64,000 nt of DNA from Chitinispirillales bacterium. GTDB taxonomy: Bacteria; Fibrobacterota; Chitinivibrionia; Chitinivibrionales; Chitinispirillaceae. The notes under the pieces were generated by a model. The model made no database searches and was not told the DNA's origin. It saw only the letters and a list, made by a program, of their open reading frames with translations. Below, in pieces: positions 1 through 64,000 of this stretch; position 1 is the first letter of the stretch; every line of letters begins with the position of its first letter. The translations under genes were made by a program, and so were the position numbers. The stretch lies in NCBI GenBank assembly GCA_031254105.1, contig JAIRVB010000043.1, positions 1 to 64,000 on the forward strand, given 5' to 3'.

Positions 1-96
1 GTTCATTCGCAATAAATATACACTAACGTAATGTACGCACGCAATGAAAAACACTAAAAATACAATACATAAGCTTGCGTCCCATCAGAGTTGGTT

Positions 97-336
97 TCAC
101 TTGGGGATATACCTGTCACGTTCACGCACTGAAGAAGTACCCTCGTCCTTTAAACATCTGACAGAGTAGCCGAAAGCCTTATTGAGACCGTCCCAATAGG
201 TGGCTTCAAAACTGGAATTCCAGAAAGCGACATCGCCGTAATAGGGCATAACTCGGTAGTAGGCGTTGCCGTTATTCCTCTCTTCTGTACTCCACCAAAA
301 GCCACGGAGCCCCCTCGGGTATCCAAAATTTGTCAT
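97..336 (-). pseudogene. FISUMP domain C-terminal fragment
   Basis: The translation ends in the hallmark of the Fibrobacter succinogenes major paralogous domain: GLRGFWWST near the start, then paired aromatic/asparagine positions, and AFGYSVRCLKD at the end. FISUMP domains are normally about 180-200 residues on secreted or lipoprotein surface proteins. Only the last 70 or so residues are present, with no signal peptide and no ribosome binding site. Upstream of residue 9 the DNA belongs in another frame to an unrelated protein (311-478), so the ATG is accidental. This is the clearest taxonomic marker in the window. It is a dead fragment, not an expressed gene. Confidence 0.7.
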
Positions 337-478
337 ACAAAAGGTTGATAGACAAAGCGCCGGGAGAAGTTATGGTTAATCTCCATATCTTATCCCCATC
401 AGGCAGATCATTCCACTCGCCTGAGTTTTCCAGATTATAATTAACCTCATGCCGGTATCCAAAACGAGGCGGTATTCC
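311..478 (-). pseudogene. N-terminal fragment of a secreted endopeptidase-like protein
   Basis: In the minus frame the segment reads from PPRFGYRHEV through SGEWNDLPDGDKIWRLTI and SPGALSINLLYDKFWIPEG. This resembles the N-terminal propeptide-like domain of secreted trypsin/lysyl-endopeptidase-type proteins, where a WRL.I.SPGA..INLL.D.FW.PEG signature is typical. An in-frame TAA sits directly before the segment and no start codon is present. At about position 315 the similarity stops and the FISUMP fragment begins in a different frame. The family assignment is from memory of the motif and is moderately secure. That it is broken is directly visible. Confidence 0.5.
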
Positions 479-760
479 TTAACCAATTAAATTAACTCCC
501 TTTACAACCTGAAATATTTCCATTAAGCGGCGTTAAAAACCGCTTAATCGCTTGCCCGCCCAAAATACCGAGAGTTGAATACCGAGAGTTTGAAACTATT
601 TACGTTTTCAGCTTGATTATCCTTTTATATTACTATTTAAAGCATTAAAGTTATCTATACATGAATTGTAGCAGAGTATATTAGAGAAGTCAATATAAAA
701 TTTAAAAACTTCCACTATGAATTTCTAATAAAGATTTAAAGAGAGCGGATGCAGCATTAA
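479..760. other. Non-coding AT-rich spacer with a hairpin and a short tandem repeat
   Basis: No gene is supported here. There is a perfect 9-bp-arm hairpin (522-530 pairing with 540-548, ATTAAGCGG/CCGCTTAAT) and a 14-bp unit AATACCGAGAGTTG repeated twice in tandem (564-577, 578-591, one mismatch). The rest is A+T-rich sequence downstream of the minus-strand metallophosphoesterase gene. Confidence 0.5.
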
Positions 761-1573
761 TCACAAATTTACCACTACTAATTGCGGACGCGCGCGAAAC
801 CGTACAGGCAGGAACACCGCTCCTATGCCGTTTGAAACAATAAGTTTTGTGGTTCCTATCCAGTATTCCCCGGATCTGTAATTATAACTGTGGTTTGAAA
901 CTAATTTATGCGTGAAACGGGGAAAAAAGTTTACCTGCCATCCGTGAGTGTGCCCGCTAAGCGCAAGATCAACAAGAGAGAGGCGGGCGGAATCAACAAA
1001 TTGAAAAAAATCAGGGTTATGCGAGACGATAATTACATAATCATCGTGGGTTACCCCATCAAGAGCAGGATCAATATCAGGCCAATCCGTTTGAAGATCG
1101 CCTACCCCCCCAACCCTTATCCTGCCTTCGCCCCTTTCTATCCATACGCCCGCGTTGTCAATTGACGTTATCCCTGCCGCTTCCATACACAGCCTGGTTA
1201 ACGCTCCGTCTTTGCGGTGATCGTGATTCCCAAGAACACCGTACACCCCTAAGGGGGCGCTCAGCTTCGCGAGCTCCTCAAAGCAGGGTTTAATATATTT
1301 GGCGCTGTGATGAATATAATCCCCGCCCAGAAGCACCATATCCGGTTTGAGTTGATTTACTCTCCGCACCAGATTTTTCAAACGGCCAATCGAAAAAAAC
1401 GGCCCGTGATGGATATCGGTAATAAAAATAACGCGAAAGCCATCGAATGAACCGGGTATTTGCTGATTTGACATATAATAGATTTTGTCCTCAATCCGGT
1501 ATGGCTCAATAAAGACATAAACGCCTAAAAGAATTGCGGATAATAAAATGAAAACCCAAATTTTTTTTAACAA
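761..1573 (-). CDS. Membrane-anchored calcineurin-like metallophosphoesterase (YaeI type)
   Basis: All five metallophosphoesterase blocks are present in order: DIHHG, GGDYIHH, GNHDHR, the SHNPD segment and SGHTHGW. These residues bind the two metals. An N-terminal hydrophobic stretch (KIWVFILLSAILLGVYVF) anchors the domain in the membrane, as in YaeI-like phosphodiesterases acting on lipid substrates; the substrate here is unknown. The start is a TTG at 1571-1573 preceded by a strong GAGGAGG five bases upstream. The reading frame stays open to 1729, but that part is translated intergenic hairpin repeat. About 270 residues, normal for the family. It stands alone downstream of the chromate transporter pair. 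Confidence 0.85.
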   Translation of the reverse strand: MLKKIWVFILLSAILLGVYVFIEPYRIEDKIYYMSNQQIPGSFDGFRVIFITDIHHGPFFSIGRLKNLVRRVNQLKPDMVLLGGDYIHHSAKYIKPCFEELAKLSAPLGVYGVLGNHDHRKDGALTRLCMEAAGITSIDNAGVWIERGEGRIRVGGVGDLQTDWPDIDPALDGVTHDDYVIIVSHNPDFFQFVDSARLSLVDLALSGHTHGWQVNFFPRFTHKLVSNHSYNYRSGEYWIGTTKLIVSNGIGAVFLPVRFRARPQLVVVNL

Positions 1574-1635
1574 ATTGATCCTCCTCACTCTATGCGCTAT
1601 TTTGGGGTGTACGGATGCGTGGAATACAAGGACAA

Positions 1636-1688
1636 CCGCGAGGGCTGCCCCTGCCGGGAAATCCACGCACGGGCACCCCTTGCGGTTT
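1636..1688. repeat. Intergenic GGGC-type hairpin repeat
   Basis: G+C-rich, partly self-complementary sequence (AGGGCTGCCCCTGCCGGG, then GCACGGGCACCCCTTGCGG). It belongs to the same intergenic class as the elements at 27720, 45328, 46668 and 50335. It lies between the chromate transporter end and the metallophosphoesterase start and accounts for the spurious upstream extension of the latter frame. Confidence 0.5.
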
Positions 1689-1689
1689 A

Positions 1690-2223
1690 TCACAAAACAT
1701 AAACCATAATCCCAACAATCCCGCCGCAAATAACAATAATTACCGGATGAATCTTTTCCCGAAAAGCAACCAATATTGCAAACGTCAAAAGCGCAATTAA
1801 CGCTGACCAGATATCCGTAACCGCGCTTCTGCCATAGATAAAAACCGCCGCTATAACCAAACCAACCACTGCGGGTTGTACGGACTTTTTAAAAATATTT
1901 ACCCAGCGGATATGGCGTAAGCGGGATAAAAAATAAATGAGTATAGAACAAAAAATAACAGATGGCATTGTTACACCCGCAGTCGCAAAAGCCGCTCCCC
2001 AAAATCCCGCGACTCTGAATCCGGTAAAAGTGGCCGCGTTTACAGCTATCGGGCCGGGGGTCATCTGCGCCACCGCGATAAGCTCGGAAAATTCTGCAGC
2101 GCTGATCCATCCGCGAACTGTCACAAGCTCGTATTCTATCATCGGGATTGTCACAATCCCGCCGCCAAACGCAGCCGCCCCAATGATGAAAAAACTCCAA
2201 AATAAAAGCAGGATTATCGTCAC
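1690..2223 (-). CDS. chrA: Chromate transporter, CHR domain, second half
   Basis: A 177-residue single-CHR-domain protein, very hydrophobic. It has the family's glycine-rich opening (FGGGIVTIPMIE) and the conserved segment AQMTPGPIAVNAATFTGF, in which PGPIAVN is diagnostic. Short-chain CHR proteins usually occur as adjacent pairs that form one transporter of chromate (or another oxyanion) across the inner membrane. Its ATG overlaps the stop codon of the upstream half by four bases (ATGA at 2220-2223), indicating translational coupling. The family is clear; the physiological substrate is not. Confidence 0.88.
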   Translation of the reverse strand: MTIILLLFWSFFIIGAAAFGGGIVTIPMIEYELVTVRGWISAAEFSELIAVAQMTPGPIAVNAATFTGFRVAGFWGAAFATAGVTMPSVIFCSILIYFLSRLRHIRWVNIFKKSVQPAVVGLVIAAVFIYGRSAVTDIWSALIALLTFAILVAFREKIHPVIIVICGGIVGIMVYVL

Positions 2224-2780
2224 TGTCCATCCTCAACGTACTTTTTCCGTAGTTTTTTTGAATTGATTAACAAGAAAAACACTATCGCGCTCACGATTAA
2301 AAGCGCCAATATCGGATTGAGCGACGGAATAAGCGCAAGAGCGGCAGCGGCAACAGCCGCAGCCAAATACAGAGACTTCCTTAACACAGGCTTGCTCATT
2401 GTAAAAGCGGTATGAGCCAGAAGTCCCGCGACAGAAGCAGCCGCGCCGCGCAAAAACGCGGCCGCAAAGGGATGATTAAACCATGGAAAAAAGAATGCCG
2501 CAATAACTACAATAACAACAAACGATGGCAACACTACACCCAAAAACGCCAACGCAGCTCCCCATACCCCTCTGAGCCGGTAACCATGAATCAACGCAAA
2601 ATTTACAACCCAAGCCCCCGGAACACTTGTCGCCAACGCGAAATCTTCCGCAAAATCATCATCATTAGTCCACCCCTTCCCAACAATAAGTTCATGACGC
2701 AGCATCGAAATCATAGCGATCCCGCCGCCGAAAGTAAAAGCGCCGACGCGAAAAAAAATCAGGAATATACGAACTGCCAT
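2220..2780 (-). CDS. chrA: Chromate transporter, CHR domain, first half
   Basis: A 186-residue single-CHR-domain membrane protein. It has the conserved start FRVGAFTFGGGIAMISMLRHE and the variant pore motif TSVPGAWVVNFALIHGYRLRG. It pairs with the next gene (four-base overlap) to give the two-subunit form of ChrA. The PGPIAVN motif of the partner is replaced here by PGAWVVN, so the halves are not interchangeable. No chromate-responsive regulator is adjacent. Oxyanion export is inferred from family membership only. Confidence 0.85.
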   Translation of the reverse strand: MAVRIFLIFFRVGAFTFGGGIAMISMLRHELIVGKGWTNDDDFAEDFALATSVPGAWVVNFALIHGYRLRGVWGAALAFLGVVLPSFVVIVVIAAFFFPWFNHPFAAAFLRGAAASVAGLLAHTAFTMSKPVLRKSLYLAAAVAAAALALIPSLNPILALLIVSAIVFFLLINSKKLRKKYVEDGQ

Positions 2781-2898
2781 AATAGCAAATTATAATATAG
2801 AATGTATAAATTAAAGACAAGTATGCTTGAGACATTTTCAATTTTCATGACTTTTCCCGCTCTTATTTGTATATTCTGCATTGTAATTTTTACATTGA

Positions 2899-3687
2899 CT
2901 AATAAATCATCCTCTTTCCCAACCGTTTCCAAGCTATCCATCCGGTAAAAAGAGTAAAGAGCACTATGTAAAGCAGGCTGTAGAGCAGTGTCGGCTTAAG
3001 ATCCCAGAAAGTCAGATCCCGCGTTATTCTTACCGCGTGTGTTAAAGGGAAAGCTTCCGCCGCGTACCTTAGGACAGCGGGAAGATTCTCTATTGGGAAT
3101 ATTACACCGGAGAAAAAGAACATTGGCGACAGGATGCCTGTAAAGTAGAAATTGAAGTGGTTTATGTTTGATACAAATGATGTGATCGCAAGCGACAATG
3201 TCGCAAACATCACTCCTGTCAAAAAACCTACAAACGGCGCCAGAAGTCCGGCAGGTAAAGGAATGAAGCCAAAACACGCCATAACTAATACAACCGCGAA
3301 AGAGAAAAATAATCCCTTAGTTCCCGCCCAAAGCACCTCTCCCAAAAGAACATCTGAAACCGACAAAGGTGATGAAAGCATCCCGTCATAAACTTTATCA
3401 AACTCAAGCCGGATAAAAGTACTGTATGAACATTCAAAAGCCGCGGTATACATGGCGGAAGTCATGGGAAGTCCGGTTGCCATGAATGACAGATAAGAAA
3501 TACCCGCCATTTCATGAATGTAGCGGCTCATACCAAGCCCTATGCCAACAAGAAAAATGAGCGGCTCAAGAAAGGGAGGCAGTCCATTTGATATAAGGCT
3601 TTTGGTATACACTTTGTAATGGCGGTACCAGACGCTCAGTATGCGTACTAAAAAAGGGGGATAAAGCTGTTGACTATTGCTGCGCAT
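2899..3687 (-). CDS. ABC-2 type transporter permease (NodJ-like)
   Basis: A 262-residue protein with about six hydrophobic segments. It has the ABC-2 permease pattern of a large first periplasmic loop, and the C-terminal signature SPMFFFSGVIFPIENLP followed by FPLTHAVRITRD, typical of NodJ/DrrB-type exporters. Its start overlaps the end of the ATPase gene by 14 bases, so the two are co-translated. The pair should export a lipid, polysaccharide precursor or drug-like molecule. The substrate cannot be read from the sequence. Confidence 0.85.
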   Translation of the reverse strand: MRSNSQQLYPPFLVRILSVWYRHYKVYTKSLISNGLPPFLEPLIFLVGIGLGMSRYIHEMAGISYLSFMATGLPMTSAMYTAAFECSYSTFIRLEFDKVYDGMLSSPLSVSDVLLGEVLWAGTKGLFFSFAVVLVMACFGFIPLPAGLLAPFVGFLTGVMFATLSLAITSFVSNINHFNFYFTGILSPMFFFSGVIFPIENLPAVLRYAAEAFPLTHAVRITRDLTFWDLKPTLLYSLLYIVLFTLFTGWIAWKRLGKRMIY

Positions 3688-4627
3688 TGAGCCTGCTCCC
3701 GGTTATTTTAAGAAAAAGATCTTCAAGATTTGATTGGCGCAGATAAAAATCTCCGCCTGTAAGCTGTTTTGAAAACTCACGCAACCGCTCATAATCATCA
3801 GAGTAGATACGCGTTACATCCGCGCCGTCATCGTCAACGCGGCAGCATTTTTCGGTAACATTTTTACTGATGACTGAGAATGACTCTTTTGAGTACACTT
3901 CCAGCACGTATGACTCTATATGTTTGTTTACAAGCTGTTGAGGGTTGCCCTCCGCCACACTCTTTCCTTTGTTCATGATAAACACACTATCGCAAATCTG
4001 AAACGCTTCATCCATGTAATGAGTCGTTAAAAGAATAGTCATGCCTTGTCGTTTAAGGCGACGCAGTTTGTCCCAGATCAGATGACGCACCTGCGGGTCA
4101 AGCCCTGTTGTCGGTTCGTCAAGTACGAGAAGCCGCGGATTGTTAAGCAGCGCGCGCGCTATGATAAGACGGCGCTTCATTCCCCCCGAAAGCTGCTTTA
4201 TTCCAAAACTCTGCTTTTCGGAAAGCTCCATAAACGAAAGTAACTCAGAAATACGATCCTGAGCCTGAGAGCCGGTAATGTTGTAAAATCTGCAAAAAAC
4301 CTTTAAATTCTGTTCGACATTGAGCTCCTCATCAAGATTATTCTCCTGAGGAACAATACCCGACAAAAACCTTATGGGTAGAGCGTTACGCCCAGGATCA
4401 TGCCCAAAAACCGAAATCCCGCTGTCCGGCGTACCATCGCGGTAACTGACGCCGTAGATCATCTTCATCATGGTAGATTTACCCGCGCCGTTAGGCCCCA
4501 AAAGCCCAAAACACACACCCGGAGTCACGGAAAAACTTACACCCGCTACCGCTTTGGCGGTTCCGTTTTTGTAGGTCTTGTAAACATTTTCTACTTTTAT
4601 GATATTTTCATATTCACTGCTGCGCAT
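3674..4627 (-). CDS. ABC transporter ATP-binding protein (NodI/DrrA-like)
   Basis: 317 residues. Walker A is GPNGAGKST, the Q-loop is in GIVPQENNLDEELNV, the ABC signature is LSGGMKRRL, Walker B is LLVLDEPTTGLD, and the switch histidine is in LLTTHYMDEA. The first third of the family (one nucleotide-binding domain plus a roughly 90-residue C-terminal extension) matches DrrA/NodI-type ATPases. It energises the permease encoded immediately downstream. First gene of a two-gene operon; aspS follows in the same orientation upstream after a gap of about 120 bases. Confidence 0.9.
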   Translation of the reverse strand: MRSSEYENIIKVENVYKTYKNGTAKAVAGVSFSVTPGVCFGLLGPNGAGKSTMMKMIYGVSYRDGTPDSGISVFGHDPGRNALPIRFLSGIVPQENNLDEELNVEQNLKVFCRFYNITGSQAQDRISELLSFMELSEKQSFGIKQLSGGMKRRLIIARALLNNPRLLVLDEPTTGLDPQVRHLIWDKLRRLKRQGMTILLTTHYMDEAFQICDSVFIMNKGKSVAEGNPQQLVNKHIESYVLEVYSKESFSVISKNVTEKCCRVDDDGADVTRIYSDDYERLREFSKQLTGGDFYLRQSNLEDLFLKITGSRLNAQQ

Positions 4628-4748
4628 TTTTATATATCAGTTTCCTTTTTTCATTACTCGATTAACCAAATCCGCCGGCTTTTCCAAATGCGGAAAATTC
4701 ATAATTGTCTACACTATTCCCTGTCTTTTACAGTCAAAAACCGCTTCA

Positions 4749-6530
4749 CTATTCATTGATTTTTATCCCCAGCTCCGCAAGCTGCTCCGCAGATACAAAA
4801 TCAGGCGCGTTATCCATAAGCGATAATCCTGTTGTTGTCTTCGGAAACGGAATAACATCCCTTATACTGTCAAGGCCAAGCATAAGCATAACTAACCGGT
4901 CAAGACCAAAGGCAAGCCCCGCGTGAGGCGGCGCTCCAAAAGATAACGCTTTCAACAGAAAACCGAATTTTTCCCGCGCTTCTTCGCGGCTAATCCCAAG
5001 CAGATCAAAAATCCTCCGCTGTACATTGCTGTCATGTATGCGTATGCTGCCTCCGCCCGCTTCCGTTCCGTTAATTACCAAATCATAAGCCCTTGAACGC
5101 GCCTTATAATACTGGCCACCCGCTAAAAGCTCCAAATCCTCTTTCATAGGGGCTGTAAAAGGATGATGAACCGAAGTGTAACGGTTCTGCTCCTCACTCA
5201 ATTCAAAAAGCGGAAATTCCGTTACCCAGAGAAAATTGAACTCTTTACCGGATATCAAATTCTTTAACCGCGCTATCTCAAGTCTGAGCTGCCCCATCGC
5301 CGTAAAGCATGTTTTCTCTTTGTCGGCAATTACAAATATCATATCACCCGTTTTAGCTGATACTTGCCGCCTGATATTACTCATCTCAACATCAGATAAA
5401 AACTTGACAGACGGACCGTCAAGACCCGCGTCTGTAACCCTGAACCAGACAAGACCCTTCGCGCCGTACCTGCCGACTAAAGAGGTCAGCCCATCTATTG
5501 TCTTACGCGTAAAGTCACCGCAGGAATCCGCGTTTACCGCCGCTATCTTACCGCCGCTGTCAATCACCGAACGAAACACTTTGAACTGTGATTCAGCAAA
5601 ATTTTCGGTAACATCCTGTATGGGCAGACCGAAGCGAAGGTCAGGCTTGTCGCTTCCATAAGTAAATAACGCTTCCTTATACGTCATCCTCTGAAACGGC
5701 GTTGGAATGTCTATGTCAAGACAATTTTTGAAAACATATTTCATCATCCCCTCAAAAATTCCATATATATCCTCTTCGTCAACAAACGAAAGTTCCGCGT
5801 CTATCTGAGTGAATTCAGGCTGACGGTCGGCTCTCAGATCCTCATCGCGAAAACAGCGGGCGATTTGGAAATAACGTTCGAAGCCTGATACCATAAGTAT
5901 CTGTTTATATGTTTGAGGCGATTGAGGGAGAGCATAGAACTTTCCCTTATTCACACGGCTTGGCACAAGAAAATCCCGCGCCCCTTCCGGCGTACTTTTC
6001 ATTAACACAGGAGTCTCTATCTCAACAAAACCATTTTCCCACATGTACTTGCGTACCTGCATGGTAACATTATGACGGAAGATAATATTTTGCTGAAGAG
6101 CGGGGCGCCTGAGATCAAGGTAACGGTAGCGTAAACGAAGCTCCTCAGAAAGCGCGGCGTCCGGATCATTAATCTGAAAAGGCGGGGTTTCCGATGCGTT
6201 AATCAGTTTGAGGTTAGATGCGTGTATCTCAATTTCACCTGTTTTCATTTTAGGATTAATCATATTTTGCGGACGCGGAGCAACGGTTCCCTTTACCGCC
6301 GCAACATATTCGTGGCGCAGTCCGGCAGCCTCTTCACCCATTTTTGCGTCCGCCGCGGGATTAAAAACTAACTGCGAAATACCGCTGCGGTCACGCAAGT
6401 CAATAAAAATAACGCCGCCGTGATCCCTCCAGTTGTGAACCCAGCCGCATATTACAACCTCTTTGCCGATATCAGCCGCGCAAAGTTCTCCGCAGCCGTG
6501 CGTGCGGCGCCATCCATCAATGTTACTCAT
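4749..6530 (-). CDS. aspS: Aspartate--tRNA ligase, predicted non-discriminating
   Basis: 593 residues, the usual bacterial AspRS length. It has an N-terminal OB-fold anticodon-binding domain, class II motif 2 (GFERYFQIARCFRDEDLR), the bacterial insertion domain, and motif 3 (GLAFGLDRLVMLMLG). In the anticodon-binding loop the sequence is GWVHNWRDHGGVIFIDLRD. The His in RDHGG (residue 37) is the residue associated with non-discriminating enzymes, where Asp-specific ones have Leu. Such enzymes charge both tRNA-Asp and tRNA-Asn and depend on GatCAB to amidate the latter. A weak AAGAAGG lies 14 bases before the ATG. Confidence 0.96.
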   Translation of the reverse strand: MSNIDGWRRTHGCGELCAADIGKEVVICGWVHNWRDHGGVIFIDLRDRSGISQLVFNPAADAKMGEEAAGLRHEYVAAVKGTVAPRPQNMINPKMKTGEIEIHASNLKLINASETPPFQINDPDAALSEELRLRYRYLDLRRPALQQNIIFRHNVTMQVRKYMWENGFVEIETPVLMKSTPEGARDFLVPSRVNKGKFYALPQSPQTYKQILMVSGFERYFQIARCFRDEDLRADRQPEFTQIDAELSFVDEEDIYGIFEGMMKYVFKNCLDIDIPTPFQRMTYKEALFTYGSDKPDLRFGLPIQDVTENFAESQFKVFRSVIDSGGKIAAVNADSCGDFTRKTIDGLTSLVGRYGAKGLVWFRVTDAGLDGPSVKFLSDVEMSNIRRQVSAKTGDMIFVIADKEKTCFTAMGQLRLEIARLKNLISGKEFNFLWVTEFPLFELSEEQNRYTSVHHPFTAPMKEDLELLAGGQYYKARSRAYDLVINGTEAGGGSIRIHDSNVQRRIFDLLGISREEAREKFGFLLKALSFGAPPHAGLAFGLDRLVMLMLGLDSIRDVIPFPKTTTGLSLMDNAPDFVSAEQLAELGIKINE

Positions 6531-6638
6531 TATATCAATAACCTTCTTGATTCAGTATATTATTCAATTCCATGTTTTTTCAATTCTTCCCGCAAGATCA
6601 GATTTTGTTTTTAGATCTTAAGATCTTCATATGTTTTC

Positions 6639-6833
6639 CTACACAAGTATGCCATCTTTGTATAAACCTTCCGGCGCAATATCAGTATCATCATCCCAAG
6701 CCACTCCACCGCATCTGATGAACGCACGGCCAAACAACGCAGGATTTTTCAAATGCTTGGTTATATCAGAATCCAGGTGTGGTTTCATATCAAAAATTTT
6801 ACACTCTCCTGTCGAAAACGTAAGCATAAGCAA
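6639..6833 (-). CDS. DUF2442 family protein, start uncertain or lost
   Basis: The protein resembles DUF2442, small proteins often found beside DUF4160 in putative toxin-antitoxin-like pairs: a hydrophobic strand, FSTGECKIFDMKPHL, then GVAWDDDTDIAPEGLY. From the ATG at 6831-6833 it is 64 residues. Homology appears to continue upstream in frame (KPLVSVVKVETKENYLL) to about 6891, but no start codon is found there, and an in-frame TAA closes the frame near 6906. The gene has therefore either lost its start or uses the internal ATG. No DUF4160 partner was found on either side. Confidence 0.6.
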   Translation of the reverse strand: MLMLTFSTGECKIFDMKPHLDSDITKHLKNPALFGRAFIRCGGVAWDDDTDIAPEGLYKDGILV

Positions 6834-7045
6834 ATAGTTTTCTTTCGTTTCTACTTTAACAACAGAGACAAGTGGTTTGTCACCATAACATAATAATTAC
6901 GGTGAAGAAAAATATGAGCGTATCAATTTTACAACCTCGCATTGCCTAACTTTTATTCTAATTTACTGAACTGCTTAAAAATGTAATATTCCCGCCTACG
7001 CGACTGCTTTGATTTTCTGAGTTCTAAGCTCTAAGTTTTTTTGTT

Positions 7046-8362
7046 TTAAGTTCTCACAATCTTCGCCCCAAGAGCATTAAGCCTGCTGTCTATCCGCTGA
7101 TACCCCCGGTCAATCTGTTCTATATTGTTGATAACGCTTTTCCCCTGACCCGCAAGCGCGGCGATAAGAAGCGCCATTCCAGCTCTGATGTCGGGACTTG
7201 AAATATTCGCGCCGTAAAGCTGCGATTTACCTACGATAACCGCCCGATGAGGATCGCAAAGAATAATGGAGGCGCCCATGCCTATAAGTTTATCAACAAA
7301 GAAAAGCCGCGATTCAAACATCTTCTCATGTATAAGACAAGTCCCCTCGGATTGAGTCGCGCACACAAGGAAAATTGACATAAGATCTGTAGGGAACCCC
7401 GGCCAGGGGCTGTCTTCGATTCTTGGAATCGCTCCCCCAATATCTTTACGGATCTTAAGAGGTTGATTGCACGCTATATGCAAAGAGCGCTCCGCGGCGT
7501 TTATATCAATAATTACACCGATTCTTTCAAATTGAAAGCGGATCATTCTCATAACGGCAGGATCAACCCTGTCAATTATCAAATCGGAATTAGTCGCCGC
7601 GGCAAGTCCGATAAACGACCCCGCCTCTATGTAATCACTGCCGATCTCATGTTCTACAGCGCCAAAAGTTTTACGTCCATGAATAGTTAACAGGTTTGAG
7701 CCTATACCCTCAATCTCTACCCCCATATTTTGCAAAAATTTACACAACCCCTGAACATGCGGCTCTGAGGCCGCGTTAGCGATAACCGTTACTCCGGAAG
7801 CGCCGGCAGCCGCGATAAGCGCGTTTTCGGTAGCTGTCACAGAAGCTTCATCAAGATATATGTCTGCGCCCCGCAGCCCGCCGTCAGGAGCGGTAAGAGT
7901 GTAGGTAGTTTCCCAGGTAACATCAGAGCGTACTTTACGCTCAATTTCAAGCTGCGCGCCTAAAGCCTGAAACACTAAAAAATGGGTATCGAGTCTGCGG
8001 CGGCCGATATGGTCTCCCCCCGGTTGAGTGATAACCGCTTTACCGGTTCTTACAAGAAGCGAGGACGCAAAAAGAATGGAAGCGCGTATGGCGTTAGAAA
8101 GTTCAACCGGAAGTTCAGAGCAACTCAATTTTTGCGCCTCTACGCCGCATTCGTTTTGGTTTACAGGAGCAATGCGCACCCCAAGCAGCGACGCTATCTC
8201 AAGCATGCTGCGAACATCCCCAATATCGGGAACATTAAGCAGACTGACCGGTTTATCCGTGAGCAAAGCCGCCGCAATAACAGGCAGCGCCTCATTTTTG
8301 TTACCTGTAACGCTGATCGTTCCGGAGAGTTTTCTGCCCCCCTCAACAATAAAAGAACCCAT
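7046..8362 (-). CDS. murA: UDP-N-acetylglucosamine 1-carboxyvinyltransferase (Asp-type active site)
   Basis: First committed step of peptidoglycan synthesis, transferring enolpyruvate from PEP to UDP-GlcNAc. 438 residues, full length. Lys22 in GNKNEALPV and the basic loop are conserved. The catalytic loop, usually PGGC.IG.RP.D.H, reads PGGDHIGRRRLDTH, so the general-acid Cys (E. coli 115) is Asp (residue 117 here). Asp-type MurA enzymes of mycobacteria, chlamydiae and spirochaetes are active but not alkylated by fosfomycin. The gene stands alone on the minus strand; the start is followed by the standard FIVEGGRKLSG. Confidence 0.95.
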   Translation of the reverse strand: MGSFIVEGGRKLSGTISVTGNKNEALPVIAAALLTDKPVSLLNVPDIGDVRSMLEIASLLGVRIAPVNQNECGVEAQKLSCSELPVELSNAIRASILFASSLLVRTGKAVITQPGGDHIGRRRLDTHFLVFQALGAQLEIERKVRSDVTWETTYTLTAPDGGLRGADIYLDEASVTATENALIAAAGASGVTVIANAASEPHVQGLCKFLQNMGVEIEGIGSNLLTIHGRKTFGAVEHEIGSDYIEAGSFIGLAAATNSDLIIDRVDPAVMRMIRFQFERIGVIIDINAAERSLHIACNQPLKIRKDIGGAIPRIEDSPWPGFPTDLMSIFLVCATQSEGTCLIHEKMFESRLFFVDKLIGMGASIILCDPHRAVIVGKSQLYGANISSPDIRAGMALLIAALAGQGKSVINNIEQIDRGYQRIDSRLNALGAKIVRT

Positions 8363-8700
8363 CTTTAATAATGCCCTTCCAATTTTCCGAAAGCGGGATG
8401 ATTTGAAAAATTATTCACACGTCACCCCGCCCTTCGGCGGGGGGTCTGTTGTTCTTCTGTGTATTTAGAACAGGAACAATGGATTTCCGCCGACGGGCGG
8501 GTGATGGATGGAAGATTCATCCCATCAACTATATAGATAAAATAGAAAAAAATCAACCTCACGCACAATATCACGATATAGTTTGGCGAAATATTTGCGT
8601 TAAATGAAATGTGGCAATATAGTTTTTTATTTATTATATTGGATAATACAGCTCTGTCCGGAGTATCCATATTTCTTGACGAACACCTTTCTTAGGGGAA
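8363..8700. other. Intergenic region upstream of murA
   Basis: No gene supported. Positions 8423-8442 contain a strong hairpin (CCCCGCCCTTCGGCGGGG) and 8490-8505 a related GCCGACGGGCGG tract, both of the G+C-rich intergenic type seen elsewhere. The remainder is A+T-rich and presumably contains the murA promoter. Confidence 0.4.
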
Positions 8701-8806
8701 TTCATCTTTGAGCAGTACGTGCATGCCGTCCACTATTGGACGGACTACAAACCGTTCAAGTGGACAACCAGCGTAGAAATACATGAAGGGATCAAGAAAT
8801 TGGCTC
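8701..8806 (+). pseudogene. Possible C-terminal remnant of an IS630-type transposase
   Basis: In the plus frame the segment encodes HYWTDYKPFKWTTSVEIHEG followed by IKKLA. This matches the C-terminal pattern of IS630-family transposases (W....KPF.WT.S..EI...I..L), which follows the DDE domain. No catalytic region, no terminal inverted repeat and no start were seen. The remnant abuts the tail of the broken DUF4276 gene on the opposite strand, consistent with insertion-driven decay. The assignment is by motif memory only. Confidence 0.4.
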
Positions 8807-9169
8807 CGGACGGGCTTTTTTTGTTTATAGCGGGCCGCAAACCATTCTTCACGATGCTTTCACATAATGTTTCTATCTTACCGGCCCATTTATCAAATAA
8901 CGGACAATGTTTACGCATTTGCGGGATTCCTAATGTTTTTGCTATTGTAATCCCAGTAATTGTTTTTTTGAAATCCGGGTAAAGTTTCTTCAATCTTTTT
9001 GAGTACGGGCAAAACGTACATTGCCGCCTTTATTTTCCGATCTGCCGCTTATTTGTGTAGGCGTAAGGAAAATATTCTTTGCGGCCAAGTATGGAGCGAG
9101 CAGTCTATTGATGAAAAACACTTCCGTTTTCCCTTCAACAATCACCATTACCTCGATACGGTTACTCAT
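8745..9169 (-). pseudogene. DUF4276 (TOPRIM-like) protein, internally deleted
   Basis: The N-terminal part starts at ATG 9167-9169 and reads through VMVIVEGKTEVFFINRLLAP and LTPTQISGR to a stop at 8990. VEGKTE is the TOPRIM-like glutamate motif of DUF4276. The C-terminal part continues in another frame with KLYPDFKKTITGITIAKTLG and QMRKHCPLFDKWAGKIETL, which is the normal DUF4276 ending. About 80 middle residues are missing between the two, and the frames no longer match. DUF4276 genes typically follow an ABC/AAA ATPase in OLD-like anti-phage or toxin modules, exactly as here (next feature). Confidence 0.65.
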
Positions 9170-9898
9170 AACAGATACCCCCCTGTATGACATTTTTTGT
9201 CCAGAGTTCGCCTGTTGAATAATCCTCTAACCATTTGTCGAAATCATTCTTGTTAAGCCGGTCAAAAACGGATTGAGGATATCCTGATATTGCGCCTCAT
9301 GTTCCTCACGCAGACGAAGCAGAAAAGGCGCGATATTGGAAGCATTCTCACGAAGCGTTTCATTGTCTTCAACAATCGTTCCCCACCGCATTGGAGCTCT
9401 TGGGGTTGTGTCGTGAAAATGATATACTTTCCAAGACATTATTTTATCGTAAACATACTTACTGTATATAGCATCATGAGTTTTACCATTCGCATGTTTT
9501 ACTAACAAAGAAGATTCATCGTTACTGTCCCCAAACATCCACCATTCATGTTTTCCATATTTATAAAAACGAGCCTCGTTTGATAACACGGGCGTCTCTT
9601 CGGTAGTAGGATTGATTGTAAACCGATAACCGTGATCACCAAAAAACATCTCAAAATTCATCTTGTCTGTAGTTTGACGACCATTATAAAGAATATCACT
9701 GATTCCGCCATTATCTATAACATATTTAGCAAGGTTTCCGTCCATTAAATTATGCAGCATCTTGAAAAAAGAGAGCAAATTACTTTTTCCCGCGCCATTA
9801 GCGCCGACAAGAACATTAAGGTTTTTTAATTCAAAGTCTTTTAGTTCCCTGATAGATTTAAAACCGTTTATTGTCAGTTTATCTAAAGCATCTCCCAT
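9162..9898 (-). pseudogene. SMC/AAA_21-type ATPase, internally deleted (partner of DUF4276)
   Basis: The N-terminal half is intact: LTINGFKSIRELKDFELKNL, then Walker A VGANGAGKSNLL, and the segment up to LLRLREEHEAQYQDILN. It then runs into PFLTGLTRMISTNG and stops at 9227. In another frame the expected C-terminal tail is present, DFDKWLEDYSTGELWTKNV (9162-9251), and its stop overlaps the DUF4276 start (ATGAGTAA). The region with the ABC signature and Walker B is gone. A paralogue carrying exactly that missing half lies at 30807-31412. ATPase plus DUF4276 operons are predicted defence modules; this one cannot function. Confidence 0.7.
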
Positions 9899-10020
9899 AA
9901 TTTTCCTTCGTCTAAGGTTAAATAATTTCTTGAGATGTGTTCAGGGCTGCACATTGACAATTAACAGCCGGGACGTTTAGTCCCATACTTTATACCACCG
10001 AAAAATATTTCAGGCAGCCC

Positions 10021-13000
10021 TCACGAAGCCACTGCCTTCAACTTACCATGAAGCCTCTCCACCTGCAAGCAAAACGCCTCAATACGCGACTCCAAAATAG
10101 CCGGAAAAGGATTGCCGTCGCTTTCGATTGACAGGAAAGGCAACGTGTTGATATTGCCGCCGCTGTGACTGCGTCCTACTATCCTTTTGTCAAGCATAAC
10201 CTTATTATCCACAGTCGCCTCAGCGTTAAGCACCGCTTCCACCACCCTTGTGGGCATGCATCCAAACGGGCCGATTTGAATCGTTCCATGGGTGGAGTGG
10301 AGGATGTCTCTGAAAAACGCGCCTGTTACAAGAATCGCTTCTCCGGTGAGGCGGGGGTCAAAAAATTCCTTACCGTATTTTATTATTTTGTCCATTTCAA
10401 CAAGCTCGAACTGGTAGAGGCCGGATTTTGCCAATATGCCTTTTATTTTCTTTTCGAAACGCCGCTGAAGCATCACCCTTGCATGGAACTCAAGCTTCCC
10501 TTTCCAGTCAAAATCAGCTTCAAAAATACCGTTTTTGACATTCCAGTCGCAGTACTCAAGCCACTCAAAAAGCGGAGCGCGCTTTACAATAATATCACGT
10601 TTCTCAAGCCTTTCAAGCAAGTCCTGGCCTGAGAAGTAATCACGGCGTACAAAAATTTCTCCAAGAAGTGAGATAACTTTTGCTTCTTTTAAAGGATATT
10701 TGATGGGGATTTTTTTAAGTTCGGAGCTAACGCCTTCTAATAATTTATACAGGGATTGGGTTTTGCCGGTTGCCAAAAGCGATAAAACTCTCCCCCACTG
10801 TTCGTTAAAAACTTCGAACGCGGCCTCCTTATCTTTCGCAAGCACCGAGAGAGCGTTTCTGATATCTTCCATGACATCCGAAACAACCGCTCCCTTAAGA
10901 ACGTTGAGCGCGTCTTTAACGTCAAGTCCGGCGTAGCCGTTTTCATTTGTTAACGCTAAGATCGCAACGTTTGGGATACGGTTTTTCTCAATCAGGCTTC
11001 GGATATAAACATTATACTGCGAGAGACGGCAGTTACCTCCGCTTGTAGGCATAAAGTAAATCAGATACTCGTCATCGGATTTACGCTGCTTAGACAGATA
11101 AGATAGAAGTCCGCCGGTAGTGAGGATAAGCGGCAGACACTCTTTACAGGAGCTATGCCCCTTCCCAAGTTTAAGCACATCATTATCATAAACCGGAATA
11201 GCCGACGCGCGTATACCCGCTCCGTTAAAAGCCGCTGTAAAAGCCTCACTTGTTAAGTGACCCATAGATGGGAAAAGTAAGTGTACCCTAGGGTCTTTGA
11301 GCGAGAGGCGTGTGCCGTCCGAAGCTGCGAATACCGGCTTGCGCTCTGAATAATCAATATAAGCTTTTGTAAAAGGAATTTGCTCCTCATCAGCCTTTTT
11401 CAAGGTTCTGTAACGGGCTACAATGTCAAGAAACGCCTCTATGCGTGTGTTTACTCCGGCATCGGCTGTGTGGCTGTCAAGCTCAAGGGTGAGCGACGGT
11501 TTATCTTTCATTACACTGCGAAAATATCCGACTACAAAGGAATCTGGGCCGCAGCTGAAGTTTGTGATAAACGCTCCAAACAGTTGGGGATGACGCTCAA
11601 CTATTTTTGAGGCGCGCATAATATTCTGCCCCATCGCCCAGTTCATTTCCATGTCAACCGGTTCCTGATTGTAATCAAGCATATCCCAAGGGATAATCTC
11701 AACACCGCGCGAAGCGAATTTTGCGGGGATTCCAAGATTGCCTTCATCCGCAAAAGCGTTATAAGGACGGCCAAAAAGTACTATTCCTATTTTGGAAGGG
11801 TCCTTCTCTAATTTTTTGAGAATTTCCTCACCGCGTTTTTTGAGTGCCGCTAAGAACTCTTTATGTACTTTGAGAGCCGCCGCAAACGCCTCTTTACCCT
11901 CTTTTTCGCTTAAACCGCAATCAACCGCAAGCTGCTCGAAGGTTGGTTCCATGCTTTCGTAGCTTCTTGAGTAATCAATGACAGGTGAGAGAAACTTTGT
12001 ACCCTGCAGCATATCCTTAAAAGCGCTTTTCAGATAGTAAGGTTCGCTCTGCAAAAGCAGACAGGTACACTGGTGCTCTTTTCTGCGGTCGGGCATCCCT
12101 TCAACAAAAAGCTCAACTACTTTAGGGAGAAACAGAAAATCAGGCTTTGTCAAAAGCAAACTGTGAAGCGTTCCGTGAGCGATCTCTGCCGGAAAGCAAA
12201 ACGAAGAGCGCTTGCGCTTCATTCCGTCAGGGTCAACAGATGGCGAAAGTACTACTTCCATGCCAAGCGTTGTAAAGAATGTTGAATACAATGGGTAAAA
12301 TGTATTCGTGAGAAACGCGCGGTTTATCCCAACTTTTTTGGCGCTTTTTTTAGATTCCATCGCGAAATCGCTAAATACCATTTGCTGCCGTATAGCAACA
12401 GAGTCAAATTCCGTTTTTTCAAACTGCACGTGGTGGATCATGTTATAATATTTGTTACACGCGCCGCCAAATGGGAATTTTTTATCGTCAATAATCATTG
12501 TATTGATCTCACACTTGCGGTCGCACCGCTCCTGACCTCCCGCGCAGACAAACCGCTTTCCGTAATGAACTTCTCTATTGGCAAGTGTACGCAGATCAAA
12601 AGAGGATGCTTCCATCAGCTTTTTCTCAATACGATCCTTAACCTCAAGAGCGACCCCGAAAGCTCCCATGAGTCCGGGTTCCGGCGGCACGATAATCTCT
12701 TTACCAATAAGATTAGCCATCGCGAGAGGAACCGCCTTGTTATAGCAAACCCCGCCCTGCATGAAAATTTTGTTTCCGCTCGGACGCTGTCCTTTTACCC
12801 GATTGACATAGTTCATACATACCGAATAAACAAGTCCCGCTATTATATCCTCTTTAGCCGCTCCCTCATGAGAAGCTGTGCGGATATCGGAACTTATAAA
12901 GGCCGCGCATTGATCATTAAAGTTTGGAGGACGTTTACTTTTAATAGCGATCCCCTCAATCTCCTTATATCCAACGCCCAAAGTCTCTCCCGCGGATTCC

Positions 13001-14319
13001 TCCAAAAACGAGCCTGTACCCGCGCTGCAAGCTTCATTCATCGCGTAATCGGAAGCAACTGAATTTGTAAGAAAAGTATACTTGGCGTCCTGCCCGCCGA
13101 TTTCAAAAATAGTATCAACATCCTTGTCAAAATGAGCGGCTGCAGTAGCGTGAGCGATGATCTCATTTATCACCCCATCCGTTCCGCCATGTAAACCAGC
13201 TATCTGACGGCCAGACCCTGTAGTGCCGAGACCTATAATAGCAACAGGTACGGTGATCTGCTGTAAAATCGCCTCGTAACATTCCCTTGAAGCTTTCACC
13301 GGATTACCGTTTGTCCTAAGATAAATAGAAGCTACCATCGCGTTATCGCGTATACGCAGAGCTGCAGCTTTAGTCGTTGTAGAACCTACGTCAAGCCCTA
13401 AAATCAGCTCATCGCCGCTTTCCGCCTTCTGCATCCCTATCTCTTCAAAGCGAACTAACGGTTTTCCCTCTTCAATAGGCGGAAGCAGTGTAAAGGAGGT
13501 GCTTCCCTCTTTAAGTATGCAATCCTTGTCAAGCCCAAGAGTTGACTTATTCAACAAAGCGTAAAACGCCGCTCCCACTGCCTCAAAGCAATCCGCAAAC
13601 TCAGGAATGTAAAGCTCATCCACATTTTCCTTAAGCATCTTCATGATCACGCTATTATGCGTTACCCCGCCTGTAGCGATAATCTTTTTGAGAGTTACCT
13701 TTTCAAGCAGATCAAGAATCTTCTCCGCCATCATCCGGCAAAGACCCGCGCTCACCCGGCCTATGGGGATATTTTTGTTAAGCGCGTGCGTACAGTCGCT
13801 TTTGCAAAAAACCGAACAGCGCCCCGACACCTTAAACTCCTCAGACTCCGCAGCAAGCTCAACAGCTTCCTTAACCGAAACATCCATGCGCCTGATCTGC
13901 TGTAAAAAAAACTCACCCGTTCCGCTTGCGCACTTGTTGCCTGTTTCAACGGTGCCTATCATGCTCTCATTATCAAGCGCGTAAACTATGAAATTCTCAG
14001 ACCCAAGGCTCGCCACAGCTCCCGCCTGTCCAGTATACGCCCCTGTCTCTTTAAGAAAGCGCATACCGTATTCCACGCATTCCGGTTCCGTTATTGAGGG
14101 CGCGTTGACAAGATCACGAAATTTACGTCCTGTAAACATCCCGAAATTATAGTTGTTTAAGTCAACATTTTTGATAAGATCAAGAAAAGCTTTTCTGGGA
14201 TTGCTTTCATGGCTTATGCTCTCCATGCGGCCAATGCGCAGACTATTACCATCCTGAATGATTTCAGCCATCTTTATGGTGGATGAACCGAAGCAGATAC
14301 CTATTGAAGAAACGCTCAT
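10021..14319 (-). CDS. Giant BadF/BadG/HgdC-type ATPase with DUF2229 and dehydratase-like C-terminus
   Basis: 1432 residues. It has two ASKHA ATPase domains of the 2-hydroxyacyl-CoA dehydratase activator type (about 1-270 and 315-575). The second carries LGLDVGSTTTKAA, GGQDAKYTFL and NEACSAGTGSFLEE, with the Cys that ligates the bridging [4Fe-4S] cluster in HgdC. A DUF2229-like block follows (GINRAFLTNTFYPLYSTFFT), then a large dehydratase-subunit-like C-terminal half. Such fusions are widespread in anaerobes and their reaction is unknown; ATP-driven low-potential electron transfer is the reasonable inference. I start at ATG 14317-14319 because GGGAG lies five bases upstream; an open frame extends ten residues further. 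Confidence 0.85.
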   Translation of the reverse strand: MSVSSIGICFGSSTIKMAEIIQDGNSLRIGRMESISHESNPRKAFLDLIKNVDLNNYNFGMFTGRKFRDLVNAPSITEPECVEYGMRFLKETGAYTGQAGAVASLGSENFIVYALDNESMIGTVETGNKCASGTGEFFLQQIRRMDVSVKEAVELAAESEEFKVSGRCSVFCKSDCTHALNKNIPIGRVSAGLCRMMAEKILDLLEKVTLKKIIATGGVTHNSVIMKMLKENVDELYIPEFADCFEAVGAAFYALLNKSTLGLDKDCILKEGSTSFTLLPPIEEGKPLVRFEEIGMQKAESGDELILGLDVGSTTTKAAALRIRDNAMVASIYLRTNGNPVKASRECYEAILQQITVPVAIIGLGTTGSGRQIAGLHGGTDGVINEIIAHATAAAHFDKDVDTIFEIGGQDAKYTFLTNSVASDYAMNEACSAGTGSFLEESAGETLGVGYKEIEGIAIKSKRPPNFNDQCAAFISSDIRTASHEGAAKEDIIAGLVYSVCMNYVNRVKGQRPSGNKIFMQGGVCYNKAVPLAMANLIGKEIIVPPEPGLMGAFGVALEVKDRIEKKLMEASSFDLRTLANREVHYGKRFVCAGGQERCDRKCEINTMIIDDKKFPFGGACNKYYNMIHHVQFEKTEFDSVAIRQQMVFSDFAMESKKSAKKVGINRAFLTNTFYPLYSTFFTTLGMEVVLSPSVDPDGMKRKRSSFCFPAEIAHGTLHSLLLTKPDFLFLPKVVELFVEGMPDRRKEHQCTCLLLQSEPYYLKSAFKDMLQGTKFLSPVIDYSRSYESMEPTFEQLAVDCGLSEKEGKEAFAAALKVHKEFLAALKKRGEEILKKLEKDPSKIGIVLFGRPYNAFADEGNLGIPAKFASRGVEIIPWDMLDYNQEPVDMEMNWAMGQNIMRASKIVERHPQLFGAFITNFSCGPDSFVVGYFRSVMKDKPSLTLELDSHTADAGVNTRIEAFLDIVARYRTLKKADEEQIPFTKAYIDYSERKPVFAASDGTRLSLKDPRVHLLFPSMGHLTSEAFTAAFNGAGIRASAIPVYDNDVLKLGKGHSSCKECLPLILTTGGLLSYLSKQRKSDDEYLIYFMPTSGGNCRLSQYNVYIRSLIEKNRIPNVAILALTNENGYAGLDVKDALNVLKGAVVSDVMEDIRNALSVLAKDKEAAFEVFNEQWGRVLSLLATGKTQSLYKLLEGVSSELKKIPIKYPLKEAKVISLLGEIFVRRDYFSGQDLLERLEKRDIIVKRAPLFEWLEYCDWNVKNGIFEADFDWKGKLEFHARVMLQRRFEKKIKGILAKSGLYQFELVEMDKIIKYGKEFFDPRLTGEAILVTGAFFRDILHSTHGTIQIGPFGCMPTRVVEAVLNAEATVDNKVMLDKRIVGRSHSGGNINTLPFLSIESDGNPFPAILESRIEAFCLQVERLHGKLKAVAS

Positions 14320-14376
14320 AACACTCCCTGGGGGTTTGTTAACTAACAATTATGATAACCATCAGCAAATCAAAAT

Positions 14377-14438
14377 AATAATGCAGAATGCGGAGATAAA
14401 AACATTTAATCTTAATCATTTCCGCATTCTGCGTTATT
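14377..14438. repeat. Palindromic repeat with TTCCGCATTCTGC core
   Basis: Inverted repeat with 18-bp arms (14377-14394 and 14421-14438) and one mismatch, separated by 26 bases of A+T-rich sequence. The arms carry the motif GCAGAATGCGGA and its complement. It is the same core as the perfect inverted repeat at 63859-63928 and the ends of the longer elements at 18815 and 44831. It lies just upstream of the giant HgdC-like gene. Confidence 0.6.
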
Positions 14439-14601
14439 TATAGAGAACATAGAAAATAATAGTTATACAGGCTTCGGTGTGTTTTTATTTGTGATTATTG
14501 CGCGAAAGAACGAATTACTTTGTGGGATAAGAGGATAAGAAAAGATCCGCTCCGCTGCCGGACGCAGATGGAGCGTATAAAATCAATAAATTATAAAAAT
14601 G

Positions 14602-15066
14602 CTATTTCGCTTCAGGAGTTTTGAGGGCTATCTCTATCGCAAATTCACCAAGCGATGAAATGAACGGAACCACAAGCGTAGGCACATCTTTTGTAACCGC
14701 TATAGTGTGATTTCCGATGACCACCTTGGGAAGAGAGATAGATAAAGTATATTTTGTAAGATATTGCTTTGCGTTTCCAGCGACAATATTCACAAGCTCG
14801 CCTATGCCATCGGACACATCGGGGCCAATCTCCTTTATCTCCATACCAAGCAGCGCGCTGACCGCCTTGAGCGCAACGTCCTTTGGAAAGCTCAGACAGA
14901 TCGAACCCTGCGCTTCGCCAGAGAGTCCGATAACGCCGGAAACATCATACGTGTGTTTATCGTTGGTTTTTACAGCCAACTTACCCGTTTTACCTTCGAT
15001 ATTTAACATTTTTTTAAATGTCTCGATGGTAGACACTATAAAAGGATTTGCATAAGCGACGTCCAT
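14602..15066 (-). CDS. cheX: CheX-like chemotaxis phosphatase
   Basis: 154 residues, typical CheX length. The helix carrying the CheC/CheX/FliY catalytic motif ExxN is visible as SDGIGELVNIVAGNAK, with Glu90 and Asn93. These residues position water for dephosphorylation of CheY-P. Flanking strands (GSICLSFPKDVALKAVSALL, ITVAxx-type edge strands) fit the family. It is monocistronic, with no other che genes beside it; together with the flagellin at 48515 it indicates a chemotactic, swimming organism. It could act on any CheY-like receiver in the cell. Confidence 0.85.
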   Translation of the reverse strand: MDVAYANPFIVSTIETFKKMLNIEGKTGKLAVKTNDKHTYDVSGVIGLSGEAQGSICLSFPKDVALKAVSALLGMEIKEIGPDVSDGIGELVNIVAGNAKQYLTKYTLSISLPKVVIGNHTIAVTKDVPTLVVPFISSLGEFAIEIALKTPEAK

Positions 15067-15266
15067 TCAGCTCTCCTGCTTTTGTTGATATGCCGCAATT
15101 AGCTAAATATAAAATCATGGTATAGAAAGATTCAAGCATTTTTACAATTGAATGCACTGCGCTTTTGGCGTAAAAGGTATGCCGGATAAATTAATAGTTT
15201 TCCCGCTGTGTGCCTGATATAATTTATGTAAATAATAAAAGGTGTTCTTTGGGAGGGGAGGTCTTT

Positions 15267-16046
15267 ATGATAAGAACTGCTTTAACGGCGGCTGTTTGTA
15301 TAATTGTAATGGCAGGTTGTTCTTCAAGTAAAAAGTATGTTCAATATGAGCAGCGTCTTGGCAGTCCAGATGTCAGTGAGAGACGCGCTACGGCTCAGGA
15401 GCTGCGCGGCGCGCAAAGAGATGACAAACTTGTTCCCTCCATATTGCAGGCTTGCAGAGACGAGGACCCAGATGTGCGCATGCATGGCTTTTTTGCTCTT
15501 GGGAAGATGAATCCTGTAGTAGAAGGGGTGATCCCCGCTGTGTTTGAAGGTTTAAGAGACAGCGTTACCGATGTGCGCCGCGCGGCGGTAAGCGCTCTGA
15601 GTGAATTTAATCCATTTCCAAATGTATGTCTTCCGCCATTGACAAAACTGCTTGCGGATCCTGATGACGCAGTCAGAAAACTTGTTCAAGCTGCATTCGC
15701 CGATTTGCAGGGAGTAGGCGTAGGGTCTCTTATACGGTTTGCCGATGATAAAAATGCGGATTTGCGTCTTGCGATAATAACAATGCTGGGCACAATCGGC
15801 CCGCCGGCAAAGAGCGCGCTTATAAAGCTAAATAAGATAAGCGGTGAAGATGAGGATGAGCAGGTTAGAGAGATGGCGCAATGGGCTGCCAAGCAGATTG
15901 ATGGGAGCGGCAAAGGGCTGGCCAGACCGGTAACGGTAAGAAATAAGATGGCAAAAGAGATACAGGAAGAGGTAATAGAAGAAGTGCGGGAAGAAACAAA
16001 AGAGGAGAGCAGCCAAGTGGAGATACCCACACTTCTGGAATGGTAA
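15267..16046 (+). CDS. HEAT-repeat lipoprotein
   Basis: 259 residues from ATG 15267, chosen because GGGAGGGGAGG lies a few bases upstream and a lipoprotein signal follows (AVCIIVMAGCSSSKK, lipobox Cys). The mature protein consists of HEAT repeats of about 37 residues (for example DPDVRMHGFFALGKM, VTDVRRAAVSALSEF, DAVRKLVQAAFADL, NADLRLAIITMLGTIG). It ends in an acidic Glu-rich tail (EIQEEVIEEVREETKEE). HEAT lipoproteins act as scaffolds in the periplasm or outer membrane; no specific partner is evident. It directly precedes the zinc importer but is probably separate, since a hairpin (16058-16086) lies between. Confidence 0.8.
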   Translation: MIRTALTAAVCIIVMAGCSSSKKYVQYEQRLGSPDVSERRATAQELRGAQRDDKLVPSILQACRDEDPDVRMHGFFALGKMNPVVEGVIPAVFEGLRDSVTDVRRAAVSALSEFNPFPNVCLPPLTKLLADPDDAVRKLVQAAFADLQGVGVGSLIRFADDKNADLRLAIITMLGTIGPPAKSALIKLNKISGEDEDEQVREMAQWAAKQIDGSGKGLARPVTVRNKMAKEIQEEVIEEVREETKEESSQVEIPTLLEW

Positions 16047-16111
16047 GGTAAAAATTACGCAGGGGCAGCCCATAACATGCCCCCTGCACCATTTTGCAAA
16101 AAGGAATAGGC

Positions 16112-17053
16112 GTGAATATGGAAATTAAAAACGCATTTTTTTTCTCGCTTGTTTTCGCGGTTTTAAATTTTGGGTGCGGTAAAAACATCGGCGATAAAAA
16201 CAACGATAAAATCATCGCCGCGTCATTTTATCCCATGTATATCGCTGCCCTCAATATAACAGAGGATATACCGGGAATCCGTCTTGTTAACATGGCGGCT
16301 CCCGCTTCAGGCTGCCTGCATGATTATCAGCTCACCACCGCAGATGCCGCGCTTTTAGAAAAAGCCTCTCTATTAATTGTAAATGGCAGCGGAATGGAAT
16401 CATTTTTAGACAAAGCCGTCTCACTCAATAAAAAACTGATGCTTATTGACGCAAGTGAGGAGATAGAATTTATAAGCAGATGTGATCATAACCATGATCA
16501 CAATCACCGCAGCCATGATAATCACAATAATGACAATGATGCGAATATCAATACCCATGTATGGTTGAGTATTGAAAATTATATGCAGCAGGTAAAAACT
16601 ATCGCCGCGCATCTTTGCGCATGGGACAGCGTTAATGCTGATGGCTATACAAGGAATTCGCAAAATTTTATTGCGGAATTGGAAGAGCTGAAAGAGAAAG
16701 CGATGCGGGAACTTTCTGATCTTCCAAATAAAAAAATCGCTATCTTCCATGACGGATTCGTTTACTTTGCGCGGGAATTTGGTCTGACTGTCTCGGCTGT
16801 TATCGAAAGGGAACCAGGAGCCGAGCCAAGCGCCGCTGAAGTAATCTCTATTATACGCACTATAAAAAATTCCGGAGCAAAAGCGCTGTTTGTCGAACCG
16901 CATTATAATTCCACATCTGTCAAAACCATATCCGCGGAAACCGGCTTGCCCGTATTTACGCTTGACCCGGTACTCTCCGGCCCGCTGAACAAAAATTCAT
17001 ACATTGCCGCGATAGAAAAAAACATTGAGATATTAAAGGAAGCCCTTCAATAA
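16112..17053 (+). CDS. znuA: Zinc ABC transporter substrate-binding lipoprotein (ZnuA-like)
   Basis: Cluster A-I metal-binding protein of about 313 residues. The likely GTG start at 16112 has AAGGAA six bases upstream (an ATG follows at 16118), then a hydrophobic signal ending in LNFGC, a lipobox. Metal ligands expected for ZnuA are present: His in CLHDYQL, in NTHVWLS and in FHDGFVYFAREFG. A His/Asp-rich loop (RCDHNHDHNHRSHDNHNNDN) between them is typical of zinc-specific members and scavenges Zn. It heads a tight znuACB operon. Confidence 0.92.
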   Translation: MNMEIKNAFFFSLVFAVLNFGCGKNIGDKNNDKIIAASFYPMYIAALNITEDIPGIRLVNMAAPASGCLHDYQLTTADAALLEKASLLIVNGSGMESFLDKAVSLNKKLMLIDASEEIEFISRCDHNHDHNHRSHDNHNNDNDANINTHVWLSIENYMQQVKTIAAHLCAWDSVNADGYTRNSQNFIAELEELKEKAMRELSDLPNKKIAIFHDGFVYFAREFGLTVSAVIEREPGAEPSAAEVISIIRTIKNSGAKALFVEPHYNSTSVKTISAETGLPVFTLDPVLSGPLNKNSYIAAIEKNIEILKEALQ

Positions 17054-17054
17054 C

Positions 17055-17951
17055 ATGCCGGAAGAGAGAGATGAGGAAAACTTAAAAAAAGAAACTGGAC
17101 GCAGTCAGTGCGGCGGCTGCTGTACAAGAATCAGCAATCTGGCTGTTACCGTGGGATCAACCCATGCGATAGAAAATGTAAACCTGCATTTCCACTGCGG
17201 AGAGTTTACTGTTATCACCGGACCAAACGGAGCCGGAAAATCAACGCTGCTAAAGGCGATAGCCGGAGAGATTCCCTATACAGGAGAGATTCTGTTCCGG
17301 CGTTTTGATACTAATGAAAAGATGAAACCCAAAATCGGCTACGTACCTCAAAATATGCCGTTTGATCCGGGGGCGCCGTTAACTGTCGAAGATCTCTTCG
17401 CCCTCTGTCTGAGTTCCAGGCCAAGATGGCTTTTCCGCAGCCGCTCTGTGCGTAAAACCGCTCTCGAATCGCTTGGGACTGTCGAGGCGTCTCATCTGCT
17501 ATCCAGAAAATTAGGCTGCCTCTCCGGAGGCGAACTTCAACGCGTTTTTCTTTCTTTAGCGCTTAATCCCCGGCCGGATATCTTGCTGCTTGACGAACCG
17601 GTAAGCGGTGTAGACGCCGCCGGACTGAATCTGTTTTACGCTATGATAAGCGAACTGCGCGCTAAATATGATTTATCTATTGTAATGATATCCCATGATT
17701 TCCACCTCTCGGCACGTTACGCAGACCGGATTGTTTTTCTTAACAAAACCGTTCTTTGCAGCGGAACTCCGGCTGAGGCACTAAAAAATGAAAGCGTCAA
17801 TTCTTTTTTTGGAGCCGCTGATAGTCGAACGCCCGGAGGATACGGCGGCATAAGTCATCATTGTAAGAGCGGCAATCCGCCGCCCGCCGCCTCACGCACC
17901 CGCCGTATTAATGAAGCCGGCGAAAACACGCGCGGCAAGGATCATAACTAA
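17055..17951 (+). CDS. znuC: Zinc ABC transporter ATP-binding protein
   Basis: 298 residues. Walker A is GPNGAGKSTLL, the Q-loop is in GYVPQNMPFDPGAPL, the signature is LSGGELQRV, Walker B is DILLLDEPVSGVD, and the switch His is in MISHDFHLSA. It starts one base after the znuA stop and ends two bases before znuB, so the three are co-transcribed. A Cys-rich N-terminal segment (CGGCCTR) precedes the ATPase core and might bind metal; that is unusual but untested. The C-terminal 40 residues are hydrophilic and variable. Confidence 0.92.
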   Translation: MPEERDEENLKKETGRSQCGGCCTRISNLAVTVGSTHAIENVNLHFHCGEFTVITGPNGAGKSTLLKAIAGEIPYTGEILFRRFDTNEKMKPKIGYVPQNMPFDPGAPLTVEDLFALCLSSRPRWLFRSRSVRKTALESLGTVEASHLLSRKLGCLSGGELQRVFLSLALNPRPDILLLDEPVSGVDAAGLNLFYAMISELRAKYDLSIVMISHDFHLSARYADRIVFLNKTVLCSGTPAEALKNESVNSFFGAADSRTPGGYGGISHHCKSGNPPPAASRTRRINEAGENTRGKDHN

Positions 17952-17953
17952 AA

Positions 17954-18814
17954 ATGTCTGGAGTATGGGCACATCTTTGCGAAAGCTTCCCCTTTGAGTG
18001 GGCGCAATACTCTTTTATGCAAAACGCTCTGCTTGCGGCTATTCTTCTGGCCCCTCTCTTTGCTCTTCCCGGCTGTCTTGTTGTCAACAACCGCATGGCT
18101 TTCTTTTCTGACGCCATCGGACACGCCGCGCTTACCGGAGTAGCTATCGGCGCTCTTGCGGGTATAGCCCAACCTCTGCCCTCTATGCTGATATTCGCGA
18201 TGTGCCTCGCGTTTGTCATTTCGTACCTAAGGAGAGTAAGCGCTGTACCCACAGATACTATAATAAGTATTGTAATGGCAGGATCAATGGCTCTTGGAAT
18301 AGTAATTCTTTCCCGTAAAGGCGGGTTCTCCCGCTATTCACGTTATTTGATTGGAGACCTTTTAAGCCTCTCGGCAGCGGATCTGTACATTATCGGTTTC
18401 ACACTATTATTTGTAATTGCGGTATGGCTGCTCCTGTTCAACAAGTTTTATCTGATAAGCTTCAACGAGACAATAGCCCGAAGCAGAAACATAAATGTCT
18501 GGGGTTATGATCTGTTCTTTTCCGTAATGGTAGCGTTCATAGTTACGCTTGCGGTGCAGTGGATCGGGATACTTGTTATAAACTCACTTCTTGTTTTACC
18601 TGCCGCGGCGGCGAGAAACATGGCGTCAAAACTTCGCATTTACGTAATCAGCGCGGTGCTGATTTCGCTTATGTCATGCGTGGGAGGGCTTGTGCTTTCT
18701 TTTTATTTAGCAACAGCGGCAGGGGCAACTATTGCGCTTGTAGCGCTTGGTTTTTATATTTTTTCGTTTGTTCCGAGCTGCCGCATCACAGGTGATAAAA
18801 AGCCGGGCGTGTAA
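17954..18814 (+). CDS. znuB: Zinc ABC transporter permease
   Basis: 286 residues of the ABC-3 family. It has the family's early motif CLVVNNRMAFFSDAIGHAAL (FxGDALSHA equivalent contacting the ATPase) and about eight membrane helices, with the conserved late segment GILVINSLLVLPAAAARNMA. It completes the znuACB importer. No Zur box was recognised upstream of znuA, so regulation is unclear. A MITE-like intergenic repeat begins directly at its stop codon. Confidence 0.92.
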   Translation: MSGVWAHLCESFPFEWAQYSFMQNALLAAILLAPLFALPGCLVVNNRMAFFSDAIGHAALTGVAIGALAGIAQPLPSMLIFAMCLAFVISYLRRVSAVPTDTIISIVMAGSMALGIVILSRKGGFSRYSRYLIGDLLSLSAADLYIIGFTLLFVIAVWLLLFNKFYLISFNETIARSRNINVWGYDLFFSVMVAFIVTLAVQWIGILVINSLLVLPAAAARNMASKLRIYVISAVLISLMSCVGGLVLSFYLATAAGATIALVALGFYIFSFVPSCRITGDKKPGV

Positions 18815-18965
18815 ATGATCTCCGTAATTTTTGCTAATCAATGCAGAAATAAAATGGCAGAATACAGAAATGTTAAAATCACTATGCAATATTCTATCAT
18901 TTTATTTCTGTATTGATTTGGGGTTGATTGAAAGATAAATTTACATAGAAATTTTACAGACTCAT
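18815..18965 (+). repeat. MITE-like intergenic element, copy 1
   Basis: 151 bp. Conserved left end ATGATCTCCGTAATTTTTGC then TAATCAATGCAGAAATA; a variable centre with several AATGCAGAA/TTCTGTATT half-palindromes; conserved right end TTGGGGTTGATTGAAAG, ATAAATTTAC, AGAAATTTTACAGACTCAT. The two ends form an imperfect terminal inverted repeat (ATGA.CTC.GTAA). Other copies: 36690-36918, 44464-44647, 44831-44995 and a right-end fragment at 46915-46950. No coding capacity. Confidence 0.65.
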
Positions 18966-18969
18966 AGAG

Positions 18970-19683
18970 CTAACCGCACAAGTGCCACCCGCCGTCCACA
19001 GGAATCACGCATCCGGTAATGTAATCATTTTCAACTAAAAACCTGAACGTCTGACGGATATACCCCACATTACCTGTTTTGCCCAAAGGAATATTTTTCG
19101 CCAAAACATCAAACTTACCGGCGCTGCCGCCTGCGGCAGGCAGTATCGCCCCCGGAGCGATCGCGTTTACTCTTATCGCCGGAGCGTAGAGAAAAGCGAG
19201 CTGGCGGGTGATCTCATCAAGAAACATTTTTGATACGCGGTAGTTTTGATAATTTTTGCTTTTAGGTTTGGTGTGAGCATCGGTTATGTTAAGTATCCAT
19301 CCGTTTTTGACATACTTAGCAAATTCAGCGGCAAGCCTGAGCGGAACCATTACGTTTACAGACATGACGCTCTGAAAATGATTGGGGTCAGACATATTTC
19401 CTGTTTGGAAAACCGAGGCGCTGTTGATAAGTCCTTCAAGAGTGAGCGGCAGCTTGAAAACATCTTCCACGAATTTTTCCGGTGATTCTGTCAGCTCCGC
19501 TTGTAAAAAAGTGACACGGCTGTCATCTTTGAAAAAAGATTGCGCAGGCTGCGGCGAGCTTCTGTAGTGCAGAATTACATGATATCCGAGTTCTATACAC
19601 TGCTCCGCAAGTTCGAAACCGATTCTTCCTGAAGCTCCGGTAATAAGGACTGCTTTGGGATTTGTATTTAGATTTGTATTCAT
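18970..19683 (-). CDS. Short-chain dehydrogenase/reductase, pteridine-reductase-like
   Basis: 237 residues. The nucleotide-binding motif TGASGRIG is at residues 15-22, NSAS is in place of NNAG, and the catalytic pair Tyr148/Lys152 lies in NYRVSK. The ILNITDAHT segment before the active-site Tyr resembles FolM/PTR1-type pteridine reductases, where the usual Ser is replaced; this hints at dihydropteridine reduction rather than fatty-acid chemistry. The end GCVIPVDGGWHL is standard SDR. The ribosome binding site is weak. Monocistronic, convergent with the zinc importer operon. Confidence 0.8.
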   Translation of the reverse strand: MNTNLNTNPKAVLITGASGRIGFELAEQCIELGYHVILHYRSSPQPAQSFFKDDSRVTFLQAELTESPEKFVEDVFKLPLTLEGLINSASVFQTGNMSDPNHFQSVMSVNVMVPLRLAAEFAKYVKNGWILNITDAHTKPKSKNYQNYRVSKMFLDEITRQLAFLYAPAIRVNAIAPGAILPAAGGSAGKFDVLAKNIPLGKTGNVGYIRQTFRFLVENDYITGCVIPVDGGWHLCG

Positions 19684-19910
19684 GTATGAAAACTAAGTAA
19701 TTTTCTGTTGAACCGCAATCTTTTTCGGATATTCGCCATTTTGTATGGCCGCATCTACTGTCACTTTTATGAAGACGGGAGTCTATTGCGTGTCCTTGTT
19801 CATTCGGTACTCAGGAACAGCGATCCCTCGCCTTTGCGGGATAACGGGTATTAGCAGGCCGCCCACACGAAACAGAGAAGAACCCTTCTCTTTTATATGA
19901 AAGATGAATT

Positions 19911-20516
19911 ATGAAAATTCACGATTGTCTTCTTGATATCAAAAATAGAGTTGTAGTTGAGTATAGTACGCTTGGCGGAATAATCGTTGGCTCAAATAAA
20001 GATCATCTTTGGGAAGAACGGGTAAATGAGCAGATTGATACGGTTGTCATTCACTGTATGAGCGCTGTCGCAATCAAGCTTGAGCGGCCCTATGATTTGA
20101 ATTTGCTGCTCAAAATATTATGCGATTATGGAGTGAGCAGTCATTACCTTATAAGCCGCAAAGGTAAAATACTGCGCCTTGTTCCTGAAGATAAAAAAGC
20201 GTGGCACTGCGGCGGAAGCATAATGCCTGAACCCGATAACCGTACAGGGGTCAATGAATTTTCCATTGGTATTGAACTTGCGGCCACAAACAGGTCAGGG
20301 TTTACTGATTCGCAGTATGACGCGCTATGCAATTTGTGTATTGACATTGAGAAGCGGCATGGTAAGAAGATGCGCTATGTTGGTCATGATCAGATAGCGG
20401 GAAAACGCGCCGTTGATCTTGGTTTGCGCAAAGACCGCAAAGTTGATCCAGGGCCGCTTTTTAATTGGGAATTTTTTATGGAGAAAATGGCAAGACTTGC
20501 GGGAAACGGTCATTGA
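19911..20516 (+). CDS. N-acetylmuramoyl-L-alanine amidase (AmpD-like, Amidase_2)
   Basis: 201 residues without a signal peptide, so cytoplasmic like AmpD, where it would cleave anhydromuropeptides during cell-wall recycling. Zinc ligands are visible: His in VVIHCMS, His in YVGHDQIAG, and Asp in KVDPGPLF, with the Lys of the AmpD proton relay just before. HYLISRKGKILRLVPEDKKAWHCGG-type strands (here SHYLISRKGKI and KKAWHCGGS) are canonical. The start ATG is one of two closely spaced ATGs; the upstream one closes quickly. Confidence 0.85.
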   Translation: MKIHDCLLDIKNRVVVEYSTLGGIIVGSNKDHLWEERVNEQIDTVVIHCMSAVAIKLERPYDLNLLLKILCDYGVSSHYLISRKGKILRLVPEDKKAWHCGGSIMPEPDNRTGVNEFSIGIELAATNRSGFTDSQYDALCNLCIDIEKRHGKKMRYVGHDQIAGKRAVDLGLRKDRKVDPGPLFNWEFFMEKMARLAGNGH

Positions 20517-20681
20517 CCGTTTCGCTGGTACAAAATCAAAAGATAAAATTCAAAATCTTAATATGGAGGTCAAGCTTCGCAGGCCTTTAACGGCGATACT
20601 TCTCATGCAGCCGCCCCAGCAAAAACAACCGTCTCTTTTATTTTTGATATTATCTGAGTTCCAAACTTTTAGTTATAATTC

Positions 20682-21548
20682 CTAAACTTGATATTTGTCC
20701 AAAATCTCATCCATACTTTTCGGGCTGTCCTTGCAATTATTCCGGATTTGTCTGATTTGTTCCTCAAAGCAAAGAGCATCTTTTTTCCAGAATGTGCCTA
20801 CTAATATTGGAGCTTTCGGATTTGAATCACTTTCATAAATTTTAGATGCTTCTGCCAGAGCTTTTTCCCGATTGGACATGGGATGATTTTTTAGCTGAAG
20901 GTCTTCGAGTCTTGTAAGTATCTCTTTTTGCCGCTGCCCAAAAGTGCGGCATGGAGCGATAACATCCACAAATGAAAATCCGCGGTGACAAAAAGCGTCG
21001 CTGACAATTTTTTTCATATGCGATTTGTCGTATGCGCAAGTACGGCTCACCATTGTCGCTCCGCCGCTTATGGCGAGTTCTATTGTGTTAAGCGCCGCTT
21101 CCGGTTTACCGTAGGGAGAAAGTGAACCTGTAAAACCAGCGGGTGAGGTGGGAGAGGCCTGGTTTTTGGTCATTGCGTATGTACGGTTGTTAAAACATAT
21201 TACTGTAATGTCAAAATTTTTATGAGCTGCATGTATAAAGTGATTAGCGCCTATAGAGAAGAGGTCTCCGTCTCCGGCGGTCACTATTACAGGTATGCCG
21301 GGGTTTGCGAGGCGGGCGCCGATGGCTACCGGCAGCGGTCTGCCATGCAGAGTATGCATACCAAAGGTGTTAAGAAAAAATGGAAGACGTGAGGAGCAGC
21401 CTATTCCCGAAATTACATTTATTTTGCATGGGTCAATATTGTGATCGCTAAAACATCCGGTTAAAGCGGACATAATTGTAAAGTAGCTGCACCCGTCGCA
21501 CCAGGTGGGCTTCAAACCGCTTTTGTAATTGTCATGCTGCGCTGTCAT
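20682..21548 (-). CDS. korB: 2-oxoacid:ferredoxin oxidoreductase beta subunit
   Basis: 288 residues. It carries the TPP-binding core of OFOR beta subunits: WCDGCSYFTIMSALTG, GIGCSSRLPFFLNTFGMHTL, HGRPLPVAIGARLANP, TAGDGDLFSIGANHFIHA (GDGD plus downstream N binds Mg-TPP) and NNRTYAMTKNQASPTS. It pairs with the alpha/gamma subunit upstream (ATGA overlap). Two-subunit enzymes of this layout usually act on 2-oxoglutarate (KorAB) or pyruvate and reduce ferredoxin with CO2 and acyl-CoA exchange. The exact oxoacid is inferred, not proven. Confidence 0.88.
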   Translation of the reverse strand: MTAQHDNYKSGLKPTWCDGCSYFTIMSALTGCFSDHNIDPCKINVISGIGCSSRLPFFLNTFGMHTLHGRPLPVAIGARLANPGIPVIVTAGDGDLFSIGANHFIHAAHKNFDITVICFNNRTYAMTKNQASPTSPAGFTGSLSPYGKPEAALNTIELAISGGATMVSRTCAYDKSHMKKIVSDAFCHRGFSFVDVIAPCRTFGQRQKEILTRLEDLQLKNHPMSNREKALAEASKIYESDSNPKAPILVGTFWKKDALCFEEQIRQIRNNCKDSPKSMDEILDKYQV

Positions 21549-23263
21549 ATTTTAACACAACTCTCTGTAAATATTTTATTGAGCGCGTCCTCAATCTCCT
21601 CATAACAGAACGGATCCCCGCAGCATTTGGTAATTGAGATCGTGTCAACTCCGGCGTACATGCGTATAAGGGAAGCGAGCTGACCGGTGTAATTGGATTC
21701 CACAACAGCAACGCGGGGACAAAAGTCTTGCAATGCGAGATATAATTCTTTGTCAAGAGGAAAAAGCAGCTTCGGATAGAGGCACGCTATTTTGACACCT
21801 TGCCTGCGCAGGCTTGCAACAGCAAGACGTGTCATGAGAGCGCTTAATCCCCATGATACTACGCAAAGATCCGCTTCGCCGCGGTTGAGATTATCGGTAT
21901 CCCAAATTTGCAGATGGTTGTACTTTTCATTTATATCATCCATTTTACGAAAGCGTCTGTTTTGCTGCCCCGCGCGGTTTTGAGCTCCGTTGACAGGTAA
22001 ACCATACGGATCATGTTCCAGTCCTGTAATTCTGCTATTCACAGATGATATTCCGGGTACAGGCAGCGCAGGCGTCCTTATGAGATCAAATGAATATCTT
22101 TTGTATATTCCATTATCATCACAGAAAGCATCAGCCCCTTCCCGCTCTACCGAAAGTATAGAGTAGGGATCCGGGCGCTTACATGTGGAACGCAAATGCC
22201 CAAGAGCGCTGTCGGATAAAAGTATCACCGGACACTGATAGTTTTCAGCTAAATTAAAAGCCTCCATTGTGAGATAAAAGCACTCCTCTATATTTGCCGC
22301 TGCGAGTACGATTCGCTGACCCTCTCCATGTCCGCCAAGCGCAGCCGCGAACAGATCATCCTGACTGTGTTTTGTAGGCATTCCGGTTGACGGTCCGACC
22401 CGCTGTACATCAACAACAACAGCGGGGAGTTCGGTCATAGAGCAGTAACCCAAAAACTCCTGCATGAGTGATAACCCGGGGCCGCTTGTAGCTGTCATGG
22501 CGCGCTTGCCGTTTGCATACGCTCCGATCACCGCTCCAATCGCCGCTATCTCATCTTCCGCCTGGTAAACGCATCCGCCTAGATGAGGCAGATAGCGTGA
22601 AAGACATTCGCCGATAGATGTGGCAGGGGTTATAGGGTAAGAGGCGTAAAAGCCGCAATTTGCGGATAGCGCCCCAAGAGCGACAGCATCATTTCCGTCA
22701 AGAATCACCAGCTTCTCCCGAATTTTTTTTTCTCCCGCTATATGACGTATGCTTTTATACTCAAGATCAAATTTTTCTTCGGCGAACTTTTGCCCATTCT
22801 CAAAGGCAACTTTATTCTCTCCGCCTAAAGTTTTCTTTTGGGTGATGCAGCTTAAAATCAACTCTGAAGGGATATCCAGAATTTTACAAATCAGCCCAAG
22901 GGCAAAACTTGACTTAAGCGGAGGATGAGAAATGATATGCGCGCAATTGTTGTATGGAAGAGAGAAACTTTTCGTATTATCCGTGCCATTTATAGACGAT
23001 ATCGTAAGCAATGCCTTATCAAGCTGAAAAAAAAAGTTTGCAAATGAACTTACCGGCGCAGCATCAGCGCTGTCCGATATTGTCACAAGCGCGCTGCAGA
23101 ATCCGCCGCGTATAGTGGGAGGAAAATTTTTATGCACAGATGTCCATAAGCCAAGCCGGGCAGCCGAATCCATGAGAGTTTCTCCGGCGCTAAGTATCCC
23201 ATCTCCAGCTTCACCGCTAAAAAGTATCCTTAGAAAAAAATCGTCGCCTCCGGCAGCTTTCAT
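21545..23263 (-). CDS. korA: 2-oxoacid:ferredoxin oxidoreductase gamma-alpha fusion subunit
   Basis: 572 residues. Residues 1-170 are the gamma domain (SGEAGDGILSAGETLMDSAA). The alpha domain starts at GNDAVALGALSANCGFYASY and includes YPITPATSIGECLSRYLP, QAEDEIAAIGAVIGAYANG and MTATSGPGLSLMQEFLGY, the usual KorA signatures. I start at ATG 23261-23263 (GGAAGG upstream), which overlaps the Hpt stop by four bases (ATGA); the frame is open for eleven further residues. It forms an operon with the receiver and Hpt genes upstream and korB downstream, an unusual signalling-metabolism association. Confidence 0.9.
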   Translation of the reverse strand: MKAAGGDDFFLRILFSGEAGDGILSAGETLMDSAARLGLWTSVHKNFPPTIRGGFCSALVTISDSADAAPVSSFANFFFQLDKALLTISSINGTDNTKSFSLPYNNCAHIISHPPLKSSFALGLICKILDIPSELILSCITQKKTLGGENKVAFENGQKFAEEKFDLEYKSIRHIAGEKKIREKLVILDGNDAVALGALSANCGFYASYPITPATSIGECLSRYLPHLGGCVYQAEDEIAAIGAVIGAYANGKRAMTATSGPGLSLMQEFLGYCSMTELPAVVVDVQRVGPSTGMPTKHSQDDLFAAALGGHGEGQRIVLAAANIEECFYLTMEAFNLAENYQCPVILLSDSALGHLRSTCKRPDPYSILSVEREGADAFCDDNGIYKRYSFDLIRTPALPVPGISSVNSRITGLEHDPYGLPVNGAQNRAGQQNRRFRKMDDINEKYNHLQIWDTDNLNRGEADLCVVSWGLSALMTRLAVASLRRQGVKIACLYPKLLFPLDKELYLALQDFCPRVAVVESNYTGQLASLIRMYAGVDTISITKCCGDPFCYEEIEDALNKIFTESCVKI

Positions 23264-23565
23264 GCACCTTCCATTGTTTTTCTCACAGCATCGCATGCTT
23301 CAGTAAATTTAATGTACAGCTCTTTATCCGGAGCGTTATTACGCAACGAACCCTCAAAAGCGACCGCTGCTTCATAAACACCTTTCAGATCAAGATTTCC
23401 TGAAGTGCCTTTGATTTTATGAACAAGAGCTTTTGTGTTTTCCATATCAGCGATAGCGGCTGTATAGTCAGTCCATTCGGGCGGCAGATCTCTAACGAAC
23501 ATTTTCACCAATTTTTCGAACAGTTCTTTTTTCCCGCCAAAACGTGCTGGAACCTCTATTCCCAT
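23260..23565 (-). CDS. Histidine phosphotransfer (Hpt) domain protein
   Basis: 101 residues consisting only of an Hpt four-helix domain. The phosphorylatable His49 is in ALVHKIKGTSGNLDL, matching the Hpt consensus HxLKGxxxxLG. It would pass phosphate between receiver domains. It lies 13 bases downstream of a membrane-anchored receiver gene and overlaps the start of korA by four bases. The pair looks like a hybrid kinase's receiver and Hpt modules encoded separately; no histidine kinase is present in the window. Confidence 0.85.
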   Translation of the reverse strand: MGIEVPARFGGKKELFEKLVKMFVRDLPPEWTDYTAAIADMENTKALVHKIKGTSGNLDLKGVYEAAVAFEGSLRNNAPDKELYIKFTEACDAVRKTMEGA

Positions 23566-23578
23566 GTGAAGCCTCCTT

Positions 23579-24532
23579 TTATATTTTTTTGTTTTCCGGC
23601 AGCCATTTTATCAGTACGTATTCAAGTCTGTCAAACTCAACAGGTTTTGCTATATGATCATTCATTCCAGTTTCAAGACATTTGTCAGCAACCGCCCTCA
23701 TCACGTTAGCTGTCAGACTTATGATTGGGGTTGAGTCATACTTGCTGTTTGAGCGGATGATACGCGTAGCTTCATAACCGTCCATAACAGGCATCTGTAA
23801 ATCCATAAATATCAGGTCAAACATCTTTCCGCCGTCCAAAACATTGACACACTCCGCTCCATTAATTGTAAATTCCGGCGTAATTTTGAATTCAGAGAGC
23901 ATGCCGCCAATTACTTCCCGGCTTTGCTCATGATCATCACACACCAAGATATTCACATCCTTAAACCGTGTATGATTACCATTTGACAACTCATACGATG
24001 ACACCTGCGCGTCGTTGTTTTCATGTGAAGAGGATACTATGGCGGCAGAAACCATGCTGTCATCTACAGCGGAAATGTTTGTGCACGCAGATTCAAGGAG
24101 TTTCACATCCTCTGACTCTGAGATATTTTCTTTATATTCAGCTCCATTGTTTGGTATAGTGATTTGACAGATTGTCTCCGCGTTCTCTTTGTTTTCGATA
24201 CCTGAGCTTTCACTTGTCTTTTCCACCATAATTTCGCGGGAATGTTCCGGTACCGCAGCGGCAGCTTCTGTGCCGGCAAAGGCGGTATCGGACGCAGTCT
24301 TCATAGCTGCGCTCATATCTTGCAGCGATTCCTGCAACCGCGTTTTTTCCTGTTTCAGCTTTTCAATATCCGATTCGTTTGTTGAGAGGAGGTCTTTTGC
24401 GGCGCCAAGTTCTTGCAAAAGCGCATCTCTTTTGCGAAGCAGATTTAAAATAACAAACAGCTGCGCAACACTTACACAAAATAAAAAACTTGTTGTGCCA
24501 TACAAAAATACCATCACAATAACGCGCTCCAA
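23579..24532 (-). CDS. Membrane-anchored response-regulator receiver protein
   Basis: 317 residues. An N-terminal transmembrane helix (about 5-32), a coiled coil (about 33-80, LLRKRDALLQELGAAKDLLS onward), a long Ser/Glu-rich linker, and a C-terminal receiver domain from about residue 190. Receiver residues are all present: Asp199/Asp200 (VCDDHEQS), phospho-acceptor Asp244 (IFMDLQMPVMDGYEA), Thr275 and Lys297 (HIAKPVE). There is no output domain and no kinase core. A receiver tethered to the membrane through a coiled coil is uncommon, and it is followed by an Hpt gene. Confidence 0.85.
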   Translation of the reverse strand: MERVIVMVFLYGTTSFLFCVSVAQLFVILNLLRKRDALLQELGAAKDLLSTNESDIEKLKQEKTRLQESLQDMSAAMKTASDTAFAGTEAAAAVPEHSREIMVEKTSESSGIENKENAETICQITIPNNGAEYKENISESEDVKLLESACTNISAVDDSMVSAAIVSSSHENNDAQVSSYELSNGNHTRFKDVNILVCDDHEQSREVIGGMLSEFKITPEFTINGAECVNVLDGGKMFDLIFMDLQMPVMDGYEATRIIRSNSKYDSTPIISLTANVMRAVADKCLETGMNDHIAKPVEFDRLEYVLIKWLPENKKI

Positions 24533-24983
24533 AGTTATATCGAGAAAATAATAGAGAAAATACGATATTCGCTTAGGTTTTCCAAATTAGAATTAAGGAA
24601 GTTCGCGTTCACTATATAAAAACGCAATGATAGTTTCCACTACCTGTTTCAATAATGTAAATTAATATCTAACATTTTTCATATAACGCCATCTTTGTTA
24701 AATGTTTTTTCGGAAACTTTAAAACAACAATTTTATCCGGAGCTATACTTTAAGCCGTTTTGACTTTTTCGAGCTCTATTGATTGATCCATTTGAAAAAT
24801 ATATTTATTGTACTGGAACGGAAGTTATGCGGTTTTATTCATAAGGGTTCCGAAGCCCCGGAAAAAATGTCCTTAATGCAAAGTTCTATAGTCCAAATTT
24901 AACAAAAAATCCTCTACAAGTTAAAGATGAGGCGCGGCATGGTACTTCAGGGATTGCTTAACCACTACCTTACAAAATAGAAA
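24533..24983. other. A+T-rich intergenic region without recognised genes
   Basis: About 450 bases of mostly A+T-rich sequence between two minus-strand genes. It presumably holds the promoter of the receiver-Hpt-korAB operon near 24540-24700. No coding frame with recognisable homology, no palindrome until 24984. Confidence 0.4.
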
Positions 24984-25023
24984 AATAATGACAGGGCGCA
25001 ATTTATCGCGCCCTGTCATTATT
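24984..25023. terminator. Strong bidirectional hairpin after the YkuD_2 gene
   Basis: Perfect 16-bp stem (24984-24999 with 25008-25023; arm AATAATGACAGGGCGC) around an eight-base loop. It lies 19 bases beyond the stop of the minus-strand L,D-transpeptidase-like gene, where a terminator is expected. Its GGGCGC core also places it in the intergenic GGGC hairpin family. Confidence 0.65.
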
Positions 25024-25041
25024 GTACAAATCAACCCCGAA

Positions 25042-25668
25042 TTAATAATAAATCCAAAGCAATACAGGTTTTTTACTGTCTTTCAACTTGGTATCCAAAT
25101 AAGTCATTGTTTCATCATCTACAACGGGACAACCTTCGCTCCAACCCATCGGCATATGAGAAGGATACATTTCAGAGGAAGGAACAAGCGAATAGGAATG
25201 AAGCACAACAATACGCTTAAAGGCGTTATTGTTGCCCGCTTCCAAACCATGCAATTTGTAATGTATATAAATACCCCACCGACTGCTTGAGCGATCGCCT
25301 ATTCTATATTTCCCAAGTGATGTCAGCAAACTCCCCTCCTGATTGCTGAAAAGCGGTTTATCGCCTGTACTTTTTTTATCGCCTTTTCCCCTTCCATGGG
25401 CGCACAAAGCCTGCCGTTCAATCTCCTGATTATTAAAATCATAAACAAACAAACGGTATTTTCCGGAATGAATTTTCATATCTACCAGTATACAAAAATC
25501 GGTATTATAGTGGTTTGTTTTACAAAACAATAACGCCTCTTTTGCTTTCTCATAAATATTTGTATTTTTTTCTTCCGGCAGCGCTACGTTTTGTGAAAAT
25601 AAAAAATTCGCTGAACCAATTGCCAAAACGAAAAAATATGAGTACATTATTTTTAAAGTTTTTTTCAT
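25042..25668 (-). CDS. Exported L,D-transpeptidase-like protein (YkuD_2)
   Basis: 208 residues with a signal peptide (IMYSYFFVLAIGSANFLFS). The mature part matches the murein L,D-transpeptidase catalytic domain family: CAHGRGKGDKKSTG, then SLLTSLGKYRIG, a LHGLEAGNNNAFKR block, His in VVLHSYSL, and the nucleophile Cys in MGWSEGCPVV. The spacing His to SxGCP is normal, so the enzyme should be active on peptidoglycan in the periplasm. It lies between the Kor operon and the VWA/ExbD operon but is separated from both by promoters or a terminator. Confidence 0.82.
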   Translation of the reverse strand: MKKTLKIMYSYFFVLAIGSANFLFSQNVALPEEKNTNIYEKAKEALLFCKTNHYNTDFCILVDMKIHSGKYRLFVYDFNNQEIERQALCAHGRGKGDKKSTGDKPLFSNQEGSLLTSLGKYRIGDRSSSRWGIYIHYKLHGLEAGNNNAFKRIVVLHSYSLVPSSEMYPSHMPMGWSEGCPVVDDETMTYLDTKLKDSKKPVLLWIYY

Positions 25669-25747
25669 TTTATGATCCTAAAATGTTTCAATTTAAGGAT
25701 TTTATTTATTAAGATACATTATCTAAGACTGTTCACTAAAAAACAAT

Positions 25748-27625
25748 TTATTTAGTCAACTGCTTGGCCGCCTCTGCCAAACGAACAAACTCACGGCGGT
25801 AACCCTGTCGGTCTTCACCAAAGCCTTTACGGGCTAACGCAATAACATTATCGTAAGAAGACGTCCCCTTGAAATCGGAATCGCGCAGCAGCTGTCCAAA
25901 CATTGCCGCGGCCGCCGCAAAAGTAAAATCCGCGCTTGGGGCTTTATTCCTGTCGCCTGTCATAATGGGTATTTCCATCTTGATGCTTCTTTCGCTGTCA
26001 AGCGGTTTGTAACGAAGCTTAACGGTCATCATCTCATTGTTTTTCACACCCCGAACGGTTTCCGTGATATCCGGTTTTTGATACTTCAAATCATCTATGT
26101 CTCCGAAAGTATTTTTTACGCCAACCGGAATAATTTCATAAAATGCCGTTACTGTGTGTCCGGCGCCCAACTCGCCCGCGTCTTTTGTGTCATCGTTGAA
26201 ATCTTCTTTGTTAAGCAGCCGACTTTCATAACCTGCCAAACGGTATGCGTTAACGTAAGCGGGATTAAATTCCACCTGCATCTTCACATCCTTTGCGACA
26301 GCATACATGGTAGAGCCGAATTCCTGTACCAAAACACGGTTCGCTTCCTGAAGATTGTCAATGTACGCGTGATTACCATTTCCCTTTTGCGACAAAATTT
26401 GCAATTTGCTGTCTTTGTAATTTCCCATTCCATAACCTAAAACTGTCAGAAAGACGCCTGTTTTGCGTTTTTCCTCAATCAAATTTTCCAGTTCCTTTTC
26501 GGAGGAAACGCCTACGTTAAAATCTCCGTCCGTACAAAGAATAACGCGGTTATTGCCTCCCTTTATAAAATTATTTCGAGCCACCCTGTAAGCCAACTGT
26601 ATACCGGCGCCTCCGGCGGTAGAGCCCCCGGCCTGTAAAGCATCAACCGCTTCGATAATCTTTTGCTTATCGGCTCCGGATGTTGAAGGTAATACTTCAC
26701 CTGCCGCGCCCGCGTATACGACAATTGACACGCGGTCTTTCTCACGCAAATTGTTGGTTAACAGCTTTAATGATGATTTTACTAACGGCAAACGATTAGG
26801 ACTTATCATTGAACCTGAAACGTCAATCAAAAAAACGAAATTGGACGGCGGCAGGTTTTTTGACGGAACCTCTTTTGCTTTCATCCCGATACGCACTAAT
26901 AAATGATCCTTATTCCATGGACAGGGTTGCGTTTCGGTAATTATATTGACCGGATGTTCTCCTTCAGGATTGGGATAATCGTAAGAGAAGTAATTGATGA
27001 ACTGTTCAACGCGTACCGCGTCTTTATTCGGTTTTTGCCCCTGATTGATCATACGGCGAACGTTACTGTAAGAAGCTGCGTCAACATCAAGAGAAAAGGT
27101 GGAAAGCGGTTCTGACTTTGCGTCTTTAAATCGGTTTTCAGAAAATGAGCTGTAATTTTCGGCTCGTTCGGAATCGTAAGAATAAACCGTTCTAATTGGC
27201 GCTTTTCTCATCCGCAGCTCACCTGGTTTTTCAAGGCCGGAACCGCCAAAACCACTACCATAGCCTGAGCCGTAACCGATACCGGCCGCTCCCTTTTTAC
27301 GGCCAACACCGCCATCGCCTTCGGACTTAATACCGTCCGCTCCTAAGAGAACAGCATCAATGTCTGTAGCAGAACCACCTTTACCGAAGATATCGGCGGA
27401 AGCGACGCTCTCTTCATTTTTGACCTGCCTGTAATCTTGCTGAATTTGCGGCAAAATCGTCTCCGCAGCATCAAAATCTTTTTGCGGGCGCGAAAAAATT
27501 GTGTCCGAAGCAACAGGACTGTTCCCCGTATCTTCATTCGTTGTCACTATTAACAAACTTAAAGCGGAAAACAGAAGTACCGCCGCGACAGCAATAACTA
27601 TTAAAACTGGTTTTAAAGATTTCAT
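25748..27625 (-). CDS. Membrane-anchored von Willebrand factor A protein (YfbK-like) with Gly-rich module
   Basis: 625 residues from ATG 27625 (GGGAG seven bases upstream). A transmembrane anchor (VLIVIAVAAVLLFSALSLLIV) is followed by a 55-residue segment with SADIFGKGGSATDIDAVLLG and a Gly-rich stretch, nearly the same as one in the AgmX-like protein encoded just upstream. Then a YfbK N-terminal domain (FSLDVDAASYSNVRRMINQG) and a VWA domain with an intact MIDAS (DVSGSM, the Thr after GGS, CTDGDFNVG), and the YfbK C-terminal region. It likely binds a protein partner through a divalent metal. Last gene of the ExbD/AgmX operon. Confidence 0.85.
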   Translation of the reverse strand: MKSLKPVLIVIAVAAVLLFSALSLLIVTTNEDTGNSPVASDTIFSRPQKDFDAAETILPQIQQDYRQVKNEESVASADIFGKGGSATDIDAVLLGADGIKSEGDGGVGRKKGAAGIGYGSGYGSGFGGSGLEKPGELRMRKAPIRTVYSYDSERAENYSSFSENRFKDAKSEPLSTFSLDVDAASYSNVRRMINQGQKPNKDAVRVEQFINYFSYDYPNPEGEHPVNIITETQPCPWNKDHLLVRIGMKAKEVPSKNLPPSNFVFLIDVSGSMISPNRLPLVKSSLKLLTNNLREKDRVSIVVYAGAAGEVLPSTSGADKQKIIEAVDALQAGGSTAGGAGIQLAYRVARNNFIKGGNNRVILCTDGDFNVGVSSEKELENLIEEKRKTGVFLTVLGYGMGNYKDSKLQILSQKGNGNHAYIDNLQEANRVLVQEFGSTMYAVAKDVKMQVEFNPAYVNAYRLAGYESRLLNKEDFNDDTKDAGELGAGHTVTAFYEIIPVGVKNTFGDIDDLKYQKPDITETVRGVKNNEMMTVKLRYKPLDSERSIKMEIPIMTGDRNKAPSADFTFAAAAAMFGQLLRDSDFKGTSSYDNVIALARKGFGEDRQGYRREFVRLAEAAKQLTK

Positions 27626-27719
27626 AATATCTCCCATCGAAAAAATTTTAATCAACTCCCGACAACTATTACCTCCGCTAAAAGACAACCACACACACGA
27701 CTACCCCGATACCCTGTAC

Positions 27720-27739
27720 GGGCGTTGCGCGCAACGCCC
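27720..27739. repeat. Perfect 20-bp GGGC-type palindrome
   Basis: GGGCGTTGCGCGCAACGCCC is fully self-complementary. It lies between the AgmX-like gene and the VWA gene and is followed (27781-27812) by a second G+C-rich imperfect copy. Member of the variable-arm hairpin family described in the findings; it may attenuate transcription into the VWA gene. Confidence 0.55.
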
Positions 27740-27847
27740 TTCCACGCCCTTCCATACCTTATGCAAACGCGCCCTATAATGGGACGCGAGGGCTGCCCCT
27801 GCGTACCTTATCTTTTGTACAGGCAGGATTTACCCCTGCCCTGCCGT

Positions 27848-29188
27848 TTATTGAGAGAAGACAAACGGATATACGACTTCCGTCACATCTCCGGGTTTGT
27901 CTATCTTGTCAAAATTCCAGGTTTTCACTCTGTCTACAACAGTCTTTTCAAGTTCCGGATCAGCCAATGTTGATTCCGCTATCTGAGCGAATATCACTTT
28001 GCCGAATTCGTCAATGGCAAACTTGACGGTGATTTTACCGTTAAGACCAGGTTTTTGACGCAAACGCTGGTTATAGGCATGACGCAGCGCATTCATATTC
28101 TGCAGTACAACACGCTGAATACTCGCCCTGCTTCTGCCGCCTGTGAGCTGTCCGCCCTCTGTAAAGCCAGGCGATGATACTTTCAGTTCACCGCGCTTTT
28201 TGAGATCAAGACCGCCCACCCCAGGGCCCATAAGGCCGCTGATAAGGTCATCAATACCGCCTCCGCCCCCACCACCAAAGCCGCTGCCGAAACCCTCACC
28301 AAAACCGATACCGGCTACGCCTTTACGGCCAGTACCGCCCCCGCCGCCGGATCTAAGCCCTCCAATACCGGAAAGAACCGCGTCAATATCAGAAGCGAAA
28401 CCACCTTTACCGAAGATATCGGCGTTTGCGATGCTCCTACCCTTAACCTGTCCGGAAACCAAAGAAAGCACTCCCATTTGGGCAACGCGCTCTCTGGGGT
28501 CTCCGCCGCCGCCTGTCGTACCACCCGCCCCTTTACTTTTTTGCGGTGTAAGTTTTTTCTGGTCGGTTTTGATCTCCTCCTGTTCTTTATTCTCCTCATC
28601 TTTCTTTTTGTCAAGAGCCGCCTGAATTTCATCCGAGCGTACAAGCTTTGCCTGACGTTCTATAGACCCGTCTAAAAAATCGGGAGCGACTACCGCAATT
28701 ACCTTACGGGTACCCATAAAAGCGATGAAGCCGACAGCCAGAATAAAGGCCGTTAACTGAAAATTTCTCTGACGGGATTCTTTCTCTACAATGAAAATAT
28801 CTGAACGGTTTTTAACCGCCTCCGCGTATTCGGCGTCAGTAAGAATTCTACCCCCTTCCTCCTCGTCATCATCCTCATTATCATAATTATTATTATCATA
28901 ACCACCGGAACCGGCCTCGCCATGCACCGCGGTACCCACCGGATAAGGAGCTGTTCCGCCGTCATTTAAAGATATAAGATCCACTTCCGCGCCGTAAGCG
29001 ATAAACCGCTGTTTCAGCCGCAACGCTTCTTCTTCGTCTGCTTCTTTACGGATGCAAACGGCCTTCTGCGTGATGGCGTTAAACACCACATCCGGCGTAC
29101 TTCCTGAAAAACGGGCCGCCTCATCGGCAATTCCGGAAGCTCTCTGAGGATCTTCGCACTTTTTTATAAGGATTTTGTATTTCGTCAT
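27848..29188 (-). CDS. AgmX/PglI C-terminal domain protein (TonB-like energy transducer)
   Basis: 446 residues from ATG 29188 (AAAGGAAT upstream). The N-terminal cytoplasmic part has a ribosomal-L7/L12-like or SPOR-type fold feel (KYKILIKKCEDPQRASGIAD). A single transmembrane helix (TAFILAVGFIAFMGT) is followed by a charged linker and NADIFGKGGFASDIDAVLSG with long Gly runs. The C-terminal domain of the AgmX/PglI type has RVVLQNMNALRHAYNQRLRQ, KITVKFAIDEFGKV and VKTWNFDKI, which resembles TonB's C-terminal fold. It should couple inner-membrane motor energy to the outer membrane. Confidence 0.82.
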   Translation of the reverse strand: MTKYKILIKKCEDPQRASGIADEAARFSGSTPDVVFNAITQKAVCIRKEADEEEALRLKQRFIAYGAEVDLISLNDGGTAPYPVGTAVHGEAGSGGYDNNNYDNEDDDEEEGGRILTDAEYAEAVKNRSDIFIVEKESRQRNFQLTAFILAVGFIAFMGTRKVIAVVAPDFLDGSIERQAKLVRSDEIQAALDKKKDEENKEQEEIKTDQKKLTPQKSKGAGGTTGGGGDPRERVAQMGVLSLVSGQVKGRSIANADIFGKGGFASDIDAVLSGIGGLRSGGGGGTGRKGVAGIGFGEGFGSGFGGGGGGGIDDLISGLMGPGVGGLDLKKRGELKVSSPGFTEGGQLTGGRSRASIQRVVLQNMNALRHAYNQRLRQKPGLNGKITVKFAIDEFGKVIFAQIAESTLADPELEKTVVDRVKTWNFDKIDKPGDVTEVVYPFVFSQ

Positions 29189-29204
29189 AATTCTATTCCT
29201 TTCT

Positions 29205-29702
29205 TTAATCGTCTCTTTCCATGACCGCAAAATTCATATTATTGTAACCAGCTTTGCCGCAAGTATTCATAACTTTAAACATGACATCAAAATCAATGTT
29301 CTTGTCGATCTGAACGGCTATTTTTCCCTGCACGGCGTTTAGAGCGCCCATGCGGACCATCTCCTCCTCCATCGCGAGACAGACCTTGAGCTTCTCTTCA
29401 AGCTTAGCGATAAAAGGATCGTGCTTCTCAGCTGAAATGTTCTTCACATCCTCAGTGGGAACAACAGCCGCGTTATCAAGAAGAATCATATCGCTAGTCA
29501 CAGCGATCTGCAGGTTAACCTCCTGAGGCTTCTTCCTGGACTCCGAGTTAGGTAACACTAAGTTATCGGCGTTGGTCAGAATGGATCCGTCCGCCGAAAA
29601 GCTCTTAATCAGGAACACCAGAATAATGGTAAACATATCCATCATTGATGTAATGTTAAGAGAGGCGTTTCCGATATTCGGTTTAAATCTTCCACATCCC
29701 AT
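29205..29702 (-). CDS. ExbD/TolR-like biopolymer transport protein
   Basis: 165 residues. A short cytoplasmic N-terminus (RFKPNIGNASLNITSMMDMF) leads into a single membrane helix (TIILVFLIKSFSADGSI). The periplasmic domain has ExbD features (LQIAVTSDMILLDNAAVV and IAVQIDKNIDFDVMFKVMNT). In ExbD the Asp in the helix (LxDxxF pattern) carries protons; here the corresponding segment is MMDMFTIILVFLIK, which keeps an Asp. It starts one base after the second ExbD-like gene ends. No exbB/tolQ partner is encoded in this operon. Confidence 0.85.
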   Translation of the reverse strand: MGCGRFKPNIGNASLNITSMMDMFTIILVFLIKSFSADGSILTNADNLVLPNSESRKKPQEVNLQIAVTSDMILLDNAAVVPTEDVKNISAEKHDPFIAKLEEKLKVCLAMEEEMVRMGALNAVQGKIAVQIDKNIDFDVMFKVMNTCGKAGYNNMNFAVMERDD

Positions 29703-29703
29703 A

Positions 29704-30486
29704 TTACCCCCTCAATTTCGCTATGGATATGTTCGGGAACTCCGCGCCGCGGGCCGCGTCCATGATCTGAACGATTTTATCGAAGATCACTTCGTTTTCC
29801 GCCGCTATGATCAGGTCATCCGCGTCCTCAGCGTCACGGTAGCGCTCCTTTATCTTCATAAGACGGTTCTTGAGCTCATCGTAAGCGCTTAAAGGCTTGC
29901 TCTCAAATTCTACGGGGTTGGATACGATAATACGTCTGCGCGGATTGGTCAGCGCAAACACCGTATCTCCGGCATTTACCGACTTTACCGCAATCCCCTC
30001 AATATCTGTCAGCAGTTCACCATATTTGGTATACGCGCTTTTAATGATTTCACGTTTATCATCGGTAGAATACAGGAAGATATCGTACCGCTCGTGATCT
30101 GTAAGCTCCCTGCCGTCAGGATGTTTTGGGGAGATGCCGGGCCCATACTCAATAAGAGCGTCATAACCGTCTTTAGTGATGTAACGGTGATACTCCCTAT
30201 AGAAAAGGCTCGGCATAAATCCGCCCTTCGCGCCAAGGGTTATAGCGGAGTCAGTGACAATCGCGGTAAGAAGCATCTTGTTGCTCTTGTCTTCAGCCGA
30301 CTGCTTTGTTTGAGTTGAATCGGTTTGCGTTCCCCTGGAATCAGGAAGCTTAATGTCGATAACCGCAACTTTCGCGAATTCAGCGGAAACTATTAATAAT
30401 GGAATAAGCACAACCATGAGATTCATGAAGCACTTAAGGTCAAGCTCCGCCGCCGGTGAATTTGAAATTCTTAATTTGTTAGCCAT
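29704..30486 (-). CDS. ExbD/TolR-like protein, long form
   Basis: 260 residues starting after a clear GAGAGGAGTAAGGT. N-terminal SNSPAAELDLKCFMNLMVVLI enters a membrane helix (LMVVLIPLLIVSAEFAKVAVI). The ExbD pattern is retained but the proton-carrying Asp is replaced by Asn or Cys in this stretch (KCFMNLM). The periplasmic domain is larger than usual, with a roughly 100-residue insertion (SLFYREYHRYITKDGYDALI). Ends with ExbD-like FDKIVQIMDAARGAEFPNI. Two unequal ExbDs in tandem are typical of Agl/Glt-like motors in deltaproteobacteria, where only one carries protons. Confidence 0.8.
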   Translation of the reverse strand: MANKLRISNSPAAELDLKCFMNLMVVLIPLLIVSAEFAKVAVIDIKLPDSRGTQTDSTQTKQSAEDKSNKMLLTAIVTDSAITLGAKGGFMPSLFYREYHRYITKDGYDALIEYGPGISPKHPDGRELTDHERYDIFLYSTDDKREIIKSAYTKYGELLTDIEGIAVKSVNAGDTVFALTNPRRRIIVSNPVEFESKPLSAYDELKNRLMKIKERYRDAEDADDLIIAAENEVIFDKIVQIMDAARGAEFPNISIAKLRG

Positions 30487-30532
30487 ACCTTACTCCTCTC
30501 CGTTTTTTAATGTGTGTACAAAACGCTTGGAA

Positions 30533-30574
30533 CTACCCCTGAACCGCGCGCCAGCTATTTTTCGTTTCATTCAT
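30533..30574 (-). other. 13-codon leader ORF upstream of the ExbD operon, MarR-gene-like
   Basis: MNETKNSWRAVQG with an excellent AAGGAG eight bases upstream of the ATG, ending 46 bases before the first ExbD gene. Its beginning resembles the start of the MarR protein encoded at 33920 (MNEIKNQLAG), and the promoter in front is also shared. It is most likely the decayed 5' end of a second marR copy left when the regulatory region was duplicated; translation as a leader peptide is possible. The similarity is seen by eye at both DNA and protein level. Confidence 0.4.
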
Positions 30575-30754
30575 TCGCTTTGCTCCTTTCCTTTCGGTTT
30601 TGGTCTGATAGCTGTCTTTTTTGATCAATACGTGTGTTATTTGCACATAAACTTTACTGCATAGCCAAGTACTTTACCATTTCTTTTAAAAAAAGTGTCA
30701 TTTCTATTTGTTTTTAGTTTGACACTTGCCCTTCTTGATCAGGTTCTATTATTA

Positions 30755-30785
30755 AGTATACATTAAATTTACTTGTTGGGCAAGT
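30755..30785 (-). promoter_or_regulatory. Promoter and MarR-type operator of the ExbD operon
   Basis: On the minus strand TTGCCC (30778-30783) is 17 bases from TATACT (30755-30760), a good sigma-70 promoter reading toward the ExbD genes. The -35 box lies inside a perfect dyad ACTTG-N5-CAAGT (30771-30785). A closely related 60-bp stretch with the same arrangement precedes the MarR gene (33961-34020). A repressor bound here would block RNA polymerase. Confidence 0.6.
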
Positions 30786-30806
30786 GCTTTATTATATTTT
30801 TTAGAA

Positions 30807-31412
30807 GTGCTACGGAATGAGGTAAAACCTGTTTATGATGCGATAATATCGTGGAAAGTATATCATTTTCATGATACAAGCCCAATGGCCCCAATGCGAG
30901 GATGGGAGATTATTGAAGACAATAAAACGCTTCGTGCGGACGCTTCAAATATCGCGCCTTTTCTGCTTCGTTTGCGTGAAGAATGTGAGGATGAATATCA
31001 AAATATCCTCAATGTCTGTCAAATCGTTATACCGTATCTAAAAGATTTTCTGCTCAAAAAAAAGACGTTTGGAAAAGCCGGTGAGATCAAAAAAGTTAAT
31101 CTTTCATGGAAAACTAAATATTCCGATTTTCCCATGCAACCGTACCATTTATCAGATGGCAGTATTCGTTTTATCTGCTTCGCAACCGCGCTTTTGCAGC
31201 TTGATCCGCCGTTTACGCTGATTACTAACGAGCCTGAACTTGGCTTGCATCCGGAGGCGATACATATTCTTGGTGAACTCATTAGAGCAACAACGCAGCG
31301 AACGCAAATTATTATTGCGGCTCAGTCACCGTTGTTAGTTGACATGTTTAATATTGAAAATATTGTCGTAGTTACTCGCGAAAATAATCAATCCGTCTTT
31401 AAGAGAAAATAA
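30807..31412 (+). pseudogene. C-terminal half of an SMC/AAA_21-type ATPase
   Basis: 201 residues lacking the N-terminal Walker A half. It starts at a segment (ISWKVYHFHDTSPMAPMR, then NIAPFLLRLREECEDEYQ) that is about 70% alike to the C-terminal end of the ATPase fragment at 9227. It continues through the parts missing there: signature-like HLSDGSIRFICFATALL, Walker B region TLITNEPELGLHPEAI, and IIAAQSPLLVDMF. It stops before the expected GELW tail. There is no ribosome binding site and no DUF4276 gene follows. A second, separately decayed copy of the same predicted defence ATPase. Confidence 0.7.
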
Positions 31413-31469
31413 TAGGACTTTCAAAAAGCATAGTTTTTATAACCTAATGTTTGATTTTATTATATAATT

Positions 31470-31489
31470 GTCTTATTTTTATATAAGAC
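31470..31489. promoter_or_regulatory. Dyad upstream of the XRE regulator
   Basis: GTCTTAT-N6-ATAAGAC, 7-bp perfect arms, lies about 100 bases upstream of the small XRE-type ORF. Lambda-Cro-like regulators commonly bind such dyads in their own promoters. The function is inferred from position only. Confidence 0.35.
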
Positions 31490-31587
31490 TCACTTATTTA
31501 TAAGGAGCCAGGACAAAAAGACCATCATGCCGCAAAGGTGAATTTGGCGCAATGTGCTCCAAAATAATGGAGCTATAAAGGAACTTT

Positions 31588-31874
31588 ATGAAATTTGATT
31601 ATGCTAATTTGCGGGGACGCATTGTGGCGAAAAAATATAATCAGGCCAAACTTGCTGAGAAGCTTGGTATTACAGGATGACGCTTCCATCGAAACTTAGT
31701 GGATACAGTTGGTTCTCACAAAAGCAAATTGTAAAAATCTGTAAAGTTCTTGAAATTGATAAGCACGATGTCTGGGATTACTTTCTTACCGGGGAAAAAC
31801 AAACCGAAGCATCTTTTCGCTTGCTTTCCTTAATACTAATATATATTAGTATCTATAATCTGAAAGGAATTTAA
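31588..31874 (+). pseudogene. XRE-type (phage DUF739-like) DNA-binding protein, frameshifted
   Basis: Frame 1 (31588-31680, AAAGGAAC upstream) encodes KFDYANLRGRIVAKKYNQAK, then LAEKLGITG and a TGA. The continuation, MTLPSKLSGYSWFSQKQIVK then ICKVLEIDKHDVWDYF, is in the next frame and begins at ATG 31677, overlapping the stop as ATGA. Joined, the two give a normal 60-70 residue helix-turn-helix protein of the DUF739/Cro kind. Either a one-base frameshift broke the gene or the two halves are translationally coupled. The helix-turn-helix is cut between its two helices, so the pieces would not bind DNA separately. Confidence 0.6.
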
Positions 31875-31884
31875 TATTAATAAT

Positions 31885-32748
31885 ATGATTATAGCTAACC
31901 CGATTTACGACGCGACATTTAAACGGCTTTTAGGAAATGACCGGATTGCGAAATTTTTTATTGGAACTATTCTCAATTGCAAAGTGCTTTCTCTTGAACC
32001 GACTATCACCGAACGTACAAAAGTTGACAAAGATACCGGAAAGCTTACGCTTTTCCGCATGGACTTCGCCGCGACTATAAAAACCAAAGATGAAGGTGAA
32101 AAACGGGTAATTATTGAGATGCAAAAAGCGATGCACCTTGCGGACGTTACACGTTTCAGAGAGTATCTTGGCAATGAATATATTAAATCTGAGCTTCCCA
32201 TAATCGCGATATACATACTTGGCTTTAACTTGTCTGTTGACTCCGTAGCATTTGGCAATGTGCCTGTTTACCGTGATCTTCGAACAGATGAAATACTTGA
32301 TCCCCGTGACGATTTTGTCGAACATTTAACCCACAGCGCATATTTTGTCCAAACACAGAGGATAAAACCAAATGTAAATACGAAGCTTGACAAATTACTT
32401 TCGATATTTGAACAGGCTAACTTCATAGGTAACAGTGAAACTACAAAAAGTTATCTGCTTGATATTGATGACCCTGAAATCAAAGAGCTATTAGAAGTCC
32501 TGCATTACGTAGCCGCAGATACCGAAGCGCGTAAAGAATTAGACGAGGAAGAGTACTACCGTAAAGCGATGGAAGGGATGTTTGGAAAGCAGAACAGGAA
32601 AATAGAACAACAGGCGCTTGAGATTTCCGAAGAAAAACAACGCACTAAACGCCTTATCAAAAAACTAACAGATATTGGAACACCCATAGAAGAAATCGTG
32701 GAAACCACAGGACTAAGTAAAGAAGATATCGAAAAACTAAATTCCTAA
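31885..32748 (+). CDS. PD-(D/E)XK nuclease family transposase (Rpn/PDDEXK_2)
   Basis: 287 residues. It begins ANPIYDATFKRLLGNDRIAK, as is standard for this family. The nuclease core is LFRMDFAATIKTKDEGEKRV followed by IIEMQKAM (D...E-x-Q). The C-terminal third is helical and charged. Family members form large paralogous groups in Fibrobacter and Bacteroidetes; Rpn proteins are RecA-independent recombination-promoting nucleases. It appears intact and starts ten bases after the XRE frame. Probably self-mobile or domesticated. Confidence 0.82.
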   Translation: MIIANPIYDATFKRLLGNDRIAKFFIGTILNCKVLSLEPTITERTKVDKDTGKLTLFRMDFAATIKTKDEGEKRVIIEMQKAMHLADVTRFREYLGNEYIKSELPIIAIYILGFNLSVDSVAFGNVPVYRDLRTDEILDPRDDFVEHLTHSAYFVQTQRIKPNVNTKLDKLLSIFEQANFIGNSETTKSYLLDIDDPEIKELLEVLHYVAADTEARKELDEEEYYRKAMEGMFGKQNRKIEQQALEISEEKQRTKRLIKKLTDIGTPIEEIVETTGLSKEDIEKLNS

Positions 32749-33190
32749 TTTCCAAAAAGGGGAGCAACCCCTCCCACCTTCTGCTCCATGAGCGGCAGCG
32801 CTTATCAGAGAATTTATCATAAAGAGGGGCTTTGCCTCAAATAAAAAAGGAGGGTTACTAAGACCCCCCCTCGTTCTATAATTTTTGGAAAAATAAAATT
32901 GAACTCACAAATTACGAAATAAACGGTATAATCGTACGTTCTGTTGATGGATCTTGTAAACAATATAACCAGTTAAAAAAAGTCATAAAACTACAACAGC
33001 AAAGAAAACCGCAAAGCTTCATTAAATATTCAAATTCCTAAAATAATTGTAACATTTGCTGTTTCTTTAAAGCGTTCACATTACTTCTATTATACAAATC
33101 CATACCCAAGAGCGCCTGTTGCACTTTAGCCTCTTCGAGGGAGTGCCGGATGCGCTTATTATTTGCATTGGCATTTTCTGTAAAGTTAAC
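32749..33190. other. Intergenic region with small hairpins
   Basis: Just after the PD-(D/E)XK gene are AGGGGAGCAACCCCT (about 32758) and GGAGGGT-N7-ACCCCCC (about 32851-32871), either of which could terminate transcription. From 33050 to 33190 the minus strand encodes a helical, charged stretch (KRIRHSLEEAKVQQALLGMD) ending in a stop at 33038. It has no clear start or family, and I do not call it a gene. Confidence 0.35.
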
Positions 33191-33316
33191 AAAAACGCGC
33201 TCCGGCAAATAGATGAAAACATGTACACAAGAGAATTGGAAAAAGAGTGCTATACAGATATCATTAAGTATGGCATTGGTTTTTGTAAAAAAAGATGTGA
33301 AGTAAGAAAAGAATAA
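33191..33316 (+). pseudogene. C-terminal remnant of an AAA-ATPase/PD-(D/E)XK (DUF1703) protein
   Basis: The segment KNALRQIDENMYTREL followed by TDIIKYGIGFCKKRCEVRKE matches the C-terminal end of PDDEXK_9-type proteins (ALxQI..K.Y...L...II.YGIAF.KK...V). Only about 40 residues survive, and the preceding frame has no related sequence. Another relic of mobile or accessory DNA in this stretch. Confidence 0.45.
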
Positions 33317-33356
33317 GTTTAGGTCATTATACATAAGCTCAAAAACCCCTGACCTG

Positions 33357-33920
33357 TTACCTCCCACCCCGCCTTCCAAACCTCCGCCCAAACGACCCCA
33401 TCATACCCGAAACCCCATGTCTCGCAAAAAACCGTTCTCTAAAATAATCGGCATAATCATCATCATCAACCACATCTGATTTTTCGACAACCGCTTTTAT
33501 GATACGGTCTAAATAACCGGCCATATTCCGCTGCTCCTCTTCGTTTAAACAGTCAAGCGCGGCGTCTACGTCATCGACTTCAGCCTCAAGGCTACTTTCA
33601 TCGGGCAGGGCTTCGCGTCCTGAGTCAGTCAATTCTACAATGTAGGAACGGCGGTCTTTTTCAGACTGCGAACGGGTAATGTATCCGCTTTTCTCAAGCT
33701 TGCCAAGAAGCTCCGCCAACCCCTGCTTGCTCATATCAAGCAAATATCCCAGCTCTTTTTGCCCAATCCGGGGTTGAAGCTTGAGGATAGCCAGAATCCG
33801 TCCCTGTCCTCTGTGCGGACTAATGGCGGAACCATCGTTAGCGCGTTTTATATGGGAACGCAGCAGAAGTGACTCTAACCGCCTGAACTGTCCCGCTAAC
33901 TGATTTTTTATCTCATTCAT
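33357..33920 (-). CDS. MarR-family transcriptional regulator
   Basis: A winged-helix MarR protein of about 187 residues. Recognition region: ILKLQPRIGQKELGYLLDMS then KQGLAELLGKLEKSGYITRS; wing: SEKDRRSYIVELTDSGREAL. An unusual Gly/Arg/Phe-rich C-terminus (GMMGSFGRRFGRRGGR) ends the protein. I prefer ATG 33920 because the start of the leader ORF at 30574 matches there (MNEIKN/MNETKN); ATG 33932 and TTG 33953 are alternatives, and the TTG at 33992 lies inside the promoter -10 region. Its operator-like dyad is shared with the ExbD operon, which it may repress. Confidence 0.82.
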   Translation of the reverse strand: MNEIKNQLAGQFRRLESLLLRSHIKRANDGSAISPHRGQGRILAILKLQPRIGQKELGYLLDMSKQGLAELLGKLEKSGYITRSQSEKDRRSYIVELTDSGREALPDESSLEAEVDDVDAALDCLNEEEQRNMAGYLDRIIKAVVEKSDVVDDDDYADYFRERFFARHGVSGMMGSFGRRFGRRGGR

Positions 33921-33981
33921 CTGCTTTACCATCTCTCCTGCCAGGCTTGGCAACGCGTCCTTAATCAAGTTTCTATTATTA

Positions 33982-34013
33982 AATATACACAAACCTTACT
34001 GTTTGGGCAAGTA
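33982..34013 (-). promoter_or_regulatory. MarR gene promoter with operator-like dyad
   Basis: Minus-strand TTGCCC (34005-34010), 17-base spacer, TATATT (33982-33987). Overlapping the -35 is TACTG-N6-CAAGTA (33997-34013), a slightly degenerate form of the perfect ACTTG-N5-CAAGT dyad at 30771-30785. The arrangement suggests autorepression. Confidence 0.55.
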
Positions 34014-34079
34014 CCTTATTATTTTAAAATAGCAGCAACATCGGTCAGTTTTTTAATGAGGTAATGCGAGAAAAGCAAT

Positions 34080-34715
34080 TTATCCGAACTTACCTCTTTG
34101 AGGAATAATCTTTCTCCGGGAACCTACAAAAAATGTGCCCCAGGTAATAACCACCGCCAGCCCCATCGCCCCAACCACATCAAGCGGAAAATGCGCCCCT
34201 ACGTAAACTCTCGAATATCCAACTAAAGCGGCAACCAAAAATCCTGTCCAAAACCATCCGCCAAACAGGTAAAACAATATCATAGCGCCTGTAAACGCGG
34301 CGGCAGTATGTCCGGATGGAAAAGAGTACTTCTCCCGTACAGATCCAACTATATGTATCGTTGGTATGGGAGCTATTTTTTCTTTGGATGGCAAATCAAC
34401 CGCGGCGGCTTTGTATGACATATAAGAGATGGACTTATCTTCAAAATAGACAACCGGCCTCTGACGGTCTACCGTCACTTTTATTACCGTGACTGTACTT
34501 AGACAGATAGCTGACGCAATAGCTGTAAAGACAAATGTGTTCTTCAGATATTTTCTTGCTGCCTTTTTCAATACAATAGCAAACACTAAAGGCGCGCTCA
34601 CCCAGATTAGTCCCAACTGAGTTACAATCCAAAAGAAATGGTCAAAAAAGGGGGAATTATGTGAATTGATAATTAGAAAGAGAGAAGCGTCAAATGAGAG
34701 AAGCGTTTCCATCAC
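34080..34715 (-). CDS. PAP2-type membrane phosphatase
   Basis: 211 residues with about five membrane helices. The three PAP2 motifs are present: KVTVDRQRP, PSGHTAAAF, and YSRVYVGAHFPLDVVGA, holding the catalytic His and Asp. Such enzymes dephosphorylate undecaprenyl pyrophosphate or lipid phosphates on the outer face of the inner membrane. An insertion of about 25 residues sits between motifs 1 and 2. Monocistronic; the upstream spacer carries a CCGTCATCTCCGCGAAGGCG repeat. Confidence 0.88.
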   Translation of the reverse strand: MMETLLSFDASLFLIINSHNSPFFDHFFWIVTQLGLIWVSAPLVFAIVLKKAARKYLKNTFVFTAIASAICLSTVTVIKVTVDRQRPVVYFEDKSISYMSYKAAAVDLPSKEKIAPIPTIHIVGSVREKYSFPSGHTAAAFTGAMILFYLFGGWFWTGFLVAALVGYSRVYVGAHFPLDVVGAMGLAVVITWGTFFVGSRRKIIPQRGKFG

Positions 34716-34759
34716 AAAGCGGTCTCTCTTCTTTGTTAATGATTACTACTATGCCTGGC

Positions 34760-34797
34760 ATTCCGTCATCTCCGCGAAGGCGGAGATCCAATGTTCC
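34760..34797. repeat. CCGTCATnnCCGCGAAGGCGG repeat
   Basis: The sequence CCGTCATCTCCGCGAAGGCG followed by GAGATCCAATG contains a small stem-loop (CTCCGC/GCGGAG). A truncated copy is at 63949-63975. The motif is common in intergenic DNA of many bacteria. Confidence 0.5.
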
Positions 34798-34911
34798 TGT
34801 TTTCTTTTATCCGCGTATAAACTATAATACCAATACAAATTGAAGAACAATGCGGGCGGGTGACGTTAGGGTATTCATATTATATACGTAACGACCAATG
34901 GTCGTTCCCTA

Positions 34912-36438
34912 CTAATATGACTTGGCGAAAATCACCCTGCGCCCAGATTTCTCTCCGCTGATAACACACTTTCCGCTCTCTGCTTCACCGTCAAGAGGAA
35001 TACAGCGTATTGTCACATTCAAATCTTTCTTCACCTGCTCTTCAACCTGAGCGGAACCGTTCCAGTGGCTAAGCGCAAATCCGCCGTGCGTTTCCGGTTT
35101 CTCTTTATTTTTTGGAGTAAAGTAATCATAAAATTCATCTTTATTATCTATGATCTTCATATTACTATCCCTGAAGGCTTTAGCGCGCTCAAAAAGATTA
35201 TTCTGAATATCTGTTAAAATTCCGGAAACTTTACCCAAAAATTCTTCCCTCTGCATTCCGAAACGTTCCTTGCGGCTTTTGTCGCGTCTGCCGATAAACA
35301 CGGAATCTGAAGCTATATCGCGAGGGCCTATTTCAAGGTATAATGGAATCCCTTTTTTTATCCATGACCATACTTTATCCCCTCCCCTGCCTTCGCGTTT
35401 ATCAACTTCAGCTTCAATCGGCCTGCCATAGTACTGCACCGCTTTTAGCTGCGCCGCGAGTTTGTCACAATAATCAAATATTCCCGACGACCCCTCATCT
35501 CCATGCAGCACCGGCAGAATGACTACATGTGAAGGAGCAAGCCGCGGAGGTACAATGATCCCGTCATCATCCCCATGAGTCATGATAAGACCTCCGATGA
35601 GGCGGGTTGACACACCCCAGCTTGTAGTCCAGGCGTACTCCTCTTTACCCGCGCTGTCAAGAAACTTTATACCTGAGGCGTGAGAAAAATTCTGACCTAA
35701 AAAGTGCGACGTACCCGCCTGGAGCGCTTTACGATCCTGCATCATAGCCTCTATGGAATAGGTTGACACAGCCCCGGGAAACCGTTCCGATTCACTCTTC
35801 TCCCCCTTGATAACAGGCATAGCCATATAGTCCTGCGCAAAGGCGGAATACACCTCGAGCATCTTCATGGTTTCCTCTACCGCTTCCCGCGGAGTACTGT
35901 GAGCGGTATGCCCCTCCTGCCATAAAAACTCAGCGGTGCGAAGAAATAACCTTGTCCTCATCTCCCAGCGCACCACATTTGCCCATTGATTTATGAGAAG
36001 CGGCAGATCCCTGTAAGACTGAACCCATTGCGCAAACATCGCGCCTATTATGGTCTCGGATGTCGGGCGAACGATAAGAGGTTCCTCAAGTTCACCGGCA
36101 GGAATAAGCTTGCCGTCAGGGCCTGCCTGAAGCCTGTGGTGAGTGACAACCGCGCACTCCTTTGCAAACCCCTCTACGTGCTGAGCTTCTTTTTCAAGAA
36201 AACTTTTTGGAATAAAAAGCGGGAAGTATGCGTTTTTATGCCCGGTATCCTTAAACATCTTGTCAAGCACACGCTGGATATTTTCCCAAAGCGCATAACC
36301 CCATGGCTTAATAACCATGCAGCCGCGCACAGGAGAATGCTCAGCCAGATCAGCGGCTTTTATCACCTGCTGATACCACTCAGGATAATCTTCCTGACGC
36401 GTTGGATTTATAGCCGTCTTAACTGCTTTTCCCAACAT
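34912..36438 (-). CDS. proS: Proline--tRNA ligase, archaeal/eukaryotic type
   Basis: 508 residues, shorter than the roughly 570-residue bacterial form and lacking its editing insertion. It starts with AINPTRQEDYPEWYQQVIKA, with class II motifs in RPTSETIIGAMFAQWVQSYR and REGRGGDKVWSWIKKG. This is the ProRS type found in Archaea, Eukarya and a scattering of bacteria. The C-terminal end (CVISGEKSGRRVIFAKSY) retains the extended C-terminal zinc-type domain. Monocistronic, normal for the gene. Confidence 0.93.
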   Translation of the reverse strand: MLGKAVKTAINPTRQEDYPEWYQQVIKAADLAEHSPVRGCMVIKPWGYALWENIQRVLDKMFKDTGHKNAYFPLFIPKSFLEKEAQHVEGFAKECAVVTHHRLQAGPDGKLIPAGELEEPLIVRPTSETIIGAMFAQWVQSYRDLPLLINQWANVVRWEMRTRLFLRTAEFLWQEGHTAHSTPREAVEETMKMLEVYSAFAQDYMAMPVIKGEKSESERFPGAVSTYSIEAMMQDRKALQAGTSHFLGQNFSHASGIKFLDSAGKEEYAWTTSWGVSTRLIGGLIMTHGDDDGIIVPPRLAPSHVVILPVLHGDEGSSGIFDYCDKLAAQLKAVQYYGRPIEAEVDKREGRGGDKVWSWIKKGIPLYLEIGPRDIASDSVFIGRRDKSRKERFGMQREEFLGKVSGILTDIQNNLFERAKAFRDSNMKIIDNKDEFYDYFTPKNKEKPETHGGFALSHWNGSAQVEEQVKKDLNVTIRCIPLDGEAESGKCVISGEKSGRRVIFAKSY

Positions 36439-36689
36439 CTTTAATAGTGATCCTTTTTATGCAGGAATTTTCATTCCTTATTATTTAATAATTATTGTTG
36501 ACATGCGAGAGTCAATCATCCGCCCGCCGGGGCCGATGAAGCGTTATCCTTTCGTATGGAAAATAAGATTTGCGCGGGGAAACGGCGAGGTTTTTGTTTG
36601 AGCGGACAATGATGGTTCTGGTTTCAGGTATTGATCCGCAGTTTACTGATATTATATCTCCATTTATATCAATTAAAGAGAGCGGGTAT
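36439..36689. other. Intergenic region, possible coding relic
   Basis: No recognised gene. On the minus strand (about 36512-36690) an open stretch ends in ISVNCGSIPETRTIIVRSNK and ERITLHRPRRADD. It looks protein-like but has no family I can name and no ribosome binding site. It may be the tail of a lost gene. Confidence 0.3.
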
Positions 36690-36918
36690 ATGATCTCTGT
36701 AATCTCGCTAATCAATACAGAAACAATGAACTACCTCTCAGCAGAGCTGCGGGGTATTAATACCAGTGGATTCAAGTCTTTATATAGTGAAGCAAAGCTT
36801 CGGGGAATCAGACCCGCTGGGATTAAAAATACTTAAATAATATAACAAAAAAATATTTGATATATCTTTATTTCTGCATTTGCTTTGGGTTGATTGAAAA
36901 ATAAATTTACAGACTCAT
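36690..36918 (+). repeat. MITE-like intergenic element, copy 2, with internal repeats
   Basis: 229 bp. Left end ATGATCTCTGTAATCTCGCT then AATCAATACAGAAA; right end TTGATTGAAAAATAAATTTA then CAGACTCAT. The centre holds two degenerate direct repeats of about 36 bp, one near 36739 (GCAGAGCTGCGGGGTATTAA) and one near 36790 (GCAAAGCTTCGGGGAATCAG). Longer than the other copies because of this insert. Confidence 0.6.
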
Positions 36919-37112
36919 TAAAAAGGCTGCTCATTTTAGGCGTTCTTTTTTTAATTATGGGCATAAATCAGCGCCTTCCCAGCGCGTCTTTATATATTTT
37001 TCTTTTTTGAAGCGTGATATTTTCGCGCTTACTTAAATAAAAGTAACGGATTAAAAAAGTGTGCGCAAACGCGGCAGTATAGGAATTCCCATAATAATTT
37101 AGACTTTGAATT
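36919..37112. other. Spacer upstream of murB
   Basis: A+T-rich, about 190 bases. Contains a candidate promoter region for murB; no conserved motif or structure recognised. Confidence 0.3.
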
Positions 37113-38063
37113 ATGTTAAATCTGTTTGAAAACATTCCTCTTAAAGATAAAACCTCTTACAAAATCGGCGGCGCGGCGAAATTTTATTCTGAGCCTCGCT
37201 CTGAAGAGGAGATAATTGAGCTTTACAGATTCGCCTTACAACGCGGACTTTCGGTGTTTGTTCTGGGTAACGGCTCAAATGTTGTAGTAAGCGATGAGGG
37301 GCTTGATGGGCTTGTAATTAATTTGTCCGTAAACTTCTCGAAGCTTGATTGGGATGGTTCGTCCGCGTTAGTGTCAAGCGGTTTTAGTCTTGATGAGCTG
37401 GCCGAGGCAGCCGCGCAAAAAAGATTCGGCGGAATGGAGGAGCTTTCGGGAATTCCGGGAACCATAGGCGGCGCGGTTGTAATGAACGCTGGCGCGTTTA
37501 ATACCGAAATCAGCCATACGCTTCGCAGCGTGCGTATTCTTAAAATATCAACTCTAACGATAGAGACAATACCCGCGTCAGAACTTGCGTTTGGATACAG
37601 GCAAAGCGCTATAAAAAACAGCGGCAATCTGGTGCTTTCCGCAATATTCGATTTTAAATTATCACCGGATGCCACGCAAATCAGACAGCGGATTCTAGAT
37701 AAAAGAGAGCAAAAGCAACCGCTTGACTTTCCTAACTGCGGAAGCGTTTTCAAACGCCCCCCCGGTAATTACGCGGGAACGCTCATTGAGTCCTGCGGCC
37801 TCAAAGGTTTTAAAGCAGGCGGAGCTATGGTCTCTCCCAAACACGCTAATTTCATAGTTAATACCGGTAACGCTCTTGCAGAGGATGTAAGGAGCGTAAT
37901 ACTGCACATACAGAAAACAGTTTTTGACAAGACAGGTATTCTTCTTGAACCGGAAGTGATTTTTATTGGTAAATTTAGCTTTTCCCTTTTAGATGTTTTT
38001 GCTGGGGGCGTTGCGGGGGAGTGTCCCCCGTCAAAGGCCGGCGAAGCCCGGCCCCCATATTAA
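37113..38063 (+). CDS. murB: UDP-N-acetylenolpyruvoylglucosamine reductase
   Basis: FAD- and NADPH-dependent second step of UDP-MurNAc synthesis, product partner of MurA. The FAD-binding motifs TSYKIGGAAKFYSEP and GNGSNVVVSDEGLDG, the core SGIPGTIGGAVVMNAGAF, and the type II signature CGSVFKRPPGNYAGTLIE with AMVSPKHANFIVN are present. Family members end near EPEVIFIGKF; the extra 24 residues here (SFSLLDVFAGGVAGECPPSK onward) are translated from a G+C-rich intergenic hairpin repeat that has replaced the original stop. Function is probably unaffected. Confidence 0.94.
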   Translation: MLNLFENIPLKDKTSYKIGGAAKFYSEPRSEEEIIELYRFALQRGLSVFVLGNGSNVVVSDEGLDGLVINLSVNFSKLDWDGSSALVSSGFSLDELAEAAAQKRFGGMEELSGIPGTIGGAVVMNAGAFNTEISHTLRSVRILKISTLTIETIPASELAFGYRQSAIKNSGNLVLSAIFDFKLSPDATQIRQRILDKREQKQPLDFPNCGSVFKRPPGNYAGTLIESCGLKGFKAGGAMVSPKHANFIVNTGNALAEDVRSVILHIQKTVFDKTGILLEPEVIFIGKFSFSLLDVFAGGVAGECPPSKAGEARPPY

Positions 38064-38196
38064 GATTTTGATTTTTTATTTTGAGTTTTTTATTTTGAAT
38101 TTATCTTTTGATTTTAATTTTTCATTTTCAATCAAACAGCGGAACGATCAACAAGGTTCCTTACATTAGATTTTTACGGGGAAATAAAATTTTTAT

Positions 38197-38832
38197 ATGA
38201 ATATGAAATACGAAAAATTCATCACCGGCCCTCTCCAGGTAAATACATATGTTGTCACTCATCCGAACAGCGGCAGCTGCGTCATTATTGACCCGTCAAA
38301 TGGATGCGGTGAGGTTATTTCTTATATACGCGGCGAATCCTTGCAGCCATGCGCGGTATTGTTGACTCACGGCCATTTTGACCATATCATGGGTCTCACT
38401 GAAATAATTGACAGATTTAATGATATCCCTGTTTATATTCACGCCGCTGACCAGTCTTTCCTTACTGACCCGGTTAAAAACGGCTCGCTGCTTGTACTTG
38501 GAGAAAACTTTTCATTTACAAAACCTTCATCGCTTCTCCCTGAGGGAACGATGAACATCTCTACATTTACATTTGATGTTATTCACCTGCCGGGGCACAC
38601 TCCGGGCGGGTGCGCTTTTCTTTTTGAGCGGTACTGCTTTTGCGGAGACGCTGTATTCGCCGGATCTATAGGAAGAACCGATCTGCCGGAAGGGAACTAT
38701 GAGCAGTTGATATCCGCAATACAGAAAAAAATCCTGACTCTCCCCCCAAATACTGTTCTTTGCCCCGGACATGGCGGCAGAACAACCGTAGACAGAGAAA
38801 AACGCCTGAACCCATTCCTGCAGGAAAGCTGA
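38197..38832 (+). CDS. Metallo-beta-lactamase-fold hydrolase (glyoxalase II-like)
   Basis: 211 residues. It has the MBL zinc motif LTHGHFDHIMG (HxHxDH), LPGHTPGGCAF, FCGDAVFAGSIGRTD and the final LCPGHGGRTT. This set matches YcbL/GloB-like hydrolases that act on thioesters. No signal peptide. The ribosome binding site is weak. It is followed after six bases by the Xer recombinase gene, so the two are probably co-transcribed. Confidence 0.88.
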   Translation: MNMKYEKFITGPLQVNTYVVTHPNSGSCVIIDPSNGCGEVISYIRGESLQPCAVLLTHGHFDHIMGLTEIIDRFNDIPVYIHAADQSFLTDPVKNGSLLVLGENFSFTKPSSLLPEGTMNISTFTFDVIHLPGHTPGGCAFLFERYCFCGDAVFAGSIGRTDLPEGNYEQLISAIQKKILTLPPNTVLCPGHGGRTTVDREKRLNPFLQES

Positions 38833-38838
38833 TAAAAG

Positions 38839-39759
38839 ATGGCTGAAATGCCTTTTCTTGAACCTTATATGGCTTATCTGCAGCTTGAAAAAACTCTTAG
38901 CGCAAACACGTCTGTTTCTTACCGTTTTGATTTACAAAGGCTTGCTGGTTTCCTTAAACAAAATGATACTCTTGATTTGCAAAAAGTAACGCCGCCGCTT
39001 CTTTCCGAGTATATAATGCTGCTATACGATTTAGGATTTGCGGCAACCTCTATTCAACGTAATATCTCCTCTATGAAAAGTTTCTTCGCGTTTCTGGCTT
39101 CGGAAGGCAATATCGCTTCCGATCCCACGGAACTTCTTGAGGCTCCCAAAACCTCAAGGACTTTACCGTCGGTTTTGTCCGTTGAGGAGATTGATTTGTT
39201 AGTTGGCGCTATAGATTTTAAAAAAAGAAACGGTATACGCGACAGAGCGATTATTGAGACTCTTTACGCTACCGGGATGAGGGTCTCCGAGCTGTGCGGA
39301 TTTGCGATGGAGCAGCTCTTAGAGAAAGATGGGCTTGTGCGCGTATTTGGCAAAGGCTCCAAGGAGCGCATTGTTCCTATTGGCGGCAGCGCGTTATACT
39401 GGATTGCCCAGTATCTTGATAAAGAACGGTTCTGCATTGCAAAGCCGGATTCCGGCAGCGCGATGTTTCTTAATTTTCGCGGCAAACCTTTTTCACGTAT
39501 GGGTATTTGGAAGCTCATCCGCCAGTACGCCCAGGCCGCGGGGATACAAAAGGAGATCTCTCCGCATACTTTTCGTCACTCGTTCGCCACACACCTCCTT
39601 GAGGGCGGCGCGGACATTCGTACTGTTCAGGAGATGCTTGGGCACTCAAATATTGTTACAACAGAAATCTATACTCATGTTGACAGAGAGTATCTAAAGG
39701 AGATACACCGGAGTTTTCATCCACGTTGTCAGCGCGGCGTCATAGACGCCGCGATTTAA
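38839..39759 (+). CDS. xerD: Site-specific tyrosine recombinase XerC/XerD family
   Basis: 306 residues, the size of XerD. An N-terminal SAM-like core-binding domain (FLEPYMAYLQLEKTLSANTS) precedes the catalytic domain. Catalytic residues are visible: Arg in YATGMRVSELCG, Lys in FGKGSKERIVPIG, His-x-x-Arg in SPHTFRHSFATHLLEGGADI, His in MLGHSNIVTT and Tyr in EIYTHV. Housekeeping Xer enzymes resolve chromosome dimers at dif; the LLEGGADIRTVQEMLGH string fits XerD best. No dif-like site was recognised nearby. Confidence 0.9.
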   Translation: MAEMPFLEPYMAYLQLEKTLSANTSVSYRFDLQRLAGFLKQNDTLDLQKVTPPLLSEYIMLLYDLGFAATSIQRNISSMKSFFAFLASEGNIASDPTELLEAPKTSRTLPSVLSVEEIDLLVGAIDFKKRNGIRDRAIIETLYATGMRVSELCGFAMEQLLEKDGLVRVFGKGSKERIVPIGGSALYWIAQYLDKERFCIAKPDSGSAMFLNFRGKPFSRMGIWKLIRQYAQAAGIQKEISPHTFRHSFATHLLEGGADIRTVQEMLGHSNIVTTEIYTHVDREYLKEIHRSFHPRCQRGVIDAAI

Positions 39760-39861
39760 ATTTACAAACCATACAACACAATACGCTTATTGTTCGAACT
39801 CAATGTAATACGCGCATGACATGGAAGCAAAAAAGTGTTGGCGGAATTTTTGAAATAAAGT

Positions 39862-40064
39862 AATTTTTTAATAAGAATTACAAAAAGAAATACAACCAAA
39901 AAGACATCAGCGTGGTAAAAAGAAGCTTAGTTTACTTTGATGACGTTACTGAAAGCAACTGGGCATCCGTAAAGCTACTTAAAGGCGCATTGTCTGCGGA
40001 AAAAGTGAAACAAGCAATAATAAATGAAGTGAATAACTACAATGCTGAAGCTGGTGTTGAATGA
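39862..40064 (+). pseudogene. C-terminal fragment resembling AbiEii-type nucleotidyltransferase
   Basis: An open stretch of about 67 codons with no ATG; a GTG at 39912 would give 50 residues. It reads KKKYNQKDISVVKRSLVYFD then DVTESNWASVKLLKGALSAE and a short helical end. The LKSLVYFDD.E...W..VK pattern is that of the C-terminal end of AbiEii/AbiGii toxins of type IV toxin-antitoxin systems. No N-terminal catalytic domain and no antitoxin gene are present. Motif-based, so only moderately sure. Confidence 0.35.
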
Positions 40065-40139
40065 TGGAATCCTGATAAACGCAGAAATGCGGGAAACGCA
40101 GCCCATAATTTATATTTACTACCTGATTAACCATTAATA

Positions 40140-40190
40140 ATTAACTGTCCCAGTATGGGCATTGCGCGCAGCGCCCTTTTTATCCGAATC
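40140..40190. repeat. GGGC-type hairpin before the HAD gene
   Basis: GGGCATTGCGCGCAGCGCCC followed by TTTTTAT (40156-40183). Near-perfect dyad with a T-run, so it can act as a terminator on the plus strand. It belongs to the variable-arm GGGC family. Confidence 0.45.
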
Positions 40191-40198
40191 AGAAAACC

Positions 40199-40867
40199 AT
40201 GAAAGATTACAAATACTACCTCTTTGACGCCGACGGAACCCTTTTTGACACAACGGAGATGATCTACCGATGTTTTGAGCACTCGTTCGACCGCTTTAAG
40301 CTGCGGCAGGTTCCATCTGATCTGGTTTATACAAAGATAGGGCTGCCTTTACGACAACAGCTTGAGGTGTACGCAGGCCCTGTAAGCGATGAGTTTTATG
40401 AAGAGTACAGGAGCGTTCATATGACCTATCAATTGTCAATTTACAAAGATTTTATTAAACTTTTCCCAAATGTTTCAGATACTCTTTACAAACTCAAGGC
40501 CTGCGGCAAGAGATGCGCGGTAGTATCCTCGCGGCTTAAGGATACTCTGATACTGTTTCTTGAAGAGACAAACATCTCACATTATTTTGATATTATTATG
40601 TCGCCGGAAGGTACGGCTTTCCACAAACCACATCCCGAACCGGCGGTTAAGGTTCTGGAACAGTTTGGCTGCCGAAGAGCTGAGGAAGGTTTATTTATTG
40701 GAGATGCTTCATTTGATATCGAATGCGGGGCCGCAGCCGGTATGGACACTGCGTTTGTTGAGTGGAGCCGCTGCAAAGCGGAATTATTGCCTGTAAAGCC
40801 GACATATGTTATTAAAGAGATGAAAGAACTTTTGACGAGAGATTCGGTGGAAGAGCTCTATGATTGA
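40199..40867 (+). CDS. HAD-superfamily phosphatase (phosphoglycolate phosphatase-like)
   Basis: 222 residues of HAD subfamily IA. Motif I is FDADGTLFDTTEM (nucleophile Asp), motif II is the Ser in AVVSSRLKDT, motif III is the Lys in FHKPHPEPAV, and motif IV is FIGDASFDIECGAAAG. A helical cap domain lies between motifs I and II. Substrate unknown; Gph- or PpaX-like candidates. Its last eight bases overlap the ABC ATPase gene, so the three genes 40199-42394 form an operon. Confidence 0.85.
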   Translation: MKDYKYYLFDADGTLFDTTEMIYRCFEHSFDRFKLRQVPSDLVYTKIGLPLRQQLEVYAGPVSDEFYEEYRSVHMTYQLSIYKDFIKLFPNVSDTLYKLKACGKRCAVVSSRLKDTLILFLEETNISHYFDIIMSPEGTAFHKPHPEPAVKVLEQFGCRRAEEGLFIGDASFDIECGAAAGMDTAFVEWSRCKAELLPVKPTYVIKEMKELLTRDSVEELYD

Positions 40868-41585
40868 GTTGGTTAAAGTGATAAAGAGATACGGCCGATC
40901 CTACGCTCTTGACAGTGTATCGCTTAAGGTTTCACCCGGAGAGGCTTTCGCGCTTCTGGGGCCTAACGGCGCGGGCAAGACCAGTATTATAAGGATACTT
41001 CTTGGATTCACCAAAGCTGACGCCGGAGTTGCAAAAGTAAATAGCATCTCTGTTAAGTCAAAGCATTCCCGCGTTGGTGTAGGATATCTGCCCGAAGTGG
41101 TGAGATTCCCTGGCCATCTTGACGCTCCCGCCTTTCTTCGCAGAACCGCTGCTCTTAAATGTAAAGGTACCGACATCAATGCTCAGATAATGCCTTTACT
41201 TGAAAAGACAGGCCTTGGCGGAAAAGAGAAACAAAAAATCGGAAGCTATTCAAAAGGGATGATGCAGCGGCTTGGACTTGCGTCCGCGCTGCTTTGCGGT
41301 ACCCGCCTGCTCATTCTTGATGAGCCGACCGCGGGCCTTGATCCAATAAGAACCAGAGAACTCCGCCTTATTCTGCAGGAGTTGAAGGACAGAGGTATTA
41401 CCATACTGGTAAATTCTCATATGCTTTCAGAGGTAGAGAGGCTTTGCGACAGCGCCGCGATACTGAACCGCGGAAAAGTTCTTGCCGCGGGCAGGCTCAC
41501 GGAGATAATAGGCAAAGATGAGAGTTTGGAGGATGCGTTTATAAAATATGTGAACTCTGACAGAAGCCGCGGGGAGGGATCTTGA
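40860..41585 (+). CDS. ABC transporter ATP-binding protein
   Basis: 241 residues. Walker A GPNGAGKTSIIR, Q-loop region GYLPEVVRF, signature SYSKGMMQRLGLA (KGMMQR instead of GGQQQR, as in NatA/CcmA-type ATPases), Walker B LLILDEPTAGLD, switch His in LVNSHMLSEVE. Works with the six-helix permease encoded next. Overlaps both neighbours (8 and 4 bases). Confidence 0.88.
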   Translation: MIELVKVIKRYGRSYALDSVSLKVSPGEAFALLGPNGAGKTSIIRILLGFTKADAGVAKVNSISVKSKHSRVGVGYLPEVVRFPGHLDAPAFLRRTAALKCKGTDINAQIMPLLEKTGLGGKEKQKIGSYSKGMMQRLGLASALLCGTRLLILDEPTAGLDPIRTRELRLILQELKDRGITILVNSHMLSEVERLCDSAAILNRGKVLAAGRLTEIIGKDESLEDAFIKYVNSDRSRGEGS

Positions 41586-42394
41586 ATCCGCTCATCATTT
41601 TGAAAATAGCGGGGTATACCGCAGTGGACGAACTGCGCGGCAGGGGATTTGCCGTTCTGACAGGGTTATCAATTCTTGCAATTATTTTTATGAGAGGATG
41701 CTTCGGCGGAGAAGTTACAATAAACGGTCAGCAGCAGAGCGCCGCTGAACTTGGATGGCATCTCTCCTTTATCGCTTATCACCTCATATCCGTAATCGGT
41801 ATGGTAATGGCAATTTTAATTTCGATGCGTCTGTTCGTTCATGACAACTCCGCAGGCTCGGCGGTTAATATACTTTCGGGAGCTATTAACAGAAGAGAAT
41901 ACATTATTGGAAAATGCGCCGGTGTCTGGTTTCTCAGTTCCCTGTTTATGGTCTTACTTCATTTTACCGTTTTTATCATAGTATTACTTAATGTAAACGG
42001 CAGCGTTCCTGGATTTATGACAGCATCTTTAATATCCACGCTGAATGTGCTTGTCATAACGCTTGCAGTGCTTGCGTTAAGCATGGTTTCTTCAGATATT
42101 GTCGCGGCTCTGTTTGCTATCATCATGATCTCGGTTTCTTTTATCTCCGATACCGCAAATATTGTTTTTAGTTCCGGAGCGCTCAGACACTTTATGCCGC
42201 AAGCGGATGCGGCGGCTATAGCTTTATGGAGAGTACTGTGGCCTAAAATCGGTAACCTGCAATTCGGCGCGGTTTCTATGATGCAAAGCGGGCAGCTTGA
42301 CGTTCTGATTAATTCCGCGTTGAATTTGCTGGCTTATGCGGTCATATTTGGGCTGCTGCTTGATTGGAAGTTTCGTAGCGTGGAGATACGATAA
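41582..42394 (+). CDS. ABC transporter permease (ABC-2 / NosY-like)
   Basis: 270 residues with six hydrophobic helices. It starts with TTG overlapping the ATPase stop (TTGA). N-terminal AGYTAVDELRGRGFAVLTGL and a central block SGAINRREYIIGKCAGVWFL fit NosY/ABC-2 subunits, in which the REYIIGK loop contacts the ATPase. With its ATPase it forms an exporter or membrane-remodelling complex of unknown substrate. Confidence 0.82.
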   Translation: MNPLIILKIAGYTAVDELRGRGFAVLTGLSILAIIFMRGCFGGEVTINGQQQSAAELGWHLSFIAYHLISVIGMVMAILISMRLFVHDNSAGSAVNILSGAINRREYIIGKCAGVWFLSSLFMVLLHFTVFIIVLLNVNGSVPGFMTASLISTLNVLVITLAVLALSMVSSDIVAALFAIIMISVSFISDTANIVFSSGALRHFMPQADAAAIALWRVLWPKIGNLQFGAVSMMQSGQLDVLINSALNLLAYAVIFGLLLDWKFRSVEIR

Positions 42395-42426
42395 AGCTCG
42401 AAAAAAATTAAGAATTGGAATAGATA

Positions 42427-42600
42427 ATGAATAGTTTTTATGCTGCAAATTATCGAAAAATGATTGTTTGGCAGAAAGCTATGGATGTAACAATTGCTAT
42501 CTATTCACATTGTAAGAAATTACCAAAAATGGAGATGTATGCTCTGCCAGAGCAAACGAAAGAGCATCTGTATCAATACCGTCAAATATAGTAATTTCGT
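42427..42600 (+). pseudogene. Four-helix-bundle (23S rRNA IVS-type) protein, frameshifted
   Basis: The first 40 residues (NYRKMIVWQKAMDVTIAIYS, then KKLPKMEMYAL) are the standard start of the 23S rRNA intervening-sequence/AVD-like four-helix protein. After about 42548 homology jumps to another frame (NERASVSIPSNI, the family's RAAVSIPSNIAEG motif) and ends soon after. At most a third of the gene is left. Such genes are usually mobile passengers or diversity-generating retroelement accessories. Confidence 0.65.
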
Positions 42601-42656
42601 TTTTTGTAGTTCATGACCATAAAACATAACCTTTAAACCATGAGTTCTATCACCCT

Positions 42657-43604
42657 TTATTTTCTTTCCAAATTCTGAGTTCCGAGTTCTGAAGCTCTAT
42701 TTTTTTTCCGCCATTCCGCCATCTCATAATAAAGCTTCAGATAATGTTCATGACGCCAGGACGCGATCTCGTTTTCTTCAATAAGTTCGCGTACCCTGCA
42801 TCCAGGTTCCGCATCGTGAATACAATTGTTAAAACGGCATTTTCCTGTCACCCGCTCTATCTCGGGAAAATACGACGCAACTGATTCAGGCGGTACCACA
42901 GGTACGTCAACAAAAGCGAACCCTGGCGTATCAGCCAGAAAAGAGTTTTTATCTAATGGCAAAAGTTTTATATGTGTAGTAGTATGTGTACCCCGGCCAT
43001 GTGTTCCCGATACTTCACTTGTTCTAAATTCCCTGTCAGGGAAAACAATAGAAAGAAGCGTTGATTTACCTACGCCTGAAAGTCCGGTAAAAGCGCTTGT
43101 TTTATTTTTACATATATTCAATAATTCATCAACGCCATACCTTTTAGCTGCGGATGTACGCATGGTTTTATAGCCGGTATTTTTGTAACTGTTTTCTATG
43201 ACTTCAAGCTCATTAAGTTCCCGAACACTCAAAAGGTCTGTTTTGTTGAAAACTATAATAGCGTCAATACCGTAAGCCGCGCTTGAAAAAAGAAAGCGGT
43301 CTATAGCTTCACAATCAAGCCGGGGATGTTTAAAGCTGTTGATAAATACAACTTGTGACAAGTTAGCTAAAGGAGGACGGGGCAGGAAATTCTTACGCTC
43401 CTCCACTTCACAAATCACACCTTCCATACTGTCGTGATTTAAAACCTGAACTTGCACCCGGTCACCGGTGAATATACGGGTTTTCCGTTTTTTCAGAGTG
43501 CCTTTTGTAACGCATCGCAATTCACTTTGGGGTGTTGAGACGACAAAATAATTTTTTTGTTCTTCGGTGACTCTTCCCTTTAACAATGAATTGTGTTCAA
43601 ACAT
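42657..43604 (-). CDS. rsgA: Ribosome small-subunit-dependent GTPase A
   Basis: 315 residues with the circularly permuted GTPase order: G4 VFNKTDLLS, then G1 GLSGVGKSTLL, then G3 DTPGF. An N-terminal OB fold (RIFTGDRVQVQVLNHD) precedes it, and a C-terminal zinc knuckle follows (KCRFNNCIHDAEPGC). RsgA checks 30S maturation. The last dozen residues come from a degenerate intergenic tract (CTGAGTTCCGAGTTCTGA). Nine bases separate it from the lipoprotein gene upstream, so they may be co-transcribed. Confidence 0.93.
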   Translation of the reverse strand: MFEHNSLLKGRVTEEQKNYFVVSTPQSELRCVTKGTLKKRKTRIFTGDRVQVQVLNHDSMEGVICEVEERKNFLPRPPLANLSQVVFINSFKHPRLDCEAIDRFLFSSAAYGIDAIIVFNKTDLLSVRELNELEVIENSYKNTGYKTMRTSAAKRYGVDELLNICKNKTSAFTGLSGVGKSTLLSIVFPDREFRTSEVSGTHGRGTHTTTHIKLLPLDKNSFLADTPGFAFVDVPVVPPESVASYFPEIERVTGKCRFNNCIHDAEPGCRVRELIEENEIASWRHEHYLKLYYEMAEWRKKNRASELGTQNLERK

Positions 43605-43612
43605 AATCGCGG

Positions 43613-44371
43613 CTACTGTCTCCTGGCTGCTTTTGTCCGCAGATCCATTGTAATAAGGGATGGTTCATCGGATACATTAATGTTAAATGCGGAAAAACCA
43701 GATTCCCAATACTGACCCTGCTGAAAGGTTACGGAACTTTTGACAATTACCGAGTAGTCTCCGGGCGGCAGCGGAATGGTAAGTTTACTTTCGGAATACA
43801 GTGTAAAATCAATTCTGCGGGAAGCGCCGCGGCTTATAACACTGACATCATAAACATAACTTTTAGGCGACGATATCTGAAGGATGGAGAATCTCTTCCG
43901 CTCCGCAAACGTCTTAAGGTCATCCCAGTCTGCTCCACCCGCCGGCGGCGGCGGAAACACGATGTTCCATAGAGGAGCGAAAGCTTTATCGTCAAGAGGT
44001 TTACGGGGCGGAAAATTCGCGCTGTTATCCGGTTCAATACGCCCCATGCAGCGGTCAAGACCGTCAAGAGCCGCAGAAAGGGCTGCGTTTGCTTTAGCGG
44101 CAGGTTCGCTTACCCCTTTGAGATACTTTTCCGCCTCCTCTTTCCAAACAGCGGGCGCAATCACTTTACCCTTCCGAGATTCAGGGAATTTTAAGGCGGA
44201 GGTTGCTCTGCGGGAAACCGCTGCGTAGGTTTTAATGGCTTTTATTGCATCGCCGCCGTTTTCCGCTTTGGAAGCTTCCTGCAGTTTCTTTGATGGATCA
44301 CCGCAGCTAAGGAGCACAGTACTTGCGCTTACGGCAGCAATCATAATAAAAAAAACGCGAAGATTACGCAT
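43613..44371 (-). CDS. Lipoprotein of unknown function
   Basis: 252 residues with a lipoprotein signal (FFIMIAAVSASTVLLSCGDP, lipobox Cys). The N-terminal mature part is helical and Lys/Ala-rich, resembling TPR-like lipoproteins. A Pro-rich stretch (FPPPPAGGADWDDL) separates it from a C-terminal beta-rich domain (TLYSESKLTIPLPPGDYSVI) with the look of a carboxypeptidase-regulatory-like or PEGA-type fold. No named family recognised. Cotranscribed with rsgA by position. Confidence 0.6.
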   Translation of the reverse strand: MRNLRVFFIMIAAVSASTVLLSCGDPSKKLQEASKAENGGDAIKAIKTYAAVSRRATSALKFPESRKGKVIAPAVWKEEAEKYLKGVSEPAAKANAALSAALDGLDRCMGRIEPDNSANFPPRKPLDDKAFAPLWNIVFPPPPAGGADWDDLKTFAERKRFSILQISSPKSYVYDVSVISRGASRRIDFTLYSESKLTIPLPPGDYSVIVKSSVTFQQGQYWESGFSAFNINVSDEPSLITMDLRTKAARRQ

Positions 44372-44463
44372 AAGTAAAAACTCCTCCGTTTAATGTTCCC
44401 CGCTCATCTTATCCTGTATGGACACACAACCACATATAAATATAAATCAATCCGAACGGGTAA

Positions 44464-44647
44464 ATGATTTTCTGTAATTTGTGCTACAAATCAACGTGTA
44501 ATCAATGCGGAAATAAGGAATTAAAACAGGGTTGATTTTTTTTGCCGTATAGTGTTTTCTATTCCAGCATTCCGCCATTCTATTCCTGGATTTGTTTTTT
44601 GGGTCAATTTGGAAGATGAATTTGCGGAAAAAATTTTGCAGGCTCAT
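44464..44647 (+). repeat. MITE-like intergenic element, copy 3
   Basis: 184 bp. Left end ATGATTTTCTGTAATTTGTGC; centre with AATGCGGAAATAAGGAATT and CCAGCATTCCGCCATTC; right end GTCAATTTGGAAGATGAATT then TTTGCAGGCTCAT. More divergent than copies 1 and 4. Confidence 0.6.
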
Positions 44648-44830
44648 CAAGCCTTAAAATCTCAAATATAGCGGCAGTGTCGCAATTCGAGCCTATTTTA
44701 TTTTGAAAAAAATAATCCTGTACGTATATTTATATATTAGGATATCTCTTTTTTGTGGACAGTAAATGTAGAGGACAGAGCAGGGAACCACGTTTTCTCC
44801 AAGAACGTGATAAATAAAAGAGCGTGTCAA
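44648..44830. other. Spacer between two MITE-like copies
   Basis: A+T-rich; contains the small dyad CACGTTTTCTCCAAGAACGTG (44789-44809). No gene. Possibly the promoter region for the fmdB-type gene. Confidence 0.3.
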
Positions 44831-44995
44831 TCTTTTCTGTAATTTTGCTGATCAATGCAGAAATCAGGATAAATATATCGTAGAATTTTCGCTATACTAT
44901 TAAATGCTTTCTATTTCTGCATTCTGCATTATTATCTCTGCATTTGTCTTGGGGTTCATTGAAAGATAAATTTACGGAGAAATTTTATAGGCTCC
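44831..44995 (+). repeat. MITE-like intergenic element, copy 4
   Basis: 165 bp. Left end TCTTTTCTGTAATTTTGCTG, ATCAATGCAGAAAT; centre TTTCTGCATTCTGCATTATT; right end TTGGGGTTCATTGAAAG, ATAAATTTAC, AGAAATTTTATAGGCTCC. Ends 18 bases before the fmdB-type gene, overlapping its ribosome binding region. Confidence 0.62.
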
Positions 44996-45013
44996 GATAA
45001 GAAAGGAAAACAT

Positions 45014-45250
45014 ATGCCTATTTACGAATACAAATGTGATAAATGCGGTAATCTTTTTGAGGAATTAGTCACAGGAGACCGCGATAAAAAGATACCATGC
45101 CCATCCTGTAATTCTCCCGAAACACAAAAACGCATATCCGCTATCGGCGGTATTTCGGTAAAGGGAGGCGGGATGCCATCGTGCGCGAGTGGTGGGGGGT
45201 GCGGCGGAATGTCATCTTGCGCAAGCGGGGGCTGCCCTCACGCGATGTAA
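45014..45250 (+). CDS. FmdB-family zinc-ribbon protein
   Basis: 78 residues. PIYEYKCDKCGNLFEELVTG and KKIPCPSCNSPETQKRIS give the CxxC...CxxC zinc ribbon of FmdB-type putative regulators. The C-terminal half is Gly/Ser/Cys-rich (GGCGGMSSCASGG, then CPHAM), as often seen in anaerobes. AAAGGAAAACAT precedes the ATG. Function unknown in all members. Confidence 0.88.
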   Translation: MPIYEYKCDKCGNLFEELVTGDRDKKIPCPSCNSPETQKRISAIGGISVKGGGMPSCASGGGCGGMSSCASGGCPHAM

Positions 45251-45327
45251 CTTATGATCGGTGATATGCGGAAGCGGGCAGGGAGGACACCCAGATTCCC
45301 CCTCACATCTTGACTGGATGATATTCC

Positions 45328-45384
45328 GGCGGGCAGCGCCCGCCATTATAATAATTTTCGTACGGGCAGCCCTTGCGGCTGCCC
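45328..45384. repeat. Two tandem GGGC-type hairpins
   Basis: GGCGGGC-AGC-GCCCGCC (45328-45344) and GGGCAGCC-CTTGC-GGCTGCCC (45364-45384). Both have perfect arms but different sequences. They lie between the zinc-ribbon gene and the aminotransferase gene and probably act as a terminator for the former. Confidence 0.55.
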
Positions 45385-45426
45385 TCTTCTACTATAAGAT
45401 TTACAATAGAAAGGATTTTTTACAAC

Positions 45427-46626
45427 ATGCTCTCATTCTCTTCAAGCGCTCTGGGCATGCGTTCTTCCGAAATTCGCAGGCTGCTGAAAATCGCCGCTGA
45501 CCCGTCAATTATCTCTTTTGCGGGAGGGACTCCGGCATCTTCGCTTTTGCCGGCTGATATTACTGATGAAATTTATAACGGCTTATCAGATCAGACCAAA
45601 CGGGCCGCCATGCAATACGGGCCTACCGACGGCTATCCGCCCCTCGTTGCCGAAATCAAAAAATACATGGAGTCAAAAGGTATCAATTTTGACAATCAAG
45701 ACCTGATTGTCACAGCGGGAGGCCAGCAGGCGATAAATTTAGTGGCAAAGGTATTTTTGGATCCCGGTGATGTAGCCGTTACTGAATCCCCAAGCTTCAT
45801 AGGCGCTTTAGCCGCGTTTAAGTCCTATGGGGCCGATACTGTCGGCGTCCCGATGGATAATGAGGGAATTATCATTTCGCAATTGCTTGACACCCTTGAC
45901 AAAACCGGTAAAAAGGCAAAGATTCTCTATCTTACTCCATATTTCCATAATCCCGCGGGAATCACCTACAGCGTAAACCGTAAGCGGCAGCTTATGGACG
46001 CGCTTAAAGGAAGAGACATCTGCGTACTTGAGGATGATCCTTACGGTGAACTCTATTTTGACAGCAACGATAAGAAGTTGACGGTTCCGTTAAAAGCGGC
46101 GAAAGATCAACCGGTACAGATCTGTTACGCAGGATCATTTGCTAAAATATTTAGTCCCGGTATGCGTCTTGGATGGCTTATCGCCACCTCTGAGATCGCT
46201 GATAAATGCCAGCTCGCAAAGCAGTCCATAGATGCTTGTTCTTCATCGTTTACTCAGGTGCTTGCGGCTCAGTTTCTGTCTCAAAACAAGCTGCCCGCTT
46301 ATCTTGAAACACTTCGTGCCGCCTACGCAAGGCGCGCGGGAATTATGTTGGACAGCTTGAAAAAGTATATGCCTGAAGGGGTAAGCTGGACTACTCCCAA
46401 GGGTGGGTTTTACATTTGGGTAACGCTGCCGCAAAACATGGATTCAACTGTCGTTTTCAATGAAGCGTTCGCGAATGGAGCGGCATTCGTAATCGGCAGC
46501 GCCTTTGATCCCGCGGGAATAAAAAACGATTGTCTGCGCCTGGCTTTTTCAAGCACGCCCGAAGATAAAATAGAACAGGGGATTAGGATAATCGCTGAAG
46601 CGGTGAGAAAAACAATGCGGAAATAG
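45427..46626 (+). CDS. PLP-dependent aminotransferase, class I (2-aminoadipate/aromatic type)
   Basis: 399 residues from ATG 45427 (AGAAAGGA upstream). It begins LSFSSSALGMRSSEIRRLLK and SIISFAGGTPASSLLP. The cofactor site includes TAGGQQAINLVAKVFLDPGD, and the Schiff-base Lys lies in YAGSFAKIFSPGMRLGW. The family (LysN/MocR-like aminotransferases) transfers amino groups of 2-aminoadipate, branched-chain or aromatic acids; the exact acceptor cannot be deduced. Monocistronic. Confidence 0.88.
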   Translation: MLSFSSSALGMRSSEIRRLLKIAADPSIISFAGGTPASSLLPADITDEIYNGLSDQTKRAAMQYGPTDGYPPLVAEIKKYMESKGINFDNQDLIVTAGGQQAINLVAKVFLDPGDVAVTESPSFIGALAAFKSYGADTVGVPMDNEGIIISQLLDTLDKTGKKAKILYLTPYFHNPAGITYSVNRKRQLMDALKGRDICVLEDDPYGELYFDSNDKKLTVPLKAAKDQPVQICYAGSFAKIFSPGMRLGWLIATSEIADKCQLAKQSIDACSSSFTQVLAAQFLSQNKLPAYLETLRAAYARRAGIMLDSLKKYMPEGVSWTTPKGGFYIWVTLPQNMDSTVVFNEAFANGAAFVIGSAFDPAGIKNDCLRLAFSSTPEDKIEQGIRIIAEAVRKTMRK

Positions 46627-46667
46627 CCTATTACATAAAAACGGCAATCTGCCACCCTCGCGTATCT
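46627..46667. other. Start of a 400-base spacer
   Basis: Unremarkable 41 bases before the hairpin at 46668. From 46695 to 47027 there is A+T-rich DNA with a right-end fragment of the MITE-like element at 46915-46950 (TTAAATTTACAGAGAAATTT then TACAGGCTTG) and no gene. Confidence 0.35.
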
Positions 46668-46694
46668 ATACGGGCGCCCCCGCGGCGCCCGTAT
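46668..46694. repeat. Perfect GGGC-type hairpin after the aminotransferase gene
   Basis: ATACGGGCGCC-CCCGC-GGCGCCCGTAT, 11-bp perfect arms with a five-base loop, 42 bases past the stop codon. Likely terminator and member of the variable-arm family. Confidence 0.6.
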
Positions 46695-47027
46695 GTCACT
46701 TACCCTCATATCTACACACATGGATAAGTGATAGGCAGCGTCAATATTTTTGCAATTGATACCTTGATTTGGATAAATAATCAATAAACCAAATTTCAAC
46801 TACGCTAAGTAAATGGATATTTTTTATAGTTCATTAATTACCAATGTGTTATTCTAACGGTGTTCATTACAAGTAATACTTTTCATTTTTCAAAAAAAAT
46901 CTTCTAACAGACAATTGGGGTTAAATTTACAGAGAAATTTTACAGGCTTGGTATGGAATTTCAGGCAAAAAAATTAGAGAAAAAATAGTTTTACAAAATT
47001 ATTAGAATTGCCAAAAATTCTAAAAAA

Positions 47028-48332
47028 TTACTTAGTATTATCTGCGTTATTAGGTGAGCTGGCTTTAGTTTGCGAGTCGCCAGACACAGTTATGGCAGTA
47101 CGCCGGCTGAAAGCATAAAAAATCGCGGCCAGCGCAACTCCGCAGATAACAGCAACCGTTAAGTTGACAAGAATCGTGAGGATAAAAGTAACACCCAGCA
47201 CAGCCATGTCTCTGCCCGGTTTTGTAAGCATAGCCGCAAACTTGCGCCAATCGTTCATGCCGTAAGCAACCATCACAAGTACAGAGGCCAAAGCTGCCAA
47301 AGGGATGAGTTTGATCCACTGTCCCAAACACAGCATAACAAGAAGCATCACAGCGGCATGTACTAACGCTGCAACCGGAGAGCGCGCTCCATTGCGTATA
47401 CTGGCTGCGGTTCTGGCGACAGCGCCTGTAGCCGCAATTCCCCCAAACATGGGAGAGAGTATATTCGCCGCTCCAAAAGCCACAAGTTCCATATCGGAAC
47501 GATGCTTCGTTCCGGTCATCCCATCAGCGACAGCAGCCGAGAGCAGCCCCTCTATCGCACAAAGCATTGCGATTGAAACTGCGGGAAAGATCAGCTGCCG
47601 GATAAAGGCATACTCAAAATTCGGCATCACCGGAACAGGAAACGCAGAAGGAATATCACCGAAACGGCTGCCGATAGTTTCAACATTCATACCAAAAAAT
47701 GATACCGCTGCCGCAGAAATCAGAATCGCCACAAGAGCTCCGGGGATTTTGCGGTTCACCTTCGGCCATAAAATCATAATAACTAAACACAGGCCGCTCA
47801 AAGCTGCCGCTTGCCAGTTCAGGTGCGGAATGCCCTTTATGTACGCCGTCCATTTTCCGATAAAATCAGCAGGTATACTTTGAATCGAAAGTCCCAGAAA
47901 ATCACTTATCTGAAGGGAGAAAATGATGACAGCAACACCGCTCGTGAAACCTGCCATCACGGGATAAGGTATGAATCTGATTACAGACCCCACCCCGCTC
48001 AATCCCATAATAAGTAGAATAATTCCTGCCATAAGCGTAGCAGTGGCAAGCCCGTCGGCCCCATGGCGCTGCATAACAGAAAAAAGGATTACTGCAAACG
48101 CGCCCGTAGGTCCTGTTATCTGAAATCTGCCGCCGCCCAAAACAGCAATGAGAAAACTTGATATAAAAGCTGCGATAAGACCTTTTTCAGGACTAACCCC
48201 CGTAGCTATGGCAAAACCGATGCATAAAGGTACTGCTATAATCCCTACGATAAACCCTGCGGAAATATCAGAAAACAACTGTTTGCGGCCGTAACCTTCC
48301 AAACTGTCTATTATCATTGGACGAAATATCAT
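47028..48332 (-). CDS. SulP/SLC26-type anion transporter lacking STAS domain
   Basis: 434 residues with 11-14 membrane helices. N-terminal FSDISAGFIVGIIAVPLCIG with FAIATGVSPEKGLIAAFISS and GGGRFQITGPTGAFAVIL are the SulP family signatures. The protein ends shortly after the last helix (FYAFSRRTAITVSGDSQTK), so the C-terminal STAS domain found in most SulP transporters is absent. Likely a bicarbonate or sulfate transporter; the anion is undetermined. Confidence 0.9.
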   Translation of the reverse strand: MIFRPMIIDSLEGYGRKQLFSDISAGFIVGIIAVPLCIGFAIATGVSPEKGLIAAFISSFLIAVLGGGRFQITGPTGAFAVILFSVMQRHGADGLATATLMAGIILLIMGLSGVGSVIRFIPYPVMAGFTSGVAVIIFSLQISDFLGLSIQSIPADFIGKWTAYIKGIPHLNWQAAALSGLCLVIMILWPKVNRKIPGALVAILISAAAVSFFGMNVETIGSRFGDIPSAFPVPVMPNFEYAFIRQLIFPAVSIAMLCAIEGLLSAAVADGMTGTKHRSDMELVAFGAANILSPMFGGIAATGAVARTAASIRNGARSPVAALVHAAVMLLVMLCLGQWIKLIPLAALASVLVMVAYGMNDWRKFAAMLTKPGRDMAVLGVTFILTILVNLTVAVICGVALAAIFYAFSRRTAITVSGDSQTKASSPNNADNTK

Positions 48333-48384
48333 GCTTGCCTTTCAAAAAGTGATGCTAAAATACTTTTTTACCGGGCGGAAAACA

Positions 48385-48416
48385 AAGCAGGGGCGCGATT
48401 AATCGCGCCCCTGCTT
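48385..48416. repeat. Perfect 32-bp palindrome upstream of the SulP gene
   Basis: The 16-base half-site AAGCAGGGGCGCGATT is followed immediately by its exact complement, with no loop. It is G+C-rich in the arms and A+T at the centre (GATTAATC). Member of the GGGC family. A second one (GGGCGAAC-N6-GTTCGCC, 48480-48500) lies 14 bases past the flagellin stop and may terminate that transcript. Confidence 0.6.
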
Positions 48417-48514
48417 GCGGCCGCCAGAAAGCAGCCTGTTTTTCGTATGTCTGATTGCACTATATACCTAATATGTGTACGGGCGAACCTGCGTGTTCGC
48501 CTTTTCTTCTACAA

Positions 48515-49327
48515 TTATCTCATAAGCTGTGAAACGGACAACAGATTCAGGTTGCCTTGAGCGATCATCGCCAGAGAAGCCTGCTGCAGGATGGCGTTCG
48601 TTGCGGATTCCATGATCTCCTTAGCCATGTCGGCATCTCTGATTCGGGACTGCGCGCTCTGCAAGTTTTCAGTGGTTGCGCCGATGTTACTTGCAGCATA
48701 CTCAAGACTGTTCTGAGTAGCTCCAATAGAACTTCTCTGATCCGAAACAATCTGCACAGCGCTGTCTATTGCATCTATCGCCGCGGAAGCGCTCACCTGC
48801 GTGGAGAGATCTACCCTGTCTACGCCAAGAGCCTCGCTACGCATGTCGCTTATTGATACGGAATGGGTCTGGCCGCTGTTGGCGCCCGTTTGAGTTGTGA
48901 TCTCCACGGCGCTTCCATCAAGAAGTTTTTCGTTGTTAAACTCTGTCGTATTACCGATACGGTCGATTTCAGACTGAAGCTGCTTAATTTCAGACTGAAT
49001 TCCAACACGGTCAGAATCGGTATAGGTACCGTTAGCGGCCTGGACAGAAAGTTCGCGCATTCTATTCAGTTTATCCTGCGTCTGCGAGAGACCGCTTTCC
49101 GCTGTTTGTATCTTGGAAACTGAATCCTGCGTATTGCGCGAAGCCTGTAAGAGGCCGCGAATCTGCCCTGCCATCTTCTCGGATATGGCCAAGTTTGCCG
49201 CATCGTCCGCAGCGCGGTTTATACGGGATCCACTGGAGAGTTTCTCCTTAGATTTGATTTCCTCAGCCTGATTGATACCAAACTGTTTGTGGGCGTTAAT
49301 GGCAGGCAGATTGTTGTTGATTATCAT
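48515..49327 (-). CDS. Flagellin
   Basis: 270 residues consisting of the D0 and D1 domains only. N-terminal INNNLPAINAHKQFGINQAE, LSSGSRINRAADDAANLAIS and the C-terminal SRIRDADMAKEIMESATNAI and LQQASLAMIAQGNLNLLSVS match FliC/FlaB-type flagellins; the variable central domain is short, so filaments would be smooth. The ATG has GGGGGAAAG just upstream. Exported by the flagellar type III system. No other flagellar genes are nearby. Confidence 0.95.
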   Translation of the reverse strand: MIINNNLPAINAHKQFGINQAEEIKSKEKLSSGSRINRAADDAANLAISEKMAGQIRGLLQASRNTQDSVSKIQTAESGLSQTQDKLNRMRELSVQAANGTYTDSDRVGIQSEIKQLQSEIDRIGNTTEFNNEKLLDGSAVEITTQTGANSGQTHSVSISDMRSEALGVDRVDLSTQVSASAAIDAIDSAVQIVSDQRSSIGATQNSLEYAASNIGATTENLQSAQSRIRDADMAKEIMESATNAILQQASLAMIAQGNLNLLSVSQLMR

Positions 49328-49385
49328 AACTTTCCCCCAAGAGCGGTTATTTTCACCACAACCCTATTCCATACTATATATGATA

Positions 49386-49414
49386 ATTATATCATAATTC
49401 GCTTAGTATTTCAA
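49386..49414 (-). promoter_or_regulatory. Near-consensus sigma-70 promoter for flagellin
   Basis: Minus-strand TTGAAA (49409-49414), exactly 17 bases, then TATAAT (49386-49391), about 60 bases upstream of the flagellin ATG. A sigma-28-like TAAA-N15-GCGAATTA overlaps it but matches the consensus poorly (5 of 8 in the -10). Flagellin under a strong housekeeping-type promoter would be unusual. Confidence 0.6.
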
Positions 49415-49471
49415 GCTTTTACCGGACTAATTTCACCGTGCGTGGATGAATGGCGTACACAAAATGGGACA

Positions 49472-49490
49472 AACATCAGTAACTGATGTT
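49472..49490. promoter_or_regulatory. 19-bp dyad between flagellin and the next gene
   Basis: AACATCAGT-A-ACTGATGTT, perfect 9-bp arms. It lies upstream of the flagellin promoter and 25 bases past the end of the minus-strand gene 49515-50324, so it could be an operator for the former or a weak terminator for the latter. Confidence 0.4.
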
Positions 49491-49514
49491 AAACTTCAGT
49501 GAGTAAAAATCGGA

Positions 49515-50324
49515 TCATCTCGCATAATCAACAGACACCCCCTTAGACCACCCAAGCAGCGGATGATTAACCACCGCTCCGGCCCCGCTAACCACTCCTT
49601 TATTTATCATCAACCCAAAACCTATAGTCGTGGGATTTGACCCAAGAGAGGCGCCGAGGCTGACGTTTTGACTTATGCGGTATTCCTGCGCCAAGATAAA
49701 TCTCACAGGTTTTGCGTCGGCAGGGGTTATCTTCACAACCGCTCCCTGAGAGCCGTATCTGTTTCTTACAGTGCAGATGCGCCCTGAAAAAGTTAACGGC
49801 AAATCAACATCGCTTGAGCCGCTGTTTAAAACTGTTAACCCTTCGGCGCTGACGCCCGCGCTTACTCTGCGGGAGTGGGTATGAACCGTTGCTCCAAACG
49901 CGCTCATTGTGCGGATATCCGAACCGCTGCCTTTCAGCCCTATGCGGTGGGAGCGCGACTCCGCACTGAATGACAGAAACCGGTAGGAAGTTCCTGTTGA
50001 AAAAACGGCCGTTTGCTCATAATAAATCCCCATCGCGTCAAGCTGCATTAATGACGCTTTGTAAACCACATTTCTAAAGATTGTCCATCCTCCGGCAGCA
50101 TACTGCGAAACCCCTCCCGCACCACTCGCGCCGTGGTAACTGATTGCGCTAAAAGCCGCTCCCCAGGTTAAAGTATCGCGGTAGAAGGCCGCGGGTGTCC
50201 ATGGCTCGCGCCCTGAAATCCCATGAGTTTCTATAAGCGCCCCCTGAGACGCCATGGAGGATCCAATAGGAAACGGATCCCGCAACCCCCCTTCGGCAAA
50301 TAAAATTAAAATGAACACCATCAT
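49515..50324 (-). CDS. Exported protein of unknown function, outer-membrane-like
   Basis: 269 residues from ATG 50324 (AGGTG upstream), starting with a hydrophobic leader (MMVFILILFAEGG). The frame is open for another 58 codons upstream, but that part is translated intergenic repeat (GGGCGCCCCTCGCGGGCGCC at 50338) and overlaps the previous gene. The mature part is rich in Gly, Ser and alternating hydrophobic residues (SQYAAGGWTIFRNVVYKASL, SLGASLGSNPTTIGFGLMIN), like a PorV- or OmpA-type beta-barrel in Fibrobacterota and Bacteroidetes. Probably co-expressed with the LTD protein upstream. Confidence 0.55.
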   Translation of the reverse strand: MMVFILILFAEGGLRDPFPIGSSMASQGALIETHGISGREPWTPAAFYRDTLTWGAAFSAISYHGASGAGGVSQYAAGGWTIFRNVVYKASLMQLDAMGIYYEQTAVFSTGTSYRFLSFSAESRSHRIGLKGSGSDIRTMSAFGATVHTHSRRVSAGVSAEGLTVLNSGSSDVDLPLTFSGRICTVRNRYGSQGAVVKITPADAKPVRFILAQEYRISQNVSLGASLGSNPTTIGFGLMINKGVVSGAGAVVNHPLLGWSKGVSVDYAR

Positions 50325-50488
50325 CACACCTACCCGTAAGGGCGCCCCTCGCGGGCGCCCCGCATTATGTATGTGCGAACTAAATACGCGAGGCAACCAA
50401 TGATCATTCCCTGTATGTCCCGCATTCGACGGTGAACCTTCCGAATTTCGCATCCCGAATTCCGAATGTTCTCTCCCGCCCAATCTCC

Positions 50489-52207
50489 TCACCGCCATAA
50501 TACCCCTTTTTTCCGTATCACTTTACGCTGCGTTCCGGATGTAAATTCAGCAACTACGTATATTACCCCAGGCCCGGCCGCTCTGCCCCCATCACAGATT
50601 CCATCCCATAGAACCGCCTCTTTTTCACCTTTTATAGTTTTTAAAATCCTGCCGTCAAAACTTATGATTTGAATTTTCGCCTTATATCCAGGAGGCGCGT
50701 TCATTCTGATTGATAAAAACCGGTCACTGCCTTTTTTACTTGGAAAAAATGGGACCGGTCCGATATCAATAGAGGGTGCGGATACCGCCCGCCACAAAGG
50801 AGCCGTTCCCGGCTGACCGGGCGTGGGATTTTCGCACAATACCCATGAAAGAGAATCCTCCGCGCTTTGACTCGCAAACACCCGTTCAAGCGACTGCGTA
50901 CTCCAGCCGCCAAACCACGCGCTGCGGTATACCGCTTTATCAACTTCAACGCCGCGGGGAGACCAGACGCAAAGCGTGTCGTTGTAACTGTTTAAAGTAT
51001 GCCAGCGGCCAGGCTGGATAACCCCTCCTCCAAGCCAACGGTATTTTCCGCGCAGTGAGGTGGAATCTTTAGTAACAACAAGAAAATTTCCAGCCGTCAA
51101 TACAAAATCACGCTGAGTTATAACGGCGGTATCCTTTGCGTTGCCAAACAGCCAGCCCTTGAGATTGACATCAGCGGATGAGACATTTTTAAGCTCAAAC
51201 CATTCCGGCTGACCGGCGGCGGAGGTGCCTCTGGGAAAAAGCTCCGTAAGACTCAGAGTTCCACCTGCCGCCCAGAAGCCTGATAAATCAATTTGACATG
51301 AGATAGTTCTATTATTAATTACGACCTCAAAAAAGTACCGCTTCTGTTCAAGGGCTATATCGAATGTTTTTAGAAATGATTTTTGCGAGTCAAAAACACC
51401 TTTGGCAATTTCAAACCGGCTGCTGTTTTGAGAAGATGAGTACAAATTCCATGAAGCGTTTTCACTCTTTCCCAAAACAAAAATCCCAGCCACCGAACAA
51501 CGTACCGACTCGGATACCATATTTGCGCAATATTCAAGATATAATCCATGTTGAAAAGATTCATACCTGCCGGGACTCATAGGCTGGCCAAAAGAGACGA
51601 TGTAGCTTATGCCGCCTAATATCAGCGATTGAGGGATAACGGAGTACCCTTTTGGCTGCCTGGGGTTGAGGACGATTTTTCCGGATGTGGGGGAAGAGAT
51701 ATGGGTTTCAGGATCGGCGGCTAAGTCTATAAGGGAGTCTACCCGCGACCTTGTTCCTTTATATATGGCTATCCCGTCATCATTTGCGAGATTGCCCCCA
51801 AGATTCTTATGGTTTACAGTCAATATTATTGTTCCCGGCTCAACCGGCAAAACTGTTGATGGGGCTGCCTCAAGAGCGGCAGTATAGTTCTGCGGCAAAA
51901 TGAGCGCGATGGCGCCGGGAGGAAGGTATGCTTTAGTAAAATAACATTCAGGGTGTTCATTAATCGGCTTATCGAAAAGCCTTATGGAGTCCGCCGTTTT
52001 TCCATTGGTGAGAAAAATATCAGCTAAATAAAAAGTATCGCTCCCAAAGTTAGTCAGTTCAACAAACTGATGGCTCAAACCCCCTGGAATCGCGTTTTTA
52101 TTACCCGCAGCCGGATCGCGGTGAATTTCGGTTATCACCACGCCAAGACTGAAAGCGTTTGCTGCAATAGCTGCCATAAGAGAAACAATTAAACGAATCA
52201 TACGCAC
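50489..52207 (-). CDS. Secreted lamin-tail-domain protein with FlgD-like C-terminus
   Basis: 572 residues with a signal peptide (LIVSLMAAIAANAFS). Residues 22-150 and 330-450 are lamin-tail (LTD) domains: GVVITEIHRDPAAGNKN with HQFVELTNFGSDTFYLAD, and LSLTELFPRGTSAAGQPEWF with ELKNVSSADVNLKGW. The C-terminus (IQIISFDGRILKTIKGEKEA then LWDGICDGG) is a FlgD-Ig/sorting-type domain ending in a basic tail. LTD proteins of this phylum are exported surface or DNA-associated factors. Partner gene 49515-50324 follows. Confidence 0.8.
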   Translation of the reverse strand: MRMIRLIVSLMAAIAANAFSLGVVITEIHRDPAAGNKNAIPGGLSHQFVELTNFGSDTFYLADIFLTNGKTADSIRLFDKPINEHPECYFTKAYLPPGAIALILPQNYTAALEAAPSTVLPVEPGTIILTVNHKNLGGNLANDDGIAIYKGTRSRVDSLIDLAADPETHISSPTSGKIVLNPRQPKGYSVIPQSLILGGISYIVSFGQPMSPGRYESFQHGLYLEYCANMVSESVRCSVAGIFVLGKSENASWNLYSSSQNSSRFEIAKGVFDSQKSFLKTFDIALEQKRYFFEVVINNRTISCQIDLSGFWAAGGTLSLTELFPRGTSAAGQPEWFELKNVSSADVNLKGWLFGNAKDTAVITQRDFVLTAGNFLVVTKDSTSLRGKYRWLGGGVIQPGRWHTLNSYNDTLCVWSPRGVEVDKAVYRSAWFGGWSTQSLERVFASQSAEDSLSWVLCENPTPGQPGTAPLWRAVSAPSIDIGPVPFFPSKKGSDRFLSIRMNAPPGYKAKIQIISFDGRILKTIKGEKEAVLWDGICDGGRAAGPGVIYVVAEFTSGTQRKVIRKKGVLWR

Positions 52208-52421
52208 CTTTTTTGGCAGTGATTATTGAATTAGTCGAAATAACAAAATTGGGATAGAGAATTTTTGTGAGAATTACTTCAATGAGAATTGCTTTTAATG
52301 AAAAAGGGCGGCGGAATTATAAAATAACAGGTTTTCGCGCGCTACACAATATTAATTTTAAAGGAGATGGCAATTGGCGGAAATCTTCATTCTGTAAAAG
52401 TTCTCAATCTGACTGAAAAAT

Positions 52422-54230
52422 ATGGAACAGCTAAGTTACGGGCGCTATAAAGTTTTAGAACTTCTGGGCGAAGGCGCAATGGGACGGGTATATCTGTCGG
52501 AAGACCCTATCTTAAAGCGTCAGGTGGCTGTAAAAGTTATCTCCACAGACCGCCACCTTGACCCTGCGGTTTTAAAGGAGTATCTGGAGCGCTTTAGCAT
52601 CGAGGCGCAGGCATGCGCCAAACTCAATCATCAAACAATCGTTTCGATTTATGACGCGGGTGAGGAGAACGGAGTACCATGGATCGCATTTGAATATGTA
52701 AATGGAGAACGTCTTGACAGATTAATTGCGCAGAAAAAACCGCTGTCTTTTGAAAAGGTTGCGTCAATCGCCGGAGATATCAGCCAGGCGATGCATCATG
52801 CACACAGCATGAATATTGTTCACCGTGATATAAAACCCGCGAACATTTTAATTGACAGCAATACGCAGATCGCTAAGTTAGCTGATTTCGGCGTTGTCAA
52901 ATCGCCATTTACCACTCTTACGCAAAGCGGCACATCCATGGGTTCCCCAGGCTATATGTCGCCGGAGCAAATTGACGGCACAGATGTAGATTGCCGCAGC
53001 GATATTTTTTCTTTTGGTATAACGCTCTATGAGATGATCACAGGTACACATCCGTTTCTCAGAGATTCGGTGCAAACTACTTTTTTTGCTACTGTAAACT
53101 GCAATTATACGCCTGTAAAAAAGTTAAGAGAAGACACACCGGAAAAACTTGTACGGATTTTAGAGCGGTGTCTTGTGGCAAACAGAAACGGCCGCGTCAA
53201 AACCAGCCAGGAGGTGTGCGCTCTTTTAGCTGGATGTATAGAGGACGCAACGCGCAAAACCAAACTGAAAAGTATAAAAAACGCGGAAGGGTTTATCACC
53301 GCATGGTTTCAAAACTTCCGGTTTTTAATATGTAAAAAAACAAGAGAGGGATGGACGGTTCTTCTGCCATTTTATAGAAGCAAATCAATTGAACTTCGCA
53401 GATTTTATAATGATAAAATTTTACCAACCGCAAAAGATGCGTTTTACAAAGTTTATAATCAGCTATCAAACCGCTTCTCAAAAACTCAGATCACGGCGGG
53501 GCTGGCAGGTATAACGGGATTATTTGCGCTTGTGGTAGTGATTATGCTTTTTTCCACTGCCAAAAACAAAAACAGCAGTCAGGCGAATTTCCAAAAAGCG
53601 GCGCTCGCTCACGGATACGCTGTAACAAATAATAACGCCCTGATTGATAGCTGCAAAAATCAGATATTAAGGGGCGATTTCGGCAAAGCAAACAACCTTG
53701 CTGATATTCTTACGCTAAGTAAAAAACACGCTGTTTATGGACAGCTCTTCAGGACAATGACCGCGTTGAGCGTAGATAAATTTGAAGAAGCTTACGACCG
53801 GCTCTGGGAACTCAAGAGGCTTGGCGGAGCAAATAATATTATCCGCAAAGAGCATCCCTTCCTCATACAATACCTCGAACCGCGTATATACAGAAAACTG
53901 CCTGATGACATGGTTGACATTTACGCTTCAAAATTTTACCTTAATGAAAACTCTCAAATAAAAGCATGGACAGCAAGCGAACATTACTGGCAGCGTTGGA
54001 ACGCCGCGCGTATTCTGAAAAAAGCCGGTGAAAGAGTTGATGTGGTACCGCTTTACATACTCGATCTTCACCATTCGGGAAGCAATGAAACTAAGATCAA
54101 CGCCGCAAAAAAGTTAGGCGAACTCCGCGACAAACGCGCTATCCCTGAACTGCTTGAGGTGCGTGACGGGAGAGGAGCAGTTTCATCGACTGCAAGAATG
54201 GTACTCAGAGAAAAGTTTAATGTGAAATGA
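52422..54230 (+). CDS. Membrane-bound Ser/Thr protein kinase (PknB-like)
   Basis: 602 residues. The Hanks-type kinase domain (about 8-270) has the Gly loop LLGEGAMGRVYL, Lys38 in VAVKVIS, catalytic Asp136 in HRDIKPANIL, DFG Asp155 in LADFGVVK, and APE-like MSPEQ; it should be active. A transmembrane helix (about 365-385, GITGLFALVVVIMLF) is followed by an extracytoplasmic helical domain ending in HEAT-like repeats (ETKINAAKKLGELRDKRAIP) instead of PASTA repeats. No ribosome binding site immediately precedes the ATG; AAAGGAG lies about 50 bases upstream before a seven-codon ORF starting with TTG. Confidence 0.9.
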   Translation: MEQLSYGRYKVLELLGEGAMGRVYLSEDPILKRQVAVKVISTDRHLDPAVLKEYLERFSIEAQACAKLNHQTIVSIYDAGEENGVPWIAFEYVNGERLDRLIAQKKPLSFEKVASIAGDISQAMHHAHSMNIVHRDIKPANILIDSNTQIAKLADFGVVKSPFTTLTQSGTSMGSPGYMSPEQIDGTDVDCRSDIFSFGITLYEMITGTHPFLRDSVQTTFFATVNCNYTPVKKLREDTPEKLVRILERCLVANRNGRVKTSQEVCALLAGCIEDATRKTKLKSIKNAEGFITAWFQNFRFLICKKTREGWTVLLPFYRSKSIELRRFYNDKILPTAKDAFYKVYNQLSNRFSKTQITAGLAGITGLFALVVVIMLFSTAKNKNSSQANFQKAALAHGYAVTNNNALIDSCKNQILRGDFGKANNLADILTLSKKHAVYGQLFRTMTALSVDKFEEAYDRLWELKRLGGANNIIRKEHPFLIQYLEPRIYRKLPDDMVDIYASKFYLNENSQIKAWTASEHYWQRWNAARILKKAGERVDVVPLYILDLHHSGSNETKINAAKKLGELRDKRAIPELLEVRDGRGAVSSTARMVLREKFNVK

Positions 54231-54360
54231 GCATGGGTAAGCAATGCCGAAATAAAAATTATTAATGGAAAGATGAACTTATTTTATAAAAAGTTTGATG
54301 GTTTTTATCTCTGCATTCTACATTATTATTTGTTAAACTATCAGCAAAGAACTAAACGTG

Positions 54361-55167
54361 ATGACTAAAGAACTTGAATTTGCGTTGAAGGCAGCGCGTG
54401 AAGCGGGGAAGATACAGCTCGCGCTTTCCGGCGGATCATTGAATATCGAAAGAAAAGATGACTGCTCACCTGTTACTCAGGTTGATAAAAAATGTGAAGA
54501 AAAGGTTCGTGAGATCATACTTAGCGAATTTCCTGATGATAGTTTTCTTGGGGAAGAAACCGGAGAAAGCGGCTTGTCTAAAACACGGCGCTGGATTGTA
54601 GATCCGATTGATGGTACGCGTCCATACATTCGCGGAATCCCCACTCACAGCGTACTTATCGCTCTTGAAGAAGATGCTAATCCCGTACCGGTGATTGGCG
54701 TTATTTATCTGCCTGCCATGGATATTATCTGCTATGCGTCAAAAGGAGAGGGCGCGTTTATAAATGGTAAAAAAATCAACGTTTCCTCAACAGACAAACT
54801 TTCCGGCGCTATGGGCAGCACGCTTGGCCTTGTGGAATACGCCGATGAACCGCTTGGACGCAGTGTGCTCGCGCTCATGCGTAAATGGGATTATACCTAC
54901 GGCTTTATGGACGCTTACTCTTATGTACTTCTTGCAAGCGGGAAGCTTGATGTTTGCGTTAATCTTTTAGATAAAGCGTGGGATTGTGCGGCGGCAGCAT
55001 GTATTATCACAGAAGCCGGAGGCCGGTTCAGCGATATTTCGGGGGAACGGAGTGTTCACAATGGATCTATTGTTTTGACAAATGGGATATTGCACGATCA
55101 GATACTCAGGTTTTTCCAAACGGGCAGTCCCACGACGGAGGAGTCGAAAAGTATCAAGTGGACATAA
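54361..55167 (+). CDS. Inositol-monophosphatase-family phosphatase (HisN/CysQ-like)
   Basis: 268 residues. Metal-binding motifs are present: EETGESG near residue 60 (EExG), WIVDPIDGTRPYIRGIP (DPxDGT) and WDCAAAACIITEAGG (WDxAA). The family includes inositol, histidinol-phosphate and PAP phosphatases. The sequence YIRGIPTHSVLIAL and the short C-terminus fit bacterial HisN-like members best. A GTG immediately precedes the ATG and either could start. Between it and the kinase is a palindromic TCTGCATT-type spacer (54240-54330). Confidence 0.85.
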   Translation: MTKELEFALKAAREAGKIQLALSGGSLNIERKDDCSPVTQVDKKCEEKVREIILSEFPDDSFLGEETGESGLSKTRRWIVDPIDGTRPYIRGIPTHSVLIALEEDANPVPVIGVIYLPAMDIICYASKGEGAFINGKKINVSSTDKLSGAMGSTLGLVEYADEPLGRSVLALMRKWDYTYGFMDAYSYVLLASGKLDVCVNLLDKAWDCAAAACIITEAGGRFSDISGERSVHNGSIVLTNGILHDQILRFFQTGSPTTEESKSIKWT

Positions 55168-55618
55168 GTCCTTACTGTTAACATAAAAATTATCCTCTTT
55201 TTGCTGTATTTATTATAGAAGATATTCCTTAGATTTGACATTTTCCAAAAAACTACATATCCTAAGGTATAATCATGAAAAGTAGATGCGCCATGAAGCA
55301 TTATTTTTCAACGGTAAACAACATCGTACTGACCAGACATTAACTCAGCAGCATTCCTTAACAAGCTAATTTGACCCCATAATGTATTACTTTGTTGGCA
55401 TTGCTGCCATCTGTTAAAATATGCTGCCCATCTAAGCAATCGCGTTACAACACCTGATGCTAAAATGTTAGCTATATTACCCGATAAAGAAGGCTCAGGA
55501 TCGTTTGCGTAACAGCAGTTATGCATATTAGACTGTAGTCAAAATGCCCACACTATTTTTCTCTCTTTGTTGTCATTCCGAAATTGTTTTGTTATCTTAT
55601 AAAAGGAATGGAAAGTAC
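55168..55618. other. Intergenic region, possible gene relic
   Basis: No recognised gene. The minus strand 55308-55526 is open for 72 codons (NILASGVVTRLLRWAAYFNR, NTLWGQISLLRNAAELMSGQ) and looks protein-like, but has no identifiable family, no ribosome binding site and no partner. It may be a remnant. Confidence 0.3.
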
Positions 55619-55850
55619 TTTCGTAAATTCATATAGCATTTAATCAAAGGGGGGCTTATGTACAAACAGGGCAAAAGAAGTTAGTTTTTTCTCTGTGTTC
55701 GCGGTTTTTGCCGCGCAAAGAAGTTTTAAGTTTTCGTAAATTCATATAACATTTAATCAAAGGGGAGCCTATGTACAAACAGGGCAAAAGAAGTTTTAAG
55801 TTTACGTTAGTTTTTTTCTCTGTGTTTGCGGTTTTTGCCGCGCAAAGAAG
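55619..55850 (+). repeat. 113-bp tandem duplication of a gene's 5' end
   Basis: Copy 1 (55619-55724) and copy 2 (55732-55850) share the upstream AAATTCATATA.CATTTAATC, the AAAGGGG ribosome binding site, the ATG and the first eight codons (YKQGKRS), and the signal-peptide coding stretch. Copy 1 has lost 17 bases inside the signal peptide, so its ORF (55658-55684) stops after eight codons. The functional gene begins in copy 2. Confidence 0.85.
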
Positions 55851-57456
55851 TGCACATGGTACTGACTCCGGGAGTGTAACGGTAATCAGCAAAACAAAAC
55901 ATACTATCACAATCAGAACTAACGGCAATGGAACCGTCAGTAAAAACCCTGATTTTTCCAGCGGGTACCCCCTTATCGACACCTGTTTTTATGGGGATAC
56001 AGTCACGCTTACCGCTGTTCCCAACCCCGGTTATATATTTGACAGATGGTGGGGAGAAGGACTTACTGTAGATAGTAATAATCCGCTAGTTGCGACAGTA
56101 TCAATGACCGCGGACAGACATCTCGCTGCATATTTTGCTCCTGTGCCGGCAAGTTACAGACTTTTTACGTACGTTGAAGGTCAGGGAAGAATTGTCTCTA
56201 ATCCTTCACTTGATCCTGCTACGGGCAGTTACCAACAAGGAACGGTTGTTACTCTTACCGCGATACCTGATAGCGGTTGGAAATTTTCCAATTGGAGCTA
56301 TAGCTTAGCCGATTATATCCCGCCGTACGACACAGTTGTTCTTACCACTTGGAGCAATAACGGACTTACCGAATACATGAATGATTCGCTTACTATAACG
56401 GTAACAATGAACAGCAATATAAGAATTGTGGCTGTGTTTACAAGGACAGCGCTGCCAGCCGGATCGGCCAGGTACATTGCCGGACGGGGAGGAAATATCA
56501 CATATCATGGCGCTCCCACTGTATGGAATGGTTTGCACAAAGAAGTAACTGTTTCAATGAATGAAGCAGTTCAAATTCAGGCTATACCTGACAGTGGTTA
56601 CGTATTTCTAAGATGGAGTGACGGCTCTACTGATCCTCTTCGTGATGTGAGACCGGATATTTCAACAAGGAACAATGAGTTTACCGCGTTTTTTGATTAT
56701 GCGGGTATTAATGGTGATAATCTCGTTTGTCTTTTTCGCCCCTGCAGTGGTTATAATGGCGGCTGGGCATTTAATATCTCAGAAAGCGGGAGCATCCAAG
56801 CTGACGGAAAAGCTGTCGGTGATACGGAATATGCGTTCACGATCACCAAAGCGGGCCGCGATCCGCGGGATGTACGGTTGACGCATAATATAATTCTTGA
56901 CCGTCATAAAACGTATGAACTGAATTTCAGAGCGCGCGCGCAATCGCCCAGAACAGTAGTTGTTACTGTTGAGTCAGGCAGCGTTGCCGAGCGGTGGGAA
57001 GTGTTCCTCACAACCGAAGTGCGGGAGTTCAGAAAAACTTTTACTACCGGCGCGGTCCCAGAACCCAATTCCTTCCCAGTAATGAATGTCATAGACGTCT
57101 CGTTCAACAGCGGCCACGAAGCTGTAAACTGGAATCTATCCGATGTTAATCTCGTTTTGGCTAAGGCGCTTAATGTGAATCAAGCGGCAAAACAGCGGCC
57201 CAATACCGCGGCCTGGTCAGTAAAACAAGTCGGGAACAAGCTGCAACTTAACGGCCCAAATACCGCTAACGCGAAAATATCATTTTATGATATGCGTGGA
57301 AAGTTAGTGAAAACAATATCAAAAACAGCCGGAACGAATCAGATTTTAATGCTTAATAGTTTGAGGATTCCATCGGGCTCTTATATTATGGCCGTCAAAA
57401 ACAACTCTTCGGGCCATGAAGTTTACAGAACTAAGGTTACATTGACAAAAAGATAA
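55771..57456 (+). CDS. Secreted InlB-like repeat protein with C-terminal sorting domain
   Basis: 561 residues. Signal peptide (LVFFSVFAVFAAQRSA). Three or more divergent InlB B-repeats of the bacterial_repeat/Flg_new type: TVSKNPDFSSGYPLI, VTLTAVPNPGYIFDRWWGEG, VTLTAIPDSGWKFSNWSYS, IQAIPDSGYVFLRWSDGS. A carbohydrate-binding-like beta-sandwich follows (WAFNISESGSI, YELNFRARAQSP). The end (ISFYDMRGKLVKTISK, SGSYIMAVKN) is a type-IX-style or Fibrobacter C-terminal sorting domain. Likely cell-surface or secreted, glycan-binding. Strong AAAGGGGAG ribosome binding site, duplicated upstream. Confidence 0.82.
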   Translation: MYKQGKRSFKFTLVFFSVFAVFAAQRSAHGTDSGSVTVISKTKHTITIRTNGNGTVSKNPDFSSGYPLIDTCFYGDTVTLTAVPNPGYIFDRWWGEGLTVDSNNPLVATVSMTADRHLAAYFAPVPASYRLFTYVEGQGRIVSNPSLDPATGSYQQGTVVTLTAIPDSGWKFSNWSYSLADYIPPYDTVVLTTWSNNGLTEYMNDSLTITVTMNSNIRIVAVFTRTALPAGSARYIAGRGGNITYHGAPTVWNGLHKEVTVSMNEAVQIQAIPDSGYVFLRWSDGSTDPLRDVRPDISTRNNEFTAFFDYAGINGDNLVCLFRPCSGYNGGWAFNISESGSIQADGKAVGDTEYAFTITKAGRDPRDVRLTHNIILDRHKTYELNFRARAQSPRTVVVTVESGSVAERWEVFLTTEVREFRKTFTTGAVPEPNSFPVMNVIDVSFNSGHEAVNWNLSDVNLVLAKALNVNQAAKQRPNTAAWSVKQVGNKLQLNGPNTANAKISFYDMRGKLVKTISKTAGTNQILMLNSLRIPSGSYIMAVKNNSSGHEVYRTKVTLTKR

Positions 57457-57467
57457 CTCCTTTGCGT

Positions 57468-57501
57468 GCGCGGGGCGCGAATTTGCCCGCCCCGCGCTTT
57501 T
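57468..57501 (+). terminator. Rho-independent terminator after the InlB-like gene
   Basis: GCGCGGGGCG pairs perfectly with CGCCCCGCGC (57468-57477 with 57488-57497) around a ten-base loop, followed by TTTTG. Twelve bases past the stop codon. Confidence 0.8.
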
Positions 57502-57588
57502 GTAAAAATATTATATTTGGTTCTATCATTATGATATTTGGCTGGATTTAACATTTATAATTTCAACATGAAAAGAACCGTATAATTT

Positions 57589-58476
57589 ATGAATCTGTTT
57601 ATACAAAACCCGGTGATACCCGACCGCGGCAAACGCATATTTTTACGTATAGCAGCAATATTAACGGCTGCCGCAGCTTTATTTTTGACAGGCTGTAATT
57701 CAGGAAGCATTGCCGGCGGGAGCGGCACGGAAACGCCAAACCGCCTCTGTATGAAATGGGAAGTTACGGACCAGGACTCGAAATTCGCTTCTTTTGAACT
57801 TACTGAAGATGAAATATATATCGTTATAGAAAGAGAAGAAAATCAGCTGTCAAAGGGACGCGAAAGTATGATTATCGGGACATCATTTTTTCACAAAACC
57901 GCCCCGCTCTTCAAAGCCGCGCAGTCAACAACTGAATTGTCAAAAATTCATACAGGAAGATACATTGTCTCCGGTTCAAAAATTAATCTTATAGATTTTG
58001 GGGTGCTTGAAATAGACACTTCTTCCACATTAGCAGCATCTGTTATTAAGTTACAACTTTATGATATGACTGATTCCAATACTCCTGTTTTAAGTGACGA
58101 AGAATACAGATTTAATGTTAAAAGGACAGTTGATCTAATCGCCCCGTCAACAAATACAGACTTATTGTGCCGTCACTGGAGACTTGTAAGCAGGAAATTA
58201 GGAGAACGGGAAATGGGAATAAATGAAATCAAGGTTTTATTCTCAAAATTAGGAACATACTTAACTACGGAAACATATCCGGATACAGGCAGAATAATGA
58301 CTGTCACAAACCTGGGTCAGTGGGGGTGGATTGATGAAAGTGAAACAAGACTTCGTTATTCAACTTCAACAGCACATGGAACGATGGACGTTATTTTAAC
58401 GGAAACAAAACTTACAACGATAGAAAACGATGGAAGCGCAATGGATGTTACATCCGAGTATGAACTTGTAGAATGA
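57589..58476 (+). CDS. Lipoprotein of unknown function
   Basis: 295 residues with an N-terminal lipoprotein signal (IAAILTAAAALFLTGCNSG). The mature part is two repeats of a beta-rich domain beginning LCMKWEVTDQDSKFASFELT and LCRHWRLVSRKLGEREMGIN, each with a W at similar places, like lipocalin- or META-like folds. The family is not named. It precedes the TIGR02147 regulator by 12 bases, a pairing known in Fibrobacter where lipoproteins and TIGR02147 genes occur together. Confidence 0.65.
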   Translation: MNLFIQNPVIPDRGKRIFLRIAAILTAAAALFLTGCNSGSIAGGSGTETPNRLCMKWEVTDQDSKFASFELTEDEIYIVIEREENQLSKGRESMIIGTSFFHKTAPLFKAAQSTTELSKIHTGRYIVSGSKINLIDFGVLEIDTSSTLAASVIKLQLYDMTDSNTPVLSDEEYRFNVKRTVDLIAPSTNTDLLCRHWRLVSRKLGEREMGINEIKVLFSKLGTYLTTETYPDTGRIMTVTNLGQWGWIDESETRLRYSTSTAHGTMDVILTETKLTTIENDGSAMDVTSEYELVE

Positions 58477-58488
58477 TGAGGCCCTGTT

Positions 58489-59361
58489 ATGCCTGTAAAA
58501 AGCCATATAGACATATACCGATATTGTGATTACCGTCTTTATCTGCAAGATTGCTTTTGCTCTCTTAAAGACGGTAACCGTCACTTATCGCAAAGATATG
58601 TGGCGTTAAAAATTGGGCTTGATCCCAGCAATCTTACAAAAATCATTAACGGCAAACGTAAACTATCTTTTGAACATGCGATTAACTTTGCAGAGTTCTT
58701 AAAACTCTCGAAAAGCCAGAAAGAGTATTTTGAGCTGCTTGTAAGATATGATTACGCTCAAAATGAAACTGAGCTGCAGGCGCTGCAAAAAAAAATAGCG
58801 TTAAGACAGCGCATGAAAATAACGGCAGTCAATAAAAAACACGCCGGATATTTTCAGAAATGGTATCATGTAGTTATAAGAGAGCTTTTAAACATAATGC
58901 CTGTTGAGAACCATTATATGCTTTCTCAGATGCTTATACCAAAAATCTCTCCGTTTGAAGCAAAACAGGCATTTGAAATGCTCGAAGCTCTGGATATGAT
59001 CACCAAAGACAATAATGGAAAGTACTGCCTGACATCTAAATTTATAACTCCCGATGATGATGTTCCGACCGAAGTTATACATTATTTTCAAAAACAGATG
59101 ATAGCGCTTGCTAAAAACTCTTTGACTTTGGATAAGGACTCTCGCGATGTTTCGACTATGACACTGAGCTTTTCGATTGAGGATTTTCATAAGGTAAAGG
59201 GGATGATAGCCGAATTTAGAAAACAGCTTTTTGAAGTGGCGCAAAACAGCTCACTATCGCCGCAAGGGGTTTTTCAGGTAAATATTCAGGCTTTTCCTGT
59301 CGCTCTTACAAACGTAAGAAAGGAAGAGATAAATGCCGCAAATCCTGAATCCGCATCATAA
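58489..59361 (+). CDS. TIGR02147 family regulator
   Basis: 290 residues. It opens with DIYRYCDYRLYLQDCFCSLK, has an XRE-like helix-turn-helix (LSQRYVALKIGLDPSNLTKI, then INGKRKLSFEHAINFAEFLK), a middle winged-helix part (KWYHVVIRELLNI, LDMITKDNNGKYCLT), and the family's C-terminus MTLSFSIEDFHKVKGMIAEF. TIGR02147 is a large paralogous family described first in Fibrobacter succinogenes; function unproven, probably transcriptional control of the upstream surface lipoprotein. Strong taxonomic marker. Confidence 0.9.
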   Translation: MPVKSHIDIYRYCDYRLYLQDCFCSLKDGNRHLSQRYVALKIGLDPSNLTKIINGKRKLSFEHAINFAEFLKLSKSQKEYFELLVRYDYAQNETELQALQKKIALRQRMKITAVNKKHAGYFQKWYHVVIRELLNIMPVENHYMLSQMLIPKISPFEAKQAFEMLEALDMITKDNNGKYCLTSKFITPDDDVPTEVIHYFQKQMIALAKNSLTLDKDSRDVSTMTLSFSIEDFHKVKGMIAEFRKQLFEVAQNSSLSPQGVFQVNIQAFPVALTNVRKEEINAANPESAS

Positions 59362-59625
59362 TCCAAAAGATTTGTTAAAAGTTTCGAGCCCTGAAGGGGC
59401 ACACAGCTGTGCAAGCGGTCTCTATAACCCCATGCTTTAGCGTGGGGCGGGAACCACGCATAAAAAGCGGCTGCTTATTATTTATTATTAAAACATCTTC
59501 TTGCGCACGCTTCCCCCGCGCGGCTCCGTGTTGAAACACACGGCTATAAAGGCAGTCCTTGCGGCAGTGCGCTCCTCCAGAGCGCGGAGGAGAAGAATCA
59601 ATAAATCATTTTTTGGCAAACCAAA
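59362..59625. repeat. Complex G+C-rich intergenic repeat with several hairpins
   Basis: Contains at least four stem-loops in 200 bases: GAGCCCTGAAGGGGC, CCCCATGCTTTAGCGTGGGG (59430-59449), CCGTGTTGAAACACACGG (59526-59543) and CTCCTCCAGAGCGCGGAGGAG (59571-59591). No coding frame. It follows the TIGR02147 gene and marks the start of the accessory island. It could be a mosaic of intergenic repeats or a structured RNA; its pattern resembles repeats seen across gut and termite-gut bacteria. Confidence 0.5.
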
Positions 59626-59856
59626 TTGGATGTAATTCTAATGGTTGCGTTATCAGTAATGACTTTTGCTTATGCTTTAAAAAGTATGCAAAAAACAAGG
59701 ATAACAGTAATTATTCCGCTATTTTTATTACTTATCTATAACTGTATAAACCTATCAATCGCTGGCACTTTGGCAAGTATATTTGAAATTACTACTGTGA
59801 TTACTACAATTATAATTTTTGAGTCAGCACACGGAACTGGAAAAATCATCCAATAA
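59626..59856 (+). CDS. Small membrane protein, possible
   Basis: 76 residues, three predicted membrane helices (VILMVALSVMTFAYAL; TVIIPLFLLLIYNCINLSIA; ITTVITTIIIFES), A+T-rich codons. No strong ribosome binding site and no family recognised. An alternative start at 59641 would give a protein five residues shorter. Could be a real small hydrophobic protein or chance open frame in A+T-rich DNA. Confidence 0.35.
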   Translation: MDVILMVALSVMTFAYALKSMQKTRITVIIPLFLLLIYNCINLSIAGTLASIFEITTVITTIIIFESAHGTGKIIQ

Positions 59857-60173
59857 GACAAAATGTACTTTTTTCGGAGTATCTAAACGCAAAAATCAAG
59901 AGGATAAGTGTCAATATAATTGCGCAAATTCTTTTTTCCGTTTGCTTTCCGTACACTATTCAGCCATTATTTAATCTTTTTCCTGCCTTCTTATATCTCC
60001 TCTCAACTTTGGCGAAAAAATAACAGAACTTACAGGATTAGCAGAATAAACGAGAATAAGAGAGAATTTTGCGTTTTAATCCTGTCTCTTCTAATCCCGC
60101 AAATCCTGATATATATTTGTACTTGGTAGTGGTTGTTTAGAAATCTGGAAAATATCAGTCGTGGAGGTTATTT
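59857..60173. other. Spacer with a minus-strand coding relic
   Basis: Minus strand around 59975-60015 encodes FFAKVERRYKKAGKRLNN, which resembles FLAKVKRKYKKAVGSRSF at 60926-60990. The two relics bracket the small-gene pair 60174-60933. The rest is A+T-rich with nothing else recognised. Confidence 0.35.
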
Positions 60174-60407
60174 ATGGCTAAGGGAACTATGTCTATCAGT
60201 GAGAAGTTAGATATTTCAATGAGGGCTATAGCTTTAAAAAAAGCAGGGGATAGGGAGGGATATGACCGTCTTATGAAAACACTTCCCCTGCCCCCCTACA
60301 TAGCAAAGGTTACTAAAGAAAAAGAGGGGCTTGATGTTCTATTGAATAGTGGGTGGAATTTGAGTGAAGTTGAGGCTGAGTTTGGAGCTGAGTGGCTTAA
60401 GAAATAG
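60174..60407 (+). CDS. Small conserved hypothetical protein of accessory DNA
   Basis: 77 residues, preceded by GGAGG nine bases upstream. SISEKLDISMRAIALKKAGD, EGYDRLMKTLPLPPYIAKVT and SGWNLSEVEAEFGAEWLKK form a compact helical protein. I recall similar small proteins in termite-gut spirochaetes and Fibrobacterota, always upstream of a larger partner that overlaps the end. The role is unknown; the pairing and overlap look toxin-antitoxin-like but nothing proves that. Confidence 0.6.
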   Translation: MAKGTMSISEKLDISMRAIALKKAGDREGYDRLMKTLPLPPYIAKVTKEKEGLDVLLNSGWNLSEVEAEFGAEWLKK

Positions 60408-60933
60408 AATTTACGAAGCGGCGGCTCATATTGATTATGGCCGCAAAGGTTTCGCTGTCAGAGGAAAGGAACTGGAAGGGCGCATCGCTTACGAAGATGG
60501 TATTGCCGAGGCTTTTGACGCTTTCAGTCAGGCACAAATGTCCGCTGATCCTAAAATCATTTTTTTAGCCGAATACTATTTTTTATCTCAGGAGCTTGAA
60601 CTTTGCGATGAAAGAGACAAAAACGCTTCGGCCAGCATTAAATCTGCTATTGAAAGTTTTGATGAAGCGCTTCTTTGTCTTGAAGTTGTAGAAAACCACT
60701 CAGGCTATAAATTGGCTGAAAAAACTCATTCTCAACGCAGTAAATACCGTATACAGGGATTTCCACGAGATGCCTTTCACCTTGCTTGCGCTTCTCACCG
60801 TACACGTCTTAAAAACAGTTTAAGCGCAATCGGCATAGACCCTATAGAGAAATCACTGTTAGAACAACGCCGCTTAAACCTCACTACAGCGCAAAACAGC
60901 TATACCAAAAAGCAAAGACTTGCGCTCAAATAA
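60364..60933 (+). CDS. Hypothetical helical protein, partner of the preceding gene
   Basis: 189 residues from a GTG at 60364, overlapping the previous gene by 44 bases; an alternative start is not obvious. It is all-helical and charged, with a repeated Ala-rich pattern (AYEDGIAEAFDAFSQAQMSA, SASIKSAIESFDEALLCLEV) and a basic end (AFHLACASHRTRLKNSLSAI). No catalytic motif or membrane segment is seen. The overlap suggests translational coupling with the 77-residue protein. Function unknown. Confidence 0.55.
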   Translation: MKLRLSLELSGLRNRIYEAAAHIDYGRKGFAVRGKELEGRIAYEDGIAEAFDAFSQAQMSADPKIIFLAEYYFLSQELELCDERDKNASASIKSAIESFDEALLCLEVVENHSGYKLAEKTHSQRSKYRIQGFPRDAFHLACASHRTRLKNSLSAIGIDPIEKSLLEQRRLNLTTAQNSYTKKQRLALK

Positions 60934-61099
60934 AACTCCTGCTTCCCACCGCCTTTTTATATTTCCTCTTAACCTTGGCCAAAAACCTGCCCCTGCTCCC
61001 AACGTCAACTCCACTATTCTTTAAGTCCCGGTAAAGCCTGTCTACCTCTCCCTCCACCCTGTCAACTGTGCGGCGGAAACTTGCTCGGACAATCTGAAC
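60926..61099 (-). pseudogene. C-terminal relic of an unknown basic protein
   Basis: In the minus frame, RRTVDRVEGEVDRLYRDLKN then VGSRGRFLAKVKRKYKKAVG and SRSFI reads smoothly with natural composition, but an in-frame stop precedes it and there is no start. It converges tail-to-tail with the plus gene ending at 60933. A shorter homologous stretch lies at about 59975-60015. Possibly the end of a relaxase- or phage-type protein; the family is not identified. Confidence 0.4.
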
Positions 61100-61278
61100 T
61101 CAATTTAGGCTTTGAAAGCATACCCACCGAAGAACCTATCGTAAATAATACCCTGTTTAATTTTGCTGAAACCAAAGCGGCAAAAACTGAAAATGTAAAG
61201 AAACCTAAACCGTGTAAATTTACAAAGTCGTTTTTGAACGCGCTGTATAACGAACCCAAACAAACGTCTTTATCTTGA
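61081..61278 (+). CDS. Short hypothetical protein, possibly 5'-truncated
   Basis: 65 residues with a TTG start and no good ribosome binding site; Lys/Pro/Thr-rich (ETKAAKTENVKKPKPCKFTK, SFLNALYNEPKQTS). It directly precedes the three accessory genes to 62149 in the same orientation. Composition is protein-like, but it may be only the end of a larger lost gene, such as those in integrative elements. Confidence 0.4.
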   Translation: MLGQSELNLGFESIPTEEPIVNNTLFNFAETKAAKTENVKKPKPCKFTKSFLNALYNEPKQTSLS

Positions 61279-61291
61279 GAGGAAACTGGAG

Positions 61292-61534
61292 ATGACAATC
61301 GAGGAAGTAATCAACCAGTTGCGCGGTTTAGCGGAAGACAGGAAATCATTTTTCCATAATGACAATGACCCGCTCAGAGAAGATGAAATCTTTCGTGAAG
61401 ACCACGAAGCCCTTACAATCGCAGTAAAATTGATTGTGACTTTAAGCAAGGCCGCAAACGACTATAAAACAATAATTGGAGAAAGGATGTATAAAAAAGA
61501 TGAAAAACGGAATAAACTATCACGAAGAATATAA
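61292..61534 (+). CDS. Hypothetical accessory protein
   Basis: 80 residues; a GAGAGGAAAC eleven bases upstream supports the ATG. The protein is acidic and helical: TIEEVINQLRGLAEDRKSFF, REDHEALTIAVKLIVTLSKA. The pattern resembles small proteins of conjugative elements and prophages that start with a helical EEVI.QL segment. Overlaps the next gene by 35 bases. Confidence 0.55.
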   Translation: MTIEEVINQLRGLAEDRKSFFHNDNDPLREDEIFREDHEALTIAVKLIVTLSKAANDYKTIIGERMYKKDEKRNKLSRRI

Positions 61535-61748
61535 AACCGTACTGCGCATTCAAAAGCTGTTAGACAAAGCGCGTGATTTAGGCAACAGCTTGCCGGATGA
61601 TGTACAGTTTGAATTGTCACAGTATCACAGCGGCAACGCAACGCTTACACACTGTACCCGTTGGGGCTTACAGGCTGCGGAAGAGATGCTGGAAGACTGG
61701 CAAAAAATTACGGCGGAACTTCAACAAAACGGAAACGCAAAACTATAA
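61500..61748 (+). CDS. Hypothetical accessory protein
   Basis: 82 residues from ATG 61500. Helical and polar: NYHEEYKTVLRIQKLLDKAR, SLPDDVQFELSQYHSGNATL, WGLQAAEEMLEDWQKITAEL. No family name known to me. It lies between another small accessory gene and a DUF6876 gene, an order typical of integrative elements in gut bacteria. A TTG start 24 bases upstream is possible. Confidence 0.55.
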   Translation: MKNGINYHEEYKTVLRIQKLLDKARDLGNSLPDDVQFELSQYHSGNATLTHCTRWGLQAAEEMLEDWQKITAELQQNGNAKL

Positions 61749-61777
61749 TTCTAATAAACATAGGAGAACTTTTTAAA

Positions 61778-62149
61778 ATGACACAACAGGAAATCAAAGA
61801 GCAATTAGCGCAATAATATGGGACAGAAAACTACTACCGTTATAGACTTCTTGGAGTTGACGCAATGTATACGGACGGAATACGGGAGATGGCGCAATTA
61901 TGCAAAGCTTACTGGTTGATAGACGCTATTATGAGTTATCAGCGCGGTTTGAAAAATGAAGAGTTTCAGGGATGGACGTTAAAGAAAACCAAGTACAAAA
62001 CCAAAGATTGTTTTTACTGGCTTTTAAAGTGTACAGACGGTAACGGGAATGTTTTACGCAAGCAAGAGATAATATTATCCGACTTCCCGCTTGATGAGAT
62101 AAAACTGTATTTCATAGACAACGTACTGCTGCTTTCGAGTGAATATTAA
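61778..62149 (+). pseudogene. DUF6876 family protein with an in-frame stop
   Basis: From ATG 61778 (TAGGAGAACTTTTTAAA upstream) it reads TQQEIKEQLAQ, then a TAA at 61814-61816, and continues in the same frame YGTENYYRYRLLGVD, YTDGIREMAQLCKAYWLIDA, SDFPLDEIKLYFIDNVLLLS, SEY. This is a complete DUF6876 protein (about 123 residues) but for the nonsense codon, where family members have Phe or similar between Gln and Tyr. A truncated form could start at ATG 61865. DUF6876 proteins belong to mobile elements and have no known role. Confidence 0.7.
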
Positions 62150-62266
62150 GAACGGGACGGGTGGGAATAGAAATAAATAGATTAAAAGTTCAAATGGGTA
62201 TAAGTATTCATTTTTAAGATTTTCTAAAATCAAGCAATGTTCTTTATATTTTTAGCATCAAATACT

Positions 62267-62301
62267 AAAAAAAGCCGTGTCATTTGTGGCACGGCTTTTT
62301 T
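62267..62301 (+). terminator. Rho-independent terminator
   Basis: GCCGTGTC-ATTTGT-GGCACGGC (one G-U pair) flanked by A7 before and T7 after: a bidirectional intrinsic terminator closing the accessory genes, 118 bases past the DUF6876 stop. Confidence 0.85.
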
Positions 62302-62697
62302 ATTCCACTTGTGTCAACACAAGAAATTTATCCAATATTTTGATTGATTCATTTATAGCCATAATCCACCCCTGTAAAGACTCCTTTTTCTCTTTTTATC
62401 TATCTTAACTCCGAATAATATAATACGCAATAAAGTATATTTAATATAAGCTGATTTGAAAAACGAAACTGTTAAAAAAGTGTGTACGGGGCCGTGTATC
62501 ATGGTTATAGTGATTTTATAGTGACTTGATTAACCAGTGCAAGGTTTCAAGCCGATGTATATTGTTGAGTATCAAGGTGTTACGGAAAAGGCCCAATTAA
62601 TTAGTATCGTATTTTTAATAATCACTTATTTTCAAACGTAGTCATCAGTTAAAAAAGTTTACGATATACTTCTTGCGCCCGCAAGAAGTAAAAATAC
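62302..62697. other. Spacer upstream of lepB
   Basis: No gene recognised. A+T-rich, with a small hairpin at 62673-62687 (CTTGCGCCCGCAAG) next to the lepB ribosome binding site, where it could influence translation. A promoter for lepB presumably lies within the last 150 bases. Confidence 0.4.
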
Positions 62698-62708
62698 GGA
62701 GGATACCT

Positions 62709-63806
62709 TTGTCACAACCGCAACCGCAGCAACAAACCGCCGGCAGAACCGAAAAAGCCGGCATTTTACGTTTTTTTAGGGAGATGGGCAGCGCACTCGT
62801 TATGGCACTCATCGCCATAGTGTACATTATTCAGGCGTTTCAAATACCCACAGGATCAATGGAAAACAGCCTGCTTGTGGGAGACTTTCTGCTTGGACTC
62901 AAGTTTGTTTACGGCGCTCCAATTGTTCCTTTTTCGCAGGAGCTTGGCATTACTAAAAGATTCCCCGCTGTGACTAAACCCAAACCTGGCGATGTTGTGA
63001 TCTTCAAATATCCCGGCACAGACAGCAAAGACTACATTAAGCGCATAGTTGCGGGACCGGGCGATGTTGTAGAGATACGGGGCAACACTAAGCTGCTTGT
63101 AAACAATAAGGAGATAAAACTACCGCCAAAGGGCAAATATACCGGACAAAGCAGACCGGATCCGCGTATAACAAACTTTGCCCCCCTGTACATTCCCGCA
63201 AAAGGGTATGTGATTACCCCTGATACTCTGCCCCTGAGAGAATTTCTGTTTTTTAAGCATCTTGTGCATCAGGAAAATCCTACCAAGAAGGTGAACATGC
63301 ATTTTGACCTCTACCTTGATGGTGAGCTCTCTAACAGTACACCCTTTAACTTTAACGGCGCGCGCGTCTCGCTTCAGGATTTACAGAGCGGAAAACTAAC
63401 GTATCACAATGAAATGACACGCAGAACAGAAACGTTTGACTTTAACCGATTTGATGACTGGACTATACTCGACTATTTTATTGAAGTGATCCGCAGAAAT
63501 TTTCCCGATAAAAAAGTTGAAATCAGTAAGAAGCTGTTCTTGGATAGCAAGCGTGTAGAAAGTTATACTGTACGTTTTGACAACTACTTTATGATCGGCG
63601 ACAACCGCGACAACTCAATGGATTCACGCTACTGGGGTTATCTCAATCGTAATTTTGTAAAAGCCAAGGCGTTTATTCTCTATTTCTCCTTAGACCGCAC
63701 AGAACCGATATGGAAACTGCCGCTTAACATAAGGTGGGATCGTATTGGTAAACTCATCAGAAACTGGGATGGAGTGTCGGAGACGGATGCGAGGATTAAG
63801 TATTAG
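62709..63806 (+). CDS. lepB: Signal peptidase I
   Basis: 365 residues from TTG 62709, chosen because GGAGG lies six bases upstream; the frame is open for 12 further codons. Membrane helix (ALVMALIAIVYIIQAF) then the catalytic Ser50 in QIPTGSMENSLL, general-base Lys111 in DYIKRIVAGPGD, and the C-terminal GDNRDNSMDSRYWG. A long insertion between the Lys region and the last box (about 140 residues) is typical of many non-proteobacterial enzymes. Cleaves signal peptides of exported proteins. Confidence 0.93.
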   Translation: MSQPQPQQQTAGRTEKAGILRFFREMGSALVMALIAIVYIIQAFQIPTGSMENSLLVGDFLLGLKFVYGAPIVPFSQELGITKRFPAVTKPKPGDVVIFKYPGTDSKDYIKRIVAGPGDVVEIRGNTKLLVNNKEIKLPPKGKYTGQSRPDPRITNFAPLYIPAKGYVITPDTLPLREFLFFKHLVHQENPTKKVNMHFDLYLDGELSNSTPFNFNGARVSLQDLQSGKLTYHNEMTRRTETFDFNRFDDWTILDYFIEVIRRNFPDKKVEISKKLFLDSKRVESYTVRFDNYFMIGDNRDNSMDSRYWGYLNRNFVKAKAFILYFSLDRTEPIWKLPLNIRWDRIGKLIRNWDGVSETDARIKY

Positions 63807-63858
63807 AGTTGAATATCTACTATAGTCATTCAACTTAAAAATAACTTTACTAACGCGG

Positions 63859-63928
63859 AAAACAGATGGCGGAATGCGGAAATAATTGAATTTCGATGCC
63901 TTTATTTCCGCATTCCGCCATCTGTTTT
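63859..63928. repeat. Perfect 27-bp inverted repeat
   Basis: Arms 63859-63885 and 63902-63928 are exactly complementary over 27 bases (core GGCGGAATGCGGAAATAA) around a 16-base spacer. It lies about 50 bases past lepB. The same core occurs at 14377-14438 and in the MITE-like elements. Followed at 63949-63975 by a truncated CCGTCATCCCCGCGAAGGC repeat. Confidence 0.8.
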
Positions 63929-64000
63929 GAAGTTGAATTAGTATATCCGTCATCCCCGCGAAGGCAGGGCAATATTCTTATTCCGTTATCTTGTTAAGAA

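Follow-up and report, generated by a model that had tools for sequence, protein, structure and literature searches.

The gene for a MarR-type regulator and a neighbouring exbD operon are preceded by homologous promoters, and we consider it rather probable that MarR controls both transcription units through a copied promoter/operator. Both lie in the 64,000-nucleotide stretch of DNA that was analysed (hereafter the window), which represents contig C13 of a genome of 3.68 Mb (G000). Judged from the sequences, the case for shared control stands on the homology and the distribution of the promoters, and not on the inverted repeat ACTTG-N5-CAAGT that was cited for it in a previous sequence-only reading of this DNA. 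The nearest named relatives of the genome are MAGs of the Chitinispirillia/Chitinispirillales (Fibrobacterota), which, on the basis of isolate names and general knowledge, we take to originate from termite guts.

Homologous promoters upstream of marR and the exbD operon

30734..30798, minus strand: promoter copy A (exbD operon), TTGCCC-17-TATACT at 30755-30783
33960..34025, minus strand: promoter copy B (marR), TTGCCC-17-TATATT at 33982-34010
30620..30682, minus strand: degenerate copy A', located between exbD1 and A; has retained the -35 side, with AAAGTACTTG at 30666-30675, and lost the -10 (TGCAAA)

Copy A precedes exbD1 and copy B precedes marR, and both promoters read to the minus strand. 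Pairwise alignment showed the two copies to be alike over 66 nt (80% identity, one gap), or over 58 nt (81%) if no gaps were allowed. The local alignment score was 38, whereas 2000 shuffles that preserved the dinucleotides reached at most 18 (0/2000). This bears out the repeat of about 60 bases that had been noted at 30738-30800 and 33961-34022. The same is true for the TTGCCC -35 box, the 17-base spacing and the -10 box on the minus strand in both copies, and the alignment of A and B likewise supports the view that homologous promoters are located ahead of both marR and the ExbD operon. A and B differ at 12 of 65 sites overall, and at just one of 16 sites around the -10. The best-conserved blocks are TAARGYACTTG, AGTAA and TTGATCAA, and the likeness takes in the spacer as well as the flanking DNA upstream and the stretch that follows the -10. 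Compared to the dS values of 0.64-0.91 between the exbD genes of the window and their paralogues on contig C17, these few changes make the two promoters look constrained, provided that the promoter and exbD duplications are of similar age.

According to a profile of the three copies, A, B and A' are the only ones in the 3.68-Mb genome (next match E 0.5), and no copy was found in the 23 other genomes of the family that served as comparison set for this motif. All three are located within 3.5 kb, in one orientation and ahead of a gene start, and the promoter is intact in two of them. marR and the promoter family occur together in the window genome, and neither was found in any other genome of the family. 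The search of the 25-36 kb region for Rfam elements gave none.

A tandem duplication in the exbD leader

30584..30806, minus strand: tandem-duplication units 30806-30698 and 30691-30584, which hold A and A'

The two copies recognized in the sequence-only reading, A and B, are real, but the third copy and the tandem duplication from which it derives had been missed. The alignment of A' with A has a score of 24, as compared to a shuffle maximum of 20, and A' matches the profile with an E-value of 2.7e-15, A' itself being part of the model. Since A and A' remain alike over 109 bp (score 67, versus a maximum of 42 among 961 AT-rich background pieces), the exbD leader is, on sequence grounds, an old tandem duplication of about 115 bp. 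TRF did not call a tandem array in this leader at the parameters used. The private changes of A' cluster from the -10 onward, where they affect 9 of 16 columns versus 7 of 39 columns upstream (Fisher p=0.008), and A' retains the site on the -35 side and the TTGATCAA element. Such a pattern is what one would expect if sites bound by protein persist longer than the function of the promoter.

The exbD leader also contains a small open reading frame with a good ribosome-binding site (MNETKNSWRAVQG, 30533-30574), and it is possible that a leader peptide is encoded there. A similar very short open reading frame (ATGACAAGATAG) is located ahead of an exbB-less exbD1 gene in another genus of the family (L007).

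An exbB-less paralogue of a motor operon

29704..30486, minus strand: exbD1 paralogue, 260 aa; PF02472
29205..29702, minus strand: exbD2 paralogue, 165 aa; PF02472
27848..29182, minus strand: paralogue of the gene for an AgmX/GltG-type TonB-like protein; NF033768, NF033760
25748..27694, minus strand: YfbK-type von Willebrand factor A protein, perhaps in the same operon
25042..25668, minus strand: YkuD_2 L,D-transpeptidase, perhaps the operon's last gene
30807..31412, plus strand: truncated AAA ATPase adjoining copy A; its likeness to a fragment at 9227-9898 stops at 30830

Both ExbD proteins of the window contain the ExbD/TolR domain (PF02472). exbB is absent from this operon, and an exbB-like gene is present on contig C17. 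Indeed, on C17, as in relatives, exbD1, exbD2 and agmX come after a gene for a 208-aa ExbB-like protein, which we take to be ExbB from its position, size and sequence, and from knowledge of the family. The exbD1, exbD2 and agmX products of the window show 80%, 88% and 71% protein identity, respectively, to those of C17. Identities of the ExbD pair to the proteins of a genome from the same genus (G001) are lower, namely 74-77%, and the duplication is therefore probably younger than the split from G001. By these comparisons, the exbD operon of the window is specific to its lineage and represents a paralogue, without exbB, of a standard exbB-exbD-exbD-agmX operon. The previous reading had correctly seen an ExbD operon behind a marR-type promoter, but had not recognized that the genome has a complete operon at another place, of which this one is a paralogue without exbB.

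The position of the likeness boundary in the AAA gene may reflect how the operon came to lie behind copy A. The AAA fragments (AAA_21/MAD3-like) are 82% identical in DNA between 9272-9455 and 30830-31013 and are cut at different ends. As the likeness ends at 30830, this position can be regarded as a sign of a rearrangement junction beside copy A.

An exbB-less exbD1-exbD2-agmX block also exists in another genus of the family (L007:1770-6277), where an additional agmX-like gene precedes it. The YfbK-type protein of the window and the AgmX-like protein encoded upstream of it share a 44-aa segment (around ADIFGKGG...DIDAVL), and this segment of the YfbK-type protein is 75% identical to the AgmX copy of C17.

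marR and its relatives

33357..33926, minus strand: marR, 189 aa, with an Arg/Gly-rich tail; PF01047 E 6e-11

The MarR winged-helix domain was identified with 42.5 bits (PF01047, cut-off 24.6), and the protein matches several MarR structures. The ATG at 33926 is likely to be the start codon, rather than the TTG at 33992, because GGAGAG is found just upstream of it. No match to this MarR was obtained at E 1e-10 in 60 relatives, and the genes that come after the proS-PAP2 pair in G001 are different ones and do not include marR. Among 168 Fibrobacterota genomes, the best other match was 32% identical (genome G154), and the best plasmid match, a Lactobacillus protein, was 36-37% identical over most of its length. 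The search for a source of the window MarR thus returned just distant relatives. Considering this distance and the absence of marR from the rest of the family, it is likely that the gene was laterally acquired. The relatives have an RGQGRIL-like motif in common with the window MarR, but the recognition helix differs, reading QGLAEL in the window MarR versus SLSEL or SLNEM in the relatives. The operator of the window MarR may therefore have changed along with its recognition helix.

A GTAC-centred candidate operator

33960-33975, minus strand: candidate second half-site of B, in TAGAAACTTGATTAAG; weak
within 30734-30748, minus strand: candidate second half-site of A, CCTGATCAAG; weak

The dyad that had been proposed as operator, ACTTG-N5-CAAGT, is indeed perfect in A (30771-30785) and degenerate in B, where it reads ACTTG-N5-ACAGT. 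However, a perfect 5-bp dyad with a spacer of 3-8 nt arises in 39% of shuffled 65-mers of the same composition, and in both B and A' the left arm is retained while the right arm is altered at two places without compensation. For these reasons, the dyad was rejected as evidence for an operator. The proposed search for more promoters of this kind gave no further copy in the genome, and the dyad pattern with one mismatch occurs at chance level in the window. The best dyad common to the three copies is TACT-N9-AGTA, which has the same centre and 11 of 12 pairs, and its columns hardly vary. As the three copies are related by descent, covariation of dyad positions cannot be shown from them.

Three relatives of the window MarR each bear two GGTACC palindromes ahead of their own gene. 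These relatives are encoded by a Lactobacillus intestinalis plasmid (NZ_CP072985, locus L093; 36% identity to the window MarR), by G154 (L102; 32%) and by a viral contig (L104), the latter having been found with a profile of the subfamily (35% to L093). The sites are CTACAGGTACCTGTAG and ACAGGTACCTGAT for the Lactobacillus gene (33 nt apart, L093:3918-3982), AAGGTACCTT and TAGGTACCTTA for the G154 gene (43 nt, L102:2366-2428) and AGAGGTACCGCG and AAGAGGTACCTCTT for the viral-contig gene (23 nt, L104:1911-1950), so that the spacings differ by steps of ten. The exact pair AGGTACCT-N12-38-AGGTACCT occurs once in the 168 Fibrobacterota genomes, namely ahead of the MarR relative of G154, where the first palindrome abuts a TTGCAA-17-TATATT promoter. 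In copy B, AAGGTACTTG (34008-34017) abuts the -35 of TTGCCC-17-TATATT at a position matching that of the palindrome in G154. It has one mismatch to the AGGTACCT core, a likeness that 3.7% of shuffles reach. The corresponding site of A', AAAGTACTTG, has two mismatches (reached by 18% of shuffles), and that of A, AAAGCACTTG (30781-30790), has three (92%). Of the three, copy A, which is the working promoter of the exbD operon, is thus least like the GTAC-type site, and its match is indistinguishable from chance. A pair of AGGTACCT sites flanking the -10 was not found in B, which has one near-match and, 42 nt away, a weak half-site. Alignments of the whole promoters A or B with those of the MarR relatives were not significant. 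The window genome contains one exact WAGGTACCTW site, on contig C35, away from the A and B promoters. Altogether, the marR operator is probably located at AAGGTACTTG, about 7 nt from the dyad of the previous reading, and the GTAC-centred site can be viewed as a lead for B, a weaker one for A', and as not visible in A.

Paired AGGTACCT sites in viral contigs were uninformative as a marker of such MarR genes. The 120 loci with such pairs, none of which encodes a MarR of this kind, lie mostly inside a long open frame, and spacings of 27 and 36 dominate among them.

A proposed circuit and its alternatives

We propose a common ancestor for A, B and A', namely the promoter/operator through which a laterally acquired MarR regulated its own gene. 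One descendant would drive marR, while the other would have been joined to the duplicated exbD1-exbD2-agmX block by a rearrangement near the truncated AAA ATPase gene. The block would have arrived without exbB and its native upstream region, and the promoter copy would then have been doubled in tandem. When no ligand is present, a MarR dimer would bind a site abutting the -35, probably one with GTAC at its centre (AAGGTACTTG in B and AAAGTACTTG in A'), with possible aid from the half-site just past the -10, and would thereby keep RNA polymerase from both promoters. Once it had bound its ligand, MarR would free both promoters, leading to more MarR and to an alternative ExbD/AgmX set that could serve the ExbB encoded on C17. 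The MarR module with the duplicated exbD set would thus form a local circuit of an ordinary kind, though one newly assembled in this lineage.

The main rival to shared control is promoter capture, in which a segment with a good promoter was duplicated onto the exbD block, so that the likeness merely reflects descent and core-promoter constraint and MarR is inactive on A. This seems somewhat unlikely to us. It would fit with the location of copy A at a rearrangement junction (30830) and with the fact that A has the poorest GTAC-type site. The chance level of the dyad also favours it, as does the fact that the -10 region is the best preserved part of A and B. However, the likeness of A and B in the flank, the spacer and past the -10 exceeds what a core promoter needs, and A' has lost its -10, yet retains the site on the -35 side. 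Alternatively, another regulator could bind the 66 nt and control both marR and the exbD operon, MarR being just a target. In favour of this, the best-conserved blocks form no single clean MarR-type palindrome. Nevertheless, we regard it as improbable, since such a regulator would serve these genes alone, there being no more copies in the genome, while marR and the motif share one narrow distribution and the MarR relatives have palindromes at the same place.

A shared 60-mer alone is no proof of function, because the window has other dispersed repeats of like strength, and the copies could in principle be members of a non-functional dispersed repeat family. This is very improbable, as the 3.68-Mb genome has just three copies, which lie in one orientation within a stretch of 3.5 kb, each ahead of a gene start and two of them with an intact promoter. 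A, B and A' are set apart from the other window repeats by their confinement to three sites and by the promoter they contain.

Returning to joint control by MarR, circuits in which a MarR regulates itself and a neighbouring target are well known. In Bacillus subtilis, the MarR-like repressor YvmB/PchR regulates its own promoter as well as other operons via copies of one short palindrome, with three boxes at its own promoter, and its binding and regulon were shown experimentally (PMC4992311). The YvmB box (GTTYMMYMGTAAAC) is unlike the sites in the window. Furthermore, marR and the exbD operon of the window have the entire 66-nt promoter in common and not just a box. The RGQGRIL-type relatives (L093, L102, L104) share the RGQGRIL-like motif with the window MarR, and GTAC-centred sites lie at the promoters of their genes, one close to the -35 or in the spacer and one past the -10. 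Their GGTACC pairs are clean, whereas the recognition helix of the window MarR has changed and its candidate site is less symmetrical, and none of these marR genes is linked to exbD. Neither a link between MarR and exbD nor a GGTACC MarR box was found in the literature searched. With the Glt/Agl gliding motors (AgmX, GltG) and the ExbB-ExbD-TonB systems, the window has in common an ExbD pair and a protein with the AgmX/GltG C-terminal domain. Unlike these systems, the window motor set is without ExbB, the complete set being on C17.

If this interpretation is true, it represents a small and clear case of a duplicated operon whose wiring to a new repressor came about through a copy of that repressor's promoter, and this in the Chitinispirillia, a bacterial group with little genetics. 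It would also suggest that ExbD subunits of an envelope motor can be replaced in an inducible manner. More tentatively, it is possible, though doubtful, that the full scenario applies, in which the acquired MarR brought its own promoter/operator, the copy on the ExbB-less ExbD/AgmX set provides inducible alternative subunits of a proton-driven envelope motor, and the MarR belongs to a cross-phylum subfamily with GTAC-centred sites in pairs at the promoters of its own genes, spaced by about 23, 33 or 43 nt.

Between the two promoters, a broken HTH gene (31590-31850) and a gene for an Rpn-type nuclease/putative transposase (31885-32748) are located. Other intergenic repeats of the window, both dispersed and tandem (70-87%), are found at 18792-18963, 36671-36913, 44501-44994 and 55619-55851.
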